The notes beneath the pieces were generated by a model. The model saw only the letters and a program-made list of their open reading frames with translations. It searched no databases and was not told the origin of the DNA. Of a stretch of DNA of 64,000 nt, positions 1 to 64,000 are shown piece by piece; within the stretch, counting starts at the first letter, position 1, and every line of letters starts with the position of its first letter. The position numbers and the translations under genes are program-made. The DNA comes from Hydrogenophaga sp. GTDB lineage: Bacteria; Pseudomonadota; Gammaproteobacteria; Burkholderiales; Burkholderiaceae_C. The stretch is from assembly GCF_011772445.1 (NCBI RefSeq), contig NZ_WVZN01000022.1, positions 1 to 64,000 of the forward strand, read 5' to 3'.

Positions 1-102
1 GTCGATGGTGTGGGTGTCCGGGCGCAGGCCCCATTCGCGCTTGCCACAGAGGGGGCGCGCCAACAGCGGTGGTGACGCCAACCCTGCTCGAGTGCTCGGG
101 CG

Positions 103-198
103 CCTCTGCGCGAGCGTGGGCCGGAGAACGGGCACACGCACCAGCGGCCCTCGCGAAGCAGAGGCGCGAAACAGTGGCGCGAAGCAGAGCCGCGAAAC
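103..198. repeat. Short direct and inverted repeats at left edge
   Basis: A 21-base unit (152-172 and 178-198) occurs twice with one mismatch and a 26-base period. Its GCAGAGGCGC core is also present inverted at 103-112. No gene could be supported in the first 216 bases. Bases 1 to about 60 read openly leftwards and could belong to a gene outside the window, but there is too little to identify it. Confidence 0.5.
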
Positions 199-216
199 GC
201 ACCCCCCATAGACAGC

Positions 217-1596
217 TCAGCGCAGCGCCTTGATCTGCCCCTGCAGAAACCGCAGGAAGCGCGGGTCGGTGGCGTAGGCCACGTTGACGCGCATCGCCAC
301 GCAGTCGGCGTGGCGGTCGGGGTGGAACACCGAACCCGGCGCCAGGAAGATGCCCTGCGCGGCGGCGCGCCGCGCGAGTTCCAGCTCCTCCAGGCCTTCG
401 GGCAAGGCCACCCACAGGTAATAGCCGCCCGGCGTGGCCGGGTGCACCGTGGTGCCCGCGCGGCGCAAGGCCTTGATGGCGGGCTCGTGCACCTCGTCCA
501 GCCGCGCCTTCAGGCGGTTGAGGTGGCGCCGGTACTGCCCGCTGGAGATGAGCTGGTGCACCACGCGCTCGACGAAGTCGGAGGTGGAGACCACGGTCAC
601 CATCTTCAGGTCGCACAGCGCGGTGATGTGGTGCGCGGCCCCCGCGATATAGCCCACGCGCAGGCCGGCCGACAAGGTCTTGGAGAAGCTGCTCACGTAG
701 ATCACGCGCTCGAGCTGATCGAGCGCAGCCAGGCGCGGCGCGCCGGCGGGCAGCAGGTCGGCGAAAGGGTCGTCTTCCACCACCAGGCAGTCGTGCTCGG
801 TGACGAGTTGCAGCAGCTTGTGCGCCTTGGGCAGGCTGATGGAGCCGCCCGTGGGGTTGTGCGCCAGCGACTGCGTGAAGAACACCTTGGGCCGGTGCGC
901 CTTGAGCAGGCGCTGCAAGGCATCCAGGTCGGGCCCGTCGGCCTGACGCGGCACGCCGTGCATGTGCACCTTGGCCAGCTTGAGCTTGCCGAACAGCGGG
1001 TAGTAGCCGGGCGAATCCACCAGCGCGTGGTCCCCGGGTTCGAGCAGGTGGCGCACGATGAGGTCGAGCGCGTGGTTGGCGCCTTGCGTGAGCAGCACCT
1101 GGCGCGGGCTCACGGGCAGGGTGCGCTCGCCCAGCAGGCGCGCCACGGTTTCGCGCAAGGGCAGGTAGCCCCAGGGCGTGCCGTAGCCGTGGTCGACCTG
1201 CGAGAGCCCGCTGCTGCCCGCGCCGCGCAAGTGGCGGCCGAGTTCCGAGCCCTCCATCCACGAGGCGGGGGGGCGGCCGTCGCCCACGCGCACCTCGTAG
1301 TGCTGCTCGAGCTGTTCGCGCAGCAGCGAAACCACGTCCACCGCCTCCGTGACGTGGGCCGGCGCCGCGTGCGAGCGCACGCCCGCGAGGCGGCGCACGA
1401 AGTAGCCCGAGCCGGGCCGGGCCTCCACATAGCCGCGCGCGACGAGGCGGTTGTAGGCCTCCACGACGGTGTTCACGCCCAGGCCGTCCTTGGCCGCGGC
1501 GTCGCGCACCGAGCGCAGGCGGCTGCCCGGCGGCAGGCTGCCTTGTTCGATGGCCTTGGCGAGGCGGTTGGCCAGCGATTCGACCTTGGTGTCCAC
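217..1596 (-). CDS. MocR/PdxR-type GntR regulator with aminotransferase domain
   Basis: A 459-residue MocR-family transcription factor: an N-terminal GntR winged helix (about residues 5-75) joined by a linker to a fold-type I aminotransferase-like domain (about 115-455). The PLP-binding lysine sits in SSFSKTL (K306), and the preceding SLAHNPTG and VVEDDPF motifs are intact, so PLP binding is likely. The start chosen is a GTG at 1596 with CAGGAG just upstream; a longer reading to 1689 would add a basic 31-residue tail not typical of the family. The gene diverges from a TRAP transporter operon, and the 201-base gap carries phased ACTGT repeats that could be its operator. The effector is unknown; regulation of the TRAP/mvaA operon is inferred from position only. 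Confidence 0.88.
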   Translation of the reverse strand: MDTKVESLANRLAKAIEQGSLPPGSRLRSVRDAAAKDGLGVNTVVEAYNRLVARGYVEARPGSGYFVRRLAGVRSHAAPAHVTEAVDVVSLLREQLEQHYEVRVGDGRPPASWMEGSELGRHLRGAGSSGLSQVDHGYGTPWGYLPLRETVARLLGERTLPVSPRQVLLTQGANHALDLIVRHLLEPGDHALVDSPGYYPLFGKLKLAKVHMHGVPRQADGPDLDALQRLLKAHRPKVFFTQSLAHNPTGGSISLPKAHKLLQLVTEHDCLVVEDDPFADLLPAGAPRLAALDQLERVIYVSSFSKTLSAGLRVGYIAGAAHHITALCDLKMVTVVSTSDFVERVVHQLISSGQYRRHLNRLKARLDEVHEPAIKALRRAGTTVHPATPGGYYLWVALPEGLEELELARRAAAQGIFLAPGSVFHPDRHADCVAMRVNVAYATDPRFLRFLQGQIKALR

Positions 1597-1641
1597 GCGG
1601 GGCTCCTGTGGAAGGGAAAACCGTACCCGTGACTTGATGGA

Positions 1642-1692
1642 TACAGTTCTTTTGACTGTGCCCAAACTGTACCTATGTCGCCTGCGCACTGT
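1642..1692. promoter_or_regulatory. Candidate MocR operator: phased ACTGT repeats
   Basis: TACAGTT (1642-1648) and AACTGTA (1665-1671) form a perfect 7-base inverted repeat. In addition ACTGT recurs as direct repeats at 1655, 1666 and 1688, spaced 11 and 22 bases, about one and two helical turns. MocR-family regulators are known to bind direct plus inverted repeats between divergent genes. Assignment to the adjacent MocR gene is inference. Confidence 0.45.
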
Positions 1693-1797
1693 CTATAGAC
1701 TTTTCTGCAGCGCGACCCGCATGGCCCGGCGTGGCCGGGTGCGCGCAACAGAGCACCGCCGGCCACGGCGGGACGACCAACCGATCGGAGACAAGAC

Positions 1798-2844
1798 ATG
1801 AAAGACGCGATCAAGCGACGCGGCCTGCTGAAAACCTCTCTCGCCGGCGTGGCGGTGGCCGCCACCGCGGCGCCGCTGGCCGTGCACGCGCAGTCGCCGG
1901 CCGTCACCTGGCGCATGCAGGCGCTGTGGGACGGCGGCACCACGCCGCAGAAGTACGAGGAGCGCTTCGTCGCCCGCGTGGCCGAGCTCACCGGCGGGCG
2001 CTTCAGGATCAACCTGTTCGCGGCCGGCCAGATCGTGCCGGCGGCCCAGGCCTTCGACGCCGTGCGCGGTGGCGCCTTCGAGATGATGAAGACCTTCGAC
2101 GGCTACGAGGCCGGCAAGATCCCGTCTTTCGCCTTCACCAGCACCATTCCCTTCGGCTTCGCCGAGAGCGACGAGTACGAGGCCTGGTTCTACGAACGTG
2201 GTGGCCTGGACCTGGTTCGCCAGGCCTATGCGCCGGCCGGCCTGCACTACATCGCGCCCACGGTCTATGGCCAGGAGCCGCTGCACTCCAAGGTGCCGAT
2301 CCGCAAGATCGCCGACCTGGCGGGCAAGAAGGGCCGCTTCGTCGGCCTGGCGTCCACCGTGATGGGCGCGATGGGCGTGTCGGTGACGCCGCTGCCCACG
2401 GGCGAGGTGTACTCCGCGCTCGACAAAGGCGTGGTGGACATGGCCGACCGTGGCGACCTGACCGCCAACTTCGAGGCCGGCCTGGCCGAGGTGGCCAAGT
2501 TCGTGATCGTGCCGGGCTTTCACCAGCCCACCACGGCCACGGCCTACGTGGCCAACCGCGGGGCGCACGAGCGCCTGCCGGCGGAATACAAGGCCGCGCT
2601 GGGCGTGGCCGCGCGCGAGGTGTCTGGCGCGCTGCGCCAGCACATCCTGGTGAACGACGCCGCCGTGCTGGGCAAGTACGCGGCCAAGGGTTGCGAGGTG
2701 ATCCGCTTCAACCCCGCCGACGTGGCCGCCGCCCGGCCCAAGGCCATGGAGGCCTGGCGCACCGCCACCAAGGGCGACGCCCTGGCCACGCGCATCCTGG
2801 ACAGCCAGGTCGCGTTCATGAAAGAGCTGGGCCTGCTGGCCTGA
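1798..2844 (+). CDS. dctP: TRAP transporter solute-binding protein (DctP family)
   Basis: A 348-residue periplasmic binding protein of a tripartite ATP-independent periplasmic (TRAP) transporter. The N-terminus has a twin-arginine-like KRRGLLK followed by a hydrophobic stretch and a VHAQ cleavage region near residue 32, so export, possibly by Tat, is likely. The mature part has the DctP fold pattern (ERFVARVAELTGGRFRI, an FAAGQIVPAAQAFDAV segment, then a VASTV-type hinge). It is the first gene of a tight rightward set with both TRAP membrane subunits and an HMG-CoA reductase. The ligand cannot be read from sequence; mevalonate or a related hydroxy acid is inferred from the neighbours. A GGAGAC ribosome site precedes the ATG. 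Confidence 0.88.
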   Translation: MKDAIKRRGLLKTSLAGVAVAATAAPLAVHAQSPAVTWRMQALWDGGTTPQKYEERFVARVAELTGGRFRINLFAAGQIVPAAQAFDAVRGGAFEMMKTFDGYEAGKIPSFAFTSTIPFGFAESDEYEAWFYERGGLDLVRQAYAPAGLHYIAPTVYGQEPLHSKVPIRKIADLAGKKGRFVGLASTVMGAMGVSVTPLPTGEVYSALDKGVVDMADRGDLTANFEAGLAEVAKFVIVPGFHQPTTATAYVANRGAHERLPAEYKAALGVAAREVSGALRQHILVNDAAVLGKYAAKGCEVIRFNPADVAAARPKAMEAWRTATKGDALATRILDSQVAFMKELGLLA

Positions 2845-2914
2845 GCCCCGTTGAAGCGCCCGGTTCGCCTGCGCGGCGGGCCGGGCCTTCCCGTTCGATT
2901 TCAGGAGTGTCGGC

Positions 2915-3430
2915 ATGCCCCTCTGGCTGTCCGCGATCGCGCGCGCGATCACCACGTTCAACCGCTGGCTGTTCCAGCTCACGGTGTGGCTCATGGCCAT
3001 CGTCGTGCCCGTGATGCTCTACGAGGTGGTCATGCGCTACTTCTTCAACGCGCCCACGGTGTGGGGCATGGAGCTGGCCGTGCTGCTGTTCGGACCGTAC
3101 TTCCTGCTCGGCGGGCCGTTCCTCCTGCACCTCAAGGGGCACGTGGCGCTCGACCTGCTGCGCCAGCGCCTGAGCGCCGCCTGGACGCGCCGGCTCGACC
3201 TCGTCAACTACCCGGTCATCGTTGTCTTCTGCGGCATCCTGCTGGTGTACAGCGTGCCCGCCGCGCTGAGCGCCTTCGAGTACCGCGAGACCAGCTTCTC
3301 GGCCTGGAACCCGCCGGTGTGGCCGGTGAAGGCGGCCGTTCCGCTGGCGCTGCTGCTGATGCTGTTGCAGGCGCTGGTGGAGTTCGCGCGGGCGCTGTTC
3401 GGCGTGGCGGATGAGGAGCCGCGCGCATGA
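2915..3430 (+). CDS. dctQ: TRAP transporter small permease (DctQ family)
   Basis: A 171-residue inner-membrane protein with four predicted hydrophobic segments (about residues 15-40, 48-68, 92-112 and 133-155), the usual layout of the small TRAP subunit that clamps the binding protein to the large subunit. It lies 70 bases after the binding-protein gene and its stop overlaps the start of the large subunit in an ATGA, indicating translational coupling. The pattern VVMRYFFNAPTVWGMELA, typical of DctQ, is present at about residues 41-58. Confidence 0.9.
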   Translation: MPLWLSAIARAITTFNRWLFQLTVWLMAIVVPVMLYEVVMRYFFNAPTVWGMELAVLLFGPYFLLGGPFLLHLKGHVALDLLRQRLSAAWTRRLDLVNYPVIVVFCGILLVYSVPAALSAFEYRETSFSAWNPPVWPVKAAVPLALLLMLLQALVEFARALFGVADEEPRA

Positions 3431-4743
3431 GCTCCAACATGATCCTGCTGCTGATGTTCGGCAGCTTGACGCTGTTCATGCTCAGCGGTCTGCCCATCGC
3501 CTTCGTTCTGGGCGGACTGTCGCTGCTGTTCACAGTGACGCTGTGGGAGCCCAACGCGGTCATCGTGCTGGTGCTGCAGATCTTCGACACCATGAAGTCG
3601 GAGGCGCTGCTCGCCATTCCGCTGTTCATCCTGATGGCCTGCATCCTGCAGCGCTCGGGTGTCATCGAAGACCTGTACCGCGCCATGGAGCTGTGGTTCG
3701 GCCGCCTGCGCGGCGGCCTGGCCATCGGCACGGTGATCATCTGCGTGGTGATGGCGGCCATGACCGGTGTGGTGGGTGCGGCCGTCACGGCCATGGGCAT
3801 CCTGGCGCTGCCCGAGATGCTGCGCCGCGGCTATGAGCCGCGCCTGGCGCTGGGCACCATCTGCGCCTCGGGCACGCTGGGCATCCTGATTCCGCCCTCG
3901 GTGCTGACCATCGTGTATGCCGTCACGGCGCAGGTGTCGATCGGGCAGATGCTGATCGCGGGCCTGGTGCCGGGGCTGATCCTGGCGGCGCTCTATATCG
4001 CCTACATCGTGGTGGTGGGCTGGCTCAAGCCCGAATGGGTGCCGCTGGACCCGTCGGCGCGCCGCGCCTCGCTGGGCGAGAAGCTGATCGCGCTCAAGGC
4101 GCTGGTCTTTCCGTCGATGCTGATCGTGCTGATCCTCGGCTCGATTTTCTTCGGCGTGGCCACGCCGACCGAGTCGGCCGCCGTGGGCGTGGCGGGCGCC
4201 ATGGTGCCCGCGGTCATCAAGCGCCGCCTGCGCCTGCCCATGTTGCGAGAGGCCGGCGTGGACGCGCTCAAGGCCACCTCGATGATCCTGTGGATCACCC
4301 TCGGCGCGAAAGCCTACGTGGCCATCTTCACCGGCCTGGGCGGCGCTGACACGCTGCTGGAAATCATCAAGGGCCTGGAGGTGAACCGCTGGGTGGTGCT
4401 GGGCGCCATGATGCTGTTGCTCGTGTTCCTGGGCACGGTGCTCGACGAGCTGGGAATCATCCTGCTCACCGTGCCGGTGTTCCTGCCCATCGTGCGCCTG
4501 CTGGGCTTCGACGAGATCTGGTTCGGCGTGCTCTACGCCATCACCATCCAGATGGGCTACATCAGCCCGCCCTTCGGCTACACGCTCTTCTACATCAAGG
4601 GCACGCTGCCCAGGCACCTGGACATGGGCCACGTGTACCGCGGCGTGCTGCCCTTCTTTGCGCTGCAGTTCGTGGGCCTGCTGATCTGCGCCGCCTTCCC
4701 CGACCTCATCACCTGGCTGCCGCGCCTGATGGCCGCGCGCTGA
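3427..4743 (+). CDS. dctM: TRAP transporter large permease (DctM family)
   Basis: A 438-residue integral membrane protein with about 12 hydrophobic segments, the transport subunit of the TRAP system. DctM hallmarks are visible: the SGLPIAFVLGG start, AIPLFILMACIL, and GTLGILIPPSVLTIVYAV in the middle (about 155-175), with a second related IQMGYISPPFGYTLFYIKG near residue 380. It overlaps the small subunit by four bases and is followed 28 bases later by the HMG-CoA reductase gene, so all four are probably co-transcribed. Ligand specificity is set mainly by the binding protein and is not deducible here. Confidence 0.92.
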   Translation: MSSNMILLLMFGSLTLFMLSGLPIAFVLGGLSLLFTVTLWEPNAVIVLVLQIFDTMKSEALLAIPLFILMACILQRSGVIEDLYRAMELWFGRLRGGLAIGTVIICVVMAAMTGVVGAAVTAMGILALPEMLRRGYEPRLALGTICASGTLGILIPPSVLTIVYAVTAQVSIGQMLIAGLVPGLILAALYIAYIVVVGWLKPEWVPLDPSARRASLGEKLIALKALVFPSMLIVLILGSIFFGVATPTESAAVGVAGAMVPAVIKRRLRLPMLREAGVDALKATSMILWITLGAKAYVAIFTGLGGADTLLEIIKGLEVNRWVVLGAMMLLLVFLGTVLDELGIILLTVPVFLPIVRLLGFDEIWFGVLYAITIQMGYISPPFGYTLFYIKGTLPRHLDMGHVYRGVLPFFALQFVGLLICAAFPDLITWLPRLMAAR

Positions 4744-4771
4744 CCCCTTTCCCTTCGTCCCGAGACCTTCC

Positions 4772-6055
4772 ATGAGCACCACCGACCAGAGCAGCCGCAT
4801 CGGCGGCTTTCACAAACTCTCCATCGCCGACCGCATCGAGGCCGTGGCGCGCTTCGCCGGCCTGGGCGAGTCCGAGCGCGACCACCTGCTGAACACCGGC
4901 AACCTGCCGCCCGAGCTGGCCGACCACCTGATCGAGAACGTGATCGGCACCATGAACATCCCGGTGGGCGTGGCGACGAACATGCGCATCGACGGCCGCG
5001 ACCGCCTGATCCCCATGGCCACCGAGGAATCGTCGGTGGTGGCGGCGGTGTGCAACGCGGCGCGCCAGTGTTACGACGCGGGCGGTTTCGTCACCTCCAT
5101 GTCGGGCACGCGCATGATTGCGCAGATCCAGCTCACGCAGGTGAGCGACCCGCAGGCCGCGCGCCTGCGCATCCTGGAGCGCCAGGCCGATGTGCAGGCC
5201 ATCTGCGACGACTGCGACCCGGTGCTGCTCAAGCTGGGCGGGGGCTTTCGCGAACTGGAGGTGCGCGTGCTGGAGACGCGCGGCGGCCCCATGGTGATCA
5301 CGCACATCGTGGTGGACACGCGCGACGCCATGGGCGCCAATGCCGTCAACACCATGGCCGAGAAACTGGCGCCGCGCATCGCGGCCTGGACGGGCGGACG
5401 CACCAACCTGCGCATCCTCTCCAACCTGGCCGACCGGCGACTGGCGCGCGCGCGCTGCGTGTGGCCGCTGGCCGCCATCGGCGGCGCCGAGGTGCGCGAC
5501 GGCATGCTCTCGGCCTACCACTTCGCCGACGCGGACCCCTACCGCGCGGCCACGCACAACAAGGGCATCATGAACGGCATCAGCGCCGTGGTGCTGGCCA
5601 CCGGCAACGACACGCGCGCGGTGGAGGCTGGCGCACACGCTTACGCCGCGCGCAACGGCCGCTACGCCAGCCTCACGCACTGGGAGGTCACGGCCGAGGG
5701 GAACCTGGCCGGCAGCATCGAACTGCCCATGGCCGTGGGCCTGGTGGGCGGCGCCACGAAGCTGCACCCCACTGCCAAGCTCGCGCTCAAGGTGCTGGGC
5801 GTGCAGTCGGCCGAGGAACTGGCGCGCACCATCGCGGCCGTGGGCCTGGCGCAGAACTTCTCGGCCATGAAGGCCCTGGCCACCACGGGCATCCAGAAGG
5901 GCCACATGGCCCTGCACGCGCAGAACATCGCGATGATGGCCGGGGCGGTGGGGGAGGAGATCGAAGCGGTGGCGAAGGTGCTGGTGGAGCGGGGGGCGGT
6001 GCGGATCGATGTGGCGGAGGAGGTGCTGAAAGGGATGCGGGCCGGCAAGGCCTAA
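4772..6055 (+). CDS. mvaA: Class II (degradative) HMG-CoA reductase
   Basis: A 427-residue enzyme closely resembling the Pseudomonas mevalonii class II reductase, which runs NAD-dependent oxidative acylation of mevalonate to HMG-CoA during mevalonate growth. Class II landmarks are all present: LIENVIGT (about 53-60), the catalytic glutamate in TEESSVV, DAMGANAVNTMAE, the catalytic lysine in THNKGIMNGI (K264), ATGNDTRAVEAGAHAYA with its catalytic aspartate, and the C-terminal histidine in KGHMALHAQNIA. It lacks the membrane anchor of class I enzymes. No mevalonate kinase or other isoprenoid gene is nearby, and HMG-CoA lyase is encoded just beyond the LysR gene, so a catabolic role is favoured. 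Its stop overlaps the convergent LysR stop by four bases. Confidence 0.95.
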   Translation: MSTTDQSSRIGGFHKLSIADRIEAVARFAGLGESERDHLLNTGNLPPELADHLIENVIGTMNIPVGVATNMRIDGRDRLIPMATEESSVVAAVCNAARQCYDAGGFVTSMSGTRMIAQIQLTQVSDPQAARLRILERQADVQAICDDCDPVLLKLGGGFRELEVRVLETRGGPMVITHIVVDTRDAMGANAVNTMAEKLAPRIAAWTGGRTNLRILSNLADRRLARARCVWPLAAIGGAEVRDGMLSAYHFADADPYRAATHNKGIMNGISAVVLATGNDTRAVEAGAHAYAARNGRYASLTHWEVTAEGNLAGSIELPMAVGLVGGATKLHPTAKLALKVLGVQSAEELARTIAAVGLAQNFSAMKALATTGIQKGHMALHAQNIAMMAGAVGEEIEAVAKVLVERGAVRIDVAEEVLKGMRAGKA

Positions 6056-6972
6056 TCGCCCGAGGCCTGTGCCGGCGCCGCCTGCCGGCATAAATGCTCC
6101 ACCAGCCGCCCCGCCGCCACGCTCAGATCCTCCCGCCGCCGAAAGCAGATCGCAAACCGCCGCCGCGCCCATGGCTCGTTCAGCGGCACCAGCCGCACGC
6201 GCCCGTCCAGCGTGTGCGGCGTGCTCACCTCGCGCGGCACCACGCTCACCCCCAGGCCCGCGCCCACCACCCGCAGCGCGGCGTCGAAGCTGGACACCAC
6301 CACCCGGTAGTTGAATGAACGCCCCAGCGCCGCGGCCTCGCGGTGCAGCATGGAGTGCACGGCGGTGGTGGGGGGCAGGCCCACGTGCGGGTGGTCCAGC
6401 GCCTCGGCCAGGCGCACACTCGCGCGCCCGGTCAGGTCGTGTCCGCCGGGCACCGCGAGCACCAGTTCGTCGCCGCGGTAGGGCAGGGTGGCCAGTCCGC
6501 CGAAGTCGATGCGGTCCCAGCAGATGCCCAGGGGCACCACGCCGTCGCGCACCAGGCCGACGATGTCGCGCGAGATGCGCTCCTCGATGTCGACCTTGAT
6601 GTCCTGGTGCTGCGGTTCGCGCATGAAGCCGGCGATGTCGTCGAGCAGGGCCTCGGCGATGGCCGAGACACTGGCCGCCAGGCGCACCTGCCCGCGGATG
6701 CTGCCGCGAAACGCGGCCATGTCGCTGTCGATGCGCGCCAGCGCGAACTGAAGGCCGCGCGCGTGTTCCAGCAGGGCCTGGCCGGCCGGCGTGGGCCGCG
6801 CGCCCTGGCGCCCGCGCAGCAGCAGGGGCTGGCCCATGGCGTCTTCCAGTTGCGCCAGGCGCTTGCTGATGGCCGAAGGTTCGATGTGCTCCTGCGCGGC
6901 GGCGGCCTTGATGTTGCCGTGGTCGCACACCGCAACGAACAGGCGCAGGCTTTTCAGGTCCAGTTCTCTCAT
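6052..6972 (-). CDS. LysR-family transcriptional regulator
   Basis: A 306-residue LysR-type regulator. The N-terminal winged helix (about residues 3-62) has the usual signature LKSLRLFVAVCDHGNIKAAA followed by SAISKRLAQLEDAMG. The remainder is a two-lobed effector-binding domain. It is convergent with mvaA (stops overlap by four bases) and divergent from HMG-CoA lyase, with a 96-base shared promoter region containing nested inverted repeats. Control of the lyase/CoA-transferase/Bug operon, and perhaps of mvaA, is inferred from this arrangement. The effector could be mevalonate, HMG or a CoA thioester, but nothing in the sequence identifies it. Confidence 0.93.
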   Translation of the reverse strand: MRELDLKSLRLFVAVCDHGNIKAAAAQEHIEPSAISKRLAQLEDAMGQPLLLRGRQGARPTPAGQALLEHARGLQFALARIDSDMAAFRGSIRGQVRLAASVSAIAEALLDDIAGFMREPQHQDIKVDIEERISRDIVGLVRDGVVPLGICWDRIDFGGLATLPYRGDELVLAVPGGHDLTGRASVRLAEALDHPHVGLPPTTAVHSMLHREAAALGRSFNYRVVVSSFDAALRVVGAGLGVSVVPREVSTPHTLDGRVRLVPLNEPWARRRFAICFRRREDLSVAAGRLVEHLCRQAAPAQASGD

Positions 6973-6993
6973 GGGTTCCGATCGGGAATTCAA

Positions 6994-7033
6994 TGGCTTC
7001 CAAAGTTTCACTTGAAGTCCATATGGGAAGCCA
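6994..7033. promoter_or_regulatory. Candidate LysR operator between divergent genes
   Basis: TGGCTTCC (6994-7001) and GGAAGCCA (7026-7033) are a perfect 8-base inverted repeat; inside it TTCA-CT-TGAA (7007-7016) forms a second dyad. The nested dyads lie in the 96-base gap between the LysR gene and HMG-CoA lyase, where LysR regulators usually bind. Assignment is by position. Confidence 0.45.
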
Positions 7034-7068
7034 AGAAACTCTAGCCGAACCCCGGAGACCAGGAAACG

Positions 7069-7998
7069 ATGCTGACCCTGCCCCCCCATGCGGTGATCCG
7101 CGAAGTCGGCCTGCGCGATGGCCTGCAGAGCATCGCCACCGTGCTGAGCACCGAGCGCAAGCGCGACTGGGTGCGCCGCGCCTTCGAGGCCGGCCAGCGC
7201 GAGATCGAGGTCGGCTCCTTCGTGCCACCGCAACGGCTCCCGCAACTGGCCGACACGGCCGAGGTGCTGGCCTACGCCAAGACCCTGCCGGGCCTGGTGG
7301 CCAGCGTGCTGGTGCCCAACCTCAAGGGGGCCGAGCGCGCGCTGTCGGCTGGCGCCGACGTGATGTTGCTGCCGCTGTCGGCCAGCCACGCGCACAGTCT
7401 GGCCAACCTGCGCAAGACGCCCGACGAGGTGGTGGCCGAGATGGCGCGCATCCGCGCCGCGCGCGACACCTCGGGCCAGCGCACGCTGATCGAGGGCGGT
7501 GTGGGCACGGCCTTCGGATGCACGCTGCAGGGCGAGGTGAAGCCCGCGGAAGTGCTGCGCCTGATGGCGGCGCTGCTGGACGCGGGCGCCGATCGCGTGA
7601 GTCTGGCCGACACGGTGGGCCACGCCGACCCGGCGGCCGTGAGCCGCCTGTTCGAGCGGGCACTGAGGCTCGCGGGCGATCGTTTCGCGGGAGGGCATTT
7701 CCACGACACGCGCGGCCTGGCACTGGCCAACACCCTGGCCGCGCTGCAACTGGGCGTGGCGCGTTTCGACGCCTCGCTGGCCGGCATCGGTGGCTGTCCG
7801 CACGCGCCCGGGGCCAGCGGTAACGCCACCACCGAGGACCTGGCCTTCATGCTCGCGGCCATGGGCGTGCGCACGGGCATCCGCCTGGCGCCGCTGCTGT
7901 CGCTGCGCAGCGACCTGGCGCAATGGCTGGACGGCGAGGCCACGCACGGCGCGCTGTGGCGGGCCGGGGTGCCGAAGCATCTGGAGTCGAGCGAATGA
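7069..7998 (+). CDS. mvaB: Hydroxymethylglutaryl-CoA lyase
   Basis: A 309-residue TIM-barrel lyase that splits 3-hydroxy-3-methylglutaryl-CoA into acetyl-CoA and acetoacetate. The metal and catalytic residues are visible: REVGLRDGLQ near the N-terminus (R16, D17), HFHDTRGLALAN with the two metal histidines (H210, H212), and the mobile-loop GGCPHAPGASGN carrying the active-site cysteine (C243). Length matches bacterial MvaB. The gene's TGA overlaps the ATG of the next gene (CoA-transferase), so translation is coupled. With the class II reductase upstream it completes a two-step route from mevalonate to central metabolites. A role in leucine breakdown is possible but no isovaleryl-CoA or methylcrotonyl-CoA genes are present here. 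Confidence 0.93.
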   Translation: MLTLPPHAVIREVGLRDGLQSIATVLSTERKRDWVRRAFEAGQREIEVGSFVPPQRLPQLADTAEVLAYAKTLPGLVASVLVPNLKGAERALSAGADVMLLPLSASHAHSLANLRKTPDEVVAEMARIRAARDTSGQRTLIEGGVGTAFGCTLQGEVKPAEVLRLMAALLDAGADRVSLADTVGHADPAAVSRLFERALRLAGDRFAGGHFHDTRGLALANTLAALQLGVARFDASLAGIGGCPHAPGASGNATTEDLAFMLAAMGVRTGIRLAPLLSLRSDLAQWLDGEATHGALWRAGVPKHLESSE

Positions 7999-9164
7999 GT
8001 TCGGGCCACACGGGACTGCCGCTCGAAGGCGTGCGCGTCGTCGAATTCACGCACATGGTCATGGGCCCTGCCTGCGGGATGATCCTGGCCGACCTGGGCG
8101 CCGAGGTGATCAAGGTGGAGCCGCCCGGGGGCGACAAGACGCGCGAGTTGCCGGGCCTGGGCATCGGCTTCTTCCGCAGCTTCAACCGCAACAAGAAGAG
8201 CGTGGTGCTCGACATCCAGACACCCGAGGGCCTGGCGAGCGCACGCGAACTCATCGGCGCGAGCGACGTGCTGATCGAGAACTTCCGCCCGGGGCTGATG
8301 GAGCGCCTGGGCCTGGGCCACGAGGCGCTGTCGCGCGAATTCCCGCGGCTGATCACCGTGTCGCACAAGGGGTTCCTGCCCGGACCGTACGAGGACCGGT
8401 TGGCGCTGGACGAGGTGGTGCAGAACATGGCCGGGCTCACCTACATGACCGGGCCGCCGGGCCGTCCGCTGCGCGCGGGCAGCAGCGTCAACGACATCAT
8501 GGGCGGCATGTTCGGCGCCATCGGCGTGCTGGCCGCACTGCGAGAGCGCGAGCGAACCGGCCGCGGGCAGGCCATCCAGAGCGCGCTGTTCGAGAACTGC
8601 TGCCTGCTCGCCGCGCAGCACATGCAGCAATTCCAGATGACGGGCGAGGTGCCACCACCGTTTCCGGCGCGCGTCTCGGCCTGGAGCGTGTACGACACCT
8701 TCGAGGTGGCGAACGGCGAGCAACTGTTCATCGGCGCCGTGAGTGACAAGCAGTTCCTGGCCCTGTGCGGCGTGCTGGGCCGCGACGACCTGGCCGGCAA
8801 CCCGGACCTGGCCACCAACACGCAGCGCGTGGCGCGGCGCCCCGAGTTGCTGGCCGAGTTGGGCCGCACGCTGCGCGCGCAGGCCATCGACGGGCTCTGC
8901 GAGCGCCTGCAGGCCGCCGGCCTGCCGTATGCCCGTGTGGTGCGCCCCGACCAATTGGTGAGCGACGAGCACCTGCTGCAAAGCGGCGGCCTGGTGCCCA
9001 TGGCCACCGACGACGGCGACACCACGCAGGTGGTGCTGCTGCCCTTGCTGATGGGAGGGCGACGCCCCGGCGTGCGCCACCCCCTGGCCGGCGTCGGCGA
9101 GCACACCGAGGAGGTGCTGGGCCGCCGCAGCCCATCACCCCGGGCATCACCCCAATCGGCCTGA
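7995..9164 (+). CDS. Class III (CaiB/BaiF family) CoA-transferase
   Basis: A 389-residue family III CoA-transferase. The N-terminal LPLEGVRVVEFTHMVMGPACGMILADLGAEVIKVEPP pattern is diagnostic (quoted in parts: VVEFTHMVMGP, then DLGAEVIKVEPP), followed by NRNKKSVVLD and IENFRPG. The likely catalytic aspartate is D139 in ALDEVVQNMAG. Start: the ATG at 7995 overlaps the lyase stop in an ATGA. Family members move CoA between organic acids; the mammalian relative SUGCT activates glutarate and also accepts 3-hydroxy-3-methylglutarate, so activation of free HMG to HMG-CoA for the adjacent lyase is an attractive but unproven guess. Other acids remain possible. Confidence 0.9.
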   Translation: MSSGHTGLPLEGVRVVEFTHMVMGPACGMILADLGAEVIKVEPPGGDKTRELPGLGIGFFRSFNRNKKSVVLDIQTPEGLASARELIGASDVLIENFRPGLMERLGLGHEALSREFPRLITVSHKGFLPGPYEDRLALDEVVQNMAGLTYMTGPPGRPLRAGSSVNDIMGGMFGAIGVLAALRERERTGRGQAIQSALFENCCLLAAQHMQQFQMTGEVPPPFPARVSAWSVYDTFEVANGEQLFIGAVSDKQFLALCGVLGRDDLAGNPDLATNTQRVARRPELLAELGRTLRAQAIDGLCERLQAAGLPYARVVRPDQLVSDEHLLQSGGLVPMATDDGDTTQVVLLPLLMGGRRPGVRHPLAGVGEHTEEVLGRRSPSPRASPQSA

Positions 9165-9206
9165 GCGCACGCCCGGGCTTCACGCACCCAGAAGAGGAGA
9201 CACACC

Positions 9207-10190
9207 ATGCACCACACCCTGACCCTGCGCCGCCGCCACGTGCTGGCGCTGGCCGCCACCGCCAGCCTGGGGGTCCCCGCCTTCGCGCAGGCCCCGTCCG
9301 CGCCGCTGCGCGTCATCCTGCCCCTTGGCGCCGGCTCGGGGGTGGACACCATCATCCGCTCGACGCAGAACGCGTTGAGCAGGGCCCTGGGCGGGCAGGC
9401 GGTGGTGATCGAGAACCTGCCCGGCGCGGGCGGCATTACCGGCACGCACGCGCTGGTGCGCGCGCCAGCCGACGGCCTCACCGTGGCCATCATCTCGAAC
9501 AACCACGCGGTCAACCCCAGCGTCTACAAGAGCCTGCCGTACGACAGTCTGGCCGACATCACGCCGATCTGCGTGGTCGGCGGCTCGCCCTTCGTGCTGG
9601 TGGTGAACCCGGCCAAGGTGCCGGCGAAGGACGCAAAGGAGATGCAGGCCCTGCTCAAGTCGCGCCCCGGGCAGTTCAACATGGGCTCCTCGGGCAACGG
9701 CACCATCATCCACCTGGCGGGCGAGATGTTCGTGGATGCGTTGGGCGTGAAAGTGACGCACATCCCGTACAAAGGCATGGGGCCGATGATGGTGGACATC
9801 ATCTCGGGCCAGGTGGAGTTCGGCGTGGGCGCGGTGCCGGCCGTGCAGGGTCACCTGGCAGCCGGGCGCATGCGCGCCATCGGCATCATGGGCGCGCAGC
9901 GCGTGGCCTCGCTGCCCGAGCTGCCCACCATCGCCGAGCAGGGTTTCCCCTCGGTGGATGTCGCGGGCTGGTTCGCCGTGGTGGGGCCCAAGGGCCTGCC
10001 TGCGGTCCAGGTCCGGCGCTTGCATGACGCGGTGGTGGCGGCCTTCGCCGACCCCGAGGTCAAGACCGCCATGGCCAAGCAGGACAACTTCATCCGGCCC
10101 ATGAGCCCCGAGCAATCCGCGGCCTTTCTGAAGACCGAGCAGGAGCGCTACGCACACCTGGTTGCCAAGGCCAGCATAAAGCTCGACTGA
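9207..10190 (+). CDS. Bug/TctC-type periplasmic solute-binding protein
   Basis: A 327-residue binding protein of the Bordetella uptake gene (Bug) family, greatly expanded in Burkholderiales. A signal peptide (about 1-28, ending AFAQA) precedes LRVILPLGAGSGVDTIIR, then ENLPGAGGITGTHALVRAPADG and the later FNMGSSGNGTIIHLAGEMF and VDIISGQVEFGVGAVPA segments that line the ligand site in this family. It follows the CoA-transferase by 42 bases in the same operon. Tripartite tricarboxylate transporter membrane genes (tctAB) are absent nearby, as is usual for Bug orphans. A carboxylate ligand, perhaps HMG, is inferred. Confidence 0.92.
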   Translation: MHHTLTLRRRHVLALAATASLGVPAFAQAPSAPLRVILPLGAGSGVDTIIRSTQNALSRALGGQAVVIENLPGAGGITGTHALVRAPADGLTVAIISNNHAVNPSVYKSLPYDSLADITPICVVGGSPFVLVVNPAKVPAKDAKEMQALLKSRPGQFNMGSSGNGTIIHLAGEMFVDALGVKVTHIPYKGMGPMMVDIISGQVEFGVGAVPAVQGHLAAGRMRAIGIMGAQRVASLPELPTIAEQGFPSVDVAGWFAVVGPKGLPAVQVRRLHDAVVAAFADPEVKTAMAKQDNFIRPMSPEQSAAFLKTEQERYAHLVAKASIKLD

Positions 10191-10328
10191 AGCGGCAGGA
10201 ACCGGTGCGGGGGAAATCAACATCCCCTGATCGAGGGGAAGCCCCGGGTATCGGGGGCTTGCCGGGCCTGGGGCCGGCGTGGATGATGCGTGGATGCCCC
10301 GCAGCCACGCCACGAGCCACATCCCCGC

Positions 10329-11129
10329 ATGCTGATCGCCCAGGTGTCCGACCTGCACGTCTGTGCTCCGGGCCAACTGGCCAATGGGGTGGTCGACACC
10401 AACGCCATGGCCCGCGAAGGCCTGCGCGCCGTGGCGGCGCTGCAACCCCGCCCCGACGCGCTGCTGCTCACCGGTGACCTGGTGGAGGCGGGGGGGGCCG
10501 ATTCCTACGCCCACCTGCTGGAGCTGCTGGCGCCCATCGACCTGCCGCTGTACCCGCTGGCGGGCAACCACGACGAGCGCGCGTCCCTGGCCGAGGCCTT
10601 CGCCGGACGCATCGGTCCGCACTCGGCCCGCCTGCCCGGCTTCTGGCAGTACGCGGCCGCCCTGGGGCCCTTGCGCCTGCTGGCCCTGGACACCGTGGTG
10701 CCCATGGAAGGCCACGGCGCCCTGTGCGCGCGCCGGCTCGACTGGCTCGACCAGCGCCTGGCCGAGGACGCCACGCCCACCGTCATCGCCATGCACCACC
10801 CGCCGTTCGCCACCTGCATCGGACACATGGACGAGATGGGCCTGCTCGAAGGCGCCGAGGCGCTGGAGGCCATCGTGCGGCGGCACGGCCAGGTGCAGGC
10901 CATTCTCTGCGGCCACCTGCACCGATCCATCCAGGTCCGCTTCGGCGGCACCGTCGCCATGGTCTGCCCCAGCACGGCGCACCAGATCGCGCTCAACCTG
11001 CTGGGGTCTTCGGCCGATGGATACGTCATGGAGACACCCGGATTTCAGCTGCACCTCTGGCACGGTGGCCGGCTGGTGAGCCACACCGCGCCGATCGGCG
11101 ACTTTGGTGGCACGAAGCCCTTTGCCTGA
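10329..11129 (+). CDS. cpdA: CpdA-like metallophosphoesterase
   Basis: A 266-residue calcineurin-like phosphoesterase resembling class III cyclic-AMP phosphodiesterases. The metal-binding blocks appear in order: SDLHV (about residues 7-11), LTGDLVE, AGNHDE, MHHPPF and GHLHR. The preferred start at 10329 places the D-x-H motif at the N-terminus as in the family. A hydrolytic role on 3',5'-cAMP is plausible, although related enzymes act on other phosphodiesters. The last 26 bases overlap the start of the large histidine kinase gene in another frame, suggesting co-expression of the two. Confidence 0.82.
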   Translation: MLIAQVSDLHVCAPGQLANGVVDTNAMAREGLRAVAALQPRPDALLLTGDLVEAGGADSYAHLLELLAPIDLPLYPLAGNHDERASLAEAFAGRIGPHSARLPGFWQYAAALGPLRLLALDTVVPMEGHGALCARRLDWLDQRLAEDATPTVIAMHHPPFATCIGHMDEMGLLEGAEALEAIVRRHGQVQAILCGHLHRSIQVRFGGTVAMVCPSTAHQIALNLLGSSADGYVMETPGFQLHLWHGGRLVSHTAPIGDFGGTKPFA

Positions 11130-14100
11130 AGCGGCCACCGTGGACACCGACGAGCCACTGACCGACCACGAGTTTTTCCGGCTCTCGCTCGTCGCGGCCT
11201 GTCTGACGCGTGCACGCGATGGCCTGGTGATCGACGTTAACGCCGCCTGGGAGGCGCTCTCGGGCATTGCGCGCGAGGACGCCATCGGGCGCACGACCGT
11301 GGAACTGGGGCACTGGGAAGACGAGGCGCAGCGCACCGCCGCGCTGGCCCAGGTGCCGGGCACGCTGGCGCCCACCACGGTGCGCTTCAAGGGGGGCGAG
11401 CCGCACATGGTGCGGATGCACACGATTCTTCTGCCCAGCTCGCCCCGGCGGCCGGAGGCGCTGCTGCTGGTGCAGATCACGCAAGCCGAACGGGAGGTGC
11501 TGGCCGAAGCCGCGCGCGAGCAGACCGCGCAGGCACTGCATGAGGCCAACCGCGAACTGCAGCAGCGCGTGGAACTGCATTCCCTGATGGAGAAGACCGC
11601 GCACGTGGGCTACTGGACGAACGCCGAGAGCGAGCAGGAGGTGTCCTGGTCGGCCGGCCTCTACGCCATCACCGGCCTGACGCCGGGCAAGGGCCTCACC
11701 CGGGCCGTGGTGCGCAGCGGCATCCACCCGGACGACATGCCGCATTGGCTGGAGGCCCGCAACAGCCGCGACAGCCGCGAGGTGGAGTTCCGCTGGCGCC
11801 ACCCCGACGGCAACATCCGCTGGTTCCGTACGCGCACCGGTCAGACCCTGGTCAAGGGCAACCCGCAGACCGACTTCGGCGTGGTGCAGGACATCACCAC
11901 CGAACGCGCGGCCCGCGAGCGCCTGGCCGAGCAACTCAAGCTGCTGCAGAACATCGCCGCGCGCGTGCCGGGCATCTTCTACCAGGCCCGCCTCACGCCC
12001 GACGGTCGCAGCGAGCTGGGCTACATCAACGAGGCCGTGCGAGAACTGTTCGACGAAGACGCCGCGGCGCTCATGCGCGAGCCGCGCAAGCTGTTTCGCG
12101 TGCTGCACCCCGAGGACCGCGAGCGTGTGATCAGCTCGCTGGCGCGTTCGGCGAGAAGCCTTCAGCCCTGGCGCGAAACCTATCGCGTGATGCTGCCCAA
12201 GCTGGGGCTGCGCTGGCTCAGCCTGGAAAGCACGCCGCAGCGCGAGCCCGACGGCAGCGTGGTCTGGCACGGGCTGGCCACCGACGTGACCGAAGCACGC
12301 CTGGACGCGCAGCGGCGCGACCGGCTCAACCGCATGCTCGCGGCCATCACGCAGGCGCAGTCGGTGTTCATCGAAGCCGACGACAAGCGCCGCGCCTTCG
12401 AGGGCCTGCTCGATGCCTTCCTCAGCGTCACGGACAGCGGCTATGGCTTCCTGGGCGAAGTGCTGTACGACGACAAGGACCAGCCCTTCCTGCGCACGCA
12501 CGCGATGACCGACATCTCGTGGGACGAGGCCTCGCGCCTGGCCTATTCGGCGCACGCCGACACCGGCATGGAGTTCCGCAACCTGCACACCCTGTTCGGC
12601 CATGCGCTTCGCACCGGTGAAACCGTCATTGCCAACGAGCCGCGCCACGACCCGCGCGCGGGCGGCATGCCCGGCGGCCACCCCGGGCTGAACGCCTTCC
12701 TCGGCATCCCGCTGGCGGTGGGCGAGCGCCTGGTGGCCATGGTGGGCCTGGCCAACCAGCCGGGCGGCTACAACGCCGACGACGTGGTGTTCCTGCAGCC
12801 TCTGCTGGGCGCGCTGCGCCAGCTGGTGCTGGCGTGGCGCCTGCACGGCGAGCGCCAGCGCACCAGCGCCCAGCTCGAGGCCACCAGCGCCCTGCTGGCC
12901 GAGAAAAGCGCCGCGCTGCAGGTCACGCTGGACAGCATCAACCAGGGCCTGGTGAAGATCGATACCGAAGGCCGCGTGAGCGTCTACAACCGCCGCTTCC
13001 TGGAGCTGCTCGACCTGCCCGACGAGATGATGCGCCAGCGCCCCCGCCACGACGACGTGGTGGCCTGGCAGGCGCAGCGGGGCGATTTCGGGCCCGAATT
13101 CGCCTGGGTCGAACCGGGGGCGCGTGGCTACGTGGCGCTCGACCCCCAGGCCGAACTGCCCCAGCAGTACTGGCGCCGCACGCGCAGCGGCCGCACGCTG
13201 GAGATCCACACCTTCCGTTTCCCGGAAGGCGGCCTGGTGCGCACCTACGCCGACGTGACCTCCTACATCCAGACGCAGGAGGCGCTGCGCGGCGAGCGCC
13301 AGCGCCTGGCCTGGGTGCTGGAGGCCACGCGCCCCGGCATCTGGGAGACCAACCTCGCCGACGGCAGCATGCAGATCAACGACCGCTGGGCCGAGATGCT
13401 GGGGTACACCCGCGCCGAACTGGAGCCCGTCGACCACAGAACCTGGTCCTCGCGCGTGCACCCCGACGACCTGCCGCGCGCCGAGGCGGCGCGCGACCGG
13501 CACACCTCGGGCCAGTCGCCTTACTACGAGTGCGACGTTCGCCTGCGGCACAAGGACGGCCACTGGGTGTGGGTGAACTCGCGCGGGCGCGTGCACCAGC
13601 GCGACGCCAAGGACCGCGCGCTGTACATGTCGGGCACGCACCTGGACATCAGCGAGCGCGTGGCGGCGCAGGAGCAGATCCGCGCACTCAACGCCGGCCT
13701 GGAGCAGCGCGTGCGCGAGCGCACGGCGGAGCTGGAGCGCTCCATGCGCGACATGGAGGCCATCTCCTACTCCATCGCGCACGACCTGCGCGCGCCACTG
13801 CGCTCGGTCAACGGCTTCGCGCAGATCCTGGCCGAGGAGGAGCTGCAGCGCCTGAGCGAGAGCGGGCGCGAGATGTTCCTGCGCATCTCGCGCTCAGCGC
13901 GCAACATGGGGCAGATGATCACCGACATGCTGGAGTTGCTGCGCGTGGTGCAGGTGGAGCTGGAGCCCCGGCCCGTGGACATGACCGCACTGGCGCACGC
14001 CGTGGCCGAGGCGCTGGGGCCGCAGGCGCCGCAGGTGCGCATCGAGGTGGGCGATCTGCCCGAGGCGATGGGCGATGCAACGCTGCTGCGTCAGGTGCTG

Positions 14101-14403
14101 AGCAACCTCGTGGACAACGCCATGAAGTACTCGCGCCAGCAGACCGAGCCGCTTGTGCGGGTGGGCTACGACCCGGCCCTGCACGCCTACTTCGTGCGCG
14201 ACAACGGCATGGGTTTCGACATGGCCCGCTCGGCCAAGCTGTTCGGCTTGTTCCAGCGCCTGCACGCCGACAGCGAGGTGCCGGGGCTGGGTGTGGGACT
14301 GGCGATCGTGCTGCGCATCGTCGAGCGGCACGGCGGGCGCGTGTGGGCGGAGTCGGCGCCGGGGCAGGGCGCTTGCTTCTGGTTCAGCCTGCCAAGAGTG
14401 TGA
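11104..14403 (+). CDS. Soluble multi-PAS/GAF sensor histidine kinase
   Basis: A 1099-residue histidine kinase without membrane spans. Recognisable units are a divergent N-terminal PAS (about 25-120), a PAS/PAC (about 160-270, ending WFRTRTGQTL), another PAS/PAC (about 285-400), a GAF domain (about 420-580), a short coiled region, two further PAS/PAC units (about 610-730 and 735-860), then a HisKA dimerisation domain with the phospho-acceptor H893 in SIAHDLRAPLRSV and a C-terminal HATPase (VDNAMKYS, DNGMGFDM, GLGVGLAI). The kinase core is of the phytochrome-like subclass. No receiver or partner response regulator is adjacent. The start is uncertain: ATG at 11104 overlaps cpdA by 26 bases, and a GTG at 11140 is an alternative. 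Signal sensed is unknown. Confidence 0.88.
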   Translation: MVARSPLPEAATVDTDEPLTDHEFFRLSLVAACLTRARDGLVIDVNAAWEALSGIAREDAIGRTTVELGHWEDEAQRTAALAQVPGTLAPTTVRFKGGEPHMVRMHTILLPSSPRRPEALLLVQITQAEREVLAEAAREQTAQALHEANRELQQRVELHSLMEKTAHVGYWTNAESEQEVSWSAGLYAITGLTPGKGLTRAVVRSGIHPDDMPHWLEARNSRDSREVEFRWRHPDGNIRWFRTRTGQTLVKGNPQTDFGVVQDITTERAARERLAEQLKLLQNIAARVPGIFYQARLTPDGRSELGYINEAVRELFDEDAAALMREPRKLFRVLHPEDRERVISSLARSARSLQPWRETYRVMLPKLGLRWLSLESTPQREPDGSVVWHGLATDVTEARLDAQRRDRLNRMLAAITQAQSVFIEADDKRRAFEGLLDAFLSVTDSGYGFLGEVLYDDKDQPFLRTHAMTDISWDEASRLAYSAHADTGMEFRNLHTLFGHALRTGETVIANEPRHDPRAGGMPGGHPGLNAFLGIPLAVGERLVAMVGLANQPGGYNADDVVFLQPLLGALRQLVLAWRLHGERQRTSAQLEATSALLAEKSAALQVTLDSINQGLVKIDTEGRVSVYNRRFLELLDLPDEMMRQRPRHDDVVAWQAQRGDFGPEFAWVEPGARGYVALDPQAELPQQYWRRTRSGRTLEIHTFRFPEGGLVRTYADVTSYIQTQEALRGERQRLAWVLEATRPGIWETNLADGSMQINDRWAEMLGYTRAELEPVDHRTWSSRVHPDDLPRAEAARDRHTSGQSPYYECDVRLRHKDGHWVWVNSRGRVHQRDAKDRALYMSGTHLDISERVAAQEQIRALNAGLEQRVRERTAELERSMRDMEAISYSIAHDLRAPLRSVNGFAQILAEEELQRLSESGREMFLRISRSARNMGQMITDMLELLRVVQVELEPRPVDMTALAHAVAEALGPQAPQVRIEVGDLPEAMGDATLLRQVLSNLVDNAMKYSRQQTEPLVRVGYDPALHAYFVRDNGMGFDMARSAKLFGLFQRLHADSEVPGLGVGLAIVLRIVERHGGRVWAESAPGQGACFWFSLPRV

Positions 14404-14428
14404 AACACCCCCGCCGCGCTGCGCGCGA

Positions 14429-14442
14429 CCCCCTCAAGGGGG
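14429..14442. terminator. Hairpin between convergent kinase and suhB genes
   Basis: CCCCC-TCAA-GGGGG forms a compact hairpin in the 93-base gap between two convergent genes, within a GC-rich block of the type repeated many times in Comamonadaceae genomes. There is no T tract, so it is at best a factor-assisted terminator or a dispersed repeat. Confidence 0.35.
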
Positions 14443-14496
14443 CGGCGCCTGCGGCCCGGCAAAGCCGGTTCCGCGGCACCCCTGGATGGGCCACGC

Positions 14497-15414
14497 TCAG
14501 GCGGGCGTGTTGTCGTCCGCGTTGCCTGGCTCGGCGGCCTTGCTCACCACCGTCTTGCGCGCCGCCGCGCGCGCCTGGCGCACCGCGGCCTTGTCGCCCG
14601 CGCTGGCGAACTTGCTGTACTTGCCCGTCAGGGCCACCAGCTGGCCGTAGATCTTGGGGTTGGCGGCCACGCATTCCTTCTGTTCCAGGAAGTCGGGTTC
14701 ACCCGTGAAATTGCCGATCAGGCCGCCGGCTTCCGTCACCAGCAGCGCGCCCGCCGCCACGTCCCAGGGCGACAGGCCCATCTCGAAGAAGCCGTCGGAG
14801 AAGCCCGCCGCCACGTAGGCCAGGTCCAGCGCGGCCGAGCCCGGGCGGCGCACGCCGGCCACCTTGGGCATCACCTCGCCCAGCATCTGCATGTAGGTCT
14901 GGAAGGCGTCGCCCGGGCGGAACGGGAAACCTGTGGAGAGCAGGCAGTCGCGCAGCGCCGTGCGCTTGGCCACGCGGATGCGGCGCTCGTTGAGGTAGGC
15001 GCCGCGCCCGCGCGTGGCGCAGAACAGGTCGTTTCGGGTGGGGTCGTACACCACGGCCTGTTCGATGCGGTTGCCCACCATGAGCGCGATGCTCACGCAG
15101 TAGACCGGAAAGCCGTGGATGAAGTTGGTGGTGCCGTCCAGGGGGTCGATGACCCACACGTGGTCCTTTTCGCGGCCCTTGCCGGGCTGCTCGCCGGACT
15201 CCTCGGCCCGGATGCCGTGGCCGGGGTAGGCGGTCTTGAGGGTCTCGATGATCGCGGCCTCGGCCGCGTGGTCGATTTCGGTGACGAAATCGTTGGTCTG
15301 CTTGGCCGTCACCCGCACGGCTTCGACGTCGAGCGCGGCGCGGTTGATGATGGCGCCGGCGGCGCGCGCGGCCTTGATGGCCACGTTGAGCATGGGGTGG
15401 TAGCTGGACGACAT
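14497..15414 (-). CDS. suhB: Inositol-1-monophosphatase family protein (SuhB)
   Basis: A 305-residue member of the lithium-sensitive phosphatase family. Metal-site motifs are intact: AEESGE (about residues 75-80), [17 protein letters not shown] (about 92-108) and [17 protein letters not shown] (about 217-233). The fold normally ends near residue 265; here an extra basic, alanine-rich tail of about 35 residues follows, ending in an acidic stretch. In proteobacteria SuhB also binds the transcription machinery and aids rRNA antitermination, which may be its main role. It diverges from trmJ across a gap with an extreme G tract. Confidence 0.92.
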
Positions 15415-15463
15415 GGATTGTGACCTTCGCGCCGCGGCGCAACGGTGAAGAGCGGGGGGGTGG

Positions 15464-15517
15464 GGGCGGGCCGGGCCCGGGGCCGCGGGCGGGGGGGGGG
15501 GGGCGGGCCGGGCCCGG
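15464..15517. repeat. G13 tract flanked by 17-base direct repeats
   Basis: A run of 13 G (15491-15503) lies between two copies of a 17-base GC-only direct repeat (15464-15480 and 15501-15517) in the divergent suhB-trmJ promoter region. A further G7 run lies at 15454-15460. Such tracts are prone to slippage and could form quadruplex structures on the G-rich strand. Confidence 0.75.
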
Positions 15518-15578
15518 CGATGCGGGCGGCGACAATGGCGGGCGATTTTACTAGGCCGCCCGTCAAGCCGCTTTTCCC

Positions 15579-16313
15579 ATGAAAACCCGCTTCATCCTCA
15601 TCGAAACCAGCCACGCCGGCAACGTGGGCGGCGCCGCGCGCGCGCTGAAGGTCATGGGCTTCGAGGAACTGGTGCTCGTGCGCCCGCGCTGGCCCAATGT
15701 CCTGCGCAAGGAGGAAACCATCCAGCGCGCCAGCGGCGCCAACGACGTGCTGGCCAGCACCCGCGTGGTGGACACACTGGACGAGGCCCTGGACGGCATC
15801 ACGCACCTGTGCGCCACCGCCATGACGCCGCGCGACTTCGGCCCGCCCACGCGCGCGCCGCGCGAGCACTTCGCCGCATTGATGGCCGAGCCCGCGCCGC
15901 CGCAGGGCGTGGCCTTCCTGTTCGGCAGCGAGCGATTCGGCATGGCCAACGAGGACGTGTACCGCTGCCACGTGGCCCTGTCCATTCCCACCGCACCGGG
16001 CTACGGCTCGCTCAACCTGGCGGCGGCGGTGCAACTGGTGGCCTACGACTGGCGCCAGGCCCTGGGCGGCTTCGCGGTGGCTTCACCCGTGAGCGCGCGC
16101 CCCGCGGCTGACGCGGCGGCCGTGGCCGGCATGCTCGAGCACCTGCAGCAGGCCCTGGTGGCGGTGGATTTCCTCGACCCCGCCGCGCCGAAGAAGCTCA
16201 TGCCGCGCCTGCACCAACTCTTCAATCGCGCGCAACCGAGCGATGAGGAAGTCCACATTCTTCGCGGTGTCGCCCGCGCCATGCTGCAGACCGCCGAGCG
16301 CGCGAAACGCTAG
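15579..16313 (+). CDS. trmJ: tRNA (cytidine/uridine-2'-O-)-methyltransferase TrmJ
   Basis: A 244-residue SPOUT methyltransferase that adds a 2'-O-methyl to position 32 of several tRNAs. The start [20 protein letters not shown] (about residues 5-24) and the C-terminal knot motifs [14 protein letters not shown] (about 112-125) and [19 protein letters not shown] (about 135-153) are characteristic of TrmJ rather than TrmH or TrmL. A short helical extension follows, as usual. It precedes cysE by 12 bases, a common pairing in betaproteobacteria, so the two are probably co-transcribed. Confidence 0.93.
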
Positions 16314-16325
16314 ACTGGCCGCCCC

Positions 16326-17099
16326 ATGCTGTTTCCCCGCCTCCGCTCCGACATCCAGTGCATCCTCGAGCGCGACCCGGCCGCGCGCAGCACCTTCGAG
16401 GTGCTGACCTGCTACCCCGGCCTGCACGCGGTGGTGTTGCACCGGGCCGCGCATTGGTGCTGGAACCACGGCTTCAAGTGGCTGGGCCGCTTCATCTCGC
16501 ACCTCGGCCGCTTCTTCACGGGCATCGAGATCCACCCGGGCGCCGTGATCGGCGAGCGTGTGTTCTTCGACCACGCCATGGGCACGGTGGTGGGCGAGAC
16601 CGCCGTCATCGGCGACGGCTGCACCATTTACCAGGGCGTCACCCTGGGCGGCACCTCGCTCTACAAGGGCACCAAGCGCCACCCCACGCTGGGTCGCGAC
16701 GTGGTGGTGAGTGCCGGCGCCAAGGTGCTGGGCGGCTTCGAGGTCGGCGATGGCGCCAAGATCGGCAGCAACGCCGTGGTGATCAAGCCCGTGCCGGCCG
16801 GCGCCACGGCGGTGGGCATTCCGGCGCGCATCATCCCCAGCAAGAAGGGCGAGAGCGCGGACGTGACCGAGGGCGCGCCGAAGTTCTCGGCCTACGGCAT
16901 CACGCAGGAGGACGACCCGCTGTCGCAGGCCATGCGCGGCCTGATCGACAGCACCGCCAGCCAGGAGCACCAGATCGCGCTGCTGTGGCAGGCGATCGAG
17001 AAGCTGGCCAACGCCCGTGAGCGCGACTGCGTGCCCACGGAGGCGCAGCGCGTGGAGCACTTCGAGGCGGACAAGCTCAACCAGCTGGTCGGCAAGTGA
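16326..17099 (+). CDS. cysE: Serine O-acetyltransferase
   Basis: A 257-residue acetyltransferase making O-acetylserine for cysteine synthesis. The N-terminal helical part ([18 protein letters not shown]) is the shorter EpsC-like form. It is followed by the left-handed beta-helix with hexapeptide repeats (about 65-165), including the catalytic [14 protein letters not shown] and the [16 protein letters not shown] loop, then IPARII. The C-terminal tail of about 70 residues is longer and more polar than in the minimal enzyme. Feedback inhibition by cysteine is expected for the family but the terminal tail here does not resemble the short CysK-binding peptide ending in isoleucine. Confidence 0.93.
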
Positions 17100-17191
17100 G
17101 GCCTGCTGCCCACGGGCAGCCAGCCAGCGGGCACCGGAATTGCCGGGCAAGCGGTCCAGGACCCTGTCGGGCCGCTTCAAGGAGGTATTCC

Positions 17192-17473
17192 ATGCGATCC
17201 CCCCGATCCTCTGCCAGCGCGGGCGTACTGTTCGCGCTCGTGGCCGCCGCCGCGCTGAGCGCCTGTGACCGCAGCGCGCCACCCACGCCGCCCATCACCA
17301 CCGATCCCGCCGCCACCCCGCGGCCGGAAGACGAACGCAACCGCGTGCCGCCGGGCATGCAGCCTTCGCCGGGCGCTCCCGGTGTCACACCGGAGCCCAT
17401 GACGCCGCAGCCCAACACGCCGCCAGCCACGCCGCCCACGCCCGGCGGGTCGGGCACGTCGCCCACGCAGTAA
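17192..17473 (+). CDS. Small proline-rich lipoprotein
   Basis: A 93-residue predicted lipoprotein. A hydrophobic signal leads to the lipobox LSAC with the lipidated cysteine at position 25. The mature part is almost entirely Pro, Thr, Gly and Ala (PPTPPITTDPAATPRPEDER and similar) and is probably unstructured. The start is fixed by a strong AAGGAGG eight bases upstream. Its TAA overlaps the ATG of ligD (TAATG), so translation is coupled, although no functional link to DNA repair is apparent. No family can be named. Confidence 0.75.
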   Translation: MRSPRSSASAGVLFALVAAAALSACDRSAPPTPPITTDPAATPRPEDERNRVPPGMQPSPGAPGVTPEPMTPQPNTPPATPPTPGGSGTSPTQ

Positions 17474-20007
17474 TGGGCGCCTCTGCGGGCGCGAAGGGAG
17501 CAAAAGGCGCCTCTGCGGGCGCCCGGGGAGCCCTGCGGCGCTACCAGGCCAAGCGCGACTTCTCCGTCACGCCCGAGCCGGGAGCGGCCCTGGCCGACAC
17601 CGGCGAGGGCCTGGGCTTCGTCGTGCAGAAACACCACGCCCGCCGCCTGCACTACGACTTCCGCCTCGAATTGGGCGGTGTGATGAAAAGCTGGGCCGTG
17701 CCCAAGGGCCCCAGCCTGGACCCGGCCGACAAGCGCATGGCGGTCGAGGTGGAGGACCATCCCGTGGCCTACGCATCGTTTGAAGGCACCATCCCGCCCA
17801 GGCAGTACGGCGCGGGCGAGGTCATCGTGTGGGACAAGGGCCACTGGCGTCCGCGCGGCGACCCGCGCAAGGGCCTGCGCGCCGGGAACCTGAAGTTCGA
17901 TCTGAGCGGCCACAAGCTGCGCGGCGGCTGGGCCCTGGTCCGCATGAAGGGTGGCGACGAGAAAAAGCCCGCGTGGCTGCTCATCAAGGAACGCGACGAC
18001 TTCGCGCGCCCGGCGGATGAGTTCGACGTGCTGGAAGCCGGCCCCGACAGCGTGTCCGCCCTGGGCCTGCCGGCGCCGGCCGGCTGGCCTGCCGCCGCCG
18101 TGGCCGCCGACCTGCCAGACACGCTCTCGCCCCAACTGGCCACGCGCGTCGAGGCACTGCCGCCCGATGACGGCGAATGGCTGTACGAACTCAAGTTCGA
18201 TGGCTACCGCCTGCTGGCGCGCATCGACGGCCGTGGCGTGCGCCTCATCACGCGCAGCGGGCTGGACTGGACGCACCGCCTCAGGCCCCTGTGCCGCGAC
18301 CTGGCCGGCATGAAGCTGCCGCCCGGCTGGTACGACGGCGAGCTCGTGGCCTTCAACGACCGCGGCCTGCCCGACTTCGGCGTGCTGCAGCAGACGCTGG
18401 AGCGTGCCCGACCCGGCGAGCTGGTGCTCTACCTGTTCGACGTGCCGCACGCGGGCGGCCTTGACCTGCGCGCCGCGCCCCTGCAGGAGCGCCGGGCCGT
18501 GCTGGAGCGCCTGCTGGGGCCGGCGCCGCCCGACAGCGTGCGCCTGAGCGCCGCCCTGGAGGTGCCTGGCCGCGACGTGCTGGCCTCGGCTTGCCGGCTG
18601 GGCCTGGAAGGCGTGATCGCCAAGCGCCGAGACGCGCCTTACCGCAGCCGCCGCAGCGACGACTGGCTCAAGATCAAGTGCGGCCTGCGCCAGGAGTTCG
18701 TGATCGGCGGCTTCACCGAAGGGCAGGGCACGCGCGCCGGCTTCGGCTCGCTCATGCTCGGCGTGTACGACGGCAAGGGCGCCCTGCGGCACGTGGGCAA
18801 CGTGGGCAGCGGCTTCGATGCGCGCACCCTGGCCCGCCTGCACCGCCAGCTCAAGGCCCTGGAGCGCGCCACCCCGGCGTTCGCCGACACCACCAGGCCC
18901 CCGACCCGGCCGCACTGGGTGGAGCCGCGCCTGGTGGCCGAAGTCGCCTTCGCGGCCTGGACGCACGGCGGCAACATCCGCCAGGGCGTGTTCGTCGGCC
19001 TGCGCGAAGACAAGGAGGCCCGTGACGTGACGCGAGAAATCCCCAAACCCACCGACCCGCCCGCGCCCGTGCCGGAGCCCACCGAGCCCGTGGTGCCCGC
19101 CCAGCCGCCCACGGCCGGCGCCCGACGCTTGCGCGTGACGAACCCCCAGCGCGTGATCGACCGCCGCAGCGGGTTGACCAAGCTCGACCTGGTGCGCCAC
19201 TACGAGGCCGTGGGCGAACTGATGATGGTGCACCTGCGCGAGCGGCCCGTGGCCCTGCTGCGTGCGCCCGCCGGCATCGCGGGCCAGCGCTTCTTCCAGA
19301 AACACCTGGAGGCCGAGCTGCCCGGCATCGCGCAGCTCGACCCCGCGCTCTCACCTGGCCATGCGCCGTGGATCGCGGTGACCAGCGCGGGCGGCCTGCT
19401 GTCGGCCGCGCAGTGGAACGTGGTGGAGGTGCACACGCAGAACGCCTCGCACCGCCGCTTCGAGCAGCCCAACCGCCTGGTGTTCGACCTCGACCCCGGC
19501 GAGGGCGTGGCCTGGCCCCGCGTGCAGGAAGCGGCGCAGCTCATGCGCGCCATGCTCGACGAACTGGGGCTCATCGGCTACCTGAAGACCAGCGGCGGCA
19601 AGGGCTTGCACGTGGTGGTGCCGCTGCGTCCGCAGCACGGCTGGGACACGGTGAAAGCCTTCTCGAAGGCCGTGGTCCAGCACATGGCGCGCACCCTGCC
19701 GGACCGCTTCGTTGCCAAGAGCGGGCCGAAGAACCGCGTGGGCAAGGTGTTTGTGGACTACCTGCGCAATGGGCGCGGCGCCACCACGGTGAGCGCCTGG
19801 TCGGCGCGCGCGCGCCCGGGCATGGGCGTGTCGGTGCCGGTGGACTGGAGCGAGCTCGACACGCTCAAGGGCGGCGACCACTGGACCGTGCGCAACCTGC
19901 GCGAGCGCCTGGCCACGGGCAACGAACCCTGGGCCGACTACGCGCGGCGCGCGCGCACGCTCACCGCCGCCATGAAGCGATTGGGCTACTCACCGGAGAA
20001 CACGTAA
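17473..20007 (+). CDS. ligD: ATP-dependent DNA ligase D (NHEJ)
   Basis: An 844-residue multifunctional non-homologous end-joining enzyme in the Pseudomonas-type order. First comes a 3'-phosphoesterase domain (about residues 35-185, with HHARRLHYDFRLELGG and SWAVPKGPS). Next is the ATP-dependent ligase core (about 210-520; nucleotidyl lysine in ELKFDGYR). Last is the primase/polymerase domain (about 555-835; metal aspartates in FDLDPGEG, and TSGGKGLHVVVP). The N-terminus begins with a tandem ten-residue repeat, GASAGAKGAK then GASAGARGAL, matching a 17-base DNA direct repeat at 17476 and 17506; this tail is probably disordered. It is coupled to the lipoprotein upstream and to ku downstream by TAATG junctions. 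Confidence 0.96.
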   Translation: MGASAGAKGAKGASAGARGALRRYQAKRDFSVTPEPGAALADTGEGLGFVVQKHHARRLHYDFRLELGGVMKSWAVPKGPSLDPADKRMAVEVEDHPVAYASFEGTIPPRQYGAGEVIVWDKGHWRPRGDPRKGLRAGNLKFDLSGHKLRGGWALVRMKGGDEKKPAWLLIKERDDFARPADEFDVLEAGPDSVSALGLPAPAGWPAAAVAADLPDTLSPQLATRVEALPPDDGEWLYELKFDGYRLLARIDGRGVRLITRSGLDWTHRLRPLCRDLAGMKLPPGWYDGELVAFNDRGLPDFGVLQQTLERARPGELVLYLFDVPHAGGLDLRAAPLQERRAVLERLLGPAPPDSVRLSAALEVPGRDVLASACRLGLEGVIAKRRDAPYRSRRSDDWLKIKCGLRQEFVIGGFTEGQGTRAGFGSLMLGVYDGKGALRHVGNVGSGFDARTLARLHRQLKALERATPAFADTTRPPTRPHWVEPRLVAEVAFAAWTHGGNIRQGVFVGLREDKEARDVTREIPKPTDPPAPVPEPTEPVVPAQPPTAGARRLRVTNPQRVIDRRSGLTKLDLVRHYEAVGELMMVHLRERPVALLRAPAGIAGQRFFQKHLEAELPGIAQLDPALSPGHAPWIAVTSAGGLLSAAQWNVVEVHTQNASHRRFEQPNRLVFDLDPGEGVAWPRVQEAAQLMRAMLDELGLIGYLKTSGGKGLHVVVPLRPQHGWDTVKAFSKAVVQHMARTLPDRFVAKSGPKNRVGKVFVDYLRNGRGATTVSAWSARARPGMGVSVPVDWSELDTLKGGDHWTVRNLRERLATGNEPWADYARRARTLTAAMKRLGYSPENT

Positions 20008-20888
20008 TGGCCTCCCGCATCGTCTGGAAAGGCGCCATCAGCTTCGGCCTGGTGCACGTGCCCGTGGCGCTGTTTCCTGCCGCGCAGGAGACGGGCATCG
20101 ACTTCGACTGGCTCGACAAGCGCAGCATGGACCCGGTGGGCTACCAGCGCATCAACAAGCGCACGGGCAAGCCCATCAAGAGCGCCGACATCGTCAAGGG
20201 CGTGAAGCAGGACGACGGCGAGTACGTCATCGTCAGCGACGAGCAGATCAAGGCCGCCTACCCCGAGTCCACGCAGACCATCGAGATCGAGGCCTTCGTG
20301 CGGGCCGCCGAGATCGCCTTCCCGCTGCTGGAGAAGCCCTACTACCTGGAGCCCATCGGCAAGGGCGGCAAGGTGTATGCCCTGCTGCGCGAGGCCATGC
20401 TGGAGGCGGGCGTCATCGGCATCTCGCGCGTGGTGATGCACACCAAGGAGCACCTGGCCGTGCTGGTGCCCCTGGGCCCGGCGCTGATGCTCAACACCAT
20501 CCGCTGGGCCAGCGAGATCCGCCCAATGGACGAACTGAAACTGCCGCCGGCCGGCCGCACCGCCCTGGGCCTGAAGGCGGCGGAGATCAAGATGGCCACG
20601 CAGCTCATCGCCGACATGACCGCGCCCTGGAAGCCAGAGGCCTACGAGGACCGTTTCGTGGACGCCGTGCAGGCCCTGGTGCAGCGCAAGCGTGAGGCCG
20701 GCGAGGTGGAGACGGTGACACCCGTCGAAGAAGCCTCACGCGCCGAAACGCCGAGCAATGTGGTGGACCTGACCGAACTGCTGGCGCGCAGTCTGTCGCA
20801 GCGCAAGGCGGGCGCCGGCGAGGGGAGCGGCAAGCGTGCGCCCGCGCGGCGAGCCCCGGCCAAGTCCAGCGCGCGCCGCCGCGCCTGA
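20007..20888 (+). CDS. ku: Ku DNA-end-binding protein
   Basis: A 293-residue bacterial Ku homodimer subunit that encircles broken DNA ends and recruits LigD. The conserved opening SRIVWKGAISFGLVHVPV and FDWLDKRSMDPVGYQRINK are present, with the ring-forming core to about residue 250. A lysine/arginine/alanine-rich tail (KRAPARRAPAKSSARRRA) follows, of the type that helps DNA binding and threading. The ATG overlaps the ligD stop (TAATG), so the two NHEJ proteins are made together. No second ku copy is in the window. Confidence 0.96.
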   Translation: MASRIVWKGAISFGLVHVPVALFPAAQETGIDFDWLDKRSMDPVGYQRINKRTGKPIKSADIVKGVKQDDGEYVIVSDEQIKAAYPESTQTIEIEAFVRAAEIAFPLLEKPYYLEPIGKGGKVYALLREAMLEAGVIGISRVVMHTKEHLAVLVPLGPALMLNTIRWASEIRPMDELKLPPAGRTALGLKAAEIKMATQLIADMTAPWKPEAYEDRFVDAVQALVQRKREAGEVETVTPVEEASRAETPSNVVDLTELLARSLSQRKAGAGEGSGKRAPARRAPAKSSARRRA

Positions 20889-20988
20889 ACGTCCGCGTCG
20901 ATCGCTGCGGGTACGGCGATTGCCCCTTGCCGCACGCTGTTCCCCGTCTGGGCGCAGCGTTCCCATTCACCTCACGAGGAGCAAGACC

Positions 20989-21684
20989 ATGACCCGATTC
21001 CCACGCATCCACAGGACCTGGCCGATGGCGGTGCTGGCGCTGGCCCTGGGAGGCGCCGCCAGCGCCCAGACCGGCGGCAGCACCACCGGTCCCGCGCAGA
21101 CCCCCGGGGCGAACACCTCGCCCACGCCGGGCAACGCTTACCCCGCCCGGCGCGGCATGTACGGTTGGTCCGAGGGCAACTACTCGCTGATTCCGTACTC
21201 CAGCCACGGCTACATCGGCTTCAACGCCGGCACCACGGATTGGGACGCGCCCTGCGGCGGCGGCGGCTTCGCCTGCGACGACAGCAACAACGCCTTTCAC
21301 CTCTACACCGGCGGCATGTTCAACGAATACATCGGCGCGGAGATTGGCCTGCTGGACTTCGGCCGGGCCGACCGGGGCGGCGGGCGCGTGAAGGCGCATG
21401 GCCTGAACCTCAGCCTGGTCGGGCGCCTGCCGATGGGGCGGCTGAGCCTTTACGGCAAGTTCGGCACGATCTACGGCCGCACCGATTCGGAGGTGCTGCC
21501 CGCCTCCGGTCTCACGGCCGGCAAGGACAGCGGCTGGGAGGGTTCCTACGGGGTCGGTCTGGGATTCGAGATCACGCCGCGCTCGTCCATCGTGCTGGAG
21601 TGGAACCGCTTCGACCTGAACTTCGAAGGCGTGGGCACGCGCAACATCACCACCACCAGCCTGGGCTACGTGCACCGGTTCTGA
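20989..21684 (+). CDS. Outer-membrane beta-barrel protein
   Basis: A 231-residue predicted small outer-membrane barrel. A signal peptide ends near ASAQ (residue 27) and is followed by a Thr/Pro/Gly-rich linker of about 30 residues. After that come alternating strands typical of OmpA/OmpW-like eight-stranded barrels, closing with the strand LGYVHRF whose terminal phenylalanine is the usual Bam recognition signal. A GAGGAG ribosome site precedes the chosen ATG. The extracellular segment has two cysteines (CGGGGFACDD) that could form a disulphide. Function unknown; it follows ku after 100 bases and may be independent. Confidence 0.75.
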   Translation: MTRFPRIHRTWPMAVLALALGGAASAQTGGSTTGPAQTPGANTSPTPGNAYPARRGMYGWSEGNYSLIPYSSHGYIGFNAGTTDWDAPCGGGGFACDDSNNAFHLYTGGMFNEYIGAEIGLLDFGRADRGGGRVKAHGLNLSLVGRLPMGRLSLYGKFGTIYGRTDSEVLPASGLTAGKDSGWEGSYGVGLGFEITPRSSIVLEWNRFDLNFEGVGTRNITTTSLGYVHRF

Positions 21685-21711
21685 TCTGCCGGCGGCACCG
21701 CGCGGTCGCAC

Positions 21712-22188
21712 TCAGTGGTGATGACCGTGCGCGCCGTGCGCGTGGCCGTGCTGCACCTCTTCCGGCGAGGCCGCGCGCACGTCCAGCACCTTCAGGGTGA
21801 TGGTGAGGTCCTCGCCCGCCAGCGGGTGGTTGCCATCGAGGTGCACGGTGTCGCCCTTGATCTTCATCACGGTGAAGAGGTGGCGGCGGCCCTGCTCGTC
21901 GCTGCCCTCCAGTTGGCCGCCGACCTTGATGCCGGGCGGAAACTGCGTCTTGGGGATGGTGGTGACGAGCGACTCGTCGCGCTCGCCGAAGGCCAGCGAG
22001 GGTTGCAGCGTGATGGTGGTGCCGAAGCCCTTTTCCTGGCCCTCCAGCGCCACCTCGATGCCGTGCAGCGTGTTGCCATAGCCGCCGTGCAGGTAGGCGC
22101 GCGCGGTCTTGCCGTCCTCCAGCACCTTGCCCTGGGCGTTCTGGATGCGTGCGGTGAGGGTGACGACGGTGTCTTTTTCGATCTTCAT
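21712..22188 (-). CDS. slyD: SlyD-like FKBP-type peptidyl-prolyl isomerase
   Basis: A 158-residue FKBP-type prolyl isomerase with an inserted chaperone flap (about residues 70-125) and a short histidine-rich tail (HGHAHGAHGHHH) suited to nickel or other metal binding. Conserved features include the start KIEKDTVVTLTARI, the YLHGGYGNTLHGIEVALEGQ segment in place of the usual FxxG, and NHPLAGEDLTITLKVLDV. In proteobacteria SlyD assists folding, supports Tat substrates and delivers nickel to hydrogenase. It is followed upstream by mogA in the same direction. Confidence 0.93.
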   Translation of the reverse strand: MKIEKDTVVTLTARIQNAQGKVLEDGKTARAYLHGGYGNTLHGIEVALEGQEKGFGTTITLQPSLAFGERDESLVTTIPKTQFPPGIKVGGQLEGSDEQGRRHLFTVMKIKGDTVHLDGNHPLAGEDLTITLKVLDVRAASPEEVQHGHAHGAHGHHH

Positions 22189-22210
22189 GGCGGTTTCCTC
22201 GGGTGTGGCT

Positions 22211-22813
22211 TCAGCGGGCGGGGCGCACCGCGTTCTTCGGACGCCAGGCTTTGATGACGGTTTCGTGCGTCTCGATGTACGGGCCGCCGATCAGATCGAC
22301 GCAATAGGGCACGGCCGCGAAGATGCCGTTCACGCGCACCGAGCCGTCGGCGTTCTTCGCCCCTTCCAGCGTCTCGGCGATGGCCTTGGGCTGGCCGGGC
22401 AGGTTGATGATCAGCGTCTCGTCGCGCACCACCGCCACCTGCCGCGAGAGGATGGCCGTGGGCACGAAGGCCAGGCTCACCTGGCGCATCTGCTCGCCGA
22501 AGCCGGGCATTTCCTTGTGCGCCACGGCCAGCGTGGCCTCGGGCGTCACGTCGCGTTTGGCTGGCCCCGTGCCGCCGGTGGTGAGCACCAGCGCGCAGCC
22601 CATGTCCACCAGCTCGATCAGCGTGGCGCTGATGCGGTCCTGCTCGTCGGGGATGAGCCGGGCTTCGAACGTGATGGGGTTCTTCAGCGCGCGCGTCAGC
22701 CACTCCTGCAGCGCGGGCAGGCCCTGGTCCTGGTAGACGCCGCTGCTCGCGCGGTCGCTGATGGAGACGATGCCGATGCGCACCGGGTCGTGCGCGGCAG
22801 GGGAGTCGCTCAT
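22211..22813 (-). CDS. mogA: Molybdopterin adenylyltransferase
   Basis: A 200-residue MogA-family protein that adenylylates molybdopterin before molybdenum insertion. The motifs VRIGIVSISDRASSGVYQDQ (about 11-30), LVLTTGGTGPAKRDVTPEAT (about 80-100) and NLPGQPKAI (about 145-153) are conserved. The product is needed for molybdoenzymes such as the assimilatory nitrate reductase encoded 12 kb away, a functional but not operonic link. Its ATG overlaps the darP stop by four bases, so the two are coupled. Confidence 0.93.
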   Translation of the reverse strand: MSDSPAAHDPVRIGIVSISDRASSGVYQDQGLPALQEWLTRALKNPITFEARLIPDEQDRISATLIELVDMGCALVLTTGGTGPAKRDVTPEATLAVAHKEMPGFGEQMRQVSLAFVPTAILSRQVAVVRDETLIINLPGQPKAIAETLEGAKNADGSVRVNGIFAAVPYCVDLIGGPYIETHETVIKAWRPKNAVRPAR

Positions 22814-23442
22814 GCGGGTTCACCGGGTTCGTCGCCGTCGCCACGCGCCAGCGCGGCTTTGACGTGTTGAAAGATCTCGCGGTAGGCCTTGCCGTGGCGC
22901 TGGGCCTCGCCGGGGCGCTCCTTCACGGCCTGCGCGTCCTTGCGCGCCTGGCGGATGAGGGTGCGCAACTGCTGCACATCGGCCTCGGCGTCGAGCGCGA
23001 GCCAGGCGGTAAGGGCCTCGTCGTCGGCGATCAGGCGGTCGCGCCACTGCTCGGCCTGGTGCAGTTGCAGGGTAGCCTCGGCCGAGGGCCGGTGCTGTTC
23101 GTCGATGGCGGTCTCGATGGCGGCGATGGTCTCTTCGGGCAGCTTGCGCATGAGCTTGCCGATGTACTGCATCTGCCGGCGCCGGCCCTCGAAGTTGGTG
23201 ATGCGCCGCGCCTCGGCCAGCGAGTCGACCAGGCGGTCGTCGAGACCCAGGCGATCGAAGGGCCCGGCGGGCAGGGTGAGCAGTTGCTCGCCCAGGTTCT
23301 GCAGGCGCTCGCTGAGCTTTTTCAGGTCGGTCTTGCTCAGCTCGCCGCCCTTGGCGTCGCGCTTGAGTTCCTGGTCCAGCTCGCTGCCCTCGGCCACGAA
23401 GTGACCGCGAACGAAATAGCCTCGGGTGGGTTTGCGCGACAT
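22810..23442 (-). CDS. darP: Ribosome-associated protein DarP (YjgA, DUF615)
   Basis: A 210-residue, highly charged all-helical protein of the YjgA/DarP family, which acts in late 50S subunit assembly. The start MSRKPTRGYFVRGHFV fits the family; a longer reading would add 14 residues. Characteristic segments are LDQELKRD, SKTDLKKLSERLQNLGEQLL and RRRQMQYIGKLMRKL. Betaproteobacterial genomes usually place this gene beside mogA and pmbA, as here, with pmbA divergent. Confidence 0.92.
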   Translation of the reverse strand: MSRKPTRGYFVRGHFVAEGSELDQELKRDAKGGELSKTDLKKLSERLQNLGEQLLTLPAGPFDRLGLDDRLVDSLAEARRITNFEGRRRQMQYIGKLMRKLPEETIAAIETAIDEQHRPSAEATLQLHQAEQWRDRLIADDEALTAWLALDAEADVQQLRTLIRQARKDAQAVKERPGEAQRHGKAYREIFQHVKAALARGDGDEPGEPA

Positions 23443-23466
23443 GGGGAATGTTGGGGCTTGTGCGCT

Positions 23467-23734
23467 AGGGCGTGTCAACGCCACTTTTTCAAGTGCGAAC
23501 GGGATGAAAACACCGCCAATCTAGGCGCACGACGACGGCCAGGCTGGACGCCTGGCCTAGGAGGGCAACGACGAGTGGCGCTGTTTTCACCCCGTTCCCT
23601 TCGGGTTGCGGCCCAAAAGGCCATGCGCCGCGTTGCGAAGCCTCGCCGGGCCACCGGCCCGTCTGCGTTTCGCGCCTTGCGCATGGTCTTTTGGATCCGC
23701 AACGCATCTTGAAAAAGTGGTGTTGACACGCCCT
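23467..23734. repeat. MITE-like palindromic element, 268 bp
   Basis: The 335-base gap between divergent darP and pmbA is filled by a structured element. Its ends are 27-base inverted repeats (23467-23493 and 23708-23734) with one mismatch. Inside are three further dyads: 23497-23517 with 23577-23597 (21 bases, two mismatches), 23537-23544 with 23550-23557 (perfect), and 23605-23628 with 23679-23703 (about 24 bases, imperfect). There is no coding capacity for a transposase, and no clear target-site duplication. The left part folds as one nested hairpin and the right part as another. A non-autonomous mobile element is the best guess; a fixed structured repeat is possible. Confidence 0.7.
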
Positions 23735-23777
23735 GGGCGGGCGCCGTGCAAAGGGGGCCCGTATCATAGCGGCCGCC

Positions 23778-25184
23778 ATGTCCAAGACCGCCTCGAACAC
23801 CCCCTTGCCCGGATTCCAGTACAGCCGCCACCAGTTCGAGGAACTGGTCGACCTGGCGCTCACGCACGCGAAATCGCTCGGCGCGGCCGACGCGGCGGCC
23901 GAGGTGTCCGAGGGCGCGGGCCTGAGCGTCTCGGTGCGCAAGGGCGAACTCGAGAACGTCGAACGCAACCGCGACAAATCGCTCGGCGTCACCGTGTACC
24001 TGGGGCAGCGCCGCGGCAACGCCAGCACCTCCGACTTCTCCGCTGCCGCCGTGCGCCAGACGGTACAGGCGGCCTACGACATCGCGCGTTTCACCGCCGA
24101 AGACCCCGTGGCCGGCCTGCCCGACGCGCAGGACGTGGCCACCGAGGCCGACCGCCTGCGCGACCTGGATCTGTTCCATCCCTGGGCCATCACCTCCGAA
24201 CAGGCGGCCGAACTGGCCCTGGCCTGCGAGGCCGCCAGCTTCGCCACCAGCCCGCAGATCACCAACAGCGAAGGCGCCAGCGTCTCGGCGCAACAGTCGC
24301 ACTTCTTCAGTGAGCACCTGCGTGGCGGCCAGCGCGGCGGCCCCGGCATCTTCAGTGGTGGCTATGCCAGCTCGCGCCACAGCCTGTCGGTGGCGCCCAT
24401 CGCCGGCAAGGGCGCCAACATGCAGCGCGACTACTGGTACAGCTCCATGCGCGCGCCGCAGGACCTCGCCTCGCCCCAGGTGGTGGGCCGCTACGCCGCC
24501 GAGCGCGCGCTCTCGCGCCTGCGCGCGCGCAAGATCGCCACCACCGAATGCCCGGTGCTGTTCGAGTCGCCCCTGGCCGCCGGCCTGCTGGGCGCCTACG
24601 TGCAGGCCACCAGCGGCGGCGCGCTCTACCGCAAGACCAGCTTCCTGGCCGACAGCCTGGGCAAGCCCGCCATGGCCGCGCACCTGGACATCGACGAAGA
24701 CCCCTTCGTGCGCGGCGGCAAGGGCAGCTCGCCCTTCGACGACGAAGGCGTGCAGACGCGCGCGCGGCGTGTGGTCGACGGCGGCGTGGTGCAGGGCTAT
24801 TTCCTGTCCACCTACTCGGCGCGCAAACTGGGCATGCGCACCACGGGCAACGCGGGCGGCTCGCACAACCTCACCCTCACCAGCCGGCGCACGCAGCCGG
24901 ACGACGACCTCGACGCCATGCTGAAGAAGCTGGGCCGCGGCCTGTTCGTCACCGAGCTCATGGGGCAGGGCGTCAACCCCGTCACGGGCGACTACTCGCG
25001 CGGCGCCTCGGGTTACTGGGTCGAAAACGGCGTCATCGCCTACCCGGTGCAGGAAATCACCATCGCCGGCAACCTGCGCGACATGCTCATGGGCATCGAG
25101 GCCGTGGGTGCGGACGCGTACAACTACGGCGCCAAAACCGTGGGCTCGGTGCTGGTGAACCGCATGAAGGTGGCGGGGAGCTGA
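23778..25184 (+). CDS. pmbA: Metalloprotease PmbA/TldE
   Basis: A 468-residue TldD/PmbA-family protein. PmbA (TldE) is the partner of TldD in a heterodimeric metalloprotease that processes peptides such as microcin B17 and degrades CcdA. Family features include VRKGELENVERNRDKSLGVTVYLGQRRGNAST at the N-terminus (quoted in parts as VRKGELENVER and GVTVYLGQRRG), ALSRLRARKI, and the C-terminal GANPVTGDYSRGASGYWVENG-like block. The subunit itself lacks the HExxxH zinc motif, as expected for TldE. The gene starts 43 bases after the palindromic element, so its promoter must lie in or beside that element. Confidence 0.93.
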   Translation: MSKTASNTPLPGFQYSRHQFEELVDLALTHAKSLGAADAAAEVSEGAGLSVSVRKGELENVERNRDKSLGVTVYLGQRRGNASTSDFSAAAVRQTVQAAYDIARFTAEDPVAGLPDAQDVATEADRLRDLDLFHPWAITSEQAAELALACEAASFATSPQITNSEGASVSAQQSHFFSEHLRGGQRGGPGIFSGGYASSRHSLSVAPIAGKGANMQRDYWYSSMRAPQDLASPQVVGRYAAERALSRLRARKIATTECPVLFESPLAAGLLGAYVQATSGGALYRKTSFLADSLGKPAMAAHLDIDEDPFVRGGKGSSPFDDEGVQTRARRVVDGGVVQGYFLSTYSARKLGMRTTGNAGGSHNLTLTSRRTQPDDDLDAMLKKLGRGLFVTELMGQGVNPVTGDYSRGASGYWVENGVIAYPVQEITIAGNLRDMLMGIEAVGADAYNYGAKTVGSVLVNRMKVAGS

Positions 25185-25232
25185 TCCCCCGGCGGGCGCT
25201 GCTGCGTTCGCCACCCTCACACCACGCCGAAC

Positions 25233-26123
25233 ATGCTTCGCCCCGAAGCCCTGGCCCTGGTCGCGGCTGCCTGCTGGGCCGTTGCAGCGCTGTTCTCCGC
25301 ACCTGCCGCGCAGCGCCTGGGCGCCATCGCCTTCAGCCGCTGGCGCATGTTCTTCGCGGCGCTGCTGCTGTGGGCCATTGCGCTGGCCAGTGGCGGCTGG
25401 CGCGGTCTGGATGCCTCGGCCTTCGGGCTGCTCGCTCTCTCGGGCGTCATCGGCATCTTCATCGGTGACACCGCGCTGTTCGCCTGCATGAACCGGCTGG
25501 GGCCGCGGCGCAGTGGCGTGCTGTTCGCGACCCACGCGGTGTTCTCGGCGGTGTTCGCCTGGCTGTTCCTGCGCGAGACGCTGCTGGGCTGGGCGCTGGT
25601 GGGCAGCGGCCTGCTGGTGGCGGGCGTGATGCTGGCCATCCTGCGCGGGCGGCGTGGGGACGAATCCCACGCCTGGGAGCAGACGCGTGGCCGCCTGTGG
25701 GTGGGGGTGGCGCTGGGCCTGGTGGCCGCGCTGTGCCAGTCGGTGGCCACGCTGATGCTCAAGCCGCTCATGAGCAGCGGCATCGACGCCGTGGCCGGAT
25801 CGGCCATGCGCATGAGCACCGCCTTCGCGGCGCACGCGCTGCTGTGGGCCAGCGGCTGGGGCCTGGCGCGGGCGCGCGAGCCCATGCGCTGGCGCGAGGC
25901 GGCGCAGGTCTTCGGCAGCGCGGCCATTGCGATGGCCCTGGGCATGACGCTGATCTTGCAGGCCATGAAGCACGGGCAGGCGGGGCTGGTGGCGATCCTG
26001 TCGTCCGTCACGCCTATCGTGGTGCTGCCGCTGCTGTGGCTGGTGTACCGGCGCCGGCCCGCGTGGGGCGCCTGGGCCGGCGCGGCGCTGGCGGTGGTGG
26101 GAACGGCGCTCATCCTCGGCTGA
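25233..26123 (+). CDS. EamA/DMT-family transporter
   Basis: A 296-residue inner-membrane protein with ten hydrophobic helices arranged as two EamA halves (about 5-135 and 155-295), the drug/metabolite transporter fold. The first half begins LALVAAACWAVAALFSAPAA and includes SGVIGIFIGDTALFACMNRLG; the second includes LGLVAALCQSVATLMLKPL. The family exports amino acids, nucleotides and other metabolites; the substrate here cannot be told. It lies 48 bases after pmbA and may be co-transcribed. Confidence 0.88.
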   Translation: MLRPEALALVAAACWAVAALFSAPAAQRLGAIAFSRWRMFFAALLLWAIALASGGWRGLDASAFGLLALSGVIGIFIGDTALFACMNRLGPRRSGVLFATHAVFSAVFAWLFLRETLLGWALVGSGLLVAGVMLAILRGRRGDESHAWEQTRGRLWVGVALGLVAALCQSVATLMLKPLMSSGIDAVAGSAMRMSTAFAAHALLWASGWGLARAREPMRWREAAQVFGSAAIAMALGMTLILQAMKHGQAGLVAILSSVTPIVVLPLLWLVYRRRPAWGAWAGAALAVVGTALILG

Positions 26124-26204
26124 GGTGCCTTCGGCCGGGTCGCGCGCCACGGGAGCCCGCGCCCCTGCAAATGCCTGCAGGGGGTGGCCGCATACCCCCA
26201 TCGC

Positions 26205-26232
26205 TTGAACAGTTGTGCAGCGGTTGTAATGC
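26205..26232 (+). promoter_or_regulatory. Possible sigma-70 promoter for the TpsB gene
   Basis: TTGAAC (26205-26210) and TAATGC (26227-26232) are separated by 16 bases in the 214-base gap ahead of the two-partner secretion gene. The -35 is good, the -10 mediocre. A 6-base dyad CCTGCA/TGCAGG lies just upstream at 26164-26181. Confidence 0.35.
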
Positions 26233-26337
26233 GCCGCGTTCGCCGGGGCATGGGGCCCTGGCCGCCAACGGTTCACAGGGAGCGGCACCGCCTGACCGCC
26301 TCGACACGGTCGGGTTCAAGGAGCCCGTCACAACAAG

Positions 26338-28077
26338 GTGCACATTCATCAACGACCCGGGCCGGCCAGGGCCGCCCGTTGGGTGTCGTGGTCCGCCATG
26401 ACGGCCGCCAGCCTGATCGGCCACCCGCTTCACGCCCAATCCCCCAGCGACGCCGCCGCGCGCGACCAGATCGAGCAGCGCCGCGCCGACGAGCGTGAGC
26501 GCCAGCAGCGTGAGGCCTTGCAGCGCGGCACGGACCCCGCGGGCGGTGGCAACGCAGCACTGCCCCCCGTGCGGGACTGGCCCGCGCAGGAGACGCCGTG
26601 TGTTCCCGTTCGGCGTGTGGCGCTGCGCGGTGAGGCCGCCGAGTGCTTCCGCTGGTTGACGGACGCGCTCACGCAAGGGGAAGACGCCGCCCTTGGCCGC
26701 TGCCTGGGGCACGAGGGCGTGTCGGTGGCGGCGTCGCGCGCGCAGCGGCACCTGATGGCGAAGGGTTTCGTCACCTCGCGGGTGGTGCTTGAGTCGCAGG
26801 ACCTGTCCGGCGGCACGCTCTCGCTCACGGTGCTGCCGGGGCGCATCGGCGCGATCCGTTTCGTCGAGGGCACCTCGCCACGCGCCACGCAGATCAACGC
26901 CGTGCCGGCCCGCGTGGGCGACATCCTCAACGTGCGCGACATCGAGCAGGCCATGGAGAACCTGCGCCGCGTGCCCACGGTCGAGGCCGACTTCCGCATC
27001 GCGCCCGGCGCCTCGCCCACCGAGAGCGAGCTGCTCATCCAATGGCGCCAGGCCTTCCCGCTGCGCCTGCACCTCTTGCTGGACGACAGCGGTGCCAAAA
27101 CCACCGGTCGCTACCAGGCCAGCGCCACGCTCAGCGTGGACCACTGGTGGACGCTCAACGATCTTTTCTACTACACCCAGGGTCGCGACCTGGGCGGCGG
27201 CGACCCGGGTCCGCGCGGCACGCGCAACGCCAGCCTGCACTACTCGCTGCCCCTGGGCCACTGGGGGCTGGGCTTCAACGCGAGCCGCCACAGCTACTTC
27301 CAGAGCGTGGCCGGCCTGACCCAGGACTACCGTTACAGCGGCAACGGTGGGCAGCAGGACGTCTCCCTCTCGCGACTGGTGCACCGCGACGGGTTCAGCA
27401 AGACCACCCTGCGGCTGAAGGCCTTCGCGAACCAGTCGCGCCACTTCATCGATGACACCGAGATGGAGGTGCAGCGCCGCGCCACAGGTGGCTGGGAGGC
27501 CGGAATCGAGCACCGCCTTCAGCTGGACCGGGGCCAACTCGATGGGCGCGCGGCGTTCAAGCGTGGCACCGGGGCGTTCGGCTCGCTGCCCGCGCCCGAG
27601 GAGGCCTTTGGCGAAGGGACCGCGCGCTACGAATTGCTGAGCCTCGATGCCACGTGGTTTCAGCCCTTCGAGCTGGGGGGAGCGCAATGGCAGTTCAGCA
27701 GCCAGTGGCGCGGTCAGCGCGAGCGCACACCGCTCGCACCGCACGAGCGCTTCGCCATCGGTGGGCGCTACAGCGTGCGCGGCTTCGATGGCGAGAGCAG
27801 CCTGATCGGCGAGCGCGGCTGGCTCTGGCGCAACGAGCTGAGCCTGCTGCTGGGCGACAGCGGCCAGCAGCTTTACCTGGGTGTGGACCAGGGCCGCGTG
27901 GGTGGCCCCAGCGCGCAGTGGCTCGTGGGCCAGCGCCTGGCCGGTGCGGTGCTGGGGCTGCGCGGCGGCTGGGGCCCTGTCCAGTACGACGTGTTCCTGG
28001 GCGCTCCACTGCACAAGCCCGAGGGCTTTCGCACCGCCAAGACCACCGCCGGCTTTCAGTTGAGTGCGAGCTTCTGA
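26338..28077 (+). CDS. Two-partner secretion outer-membrane pore (TpsB, ShlB/FhaC/HecB family)
   Basis: A 579-residue TpsB-type Omp85 transporter. After a signal peptide (about 1-34, cleaved near LHAQ) comes a long Glu/Arg/Gln helix (about 40-60) that would plug the pore, two POTRA domains (about 80-235; CVPVRRVALRG opens the first), then a 16-stranded barrel. The conserved loop-6 motif VRGFDGESS is present near residue 480 and the chain ends in phenylalanine. Start is a GTG with AAGGAG 13 bases ahead; an in-frame ATG at 26398 would shorten the signal sequence. No TpsA exoprotein lies next to it, so its secreted partner is encoded elsewhere or lost. Confidence 0.88.
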   Translation: MHIHQRPGPARAARWVSWSAMTAASLIGHPLHAQSPSDAAARDQIEQRRADERERQQREALQRGTDPAGGGNAALPPVRDWPAQETPCVPVRRVALRGEAAECFRWLTDALTQGEDAALGRCLGHEGVSVAASRAQRHLMAKGFVTSRVVLESQDLSGGTLSLTVLPGRIGAIRFVEGTSPRATQINAVPARVGDILNVRDIEQAMENLRRVPTVEADFRIAPGASPTESELLIQWRQAFPLRLHLLLDDSGAKTTGRYQASATLSVDHWWTLNDLFYYTQGRDLGGGDPGPRGTRNASLHYSLPLGHWGLGFNASRHSYFQSVAGLTQDYRYSGNGGQQDVSLSRLVHRDGFSKTTLRLKAFANQSRHFIDDTEMEVQRRATGGWEAGIEHRLQLDRGQLDGRAAFKRGTGAFGSLPAPEEAFGEGTARYELLSLDATWFQPFELGGAQWQFSSQWRGQRERTPLAPHERFAIGGRYSVRGFDGESSLIGERGWLWRNELSLLLGDSGQQLYLGVDQGRVGGPSAQWLVGQRLAGAVLGLRGGWGPVQYDVFLGAPLHKPEGFRTAKTTAGFQLSASF

Positions 28078-28111
28078 CGTCGGGCCGGCTGGACGGGGCG
28101 GTTGCCCGTGG

Positions 28112-28747
28112 TCAACGCTGGGCGTTCACGCAGCGAGTCTCGTAGCGCTGTTCGAACAGCTGCAGGTCGCGCAGATCGCCCTCGCTCATGCCGGTGCGCG
28201 CCCGGCGCTGACGAATCGCGCCACGCATTTCGGCGCATTGCGCCATCAGTTTGTCTTGGTCCGCTTTGGCCAGCGTCCTGCGCTCCATGACCTGTTGCCT
28301 TTCCTGTTGCCGCTCACGCTGCTCAAGCTGCTTGTCTTCCATGAGTGCGCGTCGCGCCCGCGACTGGTCTTCCGTGCACAACTCCTGGAAGTTGCGACGC
28401 AACTCCGATTGCGTTCGGCTGTCGACGCCGCGTGCCGGCGCGGTGCGGATGCCCTCGCGCATAGTGGCGCATTCGGGGCTCATGTAGGTCAGCTCTTCCG
28501 GTGCGCGTTCCAGCCGCGCCGGCGGCAAGGCGCGAACGGGTGGCGGCTGGCTGGGGCCGTAGTAGATCGGCGTCTGTGGCCGCCGCGCCTGTGAACACGG
28601 CGTACTGGAAGTAAAGCGCTTGCCGTCGGCCGTCACGCACCGGTACGTCGTCGTCTGGGCCGCAGCCGGCGTGGCCAGAAGTCCCATCCACACGCCGGCC
28701 CATCCGGCCAGCCAAATTCCTCTCGCGCGGTGTCGCCAACGGCGCAT
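28112..28747 (-). CDS. Exported DUF4124-like protein with coiled-coil
   Basis: A 211-residue protein with a signal peptide ending in PAAAQ (about residue 31). A short N-terminal module follows, with TTTYRCVTADGKRFTSSTPC, which resembles the DUF4124 beta domain of betaproteobacterial envelope proteins. Next come a proline-rich linker and a long charged helix (KQLEQRERQQERQQVMERR) flanked by cysteines (six in the mature protein). The start at 28747 has a GGGAGGGGG purine tract just upstream. It is convergent with the TpsB gene 34 bases away; no functional link is evident. Role unknown. Confidence 0.72.
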   Translation of the reverse strand: MRRWRHRARGIWLAGWAGVWMGLLATPAAAQTTTYRCVTADGKRFTSSTPCSQARRPQTPIYYGPSQPPPVRALPPARLERAPEELTYMSPECATMREGIRTAPARGVDSRTQSELRRNFQELCTEDQSRARRALMEDKQLEQRERQQERQQVMERRTLAKADQDKLMAQCAEMRGAIRQRRARTGMSEGDLRDLQLFEQRYETRCVNAQR

Positions 28748-28813
28748 TGCTACCCCCTCCCGGTATGGTCGGCGGTATGGTAGCAGCGGCAAGCGTTTTT
28801 GAAACGACTTGTA

Positions 28814-29260
28814 TCAGCCCGCCAACGCCGCCTTCACCGCCGCCGACACCTGCCCCATGTCGGCCTTGCCCGCCAGGCGCGTCTTCGCCGCGCCCATCAC
28901 CTTGCCCATGTCGCCAGGCCCCTTGGCGCCCAGCTCGGCCACGATGGCCTTCACCTCCGCGGCCACCGCTTCGGGTGACAGGCGCTCGGGCAGGTAAGCC
29001 TGCAGCACCACCAGTTCGGCGGCTTCCTTGGCCGCCAGGTCCGGGCGGTTGCCCTGCTCGAAGGCGGCGATGGAGTCCTTGCGCTGCTTGACCATCTTGT
29101 CGATCACGCCCACCACGGCGGCGTCGTCGAGTTCGATGCGCTCGTCCACTTCCTTCTGCTTGATCGCGGCGGTGAGCAGCCGGATGGTGGCCAGGCGCTC
29201 GGTTTCCTTGGCGCGCATGGCGGCTTTCATGTCGTCGGTGATGCGGGCTTTGAGGCTCAT
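28814..29260 (-). CDS. yqeY: GatB/YqeY domain protein
   Basis: A 148-residue YqeY-family protein: a compact helical domain homologous to the tRNA-binding C-terminus of GatB. Conserved segments are LKARITDDMKAAMRAKE, RLATIRLLTAAIKQKEVDER and YLPERLSPEAVAAEV, ending GQVSAAVKAALAG. The precise role is unknown; a link to tRNA or translation is assumed. It follows rpsU in the same direction, separated by an intrinsic terminator, a gene order common in proteobacteria (rpsU-yqeY-dnaG), but dnaG is not present here. Confidence 0.93.
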   Translation of the reverse strand: MSLKARITDDMKAAMRAKETERLATIRLLTAAIKQKEVDERIELDDAAVVGVIDKMVKQRKDSIAAFEQGNRPDLAAKEAAELVVLQAYLPERLSPEAVAAEVKAIVAELGAKGPGDMGKVMGAAKTRLAGKADMGQVSAAVKAALAG

Positions 29261-29318
29261 GGTGTGACTCCGATGGCGCCGCCCGTGCAGGCAGCAGTAG
29301 GAAAGGGGAGGAACAAAT

Positions 29319-29354
29319 GAAAAAGCCCGCTCTAGCGTCCTGGAGCGGGCTTTT
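29319..29354 (-). terminator. Intrinsic terminator after rpsU
   Basis: GCCCGCTC (29325-29332) and GAGCGGGC (29343-29350) form an 8-base stem with a 10-base loop. Runs of A on the left and T on the right make it a bidirectional intrinsic terminator; on the minus strand a T5 tract follows, ending rpsU transcription before yqeY. Confidence 0.9.
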
Positions 29355-29376
29355 CGGCCGGACACGCCGGCGGCGT

Positions 29377-29589
29377 TCAGTACAGCTTCTTGGGCAGCTG
29401 CATGGAGCGAACGCGCTTGAAGTGGCGCTTGACTGCGGCGGCTTTCTTGCGCTTGCGCTCGGCGGTGGGCTTCTCGTAGAACTCGCGGGCGCGGAGGTCG
29501 GTCAGCAGGCCGAGTTTTTCAATGGTGCGCTTGAAGCGACGCAGAGCCACGTCGAACGGCTCGTTGTCCTTGACACGGATGGTGGTCAT
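29377..29589 (-). CDS. rpsU: Ribosomal protein bS21
   Basis: A 70-residue small-subunit protein S21, very basic, with the family pattern [20 protein letters not shown] at the N-terminus and [18 protein letters not shown] in the middle. S21 helps mRNA docking at the anti-Shine-Dalgarno region. It is followed by a strong terminator, so read-through to yqeY is limited. Confidence 0.96.
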
Positions 29590-29678
29590 GTATCGATCGA
29601 TTCCTGAATGTGCGGCCAGAGGATGGCGGGGAAGATCAGGCCCGGCCTTCTTGGCTGCGAAGTGTCCCGTCTAAAACT

Positions 29679-29707
29679 AGTATTGGCCGACGGGAATTTG
29701 CCAGCAA
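29679..29707 (-). promoter_or_regulatory. Possible rpsU promoter
   Basis: On the minus strand TTGCTG (29707-29702) and AATACT (29684-29679) are spaced 17 bases, a fair sigma-70 match, about 90 bases upstream of rpsU in the AT-richest part of this 170-base gap. Confidence 0.4.
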
Positions 29708-29759
29708 AGCCCGCGATTATAGACATTTCCGCCGCCTTGGCTACCGGCCAGCCCGCCGG

Positions 29760-30968
29760 TCACAGCGCCTGCGCGCAGGCATGGGCAGACGCCCAGGCCC
29801 ACTGGAAGTTGTAACCGCCCAGCCAGCCCGTCACGTCCACCACCTCCCCGATGAAGTACAGCCCGGCCTGGCGCGATTCCAGGGTCTGCTGGGACAGCAC
29901 CCGCGTGTCCACCCCACCGCGCATGACCTCGGCCTTGCGCCAGCCTTCCGTGCCGGTGGGCACGAGCTCCCAGCGCTGCAGCCGCTCGGCCAGCCGGGCC
30001 AGGGCGCGGTCGGCGGTTTCCATCACGGGGCGCTGCCAGTCCCCGTCCTGGGCGGCCCAGGCGTCGGCCAGGCGGGCGGGCACCCACTGGGCGAGTTCGT
30101 TGGCCAGCAGCTTGCGCGATCGGCGCTTGGCCTCGCCCAGGGCCTGGCCCAGGTCGGTGCCGGGCGCCAGGTCCACGCGGATCGGGGCGCCGGGCTGCCA
30201 GTAGCTGGAGATCTGCAGCACCGCCGGGCCGGACAGGCCGCGGTGGGTGAACAGCAGGTCCTCGTCGAAGGCCATGCGCTCCTTCTTGCCGCCGGTGTCG
30301 ATGCGCACCGGCAGCGCCAGCCCGGCCAGGCCGGCGTAGGGTGTCCAGGCGGCGCCGTCGAACGTGAGGGGGACCAGGGCGGGGCGAGGCTCCACCACAC
30401 CCAGGCCGAACTGCGCGGCCAGGCGCAGGCCGAAGTCGCTGGCGCCGATCTGCGGGATGGGCAGGCCGCCGGTGGCCACCACCAGCTTCGGCGCGCGCAC
30501 GGGGCCGCGGTCGGTGTCCAGGGCGTAGTGGCCGTCACCGTCCTGGCGCACGGCGTGTACGGCGCAGGGTTGCCAGCGGGTCACGCCGCCGGCCTCGCAC
30601 TCGCGCAGCAGCATCTGGATCAGGTCGTCGGCGGAGCGGTCGCAGAAGAGCTGGCCCTTGTGCTTCTCATGCCAGGCGATGCCGTGGCGCTGCACCAGGG
30701 CGATGAAGTCGGCGGGCGTGTAGCGCGACAGCGCCGAGCGGCAGAAGTTCGGGTTCTCGCCCACGAAATGCTTCTGCGGCGCGCGGGGATCGAGGTCGCG
30801 GTTGGTGAAGTTGGCGCGCCCGCCGCCGGAGATGCGGATCTTCTCGGCCACCTTGGGGCTGTGGTCGATGAGCAGCACGCGCCGCCCGCGCTGGCCGGCG
30901 ATGCCGGCGCAGAACAGGCCGGCGGCGCCGGCGCCGACGACGATGGCGTCCCAGGCGGTCTCGCTCAA
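29760..30968 (-). CDS. BaiN/HI0933-family FAD-dependent oxidoreductase
   Basis: A 402-residue flavoprotein of the HI0933/YhiN/BaiN family. The dinucleotide site WDAIVVGAGAAGLFCAGIAG is at residues 6-25, followed by ISGGGRANFTN (about 47-57), the ATGGLPIPQIGASDFG block (about 160-175) and the C-terminal IGEVVDVTGWLGGYNFQWAW-like segment that closes over the flavin. Physiological substrate unknown. The likely start is a TTG at 30968, four bases after the stop of the desaturase-family gene, with GGAAGG upstream; coupling is likely. Confidence 0.9.
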   Translation of the reverse strand: MSETAWDAIVVGAGAAGLFCAGIAGQRGRRVLLIDHSPKVAEKIRISGGGRANFTNRDLDPRAPQKHFVGENPNFCRSALSRYTPADFIALVQRHGIAWHEKHKGQLFCDRSADDLIQMLLRECEAGGVTRWQPCAVHAVRQDGDGHYALDTDRGPVRAPKLVVATGGLPIPQIGASDFGLRLAAQFGLGVVEPRPALVPLTFDGAAWTPYAGLAGLALPVRIDTGGKKERMAFDEDLLFTHRGLSGPAVLQISSYWQPGAPIRVDLAPGTDLGQALGEAKRRSRKLLANELAQWVPARLADAWAAQDGDWQRPVMETADRALARLAERLQRWELVPTGTEGWRKAEVMRGGVDTRVLSQQTLESRQAGLYFIGEVVDVTGWLGGYNFQWAWASAHACAQAL

Positions 30969-30972
30969 GGCC

Positions 30973-32100
30973 TCAGCCCTTCCAGGTGAACGGAAAGGCC
31001 AATTGCCGCAGGAAGCCCTTGGGCACGTAGTCGCCCAGCACGCCGTAGCGCTCGGGCCACCGCTTCGGGCTGTTCACGGCGGTGCCGAAGACGTGGTCCA
31101 GGAAGGCGTAGTGCGCGGCGTAGTTGCGGTCCAGGGCCTCCTGGTCCTGGCTGTGGTGCCAGTGGTGGAAGTTGGGCGTGACGATGAGGTAGCGCAGCGG
31201 GCCCAGGCGCACGCTCACGTTGGCGTGGTTGAAGACGGCCTGGAAGCCGACCACGATGATGTAGGCGTCGATCACTTCCTTGGAAAAGCCCAGCAGGAAG
31301 ATCGGCCCCAGCACCAGGGTGCGGGTGATCAGCGTTTCCAGGATGTGCTGGCGCGAGCCGGCCATCCAGTCCATGTGCTTGGTGCTGTGGTGCACCGCGT
31401 GCAGGCGCCACAGCAGGGGCACCTCGTGGTACGCGCGGTGCGTCCAGTACTGCGCCAGGTCGGCCACCAGGATGCACAGCGGCAGGCCGGCCCAGAAGGG
31501 CAGGCCGGCGATCCAGCCGCGCACGCCGTCCACAGGCACCCAGCCGAACAGGCGGTGCACCAGCAGGTTGGTGGCCAGCAGCATGAAGCCCACCAGCATG
31601 TGGTTGACGATGAAGTGGTGGAAGTCGGTCTGCCACTCGGGCCGGAACACCGGCTGGTCCTTGCGCAGCTTGAAGAGCTTCTCGATGAAGATGAAGATCA
31701 GCGCCGAGCCGAGCAGGTCGAGGATGAACCAGTCCAGGCCGATGTAGGGCGTGTCGTCGGGAAAGTTCGGGTCCACCTCCACCGCGTGTCCGCCCAGCAG
31801 GGCGCTCAGCAGCACCAGCGCGAACGCCGCGCCCGCCAGCCAGGGCGCGCGCCGGAACACCAGATTGGCCAGGCTGAGCGCGCCCGCCAGCACCAGTGAC
31901 CAGAACAGGATCTGGCGCATCAGCGCCACGTCGTACTGGCGGCGCAGCTCGGGGGTGGTGAGGTACTCGGGGAAGTGGAAGGCCAGCACGCCCAGGAAGC
32001 ACAACACGGCCAGCACCAGGGCGATGACGCCGCTCACGAGGCCTCGGCCGGGGCGCAGGGCGCCGTGGCTTTCGGCGAGGGTGTTGAGTTTGTCGAGCAT
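30973..32100 (-). CDS. Sterol desaturase / fatty-acid hydroxylase family membrane protein
   Basis: A 375-residue integral membrane di-iron protein. Several hydrophobic helices (about 20-45, 65-85, 90-110, 160-185, 200-220) surround the histidine clusters HRAYHE, HAVHHSTKH and HWHHSQD (about residues 220-310) that bind two irons. This family hydroxylates or desaturates lipids, carotenoids or sterol-like molecules; bacterial members of this size are mostly uncharacterised. The next gene downstream is a flavoprotein, but a dedicated electron donor role for it is only a guess. Confidence 0.9.
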   Translation of the reverse strand: MLDKLNTLAESHGALRPGRGLVSGVIALVLAVLCFLGVLAFHFPEYLTTPELRRQYDVALMRQILFWSLVLAGALSLANLVFRRAPWLAGAAFALVLLSALLGGHAVEVDPNFPDDTPYIGLDWFILDLLGSALIFIFIEKLFKLRKDQPVFRPEWQTDFHHFIVNHMLVGFMLLATNLLVHRLFGWVPVDGVRGWIAGLPFWAGLPLCILVADLAQYWTHRAYHEVPLLWRLHAVHHSTKHMDWMAGSRQHILETLITRTLVLGPIFLLGFSKEVIDAYIIVVGFQAVFNHANVSVRLGPLRYLIVTPNFHHWHHSQDQEALDRNYAAHYAFLDHVFGTAVNSPKRWPERYGVLGDYVPKGFLRQLAFPFTWKG

Positions 32101-32137
32101 GCGGCCGCCTCCTGATCAGGGGCCGCAGTGTAGGGGT

Positions 32138-32833
32138 TCACTGGCGCGCGTTGCGCTCCGCCAGCACCGCCGCTTTTCGCGTCAGCTCATCGATCTCGGT
32201 GCTGATGTCGGACAGCACGTTGGCCACCACGGCGAACTCGCGCCCGTGCTGGCCGGCGCGCGCGGCCATCACCTGGGCGTTGAAGCTCACCACCTTGGCT
32301 TCCTTGGCCACGCTCTGGATGTCGCCGACGATGCCGGTGAGCTCTTTCATCATGGCGTCGGCGCGGGCCTTGGCGACTTCGTCGAAGGCGGTGGTGGCGG
32401 TGTTCAGGGCGTCCAGCACGCGGTCGGTGTGGGCCACCAGTTCGGCCAGCGTGGTGGGGGCGCGGGGGCTGCCGGATTCGATCTGGTCCAGCGCGTGGTG
32501 CATGAGTTGCAGGAAGGACTGCACCACCGGACCCACGCCGCGCGCACCATGGTAGGTCTCGTCGATCTTGCGGGCGCCCGCGGGCTCCAGGTGCCCCACG
32601 GTGGCCAGCAGGTGCTTCTGGCTTTCGCTGAACATCTGCAGGCTGCGCCGCGCGGCCTGCAGGCGCTCGGCGTCGCCCTGGGCGGCCAATACGGTCTGCA
32701 GGATCAGTCGCTGCGACAGCATGCGCTGGCGCGCGGCCAGGTTGACCAGGGAAAGGCCGGCAATGTGGGCGGGCACCGTGTCGGGGCGCGCGCCCAGGGC
32801 TGGGGCGGCAAGCGATGTCATGGCCCACACCAA
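32138..32833 (-). CDS. Mini sensor: PilJ-type domain plus MCP signalling tip
   Basis: About 231 residues. After a short hydrophobic start (TSLAAPALGARP) comes a PilJ-N-type four-helix region with the hallmark VNLAARQRMLSQRLILQ (about 30-46), the same motif class that binds nitrate in NarX-like sensors. The C-terminal 75 residues resemble the tip of a chemoreceptor hairpin (VSFNAQVMAARAGQHGREF then AVVANVLSDIS). There is no HAMP domain, no clear transmembrane helix and only half a signalling hairpin. The start is uncertain (TTG at 32833 or ATG at 32821; no ribosome site). It is the last gene of the leftward nirB operon region. Truncated receptor or small regulator, unresolved. Confidence 0.7.
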   Translation of the reverse strand: MVWAMTSLAAPALGARPDTVPAHIAGLSLVNLAARQRMLSQRLILQTVLAAQGDAERLQAARRSLQMFSESQKHLLATVGHLEPAGARKIDETYHGARGVGPVVQSFLQLMHHALDQIESGSPRAPTTLAELVAHTDRVLDALNTATTAFDEVAKARADAMMKELTGIVGDIQSVAKEAKVVSFNAQVMAARAGQHGREFAVVANVLSDISTEIDELTRKAAVLAERNARQ

Positions 32834-32861
32834 GCAATCGCCGCGCCACCGCGAGGCCCGG

Positions 32862-32900
32862 TGCTGAAAAAAGTGGAGCAGCGCGTGTCAACAGACACGC
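32862..32900 (-). terminator. Hairpin downstream of cobA
   Basis: GCGTGTC-AACA-GACACGC (32883-32900) is a perfect 7-base stem between cobA and the PilJ/MCP-tip gene. On the minus strand a T6 tract follows 10 bases later (32872-32867), too far for a standard terminator. The block also loosely resembles the ends of the palindromic element at 23.5 kb. Confidence 0.4.
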
Positions 32901-32922
32901 CGCCCGCGCGTCAGACCGCGCG

Positions 32923-33711
32923 TCAGGCTGCGCGGATGGCCGGCTCTGCCGCGCCCAGCGATCGCAGCCCGCGCAGCACGTCGCCCACCACGATCACCGA
33001 GGGGCTGCCCAGCCCCTCGCGTTCGATGCAGCCGCGCAGGTCGCCCAGGGTGCTGACGGTGTGGCGCTGATGGGGCAGGGTGGCGTGCTGGATCACCGCC
33101 AGCGGCGTGTCGGCCGGCAGGCCGGCCAGCAGGCCCTGCTCGATCTGCGTCGCGCCGCTCACGCCCATGTAGATGACCAGGGTGAGTTTCGCGTTGCGCG
33201 CGGTGGCGGCCAGGGCGGGCCAGTCGGTGCCGGCGTCTCCGGGCTTGGCGTGGCCGGTGATGAACACCACGCCGTGCGCGTGGTCGCGGTGCGTGAGCGG
33301 CACGCCCAGTGCGGTGAGGCCCGCCAGGCCCGAGGTGATGCCGTTGACCACCTGCACGGCGATGCCCTCGGCGCGCAGGTGCTCCACTTCCTCGCCGCCG
33401 CGGCCGAAGATGAAGGGGTCGCCGCCCTTCACGCGCACCACCACCTCGCCCTCGCGGGCGGCCATCACCAGCAGCCGGTCGATGAAGGCCTGCGGCGTGC
33501 TTTTGCAGCCGCCGCGCTTGCCCACGTGCACGATGCGCGCCCCGGGCCGCGCATGGTCGAGCACGGCTTCGTTGACGAGGTCGTCCACCAGCAGCACGGT
33601 GGCCGCGCCAATGGCGCGCACGGCCTTCAGGGTGAGCAGTTCCGGGTCGCCCGGGCCGGCGCCCACGAGGGTGACGGTGCCGGGCAGGAAGTCAGGCGTT
33701 GACGGTTTCAT
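32923..33711 (-). CDS. cobA: Uroporphyrinogen-III C-methyltransferase (SUMT)
   Basis: A 262-residue single-domain SUMT making precorrin-2 for siroheme, the cofactor of the nitrite reductase encoded upstream in the same operon. Family motifs: VTLVGAGPGDPELLTLKAV (about 12-30), VGKRGG, VVRVKGGDPFIFGRGGEE (about 92-109), VVNGITSGLAGL and VIYMGVSGA. The CysG oxidase/chelatase domain is absent, so those steps need another protein. The start overlaps the ybiB end by 20 bases. Confidence 0.94.
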   Translation of the reverse strand: MKPSTPDFLPGTVTLVGAGPGDPELLTLKAVRAIGAATVLLVDDLVNEAVLDHARPGARIVHVGKRGGCKSTPQAFIDRLLVMAAREGEVVVRVKGGDPFIFGRGGEEVEHLRAEGIAVQVVNGITSGLAGLTALGVPLTHRDHAHGVVFITGHAKPGDAGTDWPALAATARNAKLTLVIYMGVSGATQIEQGLLAGLPADTPLAVIQHATLPHQRHTVSTLGDLRGCIEREGLGSPSVIVVGDVLRGLRSLGAAEPAIRAA

Positions 33712-34609
33712 GGGCGTTCACCTCGGCAAGGATGCAGTCGGCCTGGCGCGCGAGGGGCGCCGGCAGGGGGGCGTGGCCGTCGAGCACGGCGCGGGTGTAG
33801 CGGGCCGTGGACGCGGCGTCGATGGCGGGCAGATCGGGCAGTTGCGCCAGCGGCCCGTCCTGCGCGGAAATGCGCTCGATGCGCTGGCCGTCGCGAAAGG
33901 CCTCGATGCGCGGCTGGCGGCGCGCGTCGGCCACGGGCTCGCCTTCGGTGCCGCGCAGCAGCAGGGCGTGCGCGCCGATGAGGGCGAAGGTGGCGGCCAT
34001 GCTGAGGGCGTATTCGGGGTGGGTGTAGCTGCCCACGATGAGCGCGGGTCCGTCCACCGGGTTCATGAGCTTGACCAGGCTGTGGCCCGGGTTGCGCAGG
34101 CCCACGGCGCGGCGCACGTCGAGCAGGCGCTTGAGGCCGGGCAGCAGCACCTCGGTGGGGACGAAGGCGCACTCACCGGGCGCGATGGCCGCCACGCGCG
34201 CGGCCGGCGCGACACCCAGCGCCGCGAACACCGCCTCGGCCGCGACCCGTTTGTCCTCCGTGGCCGTGCCGTGCACCAGCACCGCCGCGCCCCGGCGCGC
34301 CAGGTGCAGCGCCAGCAGCGGCGTGAGCAGTGGCAGCTTGCGCGCACCGTTGTAGCTGGGCAGCACGACGACGGGCTTGCCGTTGCCGGGCACGCGGTTC
34401 AGGCGCGCGTGCGTGGCGTCCAGGAAGCCGGCCATCTCCTCGGGCGTTTCGCCCTTGATGCGCATGGCCAGGCAGAAGCCGCCCAGCTCCAGGTCGCTCA
34501 CCGCGCCATCGAGGACCTGGCCCATCAGGTCGGCGGCCTGCTCGCGCGACAGGGCGCGCGCGCCGTCCTTGCCGCGGCCGATGTCCTTGATGTAGTGGCT
34601 GATGCCCAT
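33692..34609 (-). CDS. ybiB: YbiB/TrpD2-family protein
   Basis: A 305-residue homologue of anthranilate phosphoribosyltransferase of the YbiB (TrpD2) group, which binds nucleic acid rather than making tryptophan precursors. Visible features are the N-terminal helical domain (ISHYIKDIGRGKDGARAL, LELGGFCLAMRIKGETPEEM) and the nucleotide-binding-like LPSYNGARKLPLLTPLLALHL-type segment (about 82-102) where TrpD would have GTGGD. E. coli YbiB is LexA-regulated and binds DNA without sequence preference. Its place between nasA and cobA is recurrent in betaproteobacterial nitrate operons as I recall, but its role there is unknown. Confidence 0.85.
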   Translation of the reverse strand: MGISHYIKDIGRGKDGARALSREQAADLMGQVLDGAVSDLELGGFCLAMRIKGETPEEMAGFLDATHARLNRVPGNGKPVVVLPSYNGARKLPLLTPLLALHLARRGAAVLVHGTATEDKRVAAEAVFAALGVAPAARVAAIAPGECAFVPTEVLLPGLKRLLDVRRAVGLRNPGHSLVKLMNPVDGPALIVGSYTHPEYALSMAATFALIGAHALLLRGTEGEPVADARRQPRIEAFRDGQRIERISAQDGPLAQLPDLPAIDAASTARYTRAVLDGHAPLPAPLARQADCILAEVNAHETVNA

Positions 34610-34687
34610 GTGCGTGGAGGGGAGGCTGAATCGCGGGATTGTCCGGCAGGCTTGATGACTTGTCGTTATATGAAGGCGGCGATTCGC

Positions 34688-37468
34688 TCAGGCCGGCGCG
34701 GTGTCGCGCTCGCGCACCAGCCGGCGCAGCTCGGGCACGCAGGAGCCGCACTGGGTGCCGCAGCGCAGTTGGGTCTGCAACTGCGCCAGGCGTTCCTCGT
34801 CGCTGCCGTCGGCGCGCGCCAGACAGGCGCGGATCGCGCTGTCGCTGACGTTGAGGCAGGTGCAGACCTGCTGGCCGCGCGGCGCCTGCTCCACCGGGGC
34901 GCTGGCGCCGGGCATGAGCAGGCGGCGCGCGTAGGCCTCGGCGGGCGCCTCGTCCTGCAGCAGGGGCTTGAGCCAGGCCTCGGCGCGCGCGTCGCCGGCG
35001 AGCAGGAAGGCCTGCAGGCGGGTGCCGGTGTCGGGGTCGCGCGACAGTCGGGCGCAGCGCCGCTGGCCCAGGCGCCGGTCGGCGTAGCGCTGGGTGTCGG
35101 GGGCGTCCAGGCCCAGCAGGGCCTCCAGGCGGTCGAGCAGGGCCGGCTCGGGCGGATCGTGCGCGGCGGCGCGGAACAGCACGCCGGTGCGCTCGCGCCC
35201 GAAGGGCACGCAAGTGGCGAAGGGGAACTCGGCCATCAGCGCGCGCAGTGCGGCCTGCGTGGACAGGGCGCCGTCGTCGGGCAGCCAGGCCAGGGCCAGC
35301 AGGGTCCAGGGCAGCTCCGCCTTGAGCACCTTCACCGCCGCGTGCTTGAGCTCGGGCTGCTTCGATGAGGGGCAGAAGGCCGAGGTGGTGATCGCGTTCA
35401 CGCCGGCCAGGGGCTCGCCGCTGCTGCTCTGGCCGCCCAGGTACTCGGGCCCCCAGTGCATGGCGATGAAGGCCTGCGAAGGCCCGATCTGCTCGCTGGC
35501 CTGCGCGGGCAGCACGATGCTGCCGCGCTTGCTGGTGACGTGCACCAGGTCGCCGTCGTTCAGGGCCAGGCGCTCCATGTCGCGGGCATGGAGCTGCACG
35601 GCCGGCTCGGCCACGTGGCCGAACAGGCGGCCCAGGGTGCCGGTGCGGCTCATGCCATGCCACTGGTCGCGCAGGCGGCCGGTGGTGAGGGAGAAGGGGT
35701 AGCGCGATTCGCGCGGTTCGGCGAGCGGCTGGTAAGGCAGGGCGGCGAAGCGGGCCTTGCCGTCGGCGGTGGGGAAGACGCCGTCCTCGTAGAGGCGGTT
35801 CCTGCCGACGGTGTCGCCTTCGCGCAGCGGCCACTGCTGCGGGCCTTGTCGCTCCAGCGTGGCGTAGCTCAGGCCGGTGATGTCGAGGTCGCGCCCGCGC
35901 GTGGACTCGCGGTGCTCGAGCCAGATGGACTCGGGGGTGTCGTAGGGGAACAGTGGCGTGCCGGGGCGCAGCCGCCGCGCGAAGTCGACCACGATGCGCC
36001 AGTCGTGCCGCGCCTCGCCGGGTGGCGGCACGGCCGCGCGCACCCGGCTGATGCGGCGCTCGCTGTTCGTCACGGTGCCTTCCTTCTCGCCCCAGGTGGT
36101 GGCGGGCAACAGCAGGTCGGCGAAGTCGCAGGTGGCGGGCGTGGCAAAAGCCTCCTGCACCACCACGAACTCGGCGCGCTGCAGGGCGCGGCGCACGGTG
36201 CGCTGGTCGGGCATGGACTGCGCCGGGTTGGTGCAGGCGATCCACAGCGCCTTCACGGCGCCGTCGGCGGCGGCCTCGAACAGCTCCACCGCCGTGAGGC
36301 CGGGTGTCGCGGGCACATCCGGCACGCCCCACAGCGCGGCCACCTCGGCGCGGTGCGCGGGGTTGGCCATGTCGCGGTGGGCCGAGAGCAGGTTGGCCAG
36401 GCCGCCGACCTCGCGCCCGCCCATGGCGTTGGGCTGGCCCGTCAGGCTGAAGGGGCCCGCGCCCGGCTTGCCGATCTGCCCCGTGGCCAGGTGCAGGTTG
36501 ATCAGGCTGGCGTTCTTGGCGGTGCCGCTGCTGCTCTGGTTCAGGCCCTGGCAGTACAGGCTCAGCGTGGCGCCGCGCGCCGCGGGGTCGCTGCCCGCGC
36601 CGAGCGCGAACCAGCGCGCGGCGGTGAACAGCTCGTCCTTCTTCAGCCCGCAGACCTGGGCCACGTGCGCAGGCGTGCACTCGCGCACCAGCGCCTTGAG
36701 CGCGTCGAAGCCGCTGGTGTGGCGCTCGATGTAGGCGGCGTCGGTCCAGCCCTCCCACAGCATGATGTGCAGCAGGCCGTGGAAGAGCATCACGTCGGTG
36801 CCGGGCAGCAGCGGCAGGTGCAGGTCGGCGGCCTCGGCGGTGTCGGTGCGGCGCGGGTCGGCCACGATCACTTTCATGGCCGGGTTGGCGCGCCGCGCGT
36901 CCTCCAGGCGCCGGAACAGCACCGGGTGCGCCCAGGCCGCGTTGCTGCCGGCGATGAACAGGCAGTCGGCGTGGTTCAGGTCCTCGTAGCTGGCGGGCGG
37001 TGCGTCGGCGCCCAGGGTGAGCTTGTAGCCGGCCACCGCGCTGCTCATGCACAGGCGCGAGTTGGTGTCGATGTTGTTGGTGCCGATCAGGCCCTTGGCG
37101 AGCTTGTTGAAGACGTAGTAGTCCTCGGTGAGCAACTGGCCGCTGATGTAGAAGCCCACGGCGTCGGGGCCGTGCGTGGCGATGGCGCCGTTGAAGCGGC
37201 GCGCGGCCAGATCCAGGGCTTCGTCCCAGGTGGTGCGCAGCGGCGCGGCGCCGCGCGCGGGGCGCACCATGGGATGCAGCAGGCGCGTCTGGCGCGCCAC
37301 GGGCGCGGCGGCGGTCAGGTGCAGGGTCTGGCCCTTGCTGCACAGGCGCCCGAGGTTGGCCGGGTGGTCCGGGTCGCCGCGCACGCCGGTGATGCGCGCG
37401 CCCTCGCTTTCGATGATGACCCCGCAGCCCACGCCGCAGTAGGGGCAGGTGGAGCGGGTGTCGGTCAT
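34688..37468 (-). CDS. nasA: Assimilatory nitrate reductase catalytic subunit
   Basis: A 926-residue cytoplasmic molybdoenzyme reducing nitrate to nitrite. The N-terminus has the [4Fe-4S] motif CPYCGVGC with the fourth cysteine in LCSKGQ. The bis-MGD binding body follows (GFYISGQLLTEDYYVFNKL, QSSSGTAKNASLINLH, MGGREVGGLANLL). The C-terminus ends with a Bfd-like [2Fe-2S] domain (about 855-920; CTCLNVSD and CGTQCGSCVPEL), as in the Klebsiella NasA type. A separate NasC/NasB electron-transfer subunit is absent in the window, so the donor is unknown. The ATG at 37468 overlaps the nirD stop by four bases. Confidence 0.95.
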   Translation of the reverse strand: MTDTRSTCPYCGVGCGVIIESEGARITGVRGDPDHPANLGRLCSKGQTLHLTAAAPVARQTRLLHPMVRPARGAAPLRTTWDEALDLAARRFNGAIATHGPDAVGFYISGQLLTEDYYVFNKLAKGLIGTNNIDTNSRLCMSSAVAGYKLTLGADAPPASYEDLNHADCLFIAGSNAAWAHPVLFRRLEDARRANPAMKVIVADPRRTDTAEAADLHLPLLPGTDVMLFHGLLHIMLWEGWTDAAYIERHTSGFDALKALVRECTPAHVAQVCGLKKDELFTAARWFALGAGSDPAARGATLSLYCQGLNQSSSGTAKNASLINLHLATGQIGKPGAGPFSLTGQPNAMGGREVGGLANLLSAHRDMANPAHRAEVAALWGVPDVPATPGLTAVELFEAAADGAVKALWIACTNPAQSMPDQRTVRRALQRAEFVVVQEAFATPATCDFADLLLPATTWGEKEGTVTNSERRISRVRAAVPPPGEARHDWRIVVDFARRLRPGTPLFPYDTPESIWLEHRESTRGRDLDITGLSYATLERQGPQQWPLREGDTVGRNRLYEDGVFPTADGKARFAALPYQPLAEPRESRYPFSLTTGRLRDQWHGMSRTGTLGRLFGHVAEPAVQLHARDMERLALNDGDLVHVTSKRGSIVLPAQASEQIGPSQAFIAMHWGPEYLGGQSSSGEPLAGVNAITTSAFCPSSKQPELKHAAVKVLKAELPWTLLALAWLPDDGALSTQAALRALMAEFPFATCVPFGRERTGVLFRAAAHDPPEPALLDRLEALLGLDAPDTQRYADRRLGQRRCARLSRDPDTGTRLQAFLLAGDARAEAWLKPLLQDEAPAEAYARRLLMPGASAPVEQAPRGQQVCTCLNVSDSAIRACLARADGSDEERLAQLQTQLRCGTQCGSCVPELRRLVRERDTAPA

Positions 37469-37857
37469 GAGGGCACGCGCCGCGTTTGCGGGCCGGCGAC
37501 GGGCCGCACGAGATCGGTGGCGTGCGTGGCGAGTTCGCGCGCGTCCAGGTGCACCACGCCGTCCACCACCTGCACCGCGAAGCGCGGCGTGCAGCCCTCG
37601 TCGGGTGCCTGCGCGCAGCCGTCGTTCAGGCCGATGGTCCAGTTGTGCAGCGGGCAAGCCACGCGGTTGTCGAAGACGATGCCCTGGCTCAGCGGCCCGC
37701 CCTTGTGCGGGCAGCGGTCCAGCAGGGCGAACACGCCGCCCTCGGCGTTGCGGAAGATGGCCACGTCCATGCCCACCGGGCGGCGCACGGTGCGCGAGCC
37801 CAGCACGGGGATGTCGTCGACGCGGCAGATGGCCGTCCATTGGCTCAGCAGGCTCAT
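37465..37857 (-). CDS. nirD: Nitrite reductase small subunit (Rieske-type)
   Basis: A 130-residue NirD. It keeps a complete Rieske ligand set, CPHKGGPL (about residues 48-55) and CPLHNW (about 67-72), unlike E. coli NirD whose corresponding domain has lost the iron ligands, so this subunit may hold a [2Fe-2S] cluster. It overlaps nirB upstream and nasA downstream by four bases each, giving tight translational coupling across the operon. Confidence 0.93.
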   Translation of the reverse strand: MSLLSQWTAICRVDDIPVLGSRTVRRPVGMDVAIFRNAEGGVFALLDRCPHKGGPLSQGIVFDNRVACPLHNWTIGLNDGCAQAPDEGCTPRFAVQVVDGVVHLDARELATHATDLVRPVAGPQTRRVPS

Positions 37858-40322
37858 GCCGCGCTCCCTTCCACCGCCATGGGCTGGATGGGAATGAACT
37901 GCCGCGTGTCCACCGCGGCCTTCTCGTGTTCGAACCAGGGGTCGGGCTCGCCGTCGAGCGCGAACTGCAGCTGCGCCCACAGCGCCTGGCGGCCCTCGGC
38001 GTCGTCCAGGATGCGCTTCTTCACGTAGTCCAGGCCCACGCGGCCCACGTAGTGCACGGTGCGTTCCAGGTACCAGCCCTCCAGGCGGTAGAGCTGCATG
38101 AAGGCGCCGGTGTACTCCAGCACCTCCTCGGCCGTTTTCAGCTTCACCAGGAACTCGGCCACCTCGGTCTTGATGCCGCCGTTGCCGGCCACGTACATCT
38201 CCCAGCCCGAGTCCACGCCGATGATGCCCACGTCCTTGATGCCGGCCTCGGCGCAGTTGCGCGGGCAGCCGCTCACCGCGAACTTCACCTTGTGCGGTGC
38301 GTACATGCGCCACATGGCGCGCTCCAGGTCCTTGCCCATCTGGGTGCTGTCCTGCGTGCCCATGCGGCACCACTCGCTGCCCACGCAGGTCTTCACCGTG
38401 CGCAGGGCCTTGGCGTAGGCGTGGCCGCTGGGCATGGCCAGGTCGCTCCACACGGCCTGCAGGTCTTCCTTCTTCACGCCCAGCAGGTCGATGCGCTGCC
38501 CGCCGGTGACCTTGACGGTGGGGATCCGGTACTTGTCCACCACGTCGGCGATGCGGCGCAGCTCGGCCGCGGTGGTCTCGCCGCCCCACATGCGCGGGAT
38601 CACGCTGTAGGTGCCGTCTTTCTGGATGTTGGCGTGGCTGCGCTCGTTGATGAAGCGGCTCTGCGGGTCGTCCTTCGCTTCTTTCGGCCAGGTGCTGATG
38701 AGGTAGTAGTTGACCGCGGGACGGCAGGTGGCGCAGCCGTTGGGCGTGCGCCAGCCCATGCCGGAGAACACCGCGCCGGTGCTGAGGTACTTGCGTTCGC
38801 GGATGGCGTCGCGCACCGCCTGGTGGCCGTGCTCGGTGCAGCCGCAGATGGCCTTGAGCTTGGGTGTGGCCGAGTAGTCGCCCCCGGCGGTGAACATCAG
38901 GATCTGCTCCACCAGGCCGGTGCAGGAGCCGCAGCTCGCGCTGGCCTTGGTGTGCTTGCGCACCTCTTCCAGCGTGAACAGGCCCTTGTCCTTGATGGCC
39001 TTGCAGATGGCGCCCTTGTTGACGCCGTTGCAGCCGCAGACCTCGGCGTCGTCGGGCATGGTGGCGGCCTTGCTGTGGCCTTCGTGGCCCACGTCGCCGA
39101 TGTTGGATTCGCCGAACATCAGCTTGTCGCGGATGTCGGCCAGGCTGCGGCCTTCGCGCAGCAGCTTGAAGTACCAGCTGCCGTCCACCGTGTCGCCGTA
39201 CAGGCAGGCGCCCACCAGCTTGTCGTTCTGGATGACCAGCTTCTTGTAGACGCCGCCGCCGGGGTCGCTCATCACGATTTCCTCGGTGCCTTCGCCGCCC
39301 ATGAAGTTGCCGGCCGAAAACAGGTCGATGCCGGTGACCTTGAGCTTGGTGGAGGTGAGCGAGCCGGTGTAGCGGCCGATGCCGAACTCGGCCAGGTGCG
39401 TGGCCAGCACCTTGCCCTGTTCGAACAGCGGCGCCACCAGGCCGTAGGCGATGCCGCGGTGCGCCGCGCACTCGCCCACGGCGTAGATGCGCGCGTCGGT
39501 GACGGTCTGCATCGTGTCGCTGACCACGATGCCGCGGTTGACGTGCAGCTTCATCGATTCGGCGAGCGCGGTGTTGGGGCGGATGCCCACCGCCATCACC
39601 ACCAGGTCCGCGGGGACCTCGCTGCCGTCCTTGAAGCGCACCGCCTTCACCCGGCCGTCCTCCCCGCCGACGAGCTCCTGCGTCTGCGCGCCGATCAGGA
39701 ACTTCATGCCGCGCGACTGCAGCGACTGCTGCAGGAGCTTGCCGGCCACGTCGTCCAGTTGCCGCTCCATCAGCCAGGGCGCCACGTGCACCACGCTCAC
39801 GCCCATGCCGCGCTTCATCAGGCCGTTGGCCGCTTCCAGGCCCAGCAGGCCGCCGCCGATGACCACCGCGTGCTGGTACTTCGCGGCGGCGTCGATCATG
39901 GCCTGCGTGTCGGCGATGTCGCGGTAGGCCAGCACGCCGTCCAGGTCCTTGCCGGGGATCGGCAGGATGAAGGGGTTGGAGCCGGTGGCCATGATGAGCC
40001 GGTCGTAGGGCGCGCTGACCGCCTCGCCCGCGGCGTTGGTGGCGTGCACCACGCGCTTGACGCGGTCCACGCGGTTCACCTGCCAGCCCGCGTGCAGGGT
40101 GATGCCGTTGTCCTGGTACCAGGCCCAGTCGTTCAGCACGATCTCGTCCAGCGTCTGCTCGCCCGCCAGAACCGGCGAGAGCAGGATGCGGTTGTAGTTC
40201 GGGTGCGGCTCGGCGCCGAACACGGTGATGTCGTAGAGCTCGGGGGCGATCTTGAGCAGCTCCTCGAGCGTGCGCACCCCGGCCATGCCGTTGCCGACCA
40301 TCACCAGTTTGGGTTTTTTCAT
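37854..40322 (-). CDS. nirB: NADH-dependent assimilatory nitrite reductase large subunit
   Basis: An 822-residue siroheme enzyme reducing nitrite to ammonium. In order: an FAD/NAD pyridine-nucleotide reductase domain (about 1-300; LVMVGNGMAGVRTLEEL, IMATGSNPF, VVIGGGLLGLEAANGL); a rubredoxin-reductase-like C-lobe; a Bfd-like [2Fe-2S] domain (about 415-470; VCGCNGVNKG, CGSCTGLV); and the nitrite/sulfite reductase halves with the siroheme-[4Fe-4S] cysteines in CVGSEWC and GCPRNCAEAG. The ATG at 40322 follows a GGAG site. It is the first gene of the operon and is preceded by a 220-base leader with ANTAR-type hairpins and a sigma-54 promoter. Confidence 0.96.
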   Translation of the reverse strand: MKKPKLVMVGNGMAGVRTLEELLKIAPELYDITVFGAEPHPNYNRILLSPVLAGEQTLDEIVLNDWAWYQDNGITLHAGWQVNRVDRVKRVVHATNAAGEAVSAPYDRLIMATGSNPFILPIPGKDLDGVLAYRDIADTQAMIDAAAKYQHAVVIGGGLLGLEAANGLMKRGMGVSVVHVAPWLMERQLDDVAGKLLQQSLQSRGMKFLIGAQTQELVGGEDGRVKAVRFKDGSEVPADLVVMAVGIRPNTALAESMKLHVNRGIVVSDTMQTVTDARIYAVGECAAHRGIAYGLVAPLFEQGKVLATHLAEFGIGRYTGSLTSTKLKVTGIDLFSAGNFMGGEGTEEIVMSDPGGGVYKKLVIQNDKLVGACLYGDTVDGSWYFKLLREGRSLADIRDKLMFGESNIGDVGHEGHSKAATMPDDAEVCGCNGVNKGAICKAIKDKGLFTLEEVRKHTKASASCGSCTGLVEQILMFTAGGDYSATPKLKAICGCTEHGHQAVRDAIRERKYLSTGAVFSGMGWRTPNGCATCRPAVNYYLISTWPKEAKDDPQSRFINERSHANIQKDGTYSVIPRMWGGETTAAELRRIADVVDKYRIPTVKVTGGQRIDLLGVKKEDLQAVWSDLAMPSGHAYAKALRTVKTCVGSEWCRMGTQDSTQMGKDLERAMWRMYAPHKVKFAVSGCPRNCAEAGIKDVGIIGVDSGWEMYVAGNGGIKTEVAEFLVKLKTAEEVLEYTGAFMQLYRLEGWYLERTVHYVGRVGLDYVKKRILDDAEGRQALWAQLQFALDGEPDPWFEHEKAAVDTRQFIPIQPMAVEGSAA

Positions 40323-40477
40323 CGTGGGAACTCCAGGACGTGTATCGGGGGACGAGTGAACCGCCCGGCGCGGGGGCAGGGCAGGGGCGGATGCGCCCCG
40401 GTCAGGCGGTGGGTGTTTCTTGCGCCGGTCGAACGACCGGGTCGGCGCGCGCCTTCGGGCGCTGGCCGCTGCCATGT

Positions 40478-40541
40478 CTGCGCGCGTCGTTGCACGCAGT
40501 GCCCCGGCTGGGCCGCCGGGACGGGACGCCTCGTCGCGTCC
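40478..40541 (-). promoter_or_regulatory. nirB leader: hairpins with six-base loops (ANTAR target)
   Basis: Read on the minus strand from the predicted start near 40542. Hairpin 1 (40541-40524) has a perfect 6-base stem, GGACGC/GCGTCC, with loop GACGAG. Hairpin 2 (40499-40478) has an 8-base stem, CTGCGTGC/GCGCGCAG (one G-U), with loop AACGAC, matching the A1/G4 rule known for ANTAR-bound RNA. Between them CCCGGC/GCCGGG forms a third stem, also with a six-base loop (GGCCCA). The rest of the leader to nirB (40477-40323) holds GC-rich hairpins (for example 40425-40440 and 40449-40462) but no T tract, so the terminator is not evident. Confidence 0.7.
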
Positions 40542-40553
40542 GGGCAAGTCAAC

Positions 40554-40568
40554 GCAAGAGCCGTGCCA
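40554..40568 (-). promoter_or_regulatory. Sigma-54 promoter for nirB operon
   Basis: On the minus strand TGGCACG (40568-40562), four bases, then TTGC (40557-40554). This matches the sigma-54 consensus TGGCAC-N5-TTGC exactly, with GG and GC at the required spacing of ten. Predicted start is near 40542, so hairpin 1 of the leader begins at about +2. Control by nitrogen limitation through NtrC is expected for such promoters in nitrate assimilation. Confidence 0.85.
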
Positions 40569-40600
40569 CGGGCGTGCAGCGCCGTTCACGGCCCCCGTTC

Positions 40601-40610
40601 TGGTGCACCA
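40601..40610. promoter_or_regulatory. Possible NtrC half-site palindrome
   Basis: The 10-base palindrome TGGTGCACCA is centred about 63 bases upstream of the predicted nirB start. It contains the TGCACC half-site recognised by NtrC, but the two halves overlap instead of being spaced as in the usual site, so the assignment is weak. The remainder of 40569-40678 shows no other clear signal. Confidence 0.3.
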
Positions 40611-40678
40611 TCGCGAGGTCGCGGGCGTGACGCAGCGCCGCGAACTCGCCCTTCTTGCTGCGCAAGTGATTGATTCGC

Positions 40679-41977
40679 ATGACTTCCGTGCTGGTTCTTC
40701 TCGATGGCGCCAAGGCCTCGCCACTGCCGGCGGACCTCCAGGCCGCCGGCCTGCAGGTGCCCGAGGTGCTTGATGCAGTGCACCAATTGATGGCGGGCGT
40801 GGTCCGCCATGCACCAGATCTGGTGGTGGTGGACGCGCCGCTGCCGGGCGCGGCCCTGTTCCAGGCGCTGACGGCCCTGGCCGGCACCGCGCCGCGCCCG
40901 GTGCTGGTGTTCACCGGCGACGTGGACGCGCAGGGCATGGAGCGCGCGCTCGACGCGGGTGTGCAGGTCTGGGCCGTCAACGGCTACGGCGCGCCGCGCC
41001 TGCGCCCCCTGATCCATCTGGCACAGGCGCGCTTCAAGCGCGAGCAGGCCCTGCGCGAGGAACTGCGTGACCTCTCCCAGCGTTTCGAGGAGCGCAAGCT
41101 GGTGGAGCGCGCCAAGGGCATCCTCATGCGCGCGCGCCAGATCCCCGACGAGGAGGCCTTCCAGTTGCTGCGCGGCGCCGCCATGCAGGGCCAGCAGCGC
41201 ATGGGACAGCTGGCGCAACACATCATCCATTCCGCGCGCTACGCCGAGGGCGTGAACCGCGCGGGCCAGTTGCGCATGCTGTCGCAGCGCGTGGTCAAGC
41301 TGCACCTGCTGTGCCTGGCCGGCGTGGACGAGGCGCGCCACCGCGCGCTGCTGGACGGGTCCGCCGAGCGCATCGAGGCCAACCTGGCCCTGCTGCAGCG
41401 CAACCTCTCGCTGCCCACCTTTGGCGACCTGCTGGCGCCCGCCAGCGCGGCCTGGGCGCGGCTCAAGCCGCTGCTGCGCACCACCGGCCGCCGGAGCGAG
41501 GCGATGGCGGACACCTCGGCCGACGCCGTGGCCGACGAACTGCTCGGCCATGCGGAGCGCCTGACCACCAGCCTGGAAAGCGCGGGCTCCGTGGCGCCGC
41601 TGCGCGCGCTCAACACCGCCGGGCGCCAGCGCATGCTCTCGCAGCGCTACGCCAAGTGCACGCTGCTGGCGCTGCTGGAGCCGGCCGCCGTGGCGCGGCA
41701 CGCGCAGGCGATGGACGAGGCCCGCCAGGCCGTCGAACAAGGCCTGGCCTACCTGCAGGCCGCGCCCCTGTCCACGCCCGAGATCCGCGCCACCCTGGAC
41801 GCGGCGAGCGGCGCCTGGCAGCAGATGCTGGCCGGCGCCGCGCTGGCCGAACGCGCCACGGGGCGCGAGCGCCAGAACCGCCTGGCCGGTTTCGCGATGG
41901 CCAGCGAGGCGGTGCTGGACGCCTTCGAACAGCTCACCGCGCAGGTCGAGCGCAGCATGCAACTGCTGATCGGCTGA
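40679..41977 (+). CDS. NasT-like receiver-ANTAR regulator fused to two PilJ sensor domains
   Basis: A 432-residue protein with a rare domain order. Residues about 1-115 form a degenerate receiver (D52 in VVVDAPLP kept; the usual lysine replaced by asparagine in VWAVNGYG). Residues about 122-185 form an ANTAR RNA-binding domain (RFEERKLVERAKGILMRARQ, then LLRGAAMQGQQRMGQLAQHI). The remaining 245 residues hold two PilJ/NarX-like helical sensor modules with signatures NRAGQLRMLSQR (from 193) and NTAGRQRMLSQR (from 312). NasT is normally a bare receiver-ANTAR protein controlled by a separate nitrate sensor NasS; here the sensor seems to be built in. Divergent from nirB, upstream of the PP2C-kinase gene. 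ATG at 40679 preferred over an in-frame TTG at 40670. Confidence 0.88.
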   Translation: MTSVLVLLDGAKASPLPADLQAAGLQVPEVLDAVHQLMAGVVRHAPDLVVVDAPLPGAALFQALTALAGTAPRPVLVFTGDVDAQGMERALDAGVQVWAVNGYGAPRLRPLIHLAQARFKREQALREELRDLSQRFEERKLVERAKGILMRARQIPDEEAFQLLRGAAMQGQQRMGQLAQHIIHSARYAEGVNRAGQLRMLSQRVVKLHLLCLAGVDEARHRALLDGSAERIEANLALLQRNLSLPTFGDLLAPASAAWARLKPLLRTTGRRSEAMADTSADAVADELLGHAERLTTSLESAGSVAPLRALNTAGRQRMLSQRYAKCTLLALLEPAAVARHAQAMDEARQAVEQGLAYLQAAPLSTPEIRATLDAASGAWQQMLAGAALAERATGRERQNRLAGFAMASEAVLDAFEQLTAQVERSMQLLIG

Positions 41978-41985
41978 GGCAGCGC

Positions 41986-43731
41986 ATGGGCGCCGGCATC
42001 GACCTCGACATCGGCTTCTGGTGCCGCGCCGGCCGTGGCCCCGTGAACGAGGACTTCTGTGGCGCCCAGTTGCCGCCCCCGGGTCAGGAGTCGCGCGGCA
42101 GCGTGGTCGCCGTGGCCGATGGCGTGAGCGCCGGCGGCCTGGGCCGCGAGGCCGCGCAGACCACCGTCACCAGCGTGCTGCGCGACTACCACGGCACGCC
42201 CGAGACCTGGGACACCACCGTGGCGCTGGACCGCGTGCTCGCCGCGCAGAACGCCTGGCTGGCCGGCATGAACCGGCGCCGCGCGCCGGCCATGGGGCTC
42301 ACCACGCTCACCGCGCTGGTGCTGCGCGGCCAGTCGTACACCCTGGCGCACGTGGGCGACAGCCGCTGCTACCTGCTGCGCGAAGGCGAACTCACCCAGC
42401 TCAGCCACGACCACGTGGTGCCGCACCCCGAGCTGCGCCACCGCCTGCTGCGCGCCGTGGGCCTGGAAGACCACGTGGTGGTGGACTACCAGCAGGGCGA
42501 CTTGCAGGTGGGCGATACCTTCGTGCTGCTCACCGACGGCGTGCACGGCAGCCTGCCCGACCGGCGCCTGCGCGAGTGCCTGGCTGGCCGAGAGGCGCGC
42601 GTGGCCGCCGAGACCCTGGTGGAAGCGGCGCTGGCCGCCGGCAGCGAGGACAACGTCACCGCCCTGGTGGTGCGCGTGCGCGGCCTGCTGGAGGCCACCC
42701 TGCAGGACGCCCAGCGCCAGGCCGAGGCCCTGCCGGTGCCGCCCAGGCTGGCCGTGGGCGCGGCCATCGACGGCCTGGTGGTGACCGCCCTGGTGGCCGA
42801 CAACGGCATCAACCGGCTCTACCAGGTGCGCGACCCCGGCACGCAGCGCCTGTACGCGCTCAAGACCCTGCACCCGGCGCGCGCGCACGACCCCGACGAA
42901 CGCGCCACGCTGGCGCACGAGGGCTGGCTGGCCGCGCGCATGGCCTCGTCGCGCGTGGCCGAGCACCTGGTGGCCCTGCACCCGCGGCTGCCGGCCGGTG
43001 GCGAGCGCACGGCCTTCTACCTGCTCTACGACTGGCACGCGGGCGAGACCTTGCAGCAGCAGATCGATCGCGGCGAGCGCCCCGGCCCCACGAAGGCGGT
43101 GGCCCTGGCCATGCAGGCGCTGCGTGTGCTGGGCCGCCTGCACCGCCAGGGCGTGGTGCACCGCGACATCAAGCCCGCCAACCTGCACCAGGGCGAGGAC
43201 GGCGTGCTGCGCGTGCTCGACCTGGGCGTGGCCCTGTCGGGACGCGAGCCGGCCGCCACGCGCGCCCTGCACGCGGGCACGCCGAGCTTCATCAACCCGG
43301 AGCAGTGGGGTTTTCGCCTCGGCCCGGGCGAGGCCGAGCCCGCCGCGCCGGACGCCGGCAGTGACCTGTTCGCGCTCGGCGTGACGCTGTACCAGTTGCT
43401 CACCGGCCGTCTGCCGTACGGCGAGGTGCTGCCCTACCAGATGGGCCGCTACCACCGCGACCCTGTGGCGCCGAGCCGCCACAACCCGGAGGTGCCGATC
43501 TGGCTCGATCACGTGGTGCTCAAGGCCGTGGCGCGGGATCGCGCGCTGCGCTTCGAGACGGCGGAGGAGTTCCTGCTGGCGCTGGAGCGCGGGGCGTCGC
43601 GGCCCTTGAACGCGCCGGCCGCGTCACCGCTGCTGCGGCGCGACCCGGCGATGCGCTGGAAGCTGCTGGCGGGCGTGAGTTTGCTGTTCAACCTGATCCT
43701 GGTGGTCTGGCTGCTGTTTCTGCCGACGTGA
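41986..43731 (+). CDS. Fused PP2C-type phosphatase and Ser/Thr protein kinase
   Basis: A 581-residue bifunctional signalling protein. The N-terminal PP2C phosphatase (about 5-240) has GPVNEDF, VAVADGVSAGG, AHVGDSRCYLLR and GSEDNVTALVVRV with the metal aspartates. The kinase domain (about 260-545) has the ATP lysine in LYALKTL, the catalytic loop VHRDIKPAN (D394) and DLG instead of DFG; its glycine loop is poorly conserved. A single hydrophobic helix (about 557-577) ends the chain, so the protein is probably tail-anchored. It starts nine bases after the ANTAR-PilJ gene. Targets unknown; nitrate transporter or reductase control is suggested by location, and related fusions occur beside nitrate transporters in other betaproteobacteria as I recall. 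Confidence 0.88.
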   Translation: MGAGIDLDIGFWCRAGRGPVNEDFCGAQLPPPGQESRGSVVAVADGVSAGGLGREAAQTTVTSVLRDYHGTPETWDTTVALDRVLAAQNAWLAGMNRRRAPAMGLTTLTALVLRGQSYTLAHVGDSRCYLLREGELTQLSHDHVVPHPELRHRLLRAVGLEDHVVVDYQQGDLQVGDTFVLLTDGVHGSLPDRRLRECLAGREARVAAETLVEAALAAGSEDNVTALVVRVRGLLEATLQDAQRQAEALPVPPRLAVGAAIDGLVVTALVADNGINRLYQVRDPGTQRLYALKTLHPARAHDPDERATLAHEGWLAARMASSRVAEHLVALHPRLPAGGERTAFYLLYDWHAGETLQQQIDRGERPGPTKAVALAMQALRVLGRLHRQGVVHRDIKPANLHQGEDGVLRVLDLGVALSGREPAATRALHAGTPSFINPEQWGFRLGPGEAEPAAPDAGSDLFALGVTLYQLLTGRLPYGEVLPYQMGRYHRDPVAPSRHNPEVPIWLDHVVLKAVARDRALRFETAEEFLLALERGASRPLNAPAASPLLRRDPAMRWKLLAGVSLLFNLILVVWLLFLPT

Positions 43732-43785
43732 AAGGGCAAAGCAGGACGCCTGGTGCGGCGGTGCACTCAGGCGCAGAGAAGGGCG

Positions 43786-45012
43786 TCACGCCGCGCGCGC
43801 CCGCCCGCCTTTCTCCGCCCAGGTCCGCGTCCAGCGGATCTGCATCACGCGCAGCATCAGCAGCATGGCGGCTGAACACGCCGCGAAGCTGACGAAGCCC
43901 CAGAGGTAGTCGCCGCTGTGCTGCTTGCTCAGGCCCATGGCGTTGGGAATGAGGCCGCCACCCAGGGCACCGATCTCGCCGATCATGGAGCCCGCCACCG
44001 CCGTGGTGAGCGGCCAGCGCAGCGGCACCAGCTGGAACAGCGCGCCGTTGCCCGCGCCCAGGGCCGCGAAGCACACCAGGAACAGCAGCACCGTGGCCGC
44101 GAGCGATTGCTGCGCGAAGCCGCACAGCACCAGCGTGACGGTGACGACCAGCAGCACGCCGGTGAGTGTGTTCACGCCGCCCCAGTGGTCGGAGATCCAG
44201 CCGCCGAAGATGCGCAGCGCCGCGCCCATGAAGGCCGCCAGCATGGTGAGCTGACCCGCCTGCACCTTGCTCACGCCGAACTGGTCGTGGAAGTAGCTGG
44301 GCAGGAAGGTGGTGAGGCCGATGAAGCCGCCGAAGGTGACCGCGTAGATCAGGCTGAAGGCCCAGCCGTCCTTCTCGAACAGGCAGGCGATGTGATCGCG
44401 AAAACTCGAGTGCGCGGCGCGGTCGGGTGGCTCCTGCGCCCAGACGACCATGACCACCACGGGCAGCAAGACGCCGATGGCAGCGATGCCGTAGACCGTC
44501 TGCCAGCCGAAGGCCTGGGCCAGCGGTGGCGCCAGCAGGGCGGAAACGGCGGTGCCTACATTGCCCGCACCCACCAGGCCCATGGCCAGGCCCTTGTAGC
44601 GGGGCGGAAAGGAGCCCGAGCCGAGCGAGAGCGCGACGCCGAAGCTGGCGCCCGCGATGCCCAGCAGCACGCCCATGGCCAGCAGGTCGTTGAAGGATTC
44701 GACGAAGAAGTAGCCGAACAGCATCGCGACGGCGATGCCGCCCATCTCGACCAGCGTGGCGTTCTTGCGCCCCACGTACTGGGCCAGCACGCCCAGGGGA
44801 AAGCGCATGAGCGCGCCCGCGAAGATGGGCACGGAGAGCATCAGGCCCTTCTGCGTGGGGGTGAGGTTGTAGGCCTCCGAGATGAACGGCGCCATGGAGC
44901 CGTTGAGCACCCAGATGGCGCAGGAGAAGGCGAAGTAGAAAAAGGCGGCGCCCAGGGTCGGGGCATGGCCGGCGTTGAGGAATTGTCGGAAGTGGCCGGT
45001 CTGTGCCGCCAT
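43786..45012 (-). CDS. narK: Nitrate/nitrite MFS transporter (NarK/NasA type)
   Basis: A 408-residue major-facilitator protein with 12 hydrophobic helices of the nitrate/nitrite porter family. The signatures ALSLGSGSFPPRYKGLAMGL (about 130-149) followed by GAGNVGTAVSALLAPPLA, and the second-half AALGAGNGALFQLVPLRWP (about 325-343) with GALGGGLIPNAMG, are the two nitrate motifs of the family. It lies after nrtABD in the same direction, so this organism encodes both an ABC and an MFS nitrate importer in one cluster. Convergent with the PP2C-kinase gene, 54 bases apart. Confidence 0.93.
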   Translation of the reverse strand: MAAQTGHFRQFLNAGHAPTLGAAFFYFAFSCAIWVLNGSMAPFISEAYNLTPTQKGLMLSVPIFAGALMRFPLGVLAQYVGRKNATLVEMGGIAVAMLFGYFFVESFNDLLAMGVLLGIAGASFGVALSLGSGSFPPRYKGLAMGLVGAGNVGTAVSALLAPPLAQAFGWQTVYGIAAIGVLLPVVVMVVWAQEPPDRAAHSSFRDHIACLFEKDGWAFSLIYAVTFGGFIGLTTFLPSYFHDQFGVSKVQAGQLTMLAAFMGAALRIFGGWISDHWGGVNTLTGVLLVVTVTLVLCGFAQQSLAATVLLFLVCFAALGAGNGALFQLVPLRWPLTTAVAGSMIGEIGALGGGLIPNAMGLSKQHSGDYLWGFVSFAACSAAMLLMLRVMQIRWTRTWAEKGGRARAA

Positions 45013-45077
45013 GGTGCAGTCCTTGAAATCAACGAGGGAGTGGGCTCCCGCATTGGTGCAAGAACCGCGCCAGCTTG

Positions 45078-45100
45078 GGGCGCACCGCCGGGGTGCGCCC
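45078..45100. repeat. Hairpin between nrtD and narK
   Basis: GGGCGCACC (45078-45086) and GGTGCGCCC (45092-45100) form a perfect 9-base stem with a five-base loop in the 109-base gap. No T tract follows, so it may set relative transcript levels by processing or pausing instead of by termination. Confidence 0.45.
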
Positions 45101-45121
45101 GCTGGCGTGTGGGGTGCGCCG

Positions 45122-45967
45122 TCAGGCGCTCAGGGCCTCCGGCGCCTTGCCCGTGCGGGCGCTGCGCGCCATCGGCTCCACCTTGCGCTGCTTCTCGTGC
45201 AGGAAGCTCAGCACCTCGTGGCGGTAGTGGTTGTAGCGCGCGTCGTCCGACAGGGCCAGGCGGTCGCGCGGGCGCGCCAGGTCGATGTCGAGGATCTCGC
45301 CGATGGTGGCCGAGGGGCCGTTGGTCATCATCACGATGCGGTCGGACAGCAGCACCGCTTCGTCCACGTCGTGCGTGATCATCATCACCGTGTTGTGCAA
45401 CTCCGTCTGGATGCGCATCACCTCGTCCTGCAGGTGCGCGCGCGTGAGCGCGTCCAGTGCGCCGAAGGGCTCGTCGAGCAGCAGCACCTTGGGCTCCATG
45501 GCCAGCGCGCGCGCAATGCCCACGCGCTGCTTCATGCCGCCGGAGATCTCGGCGGGCAGGCGGTGCAGGGCGTGGCCCATGCTCACCATCTCCAGGTTGT
45601 GCAGGATCCAGTCCTTGCGCTCGGCCTTGGTCTTCACGCCGCGGAAGGTCTTGTCCACCGCCAGCTCCACGTTCTGGTAGACGGTGAGCCAGGGCAGCAG
45701 CGAATGGTTCTGGAACACCAGCGCGCGGTCGGGTCCGGGCTCGTTCACCTCGCGGCCATCGACGATGACGCCGCCCGCCGTGGCCTTGAGCAGGCCGGCC
45801 ACGATGTTGAGCACCGTGGACTTGCCGCAGCCCGAGTGGCCGATGAGGGAGATGAACTCGCCGCGCCGCACGTCCAGGTTGATGTGGCGCAGCACGGGGT
45901 TGACGGTGCGGCCCTTGGTGAAGGTCATGTCCACGCCGCTGATGCTCAAGTAGGCGTTGTCGCTCAT
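45122..45967 (-). CDS. nrtD: Nitrate ABC transporter ATP-binding protein
   Basis: A 281-residue ATPase of the nitrate/sulfonate/taurine ABC class. Walker A GHSGCGKST (about 46-54), the signature ISGGMKQRVGIARAL (about 143-157) and Walker B VLLLDEPFGALD (about 163-174) are intact, then the switch histidine in ITHDVDEAV. The start at 45967 gives MSDNAYLSISGVDMTF. It lacks the extra C-terminal NrtA-like domain of cyanobacterial NrtC, so it is the NrtD/NasD form, working as a homodimer with NrtB. Confidence 0.93.
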   Translation of the reverse strand: MSDNAYLSISGVDMTFTKGRTVNPVLRHINLDVRRGEFISLIGHSGCGKSTVLNIVAGLLKATAGGVIVDGREVNEPGPDRALVFQNHSLLPWLTVYQNVELAVDKTFRGVKTKAERKDWILHNLEMVSMGHALHRLPAEISGGMKQRVGIARALAMEPKVLLLDEPFGALDALTRAHLQDEVMRIQTELHNTVMMITHDVDEAVLLSDRIVMMTNGPSATIGEILDIDLARPRDRLALSDDARYNHYRHEVLSFLHEKQRKVEPMARSARTGKAPEALSA

Positions 45968-45996
45968 GGGAATGCTCCTGTGTTCGGTGGACGGGG

Positions 45997-46866
45997 TCAG
46001 CTCGCGGCGGTGCCGCGCGTGACGAGCTTGCCGATGAAGGCGACGATGCGGTCGAGCAGGAAGCCGACGATGCCGACGCAGAAGAGCGCGAGGATGATGT
46101 CGCTGATGCGCGAGCTGTTCCAGGCGTCCCAGATGAAGAAGCCGATGCCCACGCCGCCGATCAGCATCTCGGCCGCGACGATGGCCAGCCACGACAGGCC
46201 CACGCCGATGCGCAAGCCCGAGAAGATGAAGGGCGCGGCGGCCGGCAACATGATCTTGCCGAAGTACTCCACGCCATTGAGCCGGACCACGCGGGCCACG
46301 TTGCGGTAGTCCTCGGGGATGTTGCGGATGCCGATGGAGGTGTTGATGATGATCGGCCAGATGGCGGTGATGAAGATCACGAAGATGGCCGAGGGGTGGC
46401 CATCGCGAAAGCCCGCCAGCGAGATCGGCAGCCAGGCCAGCGGCGGCACGGTGCGCAGCACCTGGAACAGCGGGTCGAGGCCGCGCAGCGCCCAGGTGGA
46501 CTGGCCCACCAGCACGCCCAGGCTCACGCCGGCGATCACGGCCAGCGCGTAGCCGTAGGCCACGCGCTTCAAGCTGGCGAGCATCTGCCAGGCCAGGCCC
46601 ACGTCGTTGCCGCCGTTGTCGTAGAAGGGGCTCACGATGAGCTCCCAGGTGTCTTCCACGACCTTGCTCGGCGGCGGCAGCGCGGCGCCCGGGCGCGAGC
46701 CCAGCAGTTCCCAGATGACGAGCAGCAGGCCGATGATCACCAGCGGTGGCAGCACGTGGGTCATGAAGCCGCGCGCGGCGGTCTTGATCCAGTTGGGCAG
46801 GGCGGCCGATGGCGCGGCCGGTGGGGCCAGCCGGATCGGCTCGATGGTTTCCGTGGTGGTGTTCAT
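45997..46866 (-). CDS. nrtB: Nitrate ABC transporter permease
   Basis: A 289-residue inner-membrane permease with six hydrophobic helices (first about 38-58). The cytoplasmic coupling region VRLNGVEYFGKIMLPAAAPFIFSG-like stretch (about 186-208) is the EAA loop that docks on the ATPase. It stands between nrtA and nrtD with short gaps (55 and 29 bases), part of the leftward nrtABD-narK operon. Confidence 0.93.
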   Translation of the reverse strand: MNTTTETIEPIRLAPPAAPSAALPNWIKTAARGFMTHVLPPLVIIGLLLVIWELLGSRPGAALPPPSKVVEDTWELIVSPFYDNGGNDVGLAWQMLASLKRVAYGYALAVIAGVSLGVLVGQSTWALRGLDPLFQVLRTVPPLAWLPISLAGFRDGHPSAIFVIFITAIWPIIINTSIGIRNIPEDYRNVARVVRLNGVEYFGKIMLPAAAPFIFSGLRIGVGLSWLAIVAAEMLIGGVGIGFFIWDAWNSSRISDIILALFCVGIVGFLLDRIVAFIGKLVTRGTAAS

Positions 46867-46921
46867 CGCGGGGACTCCTGGTCTTCGGGGAAATGCGGGC
46901 TCGGCGCGCCGGGGCGCGGAA

Positions 46922-48214
46922 TCAGGCGGCCTTGACGGTCTTGATCGCGAGGCTGTCGAGGTACTTCTTCGGGTTGGCCGGGTCGAAGACCTTGCCGTCG
47001 AAGAAGGTCTCCACGCCGCGCGAGGTGGACGCGGGGATGTCCTTGGCGGCCACGCCCAGGTCCTTGGCGGCGGCGCGCCACAGGTCCTCGCGGTTCACCT
47101 TGGTGATCAGCGCCTTGGTGTCCAGGCTGGTGGGCAGGTAGCCCCAGCGCATGTTCTCGGTCAGGAACCACAGGTCGTGGCTCTGGAAGGGGTAGCTCGC
47201 CTGGTCTTTCCAGAAGCGCATCTGGAACTTGCTGTTGGCCTCGACGCGGCCGGTGCCGTAGTCGAAGTCGCCCTTGACGCGGTCGATCACGTCGGCCACG
47301 GGCGCGTTGATCCAGCGGCGACGCGAGCAGATCTCGGCCACCTCGGCGCGGTTGGCCGGGTCCTCGCACCACATCTGCGCTTCCATCACGGCCTTGAGCA
47401 GGGCCTGCGTGGCGTTGGGGTTCGCCTGCACGTAGTCGGCGCGCAGGGCGAGCGCTTTCTCCGGGTGGTTCATCCAGAGTTCGCTGGTGGTGATGGCGGT
47501 GTAGCCGATCTTCTGGTTGATGAGCTGGCGGTTCCAGGGCTCGCAGACGCAGAAGGTGTCCATGCTGCCGACCTTCATGTTGGCCACCATCTGCGCTGGG
47601 GGCACCACGATGGTGGAGATGTCCTTGTTCGGGTCCACGCCGCCGGCGGCCAGCCAGTAGCGGATCCAGAGGTCGTGCGTGCCGCCGGGGAAGGTCATGG
47701 CGGCATTGACCGCCTTGCCCGAGCTGCGCTTGGCCGCCAGGGCCTTGCCGAAGGCCTTGGTGTCGGTGCCCACCTTGAGGTCGGCGTATTCCGCGCCCAC
47801 CGAGATGCCCTGGCCGCCCAGGTTCAGGCGCGCCAGGATGTTCATCGGCACCGGCACGTTGTTGGGCGTGACCGCGCCGGTGGTGATGAGGTAGGGCATG
47901 GGCGTGAGGATGTGCCCGCCGTCGATGCCGCCCTTGGCCGAGCCGAGCACGATGTTGTCGCGCGTGGTGCCCCACGAGGATTGCTTGAGCACTTCCACCT
48001 CGGTCATGCCGTGCTTCTTGAAGAAGCCTTTTTCATCGGCGACGAAGAGCGGTGCGGCGTCGGTGAGGGCGATGAAGCCGAGCTTGGCGGCCTTGGTTTC
48101 CAGCGCGGTGGCGGCGTGCACGCGGGTGCTGAGCAGGCCGCCGGCGAGAGCGGCGGAGCCGAGGGCGCCGGCCTGCTGGATGAGGCGGCGGCGGGACAGA
48201 GGGGTCGAAGGCAT
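46922..48214 (-). CDS. nrtA: Nitrate ABC transporter substrate-binding protein
   Basis: A 430-residue NrtA/CmpA-family binding protein. The N-terminus SRRRLIQQAGALGSAALAGG is a twin-arginine signal sequence, so the protein is exported, which separates it from the cytoplasmic sensor NasS of the same family. The mature domain has the family blocks KLGFIALTDAAPLFVADEKG, PAQMVANMKVGSMDTFCV-type ligand loop and CEPWNRQLI. It is the first gene of the operon. Its start at 48214 follows CAGGAG, and 155 bases of leader separate it from a sigma-54 promoter. Confidence 0.94.
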   Translation of the reverse strand: MPSTPLSRRRLIQQAGALGSAALAGGLLSTRVHAATALETKAAKLGFIALTDAAPLFVADEKGFFKKHGMTEVEVLKQSSWGTTRDNIVLGSAKGGIDGGHILTPMPYLITTGAVTPNNVPVPMNILARLNLGGQGISVGAEYADLKVGTDTKAFGKALAAKRSSGKAVNAAMTFPGGTHDLWIRYWLAAGGVDPNKDISTIVVPPAQMVANMKVGSMDTFCVCEPWNRQLINQKIGYTAITTSELWMNHPEKALALRADYVQANPNATQALLKAVMEAQMWCEDPANRAEVAEICSRRRWINAPVADVIDRVKGDFDYGTGRVEANSKFQMRFWKDQASYPFQSHDLWFLTENMRWGYLPTSLDTKALITKVNREDLWRAAAKDLGVAAKDIPASTSRGVETFFDGKVFDPANPKKYLDSLAIKTVKAA

Positions 48215-48261
48215 GGTCGTGGACTCCTGTGAGGCGAATGACAAACCGGAACCCCAAAAGC

Positions 48262-48315
48262 ACAACGGCGCCCATTTCCACACCCGCGCCGCGGGAAGGA
48301 AATGGACGCCGTTGT
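48262..48315 (-). terminator. Intrinsic terminator in the nrtA leader
   Basis: On the minus strand an 18-base arm (48315-48298) pairs fully with 48279-48262, with a single G-U, around an 18-base loop that itself contains a small CCCGC/GCGGG stem. GCTTTT follows at once. It lies 47 bases before the nrtA ATG, inside the transcript, so it would stop RNA polymerase before nrtA. The first arm overlaps the second ANTAR-type hairpin, making the two structures mutually exclusive: a regulated attenuator. Confidence 0.88.
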
Positions 48316-48365
48316 CCGTGTCTGGGGAGACTGCTCAGCTCACGGCCGCCGTTGGCTGCAAGCTG
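48304..48365 (-). promoter_or_regulatory. nrtA leader: paired AACGGC-loop hairpins (ANTAR target)
   Basis: Read on the minus strand. Hairpin 1 (48365-48336): arms CAGCTTGCAGCC and GGCCGTGAGCTG pair at eleven of twelve positions (two G-U) around loop AACGGC. Hairpin 2 (48317-48304): GGAC/GTCC around the identical loop AACGGC. They are 18 bases apart. ANTAR regulators such as NasR and EutV are known to bind two hairpins with six-base loops having A at position 1 and G at position 4; both loops comply. Hairpin 2 shares its bases with the 5' arm of the terminator, the expected antitermination layout. Confidence 0.88.
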
Positions 48366-48379
48366 TTCTGCTCGTACTG

Positions 48380-48395
48380 AGCAGGGACCGTGCCA
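48380..48395 (-). promoter_or_regulatory. Sigma-54 promoter for nrtABD-narK
   Basis: On the minus strand TGGCACG (48395-48389), four bases, then CTGCT (48384-48380). This matches sigma-54 consensus except for C in place of the first T of TTGC; GG and GC spacing is correct. The predicted start near 48369 puts hairpin 1 of the leader at about +5, which supports both predictions. Confidence 0.82.
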
Positions 48396-48479
48396 GCCTT
48401 GATCGCGTCGGCAAGTGCTTGATTTGATTGGGGGGGCAGGCGGCGGCCGTGCTGGCGTGGTGCGTATGCCTCGCTTTTG

Positions 48480-48496
48480 TGCACCGCAGCAGTGCG
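48480..48496. promoter_or_regulatory. Possible NtrC enhancer site
   Basis: TGCACC-GCAGCA-GTGCG is an imperfect dyad about 111-127 bases upstream of the predicted nrtA start, the distance usual for NtrC enhancers. It touches the nasR stop codon. One half is a perfect NtrC half-site, the other is degenerate. Confidence 0.35.
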
Positions 48497-48499
48497 CGC

Positions 48500-49759
48500 T
48501 CAGCGCGCGGGCAGCACCTCGGCCATGGACAGCAGCGCCTCCGCCACGTCCACCAGCCGCCGGTTCTGGTTCATGGCCATCTGGCGCAGGGTCTTGTGGG
48601 CCTCCGGCTCGCCCAACTGGCGGTGTGCCATGAGCAGGCCCTTGGCGCGCTCGATGATCCGCCGTTCGTTGAGGCTGGCGCGCACGGCCTCCAGTTCGTC
48701 GCCCACGGCCTGCAGGCGGCGCGCCTGCTCGTGCACCAGCTCCAGCACCGTGCGGTCCAGCGGCGTGCCAAAGCCCTGCGTGCCCACGGGGGGTGCGGCG
48801 GTGCTGGCGTCAACCGGCGCCAGATAGAAGCTCAGCGGGTCGGGCACGGGTTGGGCGGCCAGGGCGCCGAAGGTGGCCAGTTCGGCCTGGGCCTGCGCGA
48901 TCTTCTCGCCGCACAGGGCGCGCAGGTCGGCGGTGAGCCGGTCCTCCACCAGCTTCATGGCGTCCATGCGGGCGCTGCAGACGTCGAACCAGGTCTGGCT
49001 GAGTTCGGGCTTGAGCGCGGCCCCGTGGGCGGCGGTGTAGAGCACGCGGCGCAGGCGCTCCAGTTCGGCCAGGGGGGCGCTGGTGTGGGGGGCCGTCCAC
49101 AGGGCGCGCGCGGTGGATGGCGCGAAGCTCTCGAACAGCTCCAGGCAGCGCTCCTGCGATTCGATCAGGTGCAGCAGGCGCTGCTGGCCAGCGGCGTCGG
49201 CCTGGCCTTGCGCGAACAGCGCGGCGCCGGCGGCGCGTTCCTGACCCGCGAATTCCTTGCCCTGCATGAAGTTGAACAGCGCCACCAGGCGGCGCGAGAC
49301 CTCGGGGTCGCTGGCGCTGTCGGCGGCCTCGAACACCACCGCCAGCAGCGCGGCCACCAGACGCACGTAGGCGTCGGTGGCGCGGGCGGTATCCCAGGCC
49401 TGGGCGTCGAGTTGCGCGCGCAGCGCGTCCAGACCGTCCAGGCCCTGCAGCACGTAGGCAATGCGGCTGAACAGGCGCGCACCGTGCCCGGCCTGCGCGG
49501 TGCCGGCGTCCACGCGCTCGAACTGCGCGCGCCACTCGGCCTCCACCTGGCGGGAGGCGGCGATCTGCGCCGCGCGCGCCTCGGCGAAGCGCCGGCCCTG
49601 CGATCCCAGGTACAGGTTGGTCAGGCCCCGTTCACGCTGCAGACCGTGCACCAGACGCGCGGTCACGTCCACCAGGGTGGCCGTGAAGGCCAGGCGTTGC
49701 AGGCCATCGATCTCGCAGCGCTTGGCGGCCAGCAGAAAGTCCAGGCCTGTTTTCATCAT
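48500..49759 (-). CDS. nasR: Nitrate-sensing antiterminator NasR (NIT-ANTAR)
   Basis: A 419-residue cytoplasmic regulator: an N-terminal all-helical NIT domain (about 35-290) that binds nitrate or nitrite ([18 protein letters not shown] opens it), then a C-terminal ANTAR domain (about 355-410; [20 protein letters not shown], then [12 protein letters not shown]). In Klebsiella NasR binds the nasF leader and prevents termination when nitrate is present. Here the gene lies directly upstream of, and in the same direction as, the nrtA leader that carries two AACGGC hairpins and a terminator, so nrtA is its probable target. Start is one of two adjacent ATG codons (49759 or 49756). Confidence 0.93.
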
Positions 49760-49829
49760 TCACCTATCCGATGGCGTATCTCCTCAGGGGCAGAGCAACA
49801 AGCGTGCCGCGCTTAAACTCGCCCGCCTC

Positions 49830-50915
49830 ATGCGCATCCTCGGCATCGAATCCTCTTGCGACGAAACCGGCGTGGCCCTCGTGGACGCGGGTGGCGAAGG
49901 CGTGCCGCGCCTGCTCGGCCATGCGCTGCACAGCCAGATCGAGATGCACCAGGCCTATGGCGGCGTGGTGCCCGAACTGGCCAGCCGGGACCACATCCGC
50001 CGCGTGCTGCCGCTGACCGACGCGGTGCTGGCGCAGGCGGGCCTGGCGTTGGCCGACATCGACGCCATCGCCTGCACGCGCGGCCCCGGCCTGGCCGGCG
50101 CGCTGCTGGTCGGCACGGGCGTGGCGCACGCGCTGGGCGTGGCGCTGGGCAAGCCGGTGCACGGCATCCACCACCTGGAAGGGCACTTGCTGTCTCCCTT
50201 CCTGAGCGCGGATCCGCCCGAATTCCCCTTCGTGGCCTTGCTGGTCTCGGGCGGGCACACGCAGCTCATGCGCGTGGACGGGGTGGGGCGCTACGAGCTG
50301 CTGGGCGAAACCATCGACGACGCGGCCGGCGAGGCCTTCGACAAGTCGGCCAAGCTGCTGGGCCTGGGCTACCCGGGCGGGCCGGCACTGGCGCGGCTGG
50401 CCGAGCGCGGTGACGCCTCGGCCTACAGATTCCCGCGACCCATGCTGCACAGCGGCGACCTGGACTTTTCCTTCGCCGGTCTCAAGACGGCGGTGCTGAC
50501 CCAGGTGAAGCGCCTGGCGCGCGCCGCACCCGAGGGCCCGGCCACCACGCGCCTGGCGGACCCGCTGAGCGAGCGGGAGAAGGCCGACGTGGCCGCCGGC
50601 GCCCAGGCCGCCATCGTGGAGGTGCTGGTGAAGAAGTCGCTGGCGGCGCTGAAGGCCACGGGCCTGCGCCGCCTGGTGGTGGCCGGCGGGGTGGGCGCCA
50701 ACGCCCAGCTGCGCGCCCAGTTGAACGCGGCCGCCACGCAGCGCGGCCTGCGCGTGCACTACCCCGAGCTGGCGCTGTGCACCGACAACGGCGCCATGAT
50801 CGCCCTGGCCGCCGGCCTGCGCGCCCAGGCCGGTCTGCTGGCCGCCGACGCAGGGGCGGGCCGCTTCGACGTCGCCCCGCGCTGGCCACTGGCCGAGCTC
50901 GCCCCCTTGTCCTGA
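49830..50915 (+). CDS. tsaD: tRNA N6-adenosine threonylcarbamoyltransferase
   Basis: A 361-residue TsaD (Kae1/YgjD) that places threonylcarbamoyl on A37 of ANN-decoding tRNAs, an essential function. Evidence: start [38 protein letters not shown], the iron-binding HHLEGH motif (about 111-116), [10 protein letters not shown] and the nucleotide loop [13 protein letters not shown] near residue 285. It diverges from nasR across a 70-base gap and belongs to the housekeeping half of the window. Confidence 0.96.
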
Positions 50916-50975
50916 CCTTCGCATCACCGGCGGACCAGCGGCGGCAGGTTCAGATAATTATGAATTAGAGTACCG

Positions 50976-50997
50976 CGCTGTCGCACAGGCGACAGCG
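50976..50997 (+). other. Hairpin in 5' region of binding-protein gene
   Basis: CGCTGTCG and CGACAGCG form a perfect 8-base stem with a six-base loop (CACAGG), about 55 bases before the start of the next gene and just after an unusually AT-rich stretch (50951-50968) that may hold the promoter. Terminator for tsaD is unlikely as no T tract follows. Confidence 0.45.
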
Positions 50998-51052
50998 CCG
51001 GGCCGCTTCCGCTTCTCGCTCGATGGCCCGCAGTTTCACCACGGAGTTGTTC

Positions 51053-52339
51053 ATGACCCTGATTTCCCGCCGCGGGCTGGCCACGCTGGCCGCTGCCGTT
51101 TTGTCCTTCGCTGCCGTGCCACCCGGCCTGGCCCAGTCCCCCGCGCCGCGTGGCGAGCCCATCCGCATCGCCATGATCGAAGGCCTCTCGGGCCCCTTCG
51201 CCAACACCGGCGAGGCCGTGTTCCGCAACCTGCTGTGGGCCACCGAGCGGGTCAACGCGCGCGGTGGTGTCAAGCTGCCCGGCGGCGCGCGCCCTCTCGC
51301 CATCGACCGCTTCGATAGCAAGAACCAGGCGGAGGAGGCACTGGCCTCCCTGCGCCTGGCCAACGACCGCGGCATCGCCATCGTGGCCCAGGGCAACTCC
51401 TCGGCGGCAGCCAGCGCCATCATCGAGGCCATCAACAAGCACAACGAGCGCGAGCCGCAGCGCCGCCAGCTCTTCCTCAACTACTCGGCGGTGGACCCGG
51501 TGCTCACCAACGAGAAATGCAGCCCCTGGCACTTCCGCTTCGACGCCCACGCCGACATGCGCATGACCGCGCTCATGAGCGTGCTGCGCGAGGACAAGGC
51601 GCTGGAACGCATCTACCTCATCGGCCAGGACTACAGCTTCGGCCAGGGTGTGCTGCGCGAGGCGCGCCGCCAGCTCGGCGCTCAGCGGCCCGACGTGAAG
51701 ATCGTCGGCGACGAGTTGCACCCCATGGCGCGCATCAAGGACTTTCTGCCCTACGCCGCCAAGATCAAGGCCAGCGGCGCGCAGGCCGTGCTCACGGGCA
51801 ACTGGGGCAATGACCTCACGCTGCTGGTGAAGGCCGCGCGCGAGGTCGGCTTCGACGGCCGCTTCTACACCTTCTACGGCAACGCCCTCGGCGCGCCGGC
51901 CGCCATCGGCGACGCCGGCATCGGCAAGGTGGTGGCCGTGGCCGACTGGTTCCCCAACGTGCCCACGGCCGAGAGCGAGGCCTTCTACAAGGCCTTCCGC
52001 GAGCGCTTCCCCAACCCCGACGAGGACTACGTGCACATGCGCATGCAGCTCATGATCGAGGCGCTGGCGCAGGCCATCGAGCGCGCGGGCACGGTGGAGG
52101 CGGGCGCCATCGCCGCCCAACTGGAAAAGGCCGACGTGGGCCTGGCCGGCCAGCGCGGGCGCATGCGCGGTGCCGATCACCAGTTCCAGCAGGGGCTGGC
52201 CGTGGCGGTCATGGACCGCCAGGGCGCGCCCGGCGTGAAGTTCGACGTCGAGGGCTCGGGCTATGGTTTCCGCGTGATCCGCAGCCTGACCCCGCAACAG
52301 GCCGAATTGCCCCACACCTGTACGATGACCCGCTTCTGA
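51053..52339 (+). CDS. Branched-chain amino-acid-type ABC substrate-binding protein
   Basis: A 428-residue periplasmic-binding protein of the LIV/type I fold. A signal peptide (about 1-28, ending GLAQ) with a twin-arginine-like SRRGLATL precedes IRIAMIEGLSGPFANTGEAV and the ligand-binding lobes (AQGNSSAAASAIIEA, LIGQDYSFGQGVLREARRQL). The start at 51053 has GGAG upstream. No permease or ATPase genes are adjacent, so it either serves a transporter encoded elsewhere or acts in sensing. Ligands in this subfamily include amino acids and aromatic acids; none can be assigned. Confidence 0.88.
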   Translation: MTLISRRGLATLAAAVLSFAAVPPGLAQSPAPRGEPIRIAMIEGLSGPFANTGEAVFRNLLWATERVNARGGVKLPGGARPLAIDRFDSKNQAEEALASLRLANDRGIAIVAQGNSSAAASAIIEAINKHNEREPQRRQLFLNYSAVDPVLTNEKCSPWHFRFDAHADMRMTALMSVLREDKALERIYLIGQDYSFGQGVLREARRQLGAQRPDVKIVGDELHPMARIKDFLPYAAKIKASGAQAVLTGNWGNDLTLLVKAAREVGFDGRFYTFYGNALGAPAAIGDAGIGKVVAVADWFPNVPTAESEAFYKAFRERFPNPDEDYVHMRMQLMIEALAQAIERAGTVEAGAIAAQLEKADVGLAGQRGRMRGADHQFQQGLAVAVMDRQGAPGVKFDVEGSGYGFRVIRSLTPQQAELPHTCTMTRF

Positions 52340-52359
52340 TTCGACGATGGAGCTGGTGC

Positions 52360-53616
52360 ATGCGTGACGTGGTGGCGGGCCTGGAGGGCTCGCGCATTCG
52401 GGAGGTGGCCAACGAGGGCATCGGCCGCGAGGGCGTGCTCAAGTTCTGGTTCGGCGAGAGTGACGAAGTCACGCCCGAGCCGATCCGCCAGGCGGCCATC
52501 GCCTCGCTGCAGGCCGGCGAAACCTTCTACGCCCACAACCTGGGCCTGCCCGAACTGCGCGAGGCCATTGCCGGCTACACCGATCGCCTGCACCCGGGCC
52601 GCGGCTCGGCCCACTGGTTCGGGCGCCTCGCGGTCACCTCGGGCGGTGTCAATGGCCTCATGCTCGCGGCGCAGACGCTGGTGAACGCGAGCGACGAGGT
52701 GGTGGTGCTCACGCCGGCCTGGCCGAACCTGGTGGCGCAGCCGCTCATCCTGGGCGCTCGGGTGCGCAGCGTGTCGCTGGTGCCGCGCGGCGGCGCCTGG
52801 ACGCTGGACCTCGAGGCCCTGCGCCAGGCCGTCACGCCGGCCACGCGGGTGCTGATCATCAACGCGCCGGCCAACCCCACCGGCTTCACGCTCACCGCCG
52901 ACCAGCAGCGCGCCATCCTGGCGCACTGCCGCACCACCGGCACCTGGATCGTGGCCGACGAGGTCTACGAACGCCTGTATTTCGAAGGTGATGCGTCGAA
53001 CGAACCGGCGCCGGGCCGCCCCAAGCCGGATGCCCCCTGGCGGGGGGAGGGACGCAGTCCATCGGGGGGGCGGCCGATTTGTGCGCCCAGCTTCCTGGAC
53101 GTGGCCGAGGCCGACGACCGGCTGATCGTCGCCCACAGCTTCTCCAAGAGCTTCCTCATGACCGGCTGGCGCCTGGGCTGGCTGGTGCTGCCGCCCGCGC
53201 TCACCGAGGCGGTGGGCAAGCTCATCGAGTTCAACACCTCCTGCGCGCCGGTGTTCGTGCAGCGCGGCGCCATCGCCGCCATCGCCCACGGCGACGCCGT
53301 CACGCCCGCCCTGGTGGCCCACCTGCGGCACTGCCGCGACACCCTCGTGCCGCTGTTGCAGGCCTTGCCCGGCGTGGAACTGGCCACGCCGCGCGCCGGC
53401 ATGTACGCCTTCTTCCGCCTGCCGGGGCAGGCGGATTGCCTGGACGTGGCCAAGCGCCTGGTGCGGGAAGCGGGCCTGGGCCTGGCGCCCGGGAGCGCCT
53501 TCGCGCCCGAGGCGGCCGGCTGGCTGCGCTGGTGTTTCGCCAGCCGGGACGTGGCGCGGCTGGAGGAGGGCGTGCGGCGGCTGCGCGGCTGGTTTGAGGG
53601 GCAAGGCAAGGCCTAG
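52360..53616 (+). CDS. PLP-dependent class I/II aminotransferase with in-frame insertion
   Basis: A 418-residue fold-type I aminotransferase. Conserved blocks: KFWFGESDEVTPEPIRQAA, VLIINAPANPTGF, ADEVYERLYF and the PLP-lysine motif SFSKSFLMTGWRLGW. Between VYERLYFEG and APSFLDV about 30 extra residues (about 210-240; Pro, Gly, Arg rich) replace a loop of a few residues in relatives. The corresponding DNA (about 52988-53085) looks like a Comamonadaceae intergenic repeat and includes CCCCC-TGGC-GGGGG. The reading frame is maintained, so the enzyme may still work. It starts 20 bases after the binding-protein gene; coupled expression is likely. Confidence 0.87.
   Translation: MRDVVAGLEGSRIREVANEGIGREGVLKFWFGESDEVTPEPIRQAAIASLQAGETFYAHNLGLPELREAIAGYTDRLHPGRGSAHWFGRLAVTSGGVNGLMLAAQTLVNASDEVVVLTPAWPNLVAQPLILGARVRSVSLVPRGGAWTLDLEALRQAVTPATRVLIINAPANPTGFTLTADQQRAILAHCRTTGTWIVADEVYERLYFEGDASNEPAPGRPKPDAPWRGEGRSPSGGRPICAPSFLDVAEADDRLIVAHSFSKSFLMTGWRLGWLVLPPALTEAVGKLIEFNTSCAPVFVQRGAIAAIAHGDAVTPALVAHLRHCRDTLVPLLQALPGVELATPRAGMYAFFRLPGQADCLDVAKRLVREAGLGLAPGSAFAPEAAGWLRWCFASRDVARLEEGVRRLRGWFEGQGKA
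52988..53085. repeat. GC-rich repeat inserted in aminotransferase gene
   Basis: A block of about 98 bases with G and C runs (GCCCCCTGGCGGGGGG near 53032, and G7 near 53084), strongly biased compared with the flanking codons. It resembles dispersed GC-rich repeats normally found between genes in this bacterial family, such as the block at 14405-14460. Exact borders are uncertain. Confidence 0.6.
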
Positions 53617-53766
53617 CCATCCCGGAGGCCACTTCGGCTAGAATGCGCGGTTGCCGTTGCGGTCGCAGCGGCTCCACGCCCGTCGCGGCAGGGTTTCACT
53701 CCCAGGTCACTCCAGGGGGGTCGGCCCAGGCTGTAGCGGGACGCAAGTCCACAGGAAACGCTTGAA

Positions 53767-54033
53767 ATGATCGATCAGCAAGTCAAAGCCGGCGTCATCG
53801 CCGACAACGCCCGTTCCGCCAACGACACCGGCAGCCCCGAAGTCCAGGTCGCCATCCTGACGGCCCGCATCAACGAACTCACCCCGCACTTCAAGACGCA
53901 CGCCAAGGACCACCACGGCCGTCGCGGCCTGCTGCGCATGGTGAGCCGTCGCCGCAAGCTGCTGGACTACCTGAAGGCCAAGGACGCCGACCGCTACCTG
54001 GCCCTCATCCAGAAACTGGGCCTGCGCAAGTAA
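53767..54033 (+). CDS. rpsO: Ribosomal protein uS15
   Basis: An 88-residue S15 with the family core [20 protein letters not shown] and [15 protein letters not shown]. It binds the three-way junction of 16S rRNA and in many bacteria represses its own mRNA through the leader; the 150-base leader here (53617-53766) is GC-rich with a TAGAAT -10-like box near 53639, but no clear S15-binding structure was recognised. It precedes pnp, the classic order. Confidence 0.97.
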
Positions 54034-54056
54034 ACCGAGCCGGGTGTGCCCGATCG

Positions 54057-54091
54057 AAAAGCCTGAGTTGGTTCGCTGGCTCGGGCTTTTT
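54057..54091 (+). terminator. Intrinsic terminator after rpsO
   Basis: AGCCTGAG and CTCGGGCT (one G-U) make an 8-base stem with a T5 tract directly after and an A4 run before, 24 bases past the rpsO stop. It should end most rpsO transcripts and leave pnp to a mix of read-through and its own promoter. Confidence 0.88.
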
Positions 54092-54147
54092 GCGTTTGGT
54101 GCCCCCGCTCATCCAGTCCGGAGTTCACACACCGAGCGAAGCTGTGT

Positions 54148-54188
54148 CATTCCAACGGGGTTGCGGCCTGCGCAGCCCCCCTGGAATG
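54148..54188 (+). promoter_or_regulatory. Long hairpin in pnp leader (possible RNase III site)
   Basis: CATTCCA pairs with TGGAATG, and inside it GGGGTTGCG pairs with CGCAGCCCC (one G-T), with a small bulge between. The structure lies about 90-130 bases before pnp. In E. coli the pnp leader hairpin is cut by RNase III, starting autoregulation by PNPase; the same role is inferred here from position and shape. Confidence 0.6.
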
Positions 54189-54279
54189 GCATCGTCTTGC
54201 GGGTGGGTTCTCCGGGTCCGTGCAAGGCATTGCACGCCAAGCAGTCCCCGTTGAACGGGGCGCACACAGGAGAACGCAC

Positions 54280-56505
54280 ATGAGCATGTTCAACAAAGTC
54301 ACCAAGACCTTCCAGTGGGGCCAGCACACGGTCACCATGGAAACCGGCGAAATCGCGCGCCAATCCAGCGGGGCCGTTCTGCTCGACATGGACGGCACCG
54401 TGGTGCTGGCCACCGTGGTTGCCAAGAGCGAGGCCAAGGCCGGCCAGGACTTCTTCCCGCTGACCGTCGACTACGTCGAGAAGACCTACGCCGCCGGCAA
54501 GATCCCCGGCGGCTTCTTCAAGCGCGAAGGCCGCCCGAGCGAAAACGAGACGCTGACCAGCCGCCTGATCGACCGCCCGATCCGCCCGCTGTTTCCCGAA
54601 GGCTTCTTCAATGAAGTGCAGGTGGTCATCCACACGCTGTCGCTCAACCCCGAGGTGGACGCCGACATCGCCGCGATGATCGCGACTTCGGCCGCGCTGT
54701 CGATCTCCGGCATTCCGTTCAACGGCCCCATCGGCGCCGCTCGCGTGGGCTATGTCAATGGCCAGTACGTGCTCAACCCGGGCCAGACCGAGCGCAAGAA
54801 CTCGCAGATGGACCTCGTGGTGGCCGGCACGCAGGCCGCGGTGCTGATGGTCGAATCCGAGGCGCTGCAACTGTCCGAAGAGATCATGCTCGGCGGCGTG
54901 GTGTTCGGCCATGAGCAGGCCAACATCGCCATCAACGCCATCAACGAGCTGGTGCGCGAGGCCGGCAAGCCCGAGTGGCAGTGGCAAGCCCCGGCGCGCG
55001 ACGAGGCGCTGATCGCCCAGGTCAACGAACTCGGCGGCGACAAGCTGCGCGCCGCTTACCAGATCCGCAACAAGCAGGCCCGCACGCAGGCCTGCCGCGA
55101 GGCCTACGCCGCCGTGATGAGTGGCCTGAAGGCCGCCGGTGTCGAGTTCGACAGCGTCAAGGTCGAAGGCCTGCTGTTCGACATCGAGGCCGGCATCGTG
55201 CGCGGCCAGATCCTGGCTGGCGAGCCGCGCATCGACGGCCGTGACACGCGCACCGTGCGCCCCATCGAGATCCGCAACGGCGTGCTGCCGCGCACCCACG
55301 GCTCGGCGCTGTTCACGCGCGGCGAGACGCAGGCCCTGGTGGTCGCCACCCTCGGCACCGGCCGCGACGCGCAGAAGATCGACGCGCTGGCCGGCGAGTT
55401 CGAAGACCGCTTCATGCTGCACTACAACATGCCGCCCTTCGCCACCGGCGAAACCGGCCGCGTGGGCAGCCCCAAGCGCCGCGAGATCGGTCACGGCCGC
55501 CTGGCCAAGCGCGCCCTGGTGGCCTGCCTGCCCACCAAGGAAGACTTCCCCTACACCATCCGGGTGGTCTCCGAGATCACCGAATCCAACGGCTCCTCGT
55601 CGATGGCTTCGGTGTGCGGCGGCTGCCTGGCGCTGATGGACGCCGGCGTGCCCATGAAGGCGCCCGTGGCCGGCATTGCCATGGGCCTGATCAAGGACGG
55701 CGACCGCTTCGCCGTGCTGACCGACATCCTGGGTGACGAAGATCATCTGGGCGACATGGACTTCAAGGTCGCCGGCACCCCCAACGGCATCACCGCCCTG
55801 CAGATGGACATCAAGATCCAGGGCATCACCAAGGAGATCATGCAGGTGGCGCTGGCCCAGGCCAAAGAGGCGCGCATGCACATCCTGGGCAAGATGCAGG
55901 AAGCCATGGGCGAGGCCAAGACCGAGATCAGCGATTTCGCGCCGCGCCTGTACACCATGAAGATCAACCCCGAGAAGATCCGCGACGTGATCGGCAAGGG
56001 CGGCGCCACCATCCGCGCGCTCACCGAAGAGACCGGCACGCAGATCGACATCGGCGAAGACGGCACCATCACCATCGCCTCCACCGACGGCGCCAAGGCC
56101 GAAGAGGCCAAGCGCCGCATCGCCGAGATCACGGCCGAGGTGGAAGTGGGCAAGGTCTACGAAGGCCCCATCACCAAGATCCTGGACTTCGGCGCGCTGG
56201 TCAACCTGCTGCCCGGCAAGGACGGCCTGCTGCACATCAGCCAGATCGCTCACGAGCGCGTGGAGAAGGTCACCGACTACCTCCAGGAAGGCCAGATCGT
56301 GAAGGTCAAGGTGCTCGAGACCGACGAGAAGGGTCGCGTGAAGCTGTCGATGAAGGCGCTGCTGGAGCGCAGCGGCGGTGGCGATCGTGAGCCGCGCGAG
56401 TTCCGTGAGCCGCGCGAGCCCCGCGAAGGCCGCGAGCAGCGCGATCAGCGTCCCGCCGCCACGGCCGACGAGGCCGCGCAGCAGCAGCAACAGCAGCAGC
56501 AGTAA
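54280..56505 (+). CDS. pnp: Polyribonucleotide nucleotidyltransferase (PNPase)
   Basis: A 741-residue 3'-5' phosphorolytic exoribonuclease. Two RNase PH domains (about 10-225 and 325-550, the second with [14 protein letters not shown]) flank an all-helical linker; a KH domain (about 560-615; [17 protein letters not shown]) and an S1 domain (about 620-690) follow. The tail is rich in Arg and Glu ([12 protein letters not shown]) and ends in a run of seven glutamines encoded by CAG/CAA repeats at 56478-56502. It starts with [11 protein letters not shown] after CAGGAGA. PNPase normally joins the RNA degradosome. Confidence 0.97.
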
Positions 56506-56516
56506 GCCCGCGCGTG

Positions 56517-57515
56517 ATGCCGAGCATGCAAGCGGTCGAGATCAGCGGCTTTGGCGCGCCCGAGGTGCTGCGCCTGGCCGAGCGCCCGCGCCCCGAGGCG
56601 GGCGCCGGTGAGCTGCTGATTCGCGTGAGCGCGTCGGGTGTGAACCGTCCCGATGTGCTGCAGCGCACTGGCAACTACCCGGTGCCGCCGGGTGCGTCCG
56701 ACATTCCGGGGCTGGAGGTGGCGGGCGTCATCGAATCGGGCGACGCCTCCGCTCTGGCGGATGCCGGTCTCGAGATCGGTGACCGTGTCTGCGCGCTGGT
56801 GGCCGGTGGCGGCTATGCCGAGTGGTGCGTGGCGCCGGTGGGTCAGTGCCTGCCGGTGCCCAAAGGGCTCGACGACGTGGCCGCGGCCTCGTTGCCCGAG
56901 ACCTTCTTCACCGTCTGGAGCAACGTCTTCGACCGTGGCCGTCTGCAGGCCGGTGAAACCCTGCTCGTGCAGGGCGGCACCAGCGGCATCGGCGTCACCG
57001 CCATCCAGATCGCCAAGGCGCGCGGCGCGACGGTCATCGCCACTGCGGGCAGCGACGAGAAATGCGCCGCCTGCAAGGCGCTGGGCGCCGACCATGCGAT
57101 CAACTACCGCACGCAGGACTTCGTGTCCGCCGTGGCCGACATCACCGGCGGCCGGGGTGTCGACGTCATCCTCGACATGGTCGCGGGTGGCTACGTGGCG
57201 CGCGAGGTCGATTGCCTGGCCGAGGACGGCCGCCTGGTCATCATCGCGGTGCAGGGCGGTGTCAAGGCCGAACTCAACGCCGGCCTGGTGCTGCGCCGTC
57301 GCCTCACCATCACCGGCTCCACGCTGCGCCCGCGTCCCGTGGCGTTCAAGGCCGCGATCGCGCGCGCGCTCAAGGAACACGTCTGGCCGCTGCTCGAATC
57401 GGGTGCGGTCAAGCCCGTCATCCACCAGGTGTTCGCCCCCGCTCAGGCGGCCGAGGCGCACACCCTCATGGAATCCAATCGCCACGTCGGCAAGCTCGTG
57501 CTGAAGTGGGCCTGA
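56517..57515 (+). CDS. NAD(P)H-quinone oxidoreductase (PIG3/QOR family, zinc-independent MDR)
   Basis: A 332-residue medium-chain reductase. The start [17 protein letters not shown], the [19 protein letters not shown] block and the NADPH site [20 protein letters not shown] (about 151-170) place it with human PIG3 (TP53I3)-type quinone reductases. Catalytic zinc cysteines are absent. It lies between pnp and tpiA, a conserved neighbourhood in Comamonadaceae. Start may be ATG 56517 or 56526; no strong ribosome site separates them. Confidence 0.9.
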
Positions 57516-57519
57516 TGTC

Positions 57520-58266
57520 ATGACGATCAAGAAACTCATCGCCGGCAACTGGAAGATGAATGGCGGCCTGGCGGCCAACGAGGCGCTGCTGCGTGCGCTG
57601 TTGGCCGGTGTCGGCCATCCCGCGGCCGAGGTGGCGGTCTGCGCGCCCGCGCCCTATCTCGCGCAACTGCAAGGCCTGCTCGCAGGCAGCCCCATTGACT
57701 GGGGTGCGCAGGACATGTCCGCGCACGAGCAAGGTGCCTACACCGGCGAGGTGTCGGCCGCCATGCTCAAGGATTTCAACTGCCGCTACGCCATCGTGGG
57801 CCATTCCGAGCGCCGCCAATACCACGGCGAGACCGACGCCCTCGTTGCGGCCAAGGCGCAGCGCGCGTTGGCCGCGGGCATCACGCCCATCGTCTGCGTG
57901 GGCGAGACCCTGGTCGAGCGTGAAGCCGAGCAGACGGAGGCGGTGGTCAAGCGGCAGCTCGCCGCGGTGATCCATGCCGTGGCCCATTGCACCAGCGAAA
58001 TCGTCGTCGCCTACGAGCCCGTGTGGGCCATCGGCACCGGCAAGACGGCCACGCCCGAGCAGGCGCAGGAGGTGCACGCCGTGCTGCGCGCCCAGCTCGC
58101 CGCGGCCACCAGCCACCCGGAGCGCGTGCGCATCCTGTACGGCGGCAGCATGAACGCGGCCAACGCCGCCAGCCTGCTGGCCCAGCCCGATATCGACGGC
58201 GGCCTGATCGGCGGAGCCTCGCTCAAGGCGCCCGACTTCCTGCAGATCATCGCCGCCGCCCACTGA
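57520..58266 (+). CDS. tpiA: Triosephosphate isomerase
   Basis: A 248-residue glycolytic TIM-barrel enzyme. Catalytic residues are visible: K12 in AGNWKMN, the histidine in [10 protein letters not shown], the glutamate in [20 protein letters not shown], and the phosphate loops [10 protein letters not shown] and [12 protein letters not shown]. It begins four bases after the quinone reductase stop, so the genes share a transcript. Length is typical. Confidence 0.97.
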
Positions 58267-58324
58267 ACACAGCCTTGAACCGATGGGGCCGCCAGGGCTC
58301 TGATCGAACCAAACGGAGAAACTG

Positions 58325-58738
58325 ATGAATGTCCTGTTGACCCTTCTGCTCGTGGTGCAGATCCTCGCTGCGCTCGGCATGATCGGCCTGATCCTCATGC
58401 AACACGGCAAGGGCGCCGACGCGGGCGCCGCCTTCGGTGGCGGCGGCGCGGGTTCGGCCAGCCTGTTCGGCGCCTCCGGTGGCGCGAACTTCCTGTCGCG
58501 TACCACGGCCGTGCTTGCGGGCGTGTTCCTCGCGTGCACCCTCGGTCTGGCCTACTTCGGCAACCTGCGCACCGCCGCACCGAGTTCGGGCAGCGTGCTC
58601 GAGAACGTGCCCGCCGCGCCGGCCAGCCCGGTGCAGCAGATTCCGGGTGGTGCAACGGCGCCGGCCGCTCCCGGCGCCACGCCAGCGCCGGCCAGCACGC
58701 CCGCGCCGACCGGTGCTGGCCAGATTCCGGCGCAGTGA
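58325..58738 (+). CDS. secG: Protein translocase subunit SecG
   Basis: A 137-residue SecG: two membrane helices (about 3-25 and 52-72) with the connecting signature LMQHGKGADAGAAFGGGGAG (about 22-41) and GSASLFGASGGANFLSR. The C-terminal 60 residues are Pro/Ala-rich and probably flexible. SecG aids protein export with SecYE and SecA. The tpiA-secG-tRNA-Leu-nuo order is standard in Burkholderiales. Confidence 0.95.
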   Translation: MNVLLTLLLVVQILAALGMIGLILMQHGKGADAGAAFGGGGAGSASLFGASGGANFLSRTTAVLAGVFLACTLGLAYFGNLRTAAPSSGSVLENVPAAPASPVQQIPGGATAPAAPGATPAPASTPAPTGAGQIPAQ

Positions 58739-58778
58739 TGTGATCACCCGCCTTGCGCGGGCCTGACGCCTCGGGGAC

Positions 58779-58818
58779 GCCCATCAAAAAAGGATGGGCC
58801 ACTCCCCAGATGGGGGAG
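58779..58818 (+). other. Two adjacent hairpins after secG
   Basis: GCCCATC-N7-GATGGGC (58779-58799) and CTCCCC-N5-GGGGAG (58802-58818) lie between secG and the tRNA gene. Neither is followed by a T tract. They could be processing or pausing structures, or a weak terminator; a TAAACT box near 58830 may be a tRNA promoter element. Confidence 0.4.
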
Positions 58819-58891
58819 GCGATTCAGGGTAAACTCTATGAGTTGTCCGCAGTGCTCAGTGTCCCTCTTGAGCACGACAACGCAGACCCAA

Positions 58892-58976
58892 GCCGACGTG
58901 GTGAAATTGGTAGACACGCTATCTTGAGGGGGTAGTGGCGAAAGCTGTGCGAGTTCGAGTCTCGCCGTCGGCACCA
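58892..58976 (+). tRNA. tRNA-Leu (anticodon GAG)
   Basis: An 85-nucleotide class II tRNA. The acceptor stem GCCGACG pairs with CGTCGGC, followed by A and an encoded CCA (58974-58976). The D arm TGGTGAAATTGGTAGACAC, anticodon loop with GAG in CTTGAGG, a long variable arm and the T loop GTTCGAGTC are all present. The anticodon reads CUU/CUC leucine codons. It sits between secG and nuoA, as in related genomes. Confidence 0.97.
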
Positions 58977-59025
58977 GATCGTTGAAGACAAGGCCCGCAG
59001 GCCTTGTCAACGGAACCGCCCCACC

Positions 59026-59385
59026 ATGAGCCTTGACCAGTACCTGCCCGTGCTTCTGTTCATCGTCGTGGGCGTCGCGGTCGGCATCATCCCCCAGGTC
59101 CTCGGCTACATACTCGGCCCGAACCTGCCAGATGCCGAGAAGAACTCCCCTTACGAGTGCGGCTTCGAAGCCTTCGAAGACGCGCGGATGAAGTTCGATG
59201 TGCGCTACTACCTCGTGGCCATCCTCTTCATCCTCTTCGACCTCGAAATCGCGTTCCTCATCCCCTGGGCCGTGGCCTTCTCCGACATCGGCATGACCGG
59301 CTTCGTCGCCGGTGTGGTGTTCCTGGCCATTCTCACGGTGGGTTTCGCCTACGAATGGAAAAAGGGCGCCCTGGACTGGGAGTGA
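59026..59385 (+). CDS. nuoA: NADH-quinone oxidoreductase subunit A
   Basis: A 119-residue membrane subunit of complex I with three hydrophobic helices (about 5-27, 63-85 and 90-110). The conserved loop [20 protein letters not shown] (about 39-58) with its cysteine lies near the quinone site. First gene of the nuo operon, 49 bases after the tRNA, so it may be co-transcribed with it. Confidence 0.96.
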
Positions 59386-59421
59386 GTTCACTCCCGCTGC
59401 GGGCGCGCTTCGGAGCAGCAC

Positions 59422-59901
59422 ATGATTGAAGGTGTCTTCAAGGAAGGCTTCGTCACTACCAGCTACGACGCGGTGGTGAACTGGGCCAAGACCGGTTCGC
59501 TGTGGCCCATGACCTTTGGTCTGGCCTGCTGCGCGGTGGAAATGATGCATGCGGCCGCCGCGCGCTACGACATCGGGCGCTTCGGCTCCGAGGTGTTTCG
59601 CGCCAGCCCGCGCCAGTCCGATCTCATGATCGTGGCCGGCACCCTGTGCAACAAGATGGCGCCAGCCCTGCGCAAGGTCTACGACCAGATGGCCGAACCG
59701 CGCTGGGTGATCTCCATGGGCTCCTGCGCCAATGGCGGCGGCTACTACCACTACTCCTACTCGGTCGTGCGCGGCTGCGACCGCATCGTGCCGGTCGATG
59801 TCTACGTGCCCGGCTGCCCGCCCACGGCGGAGGCGCTGCTGTACGGAATCATCCAGTTGCAGCAGAAGATCCGGCGGACGCAGACCATCGCCCGCGCCTG
59901 A
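59422..59901 (+). CDS. nuoB: NADH-quinone oxidoreductase subunit B
   Basis: A 159-residue peripheral subunit of complex I carrying the terminal N2 [4Fe-4S] cluster. The tandem cysteines in [10 protein letters not shown], and those in GSCANGG and [12 protein letters not shown], are the ligands. [10 protein letters not shown] and [15 protein letters not shown] are signature stretches. It lies 36 bases after nuoA in the operon. Confidence 0.97.
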
Positions 59902-59929
59902 GTCGCAGAACAACACCGAGCCCCACGAC

Positions 59930-60550
59930 ATGACCGACGCATCCCCCTCTCACCTGGTCGCCCCCGAGACCCTGCAGGCCAGCCTTCAGGAACTGCTCGC
60001 CGGCCGCGTGCGCTCGGTCGAGTTGGAGCGCGGCGAGGTCACGGTCACGGTCGACGTCGGCGCCTACCTGGATGTCATGCAGTCCCTGCGCGATGCGCCC
60101 CAGGCGCGCTTCGAGCAGCTCATCGACCTGTGTGGCATGGACTATTCCACCTACGGCGACGGCCGCTGGGAAGGCCCGCGCTTCGCGGCCGTCTCGCACC
60201 TGCTGTCCGTGAGCCTGAACCAGCGCGTGCGCGTGCGCGTGTTTTGCGCCGACGACGATTTCCCCGTGCTGCCCTCGGTGAACAACCTCTGGAACAGCGC
60301 CAACTGGTACGAGCGCGAGGCCTTCGACCTCTACGGCATCGTCTTCGAAGGCCACCCCGACCTGCGCCGCATCCTCACCGACTACGGCTTCATCGGCCAC
60401 CCGTTCCGCAAGGACTTCCCGCTCTCGGGTCACGTCGAAATGCGCTACGACGCCGAGCGCCAGCGCGTCATTTACGAGCCCGTGACGATCGAGCCGCGCG
60501 AAATCACGCCGCGCGTGATCCGCGAGGACAACTACGGCGGCCTGCACTGA
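59930..60550 (+). CDS. nuoC: NADH-quinone oxidoreductase subunit C
   Basis: A 206-residue 30-kDa subunit of the complex I quinone module. The family signature [20 protein letters not shown] (about 124-143) is followed by [20 protein letters not shown]. It is separate from nuoD, unlike the NuoCD fusion of enterobacteria. The start at 59930 gives MTDASPSHL, 28 bases after nuoB. Confidence 0.96.
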
Positions 60551-60569
60551 AGGCGCGGGACGAACCGAC

Positions 60570-61823
60570 ATGGCAGAGATCAAGAACTACACCCTGAACT
60601 TCGGCCCGCAGCACCCGGCCGCGCACGGCGTGCTGCGCCTGGTGCTCGAGCTGGACGGCGAGGTCGTGCAGCGCGCCGACCCGCACATCGGCCTGCTGCA
60701 CCGCGCGACCGAAAAGCTCGCCGAGCACAAGACCTTCATCCAGTCGCTCCCCTACATGGACCGTCTCGACTACGTGTCCATGATGAGCAACGAACACGCC
60801 TACTGCCTGGCCATCGAGAAGCTGCTGGGCATCGACGTGCCGATCCGCGCGCAGTACATCCGCGTGATGTTCTCCGAGATCACGCGCATGCTGAACCATC
60901 TCATGTGGCTCGGCTCGCACGGCAACGACTGCGGCAGCTCCACCATCCTCATCTACGCCTTCCGCGAGCGCGAGGACCTGTTCGACATGTACGAGGCGGT
61001 GTCCGGCGCGCGCATGCACGCGGCCTACTTCCGGCCCGGGGGCGTCTACCGCGACCTGCCCGACACCATGCCGCAGTACCAGGCGAGCAAGGTGCGCAAC
61101 CAGCGCGGCGTGGACGAGCTCAACAAGAATCGTCAGGGCTCGCTGCTCGACTTCATCGACGACTTCACCCAGCGCTTCCCGGTCTACGTCGACGAGTACG
61201 AGACGCTGCTCACCGACAACCGCATCTGGAAGCAGCGCACCGTGGGCATCGGCGTGGTGCCGCCCGAGCGCGCGCTCAAGCTGGGCTTCACCGGCCCCAT
61301 GCTGCGCGGCTCCGGCATCGCCTGGGACCTGCGCAAGAAGCAGCCGTACGAGGTGTACGACCGCCTGGACTTCGACATTCCGGTCGGCAAGACCGGCGAC
61401 ACCTACGACCGCTACCTCGTCCGCATGGAGGAGCTCAAGCAGTCCAACCGCATCATCAAGCAGTGCGTGGACTGGCTGCGCGCCAACCCCGGCCCGGTGA
61501 TCACCGACAACCACAAGGTGGCGCCGCCCACGCGCGAGGCCATGAAGGCCAACATGGAAGAGCTGATCCACCACTTCAAGCTCTTCACCGAGGGCTTCCG
61601 CGTGCCCGAGGGCGAGGCCTACGCCGCCGTCGAGCACCCCAAGGGCGAGTTCGGCATCTACCTCGTGAGCGACGGTGCCAACAAGCCCTACCGCCTGAAG
61701 ATCCGAGCGCCCGGCTTCGCGCACCTGGCCACGCTCGACGAGATGGCGCGCGGTCACATGCTGGCCGACGCGGTCGCCATCATCGGCACCATGGACATCG
61801 TTTTCGGGGAGATCGACCGATGA
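60570..61823 (+). CDS. nuoD: NADH-quinone oxidoreductase subunit D
   Basis: A 417-residue 49-kDa subunit that forms the quinone-binding cavity with NuoB. Motifs: [20 protein letters not shown] at the N-terminus, [14 protein letters not shown] and the histidine/tyrosine region [19 protein letters not shown] (about 64-82). Its stop overlaps the nuoE start (ATGA), so translation is coupled. Confidence 0.97.
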
Positions 61824-62341
61824 GCACCCCCGTGCCCAGCACCCCAGTGAGCTTCTCCGCCGCGACCATCGCGCGCTTCGACCGCGAGGTCAACAAGTAC
61901 CCGGCCGAGCAGCGCATCTCGGCCGTCATGGCCTGCCTGTCCATCATCCAGCAGGAACAGGGTTGGGTCAGCACCGAGGCCGAGGCCGCGCTGGCCGCTT
62001 ACATCGGCGTCGAGCCGATCGCGGTGCACGAGGTCACGACCTTCTACAACATGTACAACCAGCGGCCGGTGGGCAAGTTCAAGCTCAACGTCTGCACCAA
62101 TCTGCCGTGCCAGCTGCGCGACGGCCAGAAGGCGCTGCACCACCTCGAACGCAAGCTCGGCATCGAAATGGGCGAGACCACACCCGACGGCCTGTTCACC
62201 CTGCAGCAGAGCGAGTGCCTGGGCGCCTGCGCCGACGCGCCCGTGATGCTGGTGAACGACCGCCACATGTGCAGCTTCATGAGCCACGACAAGCTCGACC
62301 AGCTCGTCGATGGCCTGCGCGCTGCGGAGGGCCAGTCCTGA
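61820..62341 (+). CDS. nuoE: NADH-quinone oxidoreductase subunit E
   Basis: A 173-residue 24-kDa subunit with a thioredoxin-like [2Fe-2S] domain; ligands are in CTNLPC (about 93-98) and CLGAC (about 134-138). The N-terminal helical part includes [15 protein letters not shown] and [14 protein letters not shown]. The ATG at 61820 overlaps nuoD, and its TGA shares a base with the nuoF ATG (TGATG). Confidence 0.96.
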
Positions 62342-63696
62342 TGAACGCCCAACAGATCATCGGCCAGTTCGCCGCCACCGGCGTGCAGACCTGCTTCCAC
62401 GGCCGCCACATCAGCCCGCAGATCTACGCGGACCTCGATGGCAAGAACTGGTCCATCAAGGACTACGAGGCGCGCGGCGGCTACCAGGCGCTGCGCAAGA
62501 TCCTTGGCAAGGACGGCGGCGAAGGCCTGACGCCCGACCAGGTGATCGCCACGGTCAAGGAGTCGGCCCTGCGCGGCCGCGGTGGTGCCGGCTTCCCCAG
62601 CGGCCTCAAGTGGAGCTTCATGCCGCGCCAGTTCCCGGGCCAGAAGTACCTGGTGTGCAACTCGGACGAAGGCGAGCCGGGCACCTGCAAGGACCGCGAC
62701 ATCCTCATGTACAACCCGCACATCGTCATCGAAGGCATGGCGATCGCGGCGTACGCCATGGGCATCAGCGTGGGCTACAACTACATCCACGGCGAGATCT
62801 TCGAGGTGTACGAACGCTTCGAGGCCGCGCTGGAGGAGGCGAGGGCGGCCGGCCTGCTGGGCGACAACATCCTCGGCTCGGGCTTCAGCTTCCAGCTGCA
62901 CGGCCACCACGGTTTCGGGGCCTATATCTGCGGAGAAGAAACGGCCCTGCTCGAATCGCTCGAAGGCAAGAAGGGCCAGCCGCGCTTCAAGCCGCCGTTC
63001 CCGGCCAGCTTCGGCCTCTACGGCAAGCCCACCACCATCAACAACACCGAGACCTTCGCGGCGGTGCCCTGGATCATCCGCCACGGCGGCCAGGCCTACC
63101 TGGAGATCGGCAAGCCCAACAACGGCGGCACCAAGATCTTCTCGGTGAGTGGCGACGTCGAGATGCCCGGCAACTTCGAGATCCCGCTGGGCACCCCCTT
63201 CAGCAAGCTGCTCGAACTCGCGGGCGGTGTGCGCAAGGGCCGCCAGCTCAAGGCTGTGATCCCCGGCGGCTCGTCGGCCCCGGTGCTGCCCGCGCACATC
63301 ATGATGGAGTGCACGATGGACTACGACTCGATCGCCAAGGCCGGCTCGATGCTCGGCTCGGGCGCCGTCATCGTCATGGACGACTCGCGCGACATGGTCG
63401 AGTCGCTCAAGCGCCTGTCCTATTTCTACATGCACGAAAGCTGCGGCCAGTGCACGCCCTGCCGCGAAGGCACGGGCTGGCTCTGGCGCATGGTCGACCG
63501 CATCGACCGCGGCCTCGGCAGACCCGAGGACATGCAACTGCTGGACAACGTGGCCGAGAACATCATGGGCCGCACCATCTGCGCGCTCGGCGACGCGGCG
63601 GCCATGCCGGTGCGCGCCATGATCAAGCACTTCCGCCACGAGTTCGAGGCCAAGATCGCCGCTGCCCAGACGGGTGCCAAAGCGGCCACGGCCTGA
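62341..63696 (+). CDS. nuoF: NADH-quinone oxidoreductase subunit F
   Basis: A 451-residue 51-kDa subunit, the NADH entry point of complex I. The FMN/NADH site [17 protein letters not shown] and [16 protein letters not shown], the SLBB region, and the [4Fe-4S] N3 ligands in [15 protein letters not shown] plus a later cysteine (TICALGD) are present. Acts with NuoE and NuoG in the NADH dehydrogenase module. Confidence 0.97.
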
Positions 63697-63718
63697 AGCG
63701 AGGAACACGGACATCCCC

Positions 63719-64000
63719 ATGGTTGAAATCGAACTCGACGGCAAGAAGGTCGAAGTGCCCCCGGGCAGCATGGTCATGCATGCGGCCGAGAAGGCGGGCA
63801 CCTACATTCCCCACTTCTGCTACCACAAGAAGCTGTCCATCGCGGCCAACTGCCGCATGTGCCTGGTCGACGTGGAGAAGGCGCCCAAGGCCATGCCGGC
63901 CTGCGCCACGCCCGTCACGCAGGGCATGATCGTTCGCACGCAGAGCGACAAGGCCGTCAAGGCCCAGAAGTCGGTGATGGAGTTCCTGCTCATCAACCAC
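63719..64000 (+). CDS. nuoG: NADH-quinone oxidoreductase subunit G (partial, runs off window)
   Basis: The first 94 residues of NuoG. The ferredoxin-like N-terminal domain is visible, with [2Fe-2S] ligands in FCYHKKLS, NCRMCLVDVEK and PACATPV. The gene continues past the right edge, so length and the molybdopterin-like body cannot be checked. GAGGAA lies just upstream of the ATG; 22 bases separate it from nuoF. Confidence 0.95.
   Translation, partial: MVEIELDGKKVEVPPGSMVMHAAEKAGTYIPHFCYHKKLSIAANCRMCLVDVEKAPKAMPACATPVTQGMIVRTQSDKAVKAQKSVMEFLLINH

Follow-up and report, generated by a model that had tools for sequence, protein, structure and literature searches.

A probable NasR-controlled transcription antitermination leader upstream of nrtA in Hydrogenophaga

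The window analysed here, a stretch of 64,000 nucleotides from a Hydrogenophaga genome, carries on its minus strand a nasR gene followed by a set of genes for nitrate transport. The product of nasR (48500–49759, minus strand) comprises a NIT nitrate-sensor domain and an ANTAR RNA-binding domain (Pfam NIT, 9.6e-54; ANTAR, 1.7e-19) and matches PDB entry 4akk with an E-value of 8e-47; this entry is described in the available text of PMC7496416 as the structure of Klebsiella oxytoca NasR. The closest named relative of the protein is from Hydrogenophaga borbori and is 89% identical. Downstream lie nrtA (46922–48214, minus strand), encoding a probable nitrate ABC transporter substrate-binding protein (Pfam NMT1_2, 1.6e-103; NCBIfam matches below cut-off), and genes for the permease NrtB (45997–46866, minus strand; TIGR01183 above the NCBIfam cut-off) and the ATPase NrtD (45122–46192, minus strand; TIGR01184 above the NCBIfam cut-off), the listed reading frame of the latter being probably over-extended at its start. 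The gene at the position of nrtA is annotated CmpA/NrtA in relatives. A narK-type transporter gene follows (43786–45012, minus strand), with a match to the NarK family below the NCBIfam cut-off. Convergent with narK, a PP2C phosphatase and a protein kinase are found in one frame within 41311–43731 on the plus strand.

The sequence from 48500 to 48200 was read directly on the minus strand, and the nasR stop is followed in order by an NtrC-type site, a sigma-54 promoter site, a hairpin (P1), an 18-nt linker, a second hairpin (P2) and an intrinsic terminator, so the arrangement directly downstream of nasR that was proposed in the initial annotation is confirmed. The NtrC-type site, GCACTGCTGCGGTGC (48481–48495, minus strand), is an exact match to GCACN7GTGC. 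The expected sigma-54 promoter is present as TGGCACGGTCCCTGC (48381–48395, minus strand), and the window has two matches to the strict pattern TGGCAC-N5-[CT]TGC, one before the nrtA leader and the other before nirB. The start of sigma-54-dependent transcription is placed relative to the promoter elements by the −24/−12 rule, which, applied to TGGCACGGTCCCTGC, gives a predicted +1 at 48369, in agreement with the start suggested earlier; the spacing from the promoter to P1 is kept in relatives.

Both hairpins carry the same six-base loop, AACGGC, as had been noticed, with A at loop position 1 and G at position 4 and with a C-G pair closing the loop in each. P1 (48336–48365, minus strand) has 12 stem positions, one of which is an A·C mismatch, and is backed by folding and covariation; P2 (48304–48317, minus strand) has four pairs and is backed by folding and conservation. 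A small hairpin, GUCU-CCCC-AGAC, can be drawn in the linker between them (48320–48331, minus strand; −2.7 kcal/mol), with support that is moderate and mixed. The terminator (48262–48315, minus strand) has a stem of 18 contiguous pairs, including one G-U, as had been claimed, and then an inner stem of five pairs. Its first arm, starting at 48315, includes the loop and 3′ side of P2, and from this overlap P2 and the terminator are predicted to be mutually exclusive. Directly 3′ is the tail GCUUUUGGGG (48252–48261, minus strand, by direct reading), with GCUUUU followed by a Shine-Dalgarno sequence AGGAG and then the nrtA ATG at 48214. The NtrC-like site, the 18-nt linker and the linker hairpin are additions to the initial annotation.

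The segment 48255–48370 folds at −64.3 kcal/mol (z −5.65) and its terminator part at −36.3 kcal/mol (z −5.59), and none of 200 shuffled sequences reached so low a value in either case. For P1 by itself the signal is more modest (z −2.23), with 6 of 200 shuffles reaching its energy. Downstream of GCCG, the next 12 bases, TTGTGCTTTTGG, contain seven T, where 68 relatives have 6 to 11; this is a rather weak U-tract, poorer than that of many of them. The sole match of a simple terminator scan on the minus strand of the leader was a 5-pair hit at 48284–48267. Rfam at gathering scores gave no match at the leader, and only a tRNA in the window. A model, R1, trained on the window's own leader and 48 relatives, has one match at E ≤ 0.01 in the 4.65 Mb genome, namely the nrtA leader that was part of its training set.

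NasR is present in 54 of 200 genomes of the family to which Hydrogenophaga belongs, the genome under study included. The layout of sigma-54 site, P1, P2 and terminator is present after nasR in 29 of 30 family loci, again with the window's own counted and with L026 as the exception, and in 72 of 80 loci from named relatives, with one of the 72 (L136) doubtful; the two sets share some genomes. At the remaining eight named loci (L072, L091, L105, L111, L123, L132, L135 and L142) no leader was found after nasR by the criteria used, and L091 and L135 have less than 300 nt of sequence there. The TGG-to-loop distance from promoter to P1 in the named set is 36–42 nt, or 57–65 nt mainly in Variovorax. 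All 71 leaders counted in this set have a terminator by construction, as this was required of them; L136 was excluded from the linker, NtrC-site and terminator counts. In a phylum-wide sample, leaders were found in 8 of the 21 loci examined out of 26 new ones, one of the eight being dubious and one from the same family. Removal of L136, L125, L139, L141, L137, L120, L131 and L138 left 64 reference leaders, and 48 together with that of the window made up set A2; set A3 excludes L041. Model R1 also matches near genes for NasT-type ANTAR proteins without PilJ, with spans of about 53–57 nt (for example in G010, G123 and G141).

The conserved element that is informative about pairing is P1. In the 29 family leaders its loop-closing pair is C-G throughout, and positions 4–11 pair in 0.728 of cells compared with 0.47 in shuffled sets, with none of 1000 shuffles as high and with slid registers pairing in 0.25–0.48 over positions 2–10; P1 was picked by pairing in this and in the named-set analysis, so that a selection effect enters these values. 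Across 49 aligned leaders, all with C-G closing both loops, the covariation score of P1 is 0.496 compared with 0.137 when shuffled and at most 0.118 when slid, and both sides change in 9 of its 11 pairs. The four pairs of P2 hardly vary in the same 49 leaders, and P2 therefore rests on conservation rather than on covariation; such invariance neither proves nor disproves the helix, and it fits a double use of these bases by protein and terminator, as the overlap would suggest. The behaviour of P1 bears on two other explanations of the inverted repeats. That they are sites for a DNA-binding protein and not RNA hairpins is barely credible: NtrC-like palindromes do occur upstream, but in P1 the stem letters vary freely with pairing kept and a nearly fixed loop, which is the opposite of a DNA operator. 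It is also very improbable that the hairpins amount to a strong constitutive terminator of nasR plus chance repeats, with no regulation. Such a terminator would account for the most stable element of the leader and for its position behind nasR, but P1, which lies outside it, covaries, has fixed loops and keeps a narrow spacing to the promoter, and the promoter itself sits between nasR and the terminator.

The sequence GCACN7GTGC is the NtrC consensus. Of 71 leaders, 56 have an exact copy no more than 200 nt upstream of the promoter, compared with 1.3% in shuffles, and a further nine have the site at one mismatch. The −24/−12 elements with this site upstream fit an NtrC/sigma-54-regulated promoter, and the conservation of the site supports expression of the leader under nitrogen limitation.

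Taken together, the leader before nrtA is very probably one in which NasR controls transcription antitermination. Under nitrogen shortage, NtrC and sigma-54 RNA polymerase would initiate at about 48369. In the absence of nitrate, the terminator at 48315–48262 would form and transcription would stop before nrtA, whereas nitrate or nitrite would bind the NIT domain of NasR, the dimer of which would then hold the AACGGC loops of P1 and P2. The loop and 3′ arm of P2 are also part of the terminator, which therefore could not form while P2 is held, and nrtABD would be transcribed. The parts of the leader, their order and conservation, the covariation of P1, the domains of the partner protein and the gene order are all seen directly in the sequences, and nasR, as the candidate source of the RNA-binding partner, adjoins the leader. 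Nitrate binding, RNA binding, termination and read-through are expected by analogy with K. oxytoca NasR and with EutV. The antitermination reading of the initial annotation is favoured by the domains, the loops, P1 covariation, the terminator, the NtrC/sigma-54 promoter and the gene order shared with Klebsiella, and is opposed by a linker longer than the EutV range.

The initial annotation had further predicted read-through into nrtABD-narK, and of this the nrtABD part is supported and the narK part is uncertain, because a sigma-54-like sequence, TGGCGCGGTTCTTGCA, sits just before narK (45057–45072, minus strand). This sequence falls between nrtD and narK, with its end about 45 nt from the narK ATG, and narK may be transcribed in part without passage through the nrtA leader. 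The loose sigma-54 pattern that catches TGGCGCGGTTCTTGCA has nine matches in the window, so this one is possibly due to chance. Of two terminator-like hairpins found nearby, one falls between nrtD and narK and the other within narK.

The linker of 18 nt, with a loop-to-loop distance of 40 nt, is the feature in which the nrtA leader departs from studied examples. Three enterobacterial leaders have linkers of 9, 7 and 4 nt and loop-to-loop distances of 25–28 nt. We know of no test of linker length for NasR. According to excerpts of the studies on EutV, that protein works with a linker of 5–12 nt, is impaired at 14 nt (PMC3369931) and fails with 20 extra linker nucleotides (PMC8934654); the nrtA leader lies outside this range of about 5–12 nt. 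As the length rule was shown for EutV, we have not treated linker length as defining for NasR leaders. If the small linker hairpin forms, 6–8 nt stay unpaired, and by shortening the path such a hairpin may reconcile long linkers with the EutV range. Among 93 distinct leaders, the linker is 5–13 nt long in 28, and in no case does it fold at −1 kcal/mol or better; in the other 65 it is at least 14 nt long (median 21 nt by this measure), and 54 of these fold at that level and 11 do not; once folded, the long linkers have a median of 8 unpaired nucleotides over all 65. The count of 54 compares with a mean of 31.9 and a maximum of 41 in shuffles. After clustering, 29 of 37 linkers fold compared with 19.8 in shuffles, the largest shuffle, 29, equalling the observed value. 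For the hairpin of the window itself, the share of shuffles that reach its energy is 4% or 18%, according to the cut chosen for the linker ends. Segments upstream of the leaders, which may include NtrC palindromes, fold equally often (0.74 of 70, mean −4.64, compared with 0.75 of 24 linkers, mean −4.1). Linkers fold in 0.83 of cases (mean −3.85), random windows of the same loci in 0.79 (mean −4.03) and composition-matched windows in 0.65 (mean −2.57). A linker hairpin in the nrtA leader and its long-linker relatives thus has moderate, mixed support; the length of the linker is a fact, and we infer the role of the hairpin as a spacer.

A second ANTAR-type leader precedes nirB (40473–40568, minus strand) and consists of the sigma-54 site TGGCACGGCTCTTGCG (40553–40568), which matches the strict pattern, a hairpin P1, GGACGC-GACGAG-GCGUCC, with loop GACGAG (40523–40542), a linker hairpin (40501–40522) and a hairpin P2, CUGCGUGC-AACGAC-GCGCGCAG, with loop AACGAC (40478–40499), all on the minus strand. 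We refer to leaders of this build as class B and to those of the nrtA type as class A. Divergent from nirB is a second ANTAR gene (40670–41977, plus strand), and the genome, which is 97.2% complete, shows two ANTAR domains, both inside the window. The product has a receiver-like region (below the Pfam cut-off), the ANTAR domain and two PilJ stretches, and it weakly matches a chemotaxis transducer, PDB 6gcv, which we take to be McpN (E 0.024). It also contains two P-box-like motifs, NRAGQLRM and NTAGRQRM, that fit the P-box of NarX/NarQ as quoted in PMC8199190. A protein of this receiver-like/ANTAR/PilJ/PilJ architecture is probably a one-component nitrate regulator.

No intrinsic terminator overlapping P2 of the nirB leader is found in the window, and in this it differs from a standard ANTAR leader. 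Such a terminator is present in 3 of 23 class B loci (L144, L159 and L164), and 11 of the 23, not including the window, have a terminator-like stem up to 200 nt further on. A sigma-54 site is found in 25 of 30 loci of the second ANTAR gene, and 15 of these 25 have two RNNGNN hairpins 44–47 nt apart by a strict rule (shuffles: mean 0.32, maximum 3), by which no pair is found in the other 10. A standard scan for two hairpins and a terminator over the 30 loci gave one match (L057), which was taken as chance; direct reading of the sequences brought out the three-hairpin form. In 14 class B leaders the covariation score is 0.404 compared with 0.256 shuffled and at most 0.175 slid, and further pair types are no more numerous than in shuffled sets, 93 of 500 of which have at least as many. 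The linker hairpin folds at −5.4 to −18.3 kcal/mol in all 22 of the 23 loci examined for it (L161 was skipped), and in a fixed register it pairs in 0.72 of cells compared with a shuffled best of 0.64, a level reached by 1 of 300 shuffles.

A second model, R2, matches 28 of 200 genomes at E ≤ 0.01, the window's own included; 23 of them match at E below 1e-4, and the class B follow-up took these 23 loci and left out the five with E above 1e-4. By our reading, an ANTAR-PilJ protein is carried by 18 of the 23 genomes, in 17 within 170 nt of the leader. All 14 training rows of R2 were gathered beside an ANTAR-PilJ gene and make up 14 of the 18, and the association of leader with protein is therefore mostly a product of how the set was assembled. 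The other nine strong matches divide into four genomes with such a protein, three having it close beside the leader (one of the three a near relative of a training row), and five without it (G091, G097, G103, G109 and G129).

Some further features of the class B loci were noted. Pairing such as CCUCC with GGAG is visible by eye in many loci of the narK type, and in L144, L145, L146, L150, L151, L153, L154 and L161 the stretch that directly follows P2, often AUGUGCCUCC or similar, could by eye base-pair with the Shine-Dalgarno sequence or start of the next frame. Such pairing is not seen in the nirB leader of the window, and sequestration of the Shine-Dalgarno sequence or start codon is not claimed for the class. 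A leader peptide after P2 was considered and dropped because GC-rich DNA yields long chance frames. Downstream of the class B leader in L034, L035 and L037 there is a second sigma-54-like site, which in L034 and L035 lies shortly before nirB and could bypass the leader.

The second ANTAR protein raises the question of which partner serves the nrtA leader. That this leader works as described with the second protein as its main partner, or with both proteins acting, seems unlikely. Both ANTAR proteins are encoded within the window, and in both leader classes the loops conform to RNNGNN and are closed by a pyrimidine-G pair. The five genomes without a match to a PilJ-type protein carry class B leaders as well, two of them (G097 and G109) together with NasR, and for this reason the ANTAR partners may not be exclusive. 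Class A leaders, however, follow nasR in genomes with no match to the second protein (E ≤ 1e-20; for example G003, G020 and G025), and a separate class of leaders adjoins the gene of the second protein, although that set was collected there. For the locus as a whole, we offer as a tentative and rather doubtful proposal that it holds two nitrate-operated ANTAR switches of different build. The nirB leader would form three nearly contiguous hairpins from the predicted +1 and would have as its partner a one-component ANTAR protein with another nitrate sensor (receiver-like, ANTAR, two PilJ, P-boxes of the NarX/McpN type), gating nirB or narK by means other than an overlapping intrinsic terminator, such as ribosome access or Rho, and in both leaders the linker hairpin would set the loop distance for the ANTAR dimer. 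What the nirB leader suggests is an ANTAR protein whose nitrate sensor, and perhaps whose action on nirB, is of another type; with the nrtA leader, the way in which an ANTAR dimer accommodates linkers of about 20 nt becomes accessible to experiment.

Leaders of related kinds have been described in several bacteria. The eutP leader of Enterococcus faecalis, the target of EutV, shares with the nrtA leader two hairpins with A1/G4 loops and an overlap of P2 with the terminator, and differs in its signal, in its genes and in that long linkers are not tolerated, as far as described in the available parts of PMC3369931 and PMC8934654. The NalA leader of nirBD in Pseudomonas, controlled by NasS-NasT, shares the NtrC and sigma-54 promoter, an ANTAR antiterminator and nitrate assimilation genes, but NasT senses through NasS whereas NasR senses itself, and, in contrast to NalA as excerpted in PMC12830290, the window's nirB leader is without an overlapping terminator. 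Actinobacterial ANTAR RNAs that act on translation, with dual hairpins near the start, are relevant to the nirB leader only, and belong to another phylum and other genes (PMC8164766, in part). Many such leaders before nitrogen genes were predicted by Ramesh et al., with Burkholderia among the genera named in the available text, and some leaders of the present set may already be listed in the tables of that paper (PMC3369931). Among the matches listed from the open-licence literature, none deals with an ANTAR-PilJ regulator, with nitrate leaders of Hydrogenophaga or with a hairpin in the linker of an ANTAR leader.

The closest likeness is to Klebsiella, the genus in which NasR antitermination was worked out. 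Records of Klebsiella pneumoniae, Pantoea and Erwinia show the same order, with the leader parts and then a gene of the CmpA/NrtA family downstream of nasR, and in that of Azospirillum lipoferum other genes, not nrtA, come after nasR. The nasF leader of K. oxytoca M5al and the leader described here have in common the order from nasR through the leader to nasF or nrtA, the NIT-ANTAR protein, the sigma-54 promoter, two hairpins with six-base A1/G4 loops and an overlapping terminator, the Klebsiella record compared being that of Klebsiella pneumoniae. The Klebsiella leader differs in having a 25-nt loop-to-loop distance and a 9-nt linker, compared with 40 nt, 18 nt and a possible linker hairpin here, and in its second loop, which is AAAGGC and not AACGGC. 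According to the accessible portion of PMC7496416, the RNA that K. oxytoca NasR binds in the presence of nitrate has two hairpins, with C-G pairs closing the A1/G4 loops, and SELEX with NasR gave the same loop-closing C-G as is found at P1. The nrtA leader is thus a well-supported example of a known device and adds to an already known kind of NasR leader, and through it the NasR switch known from Klebsiella is extended, on covariation and promoter evidence, to Hydrogenophaga and many of its relatives.
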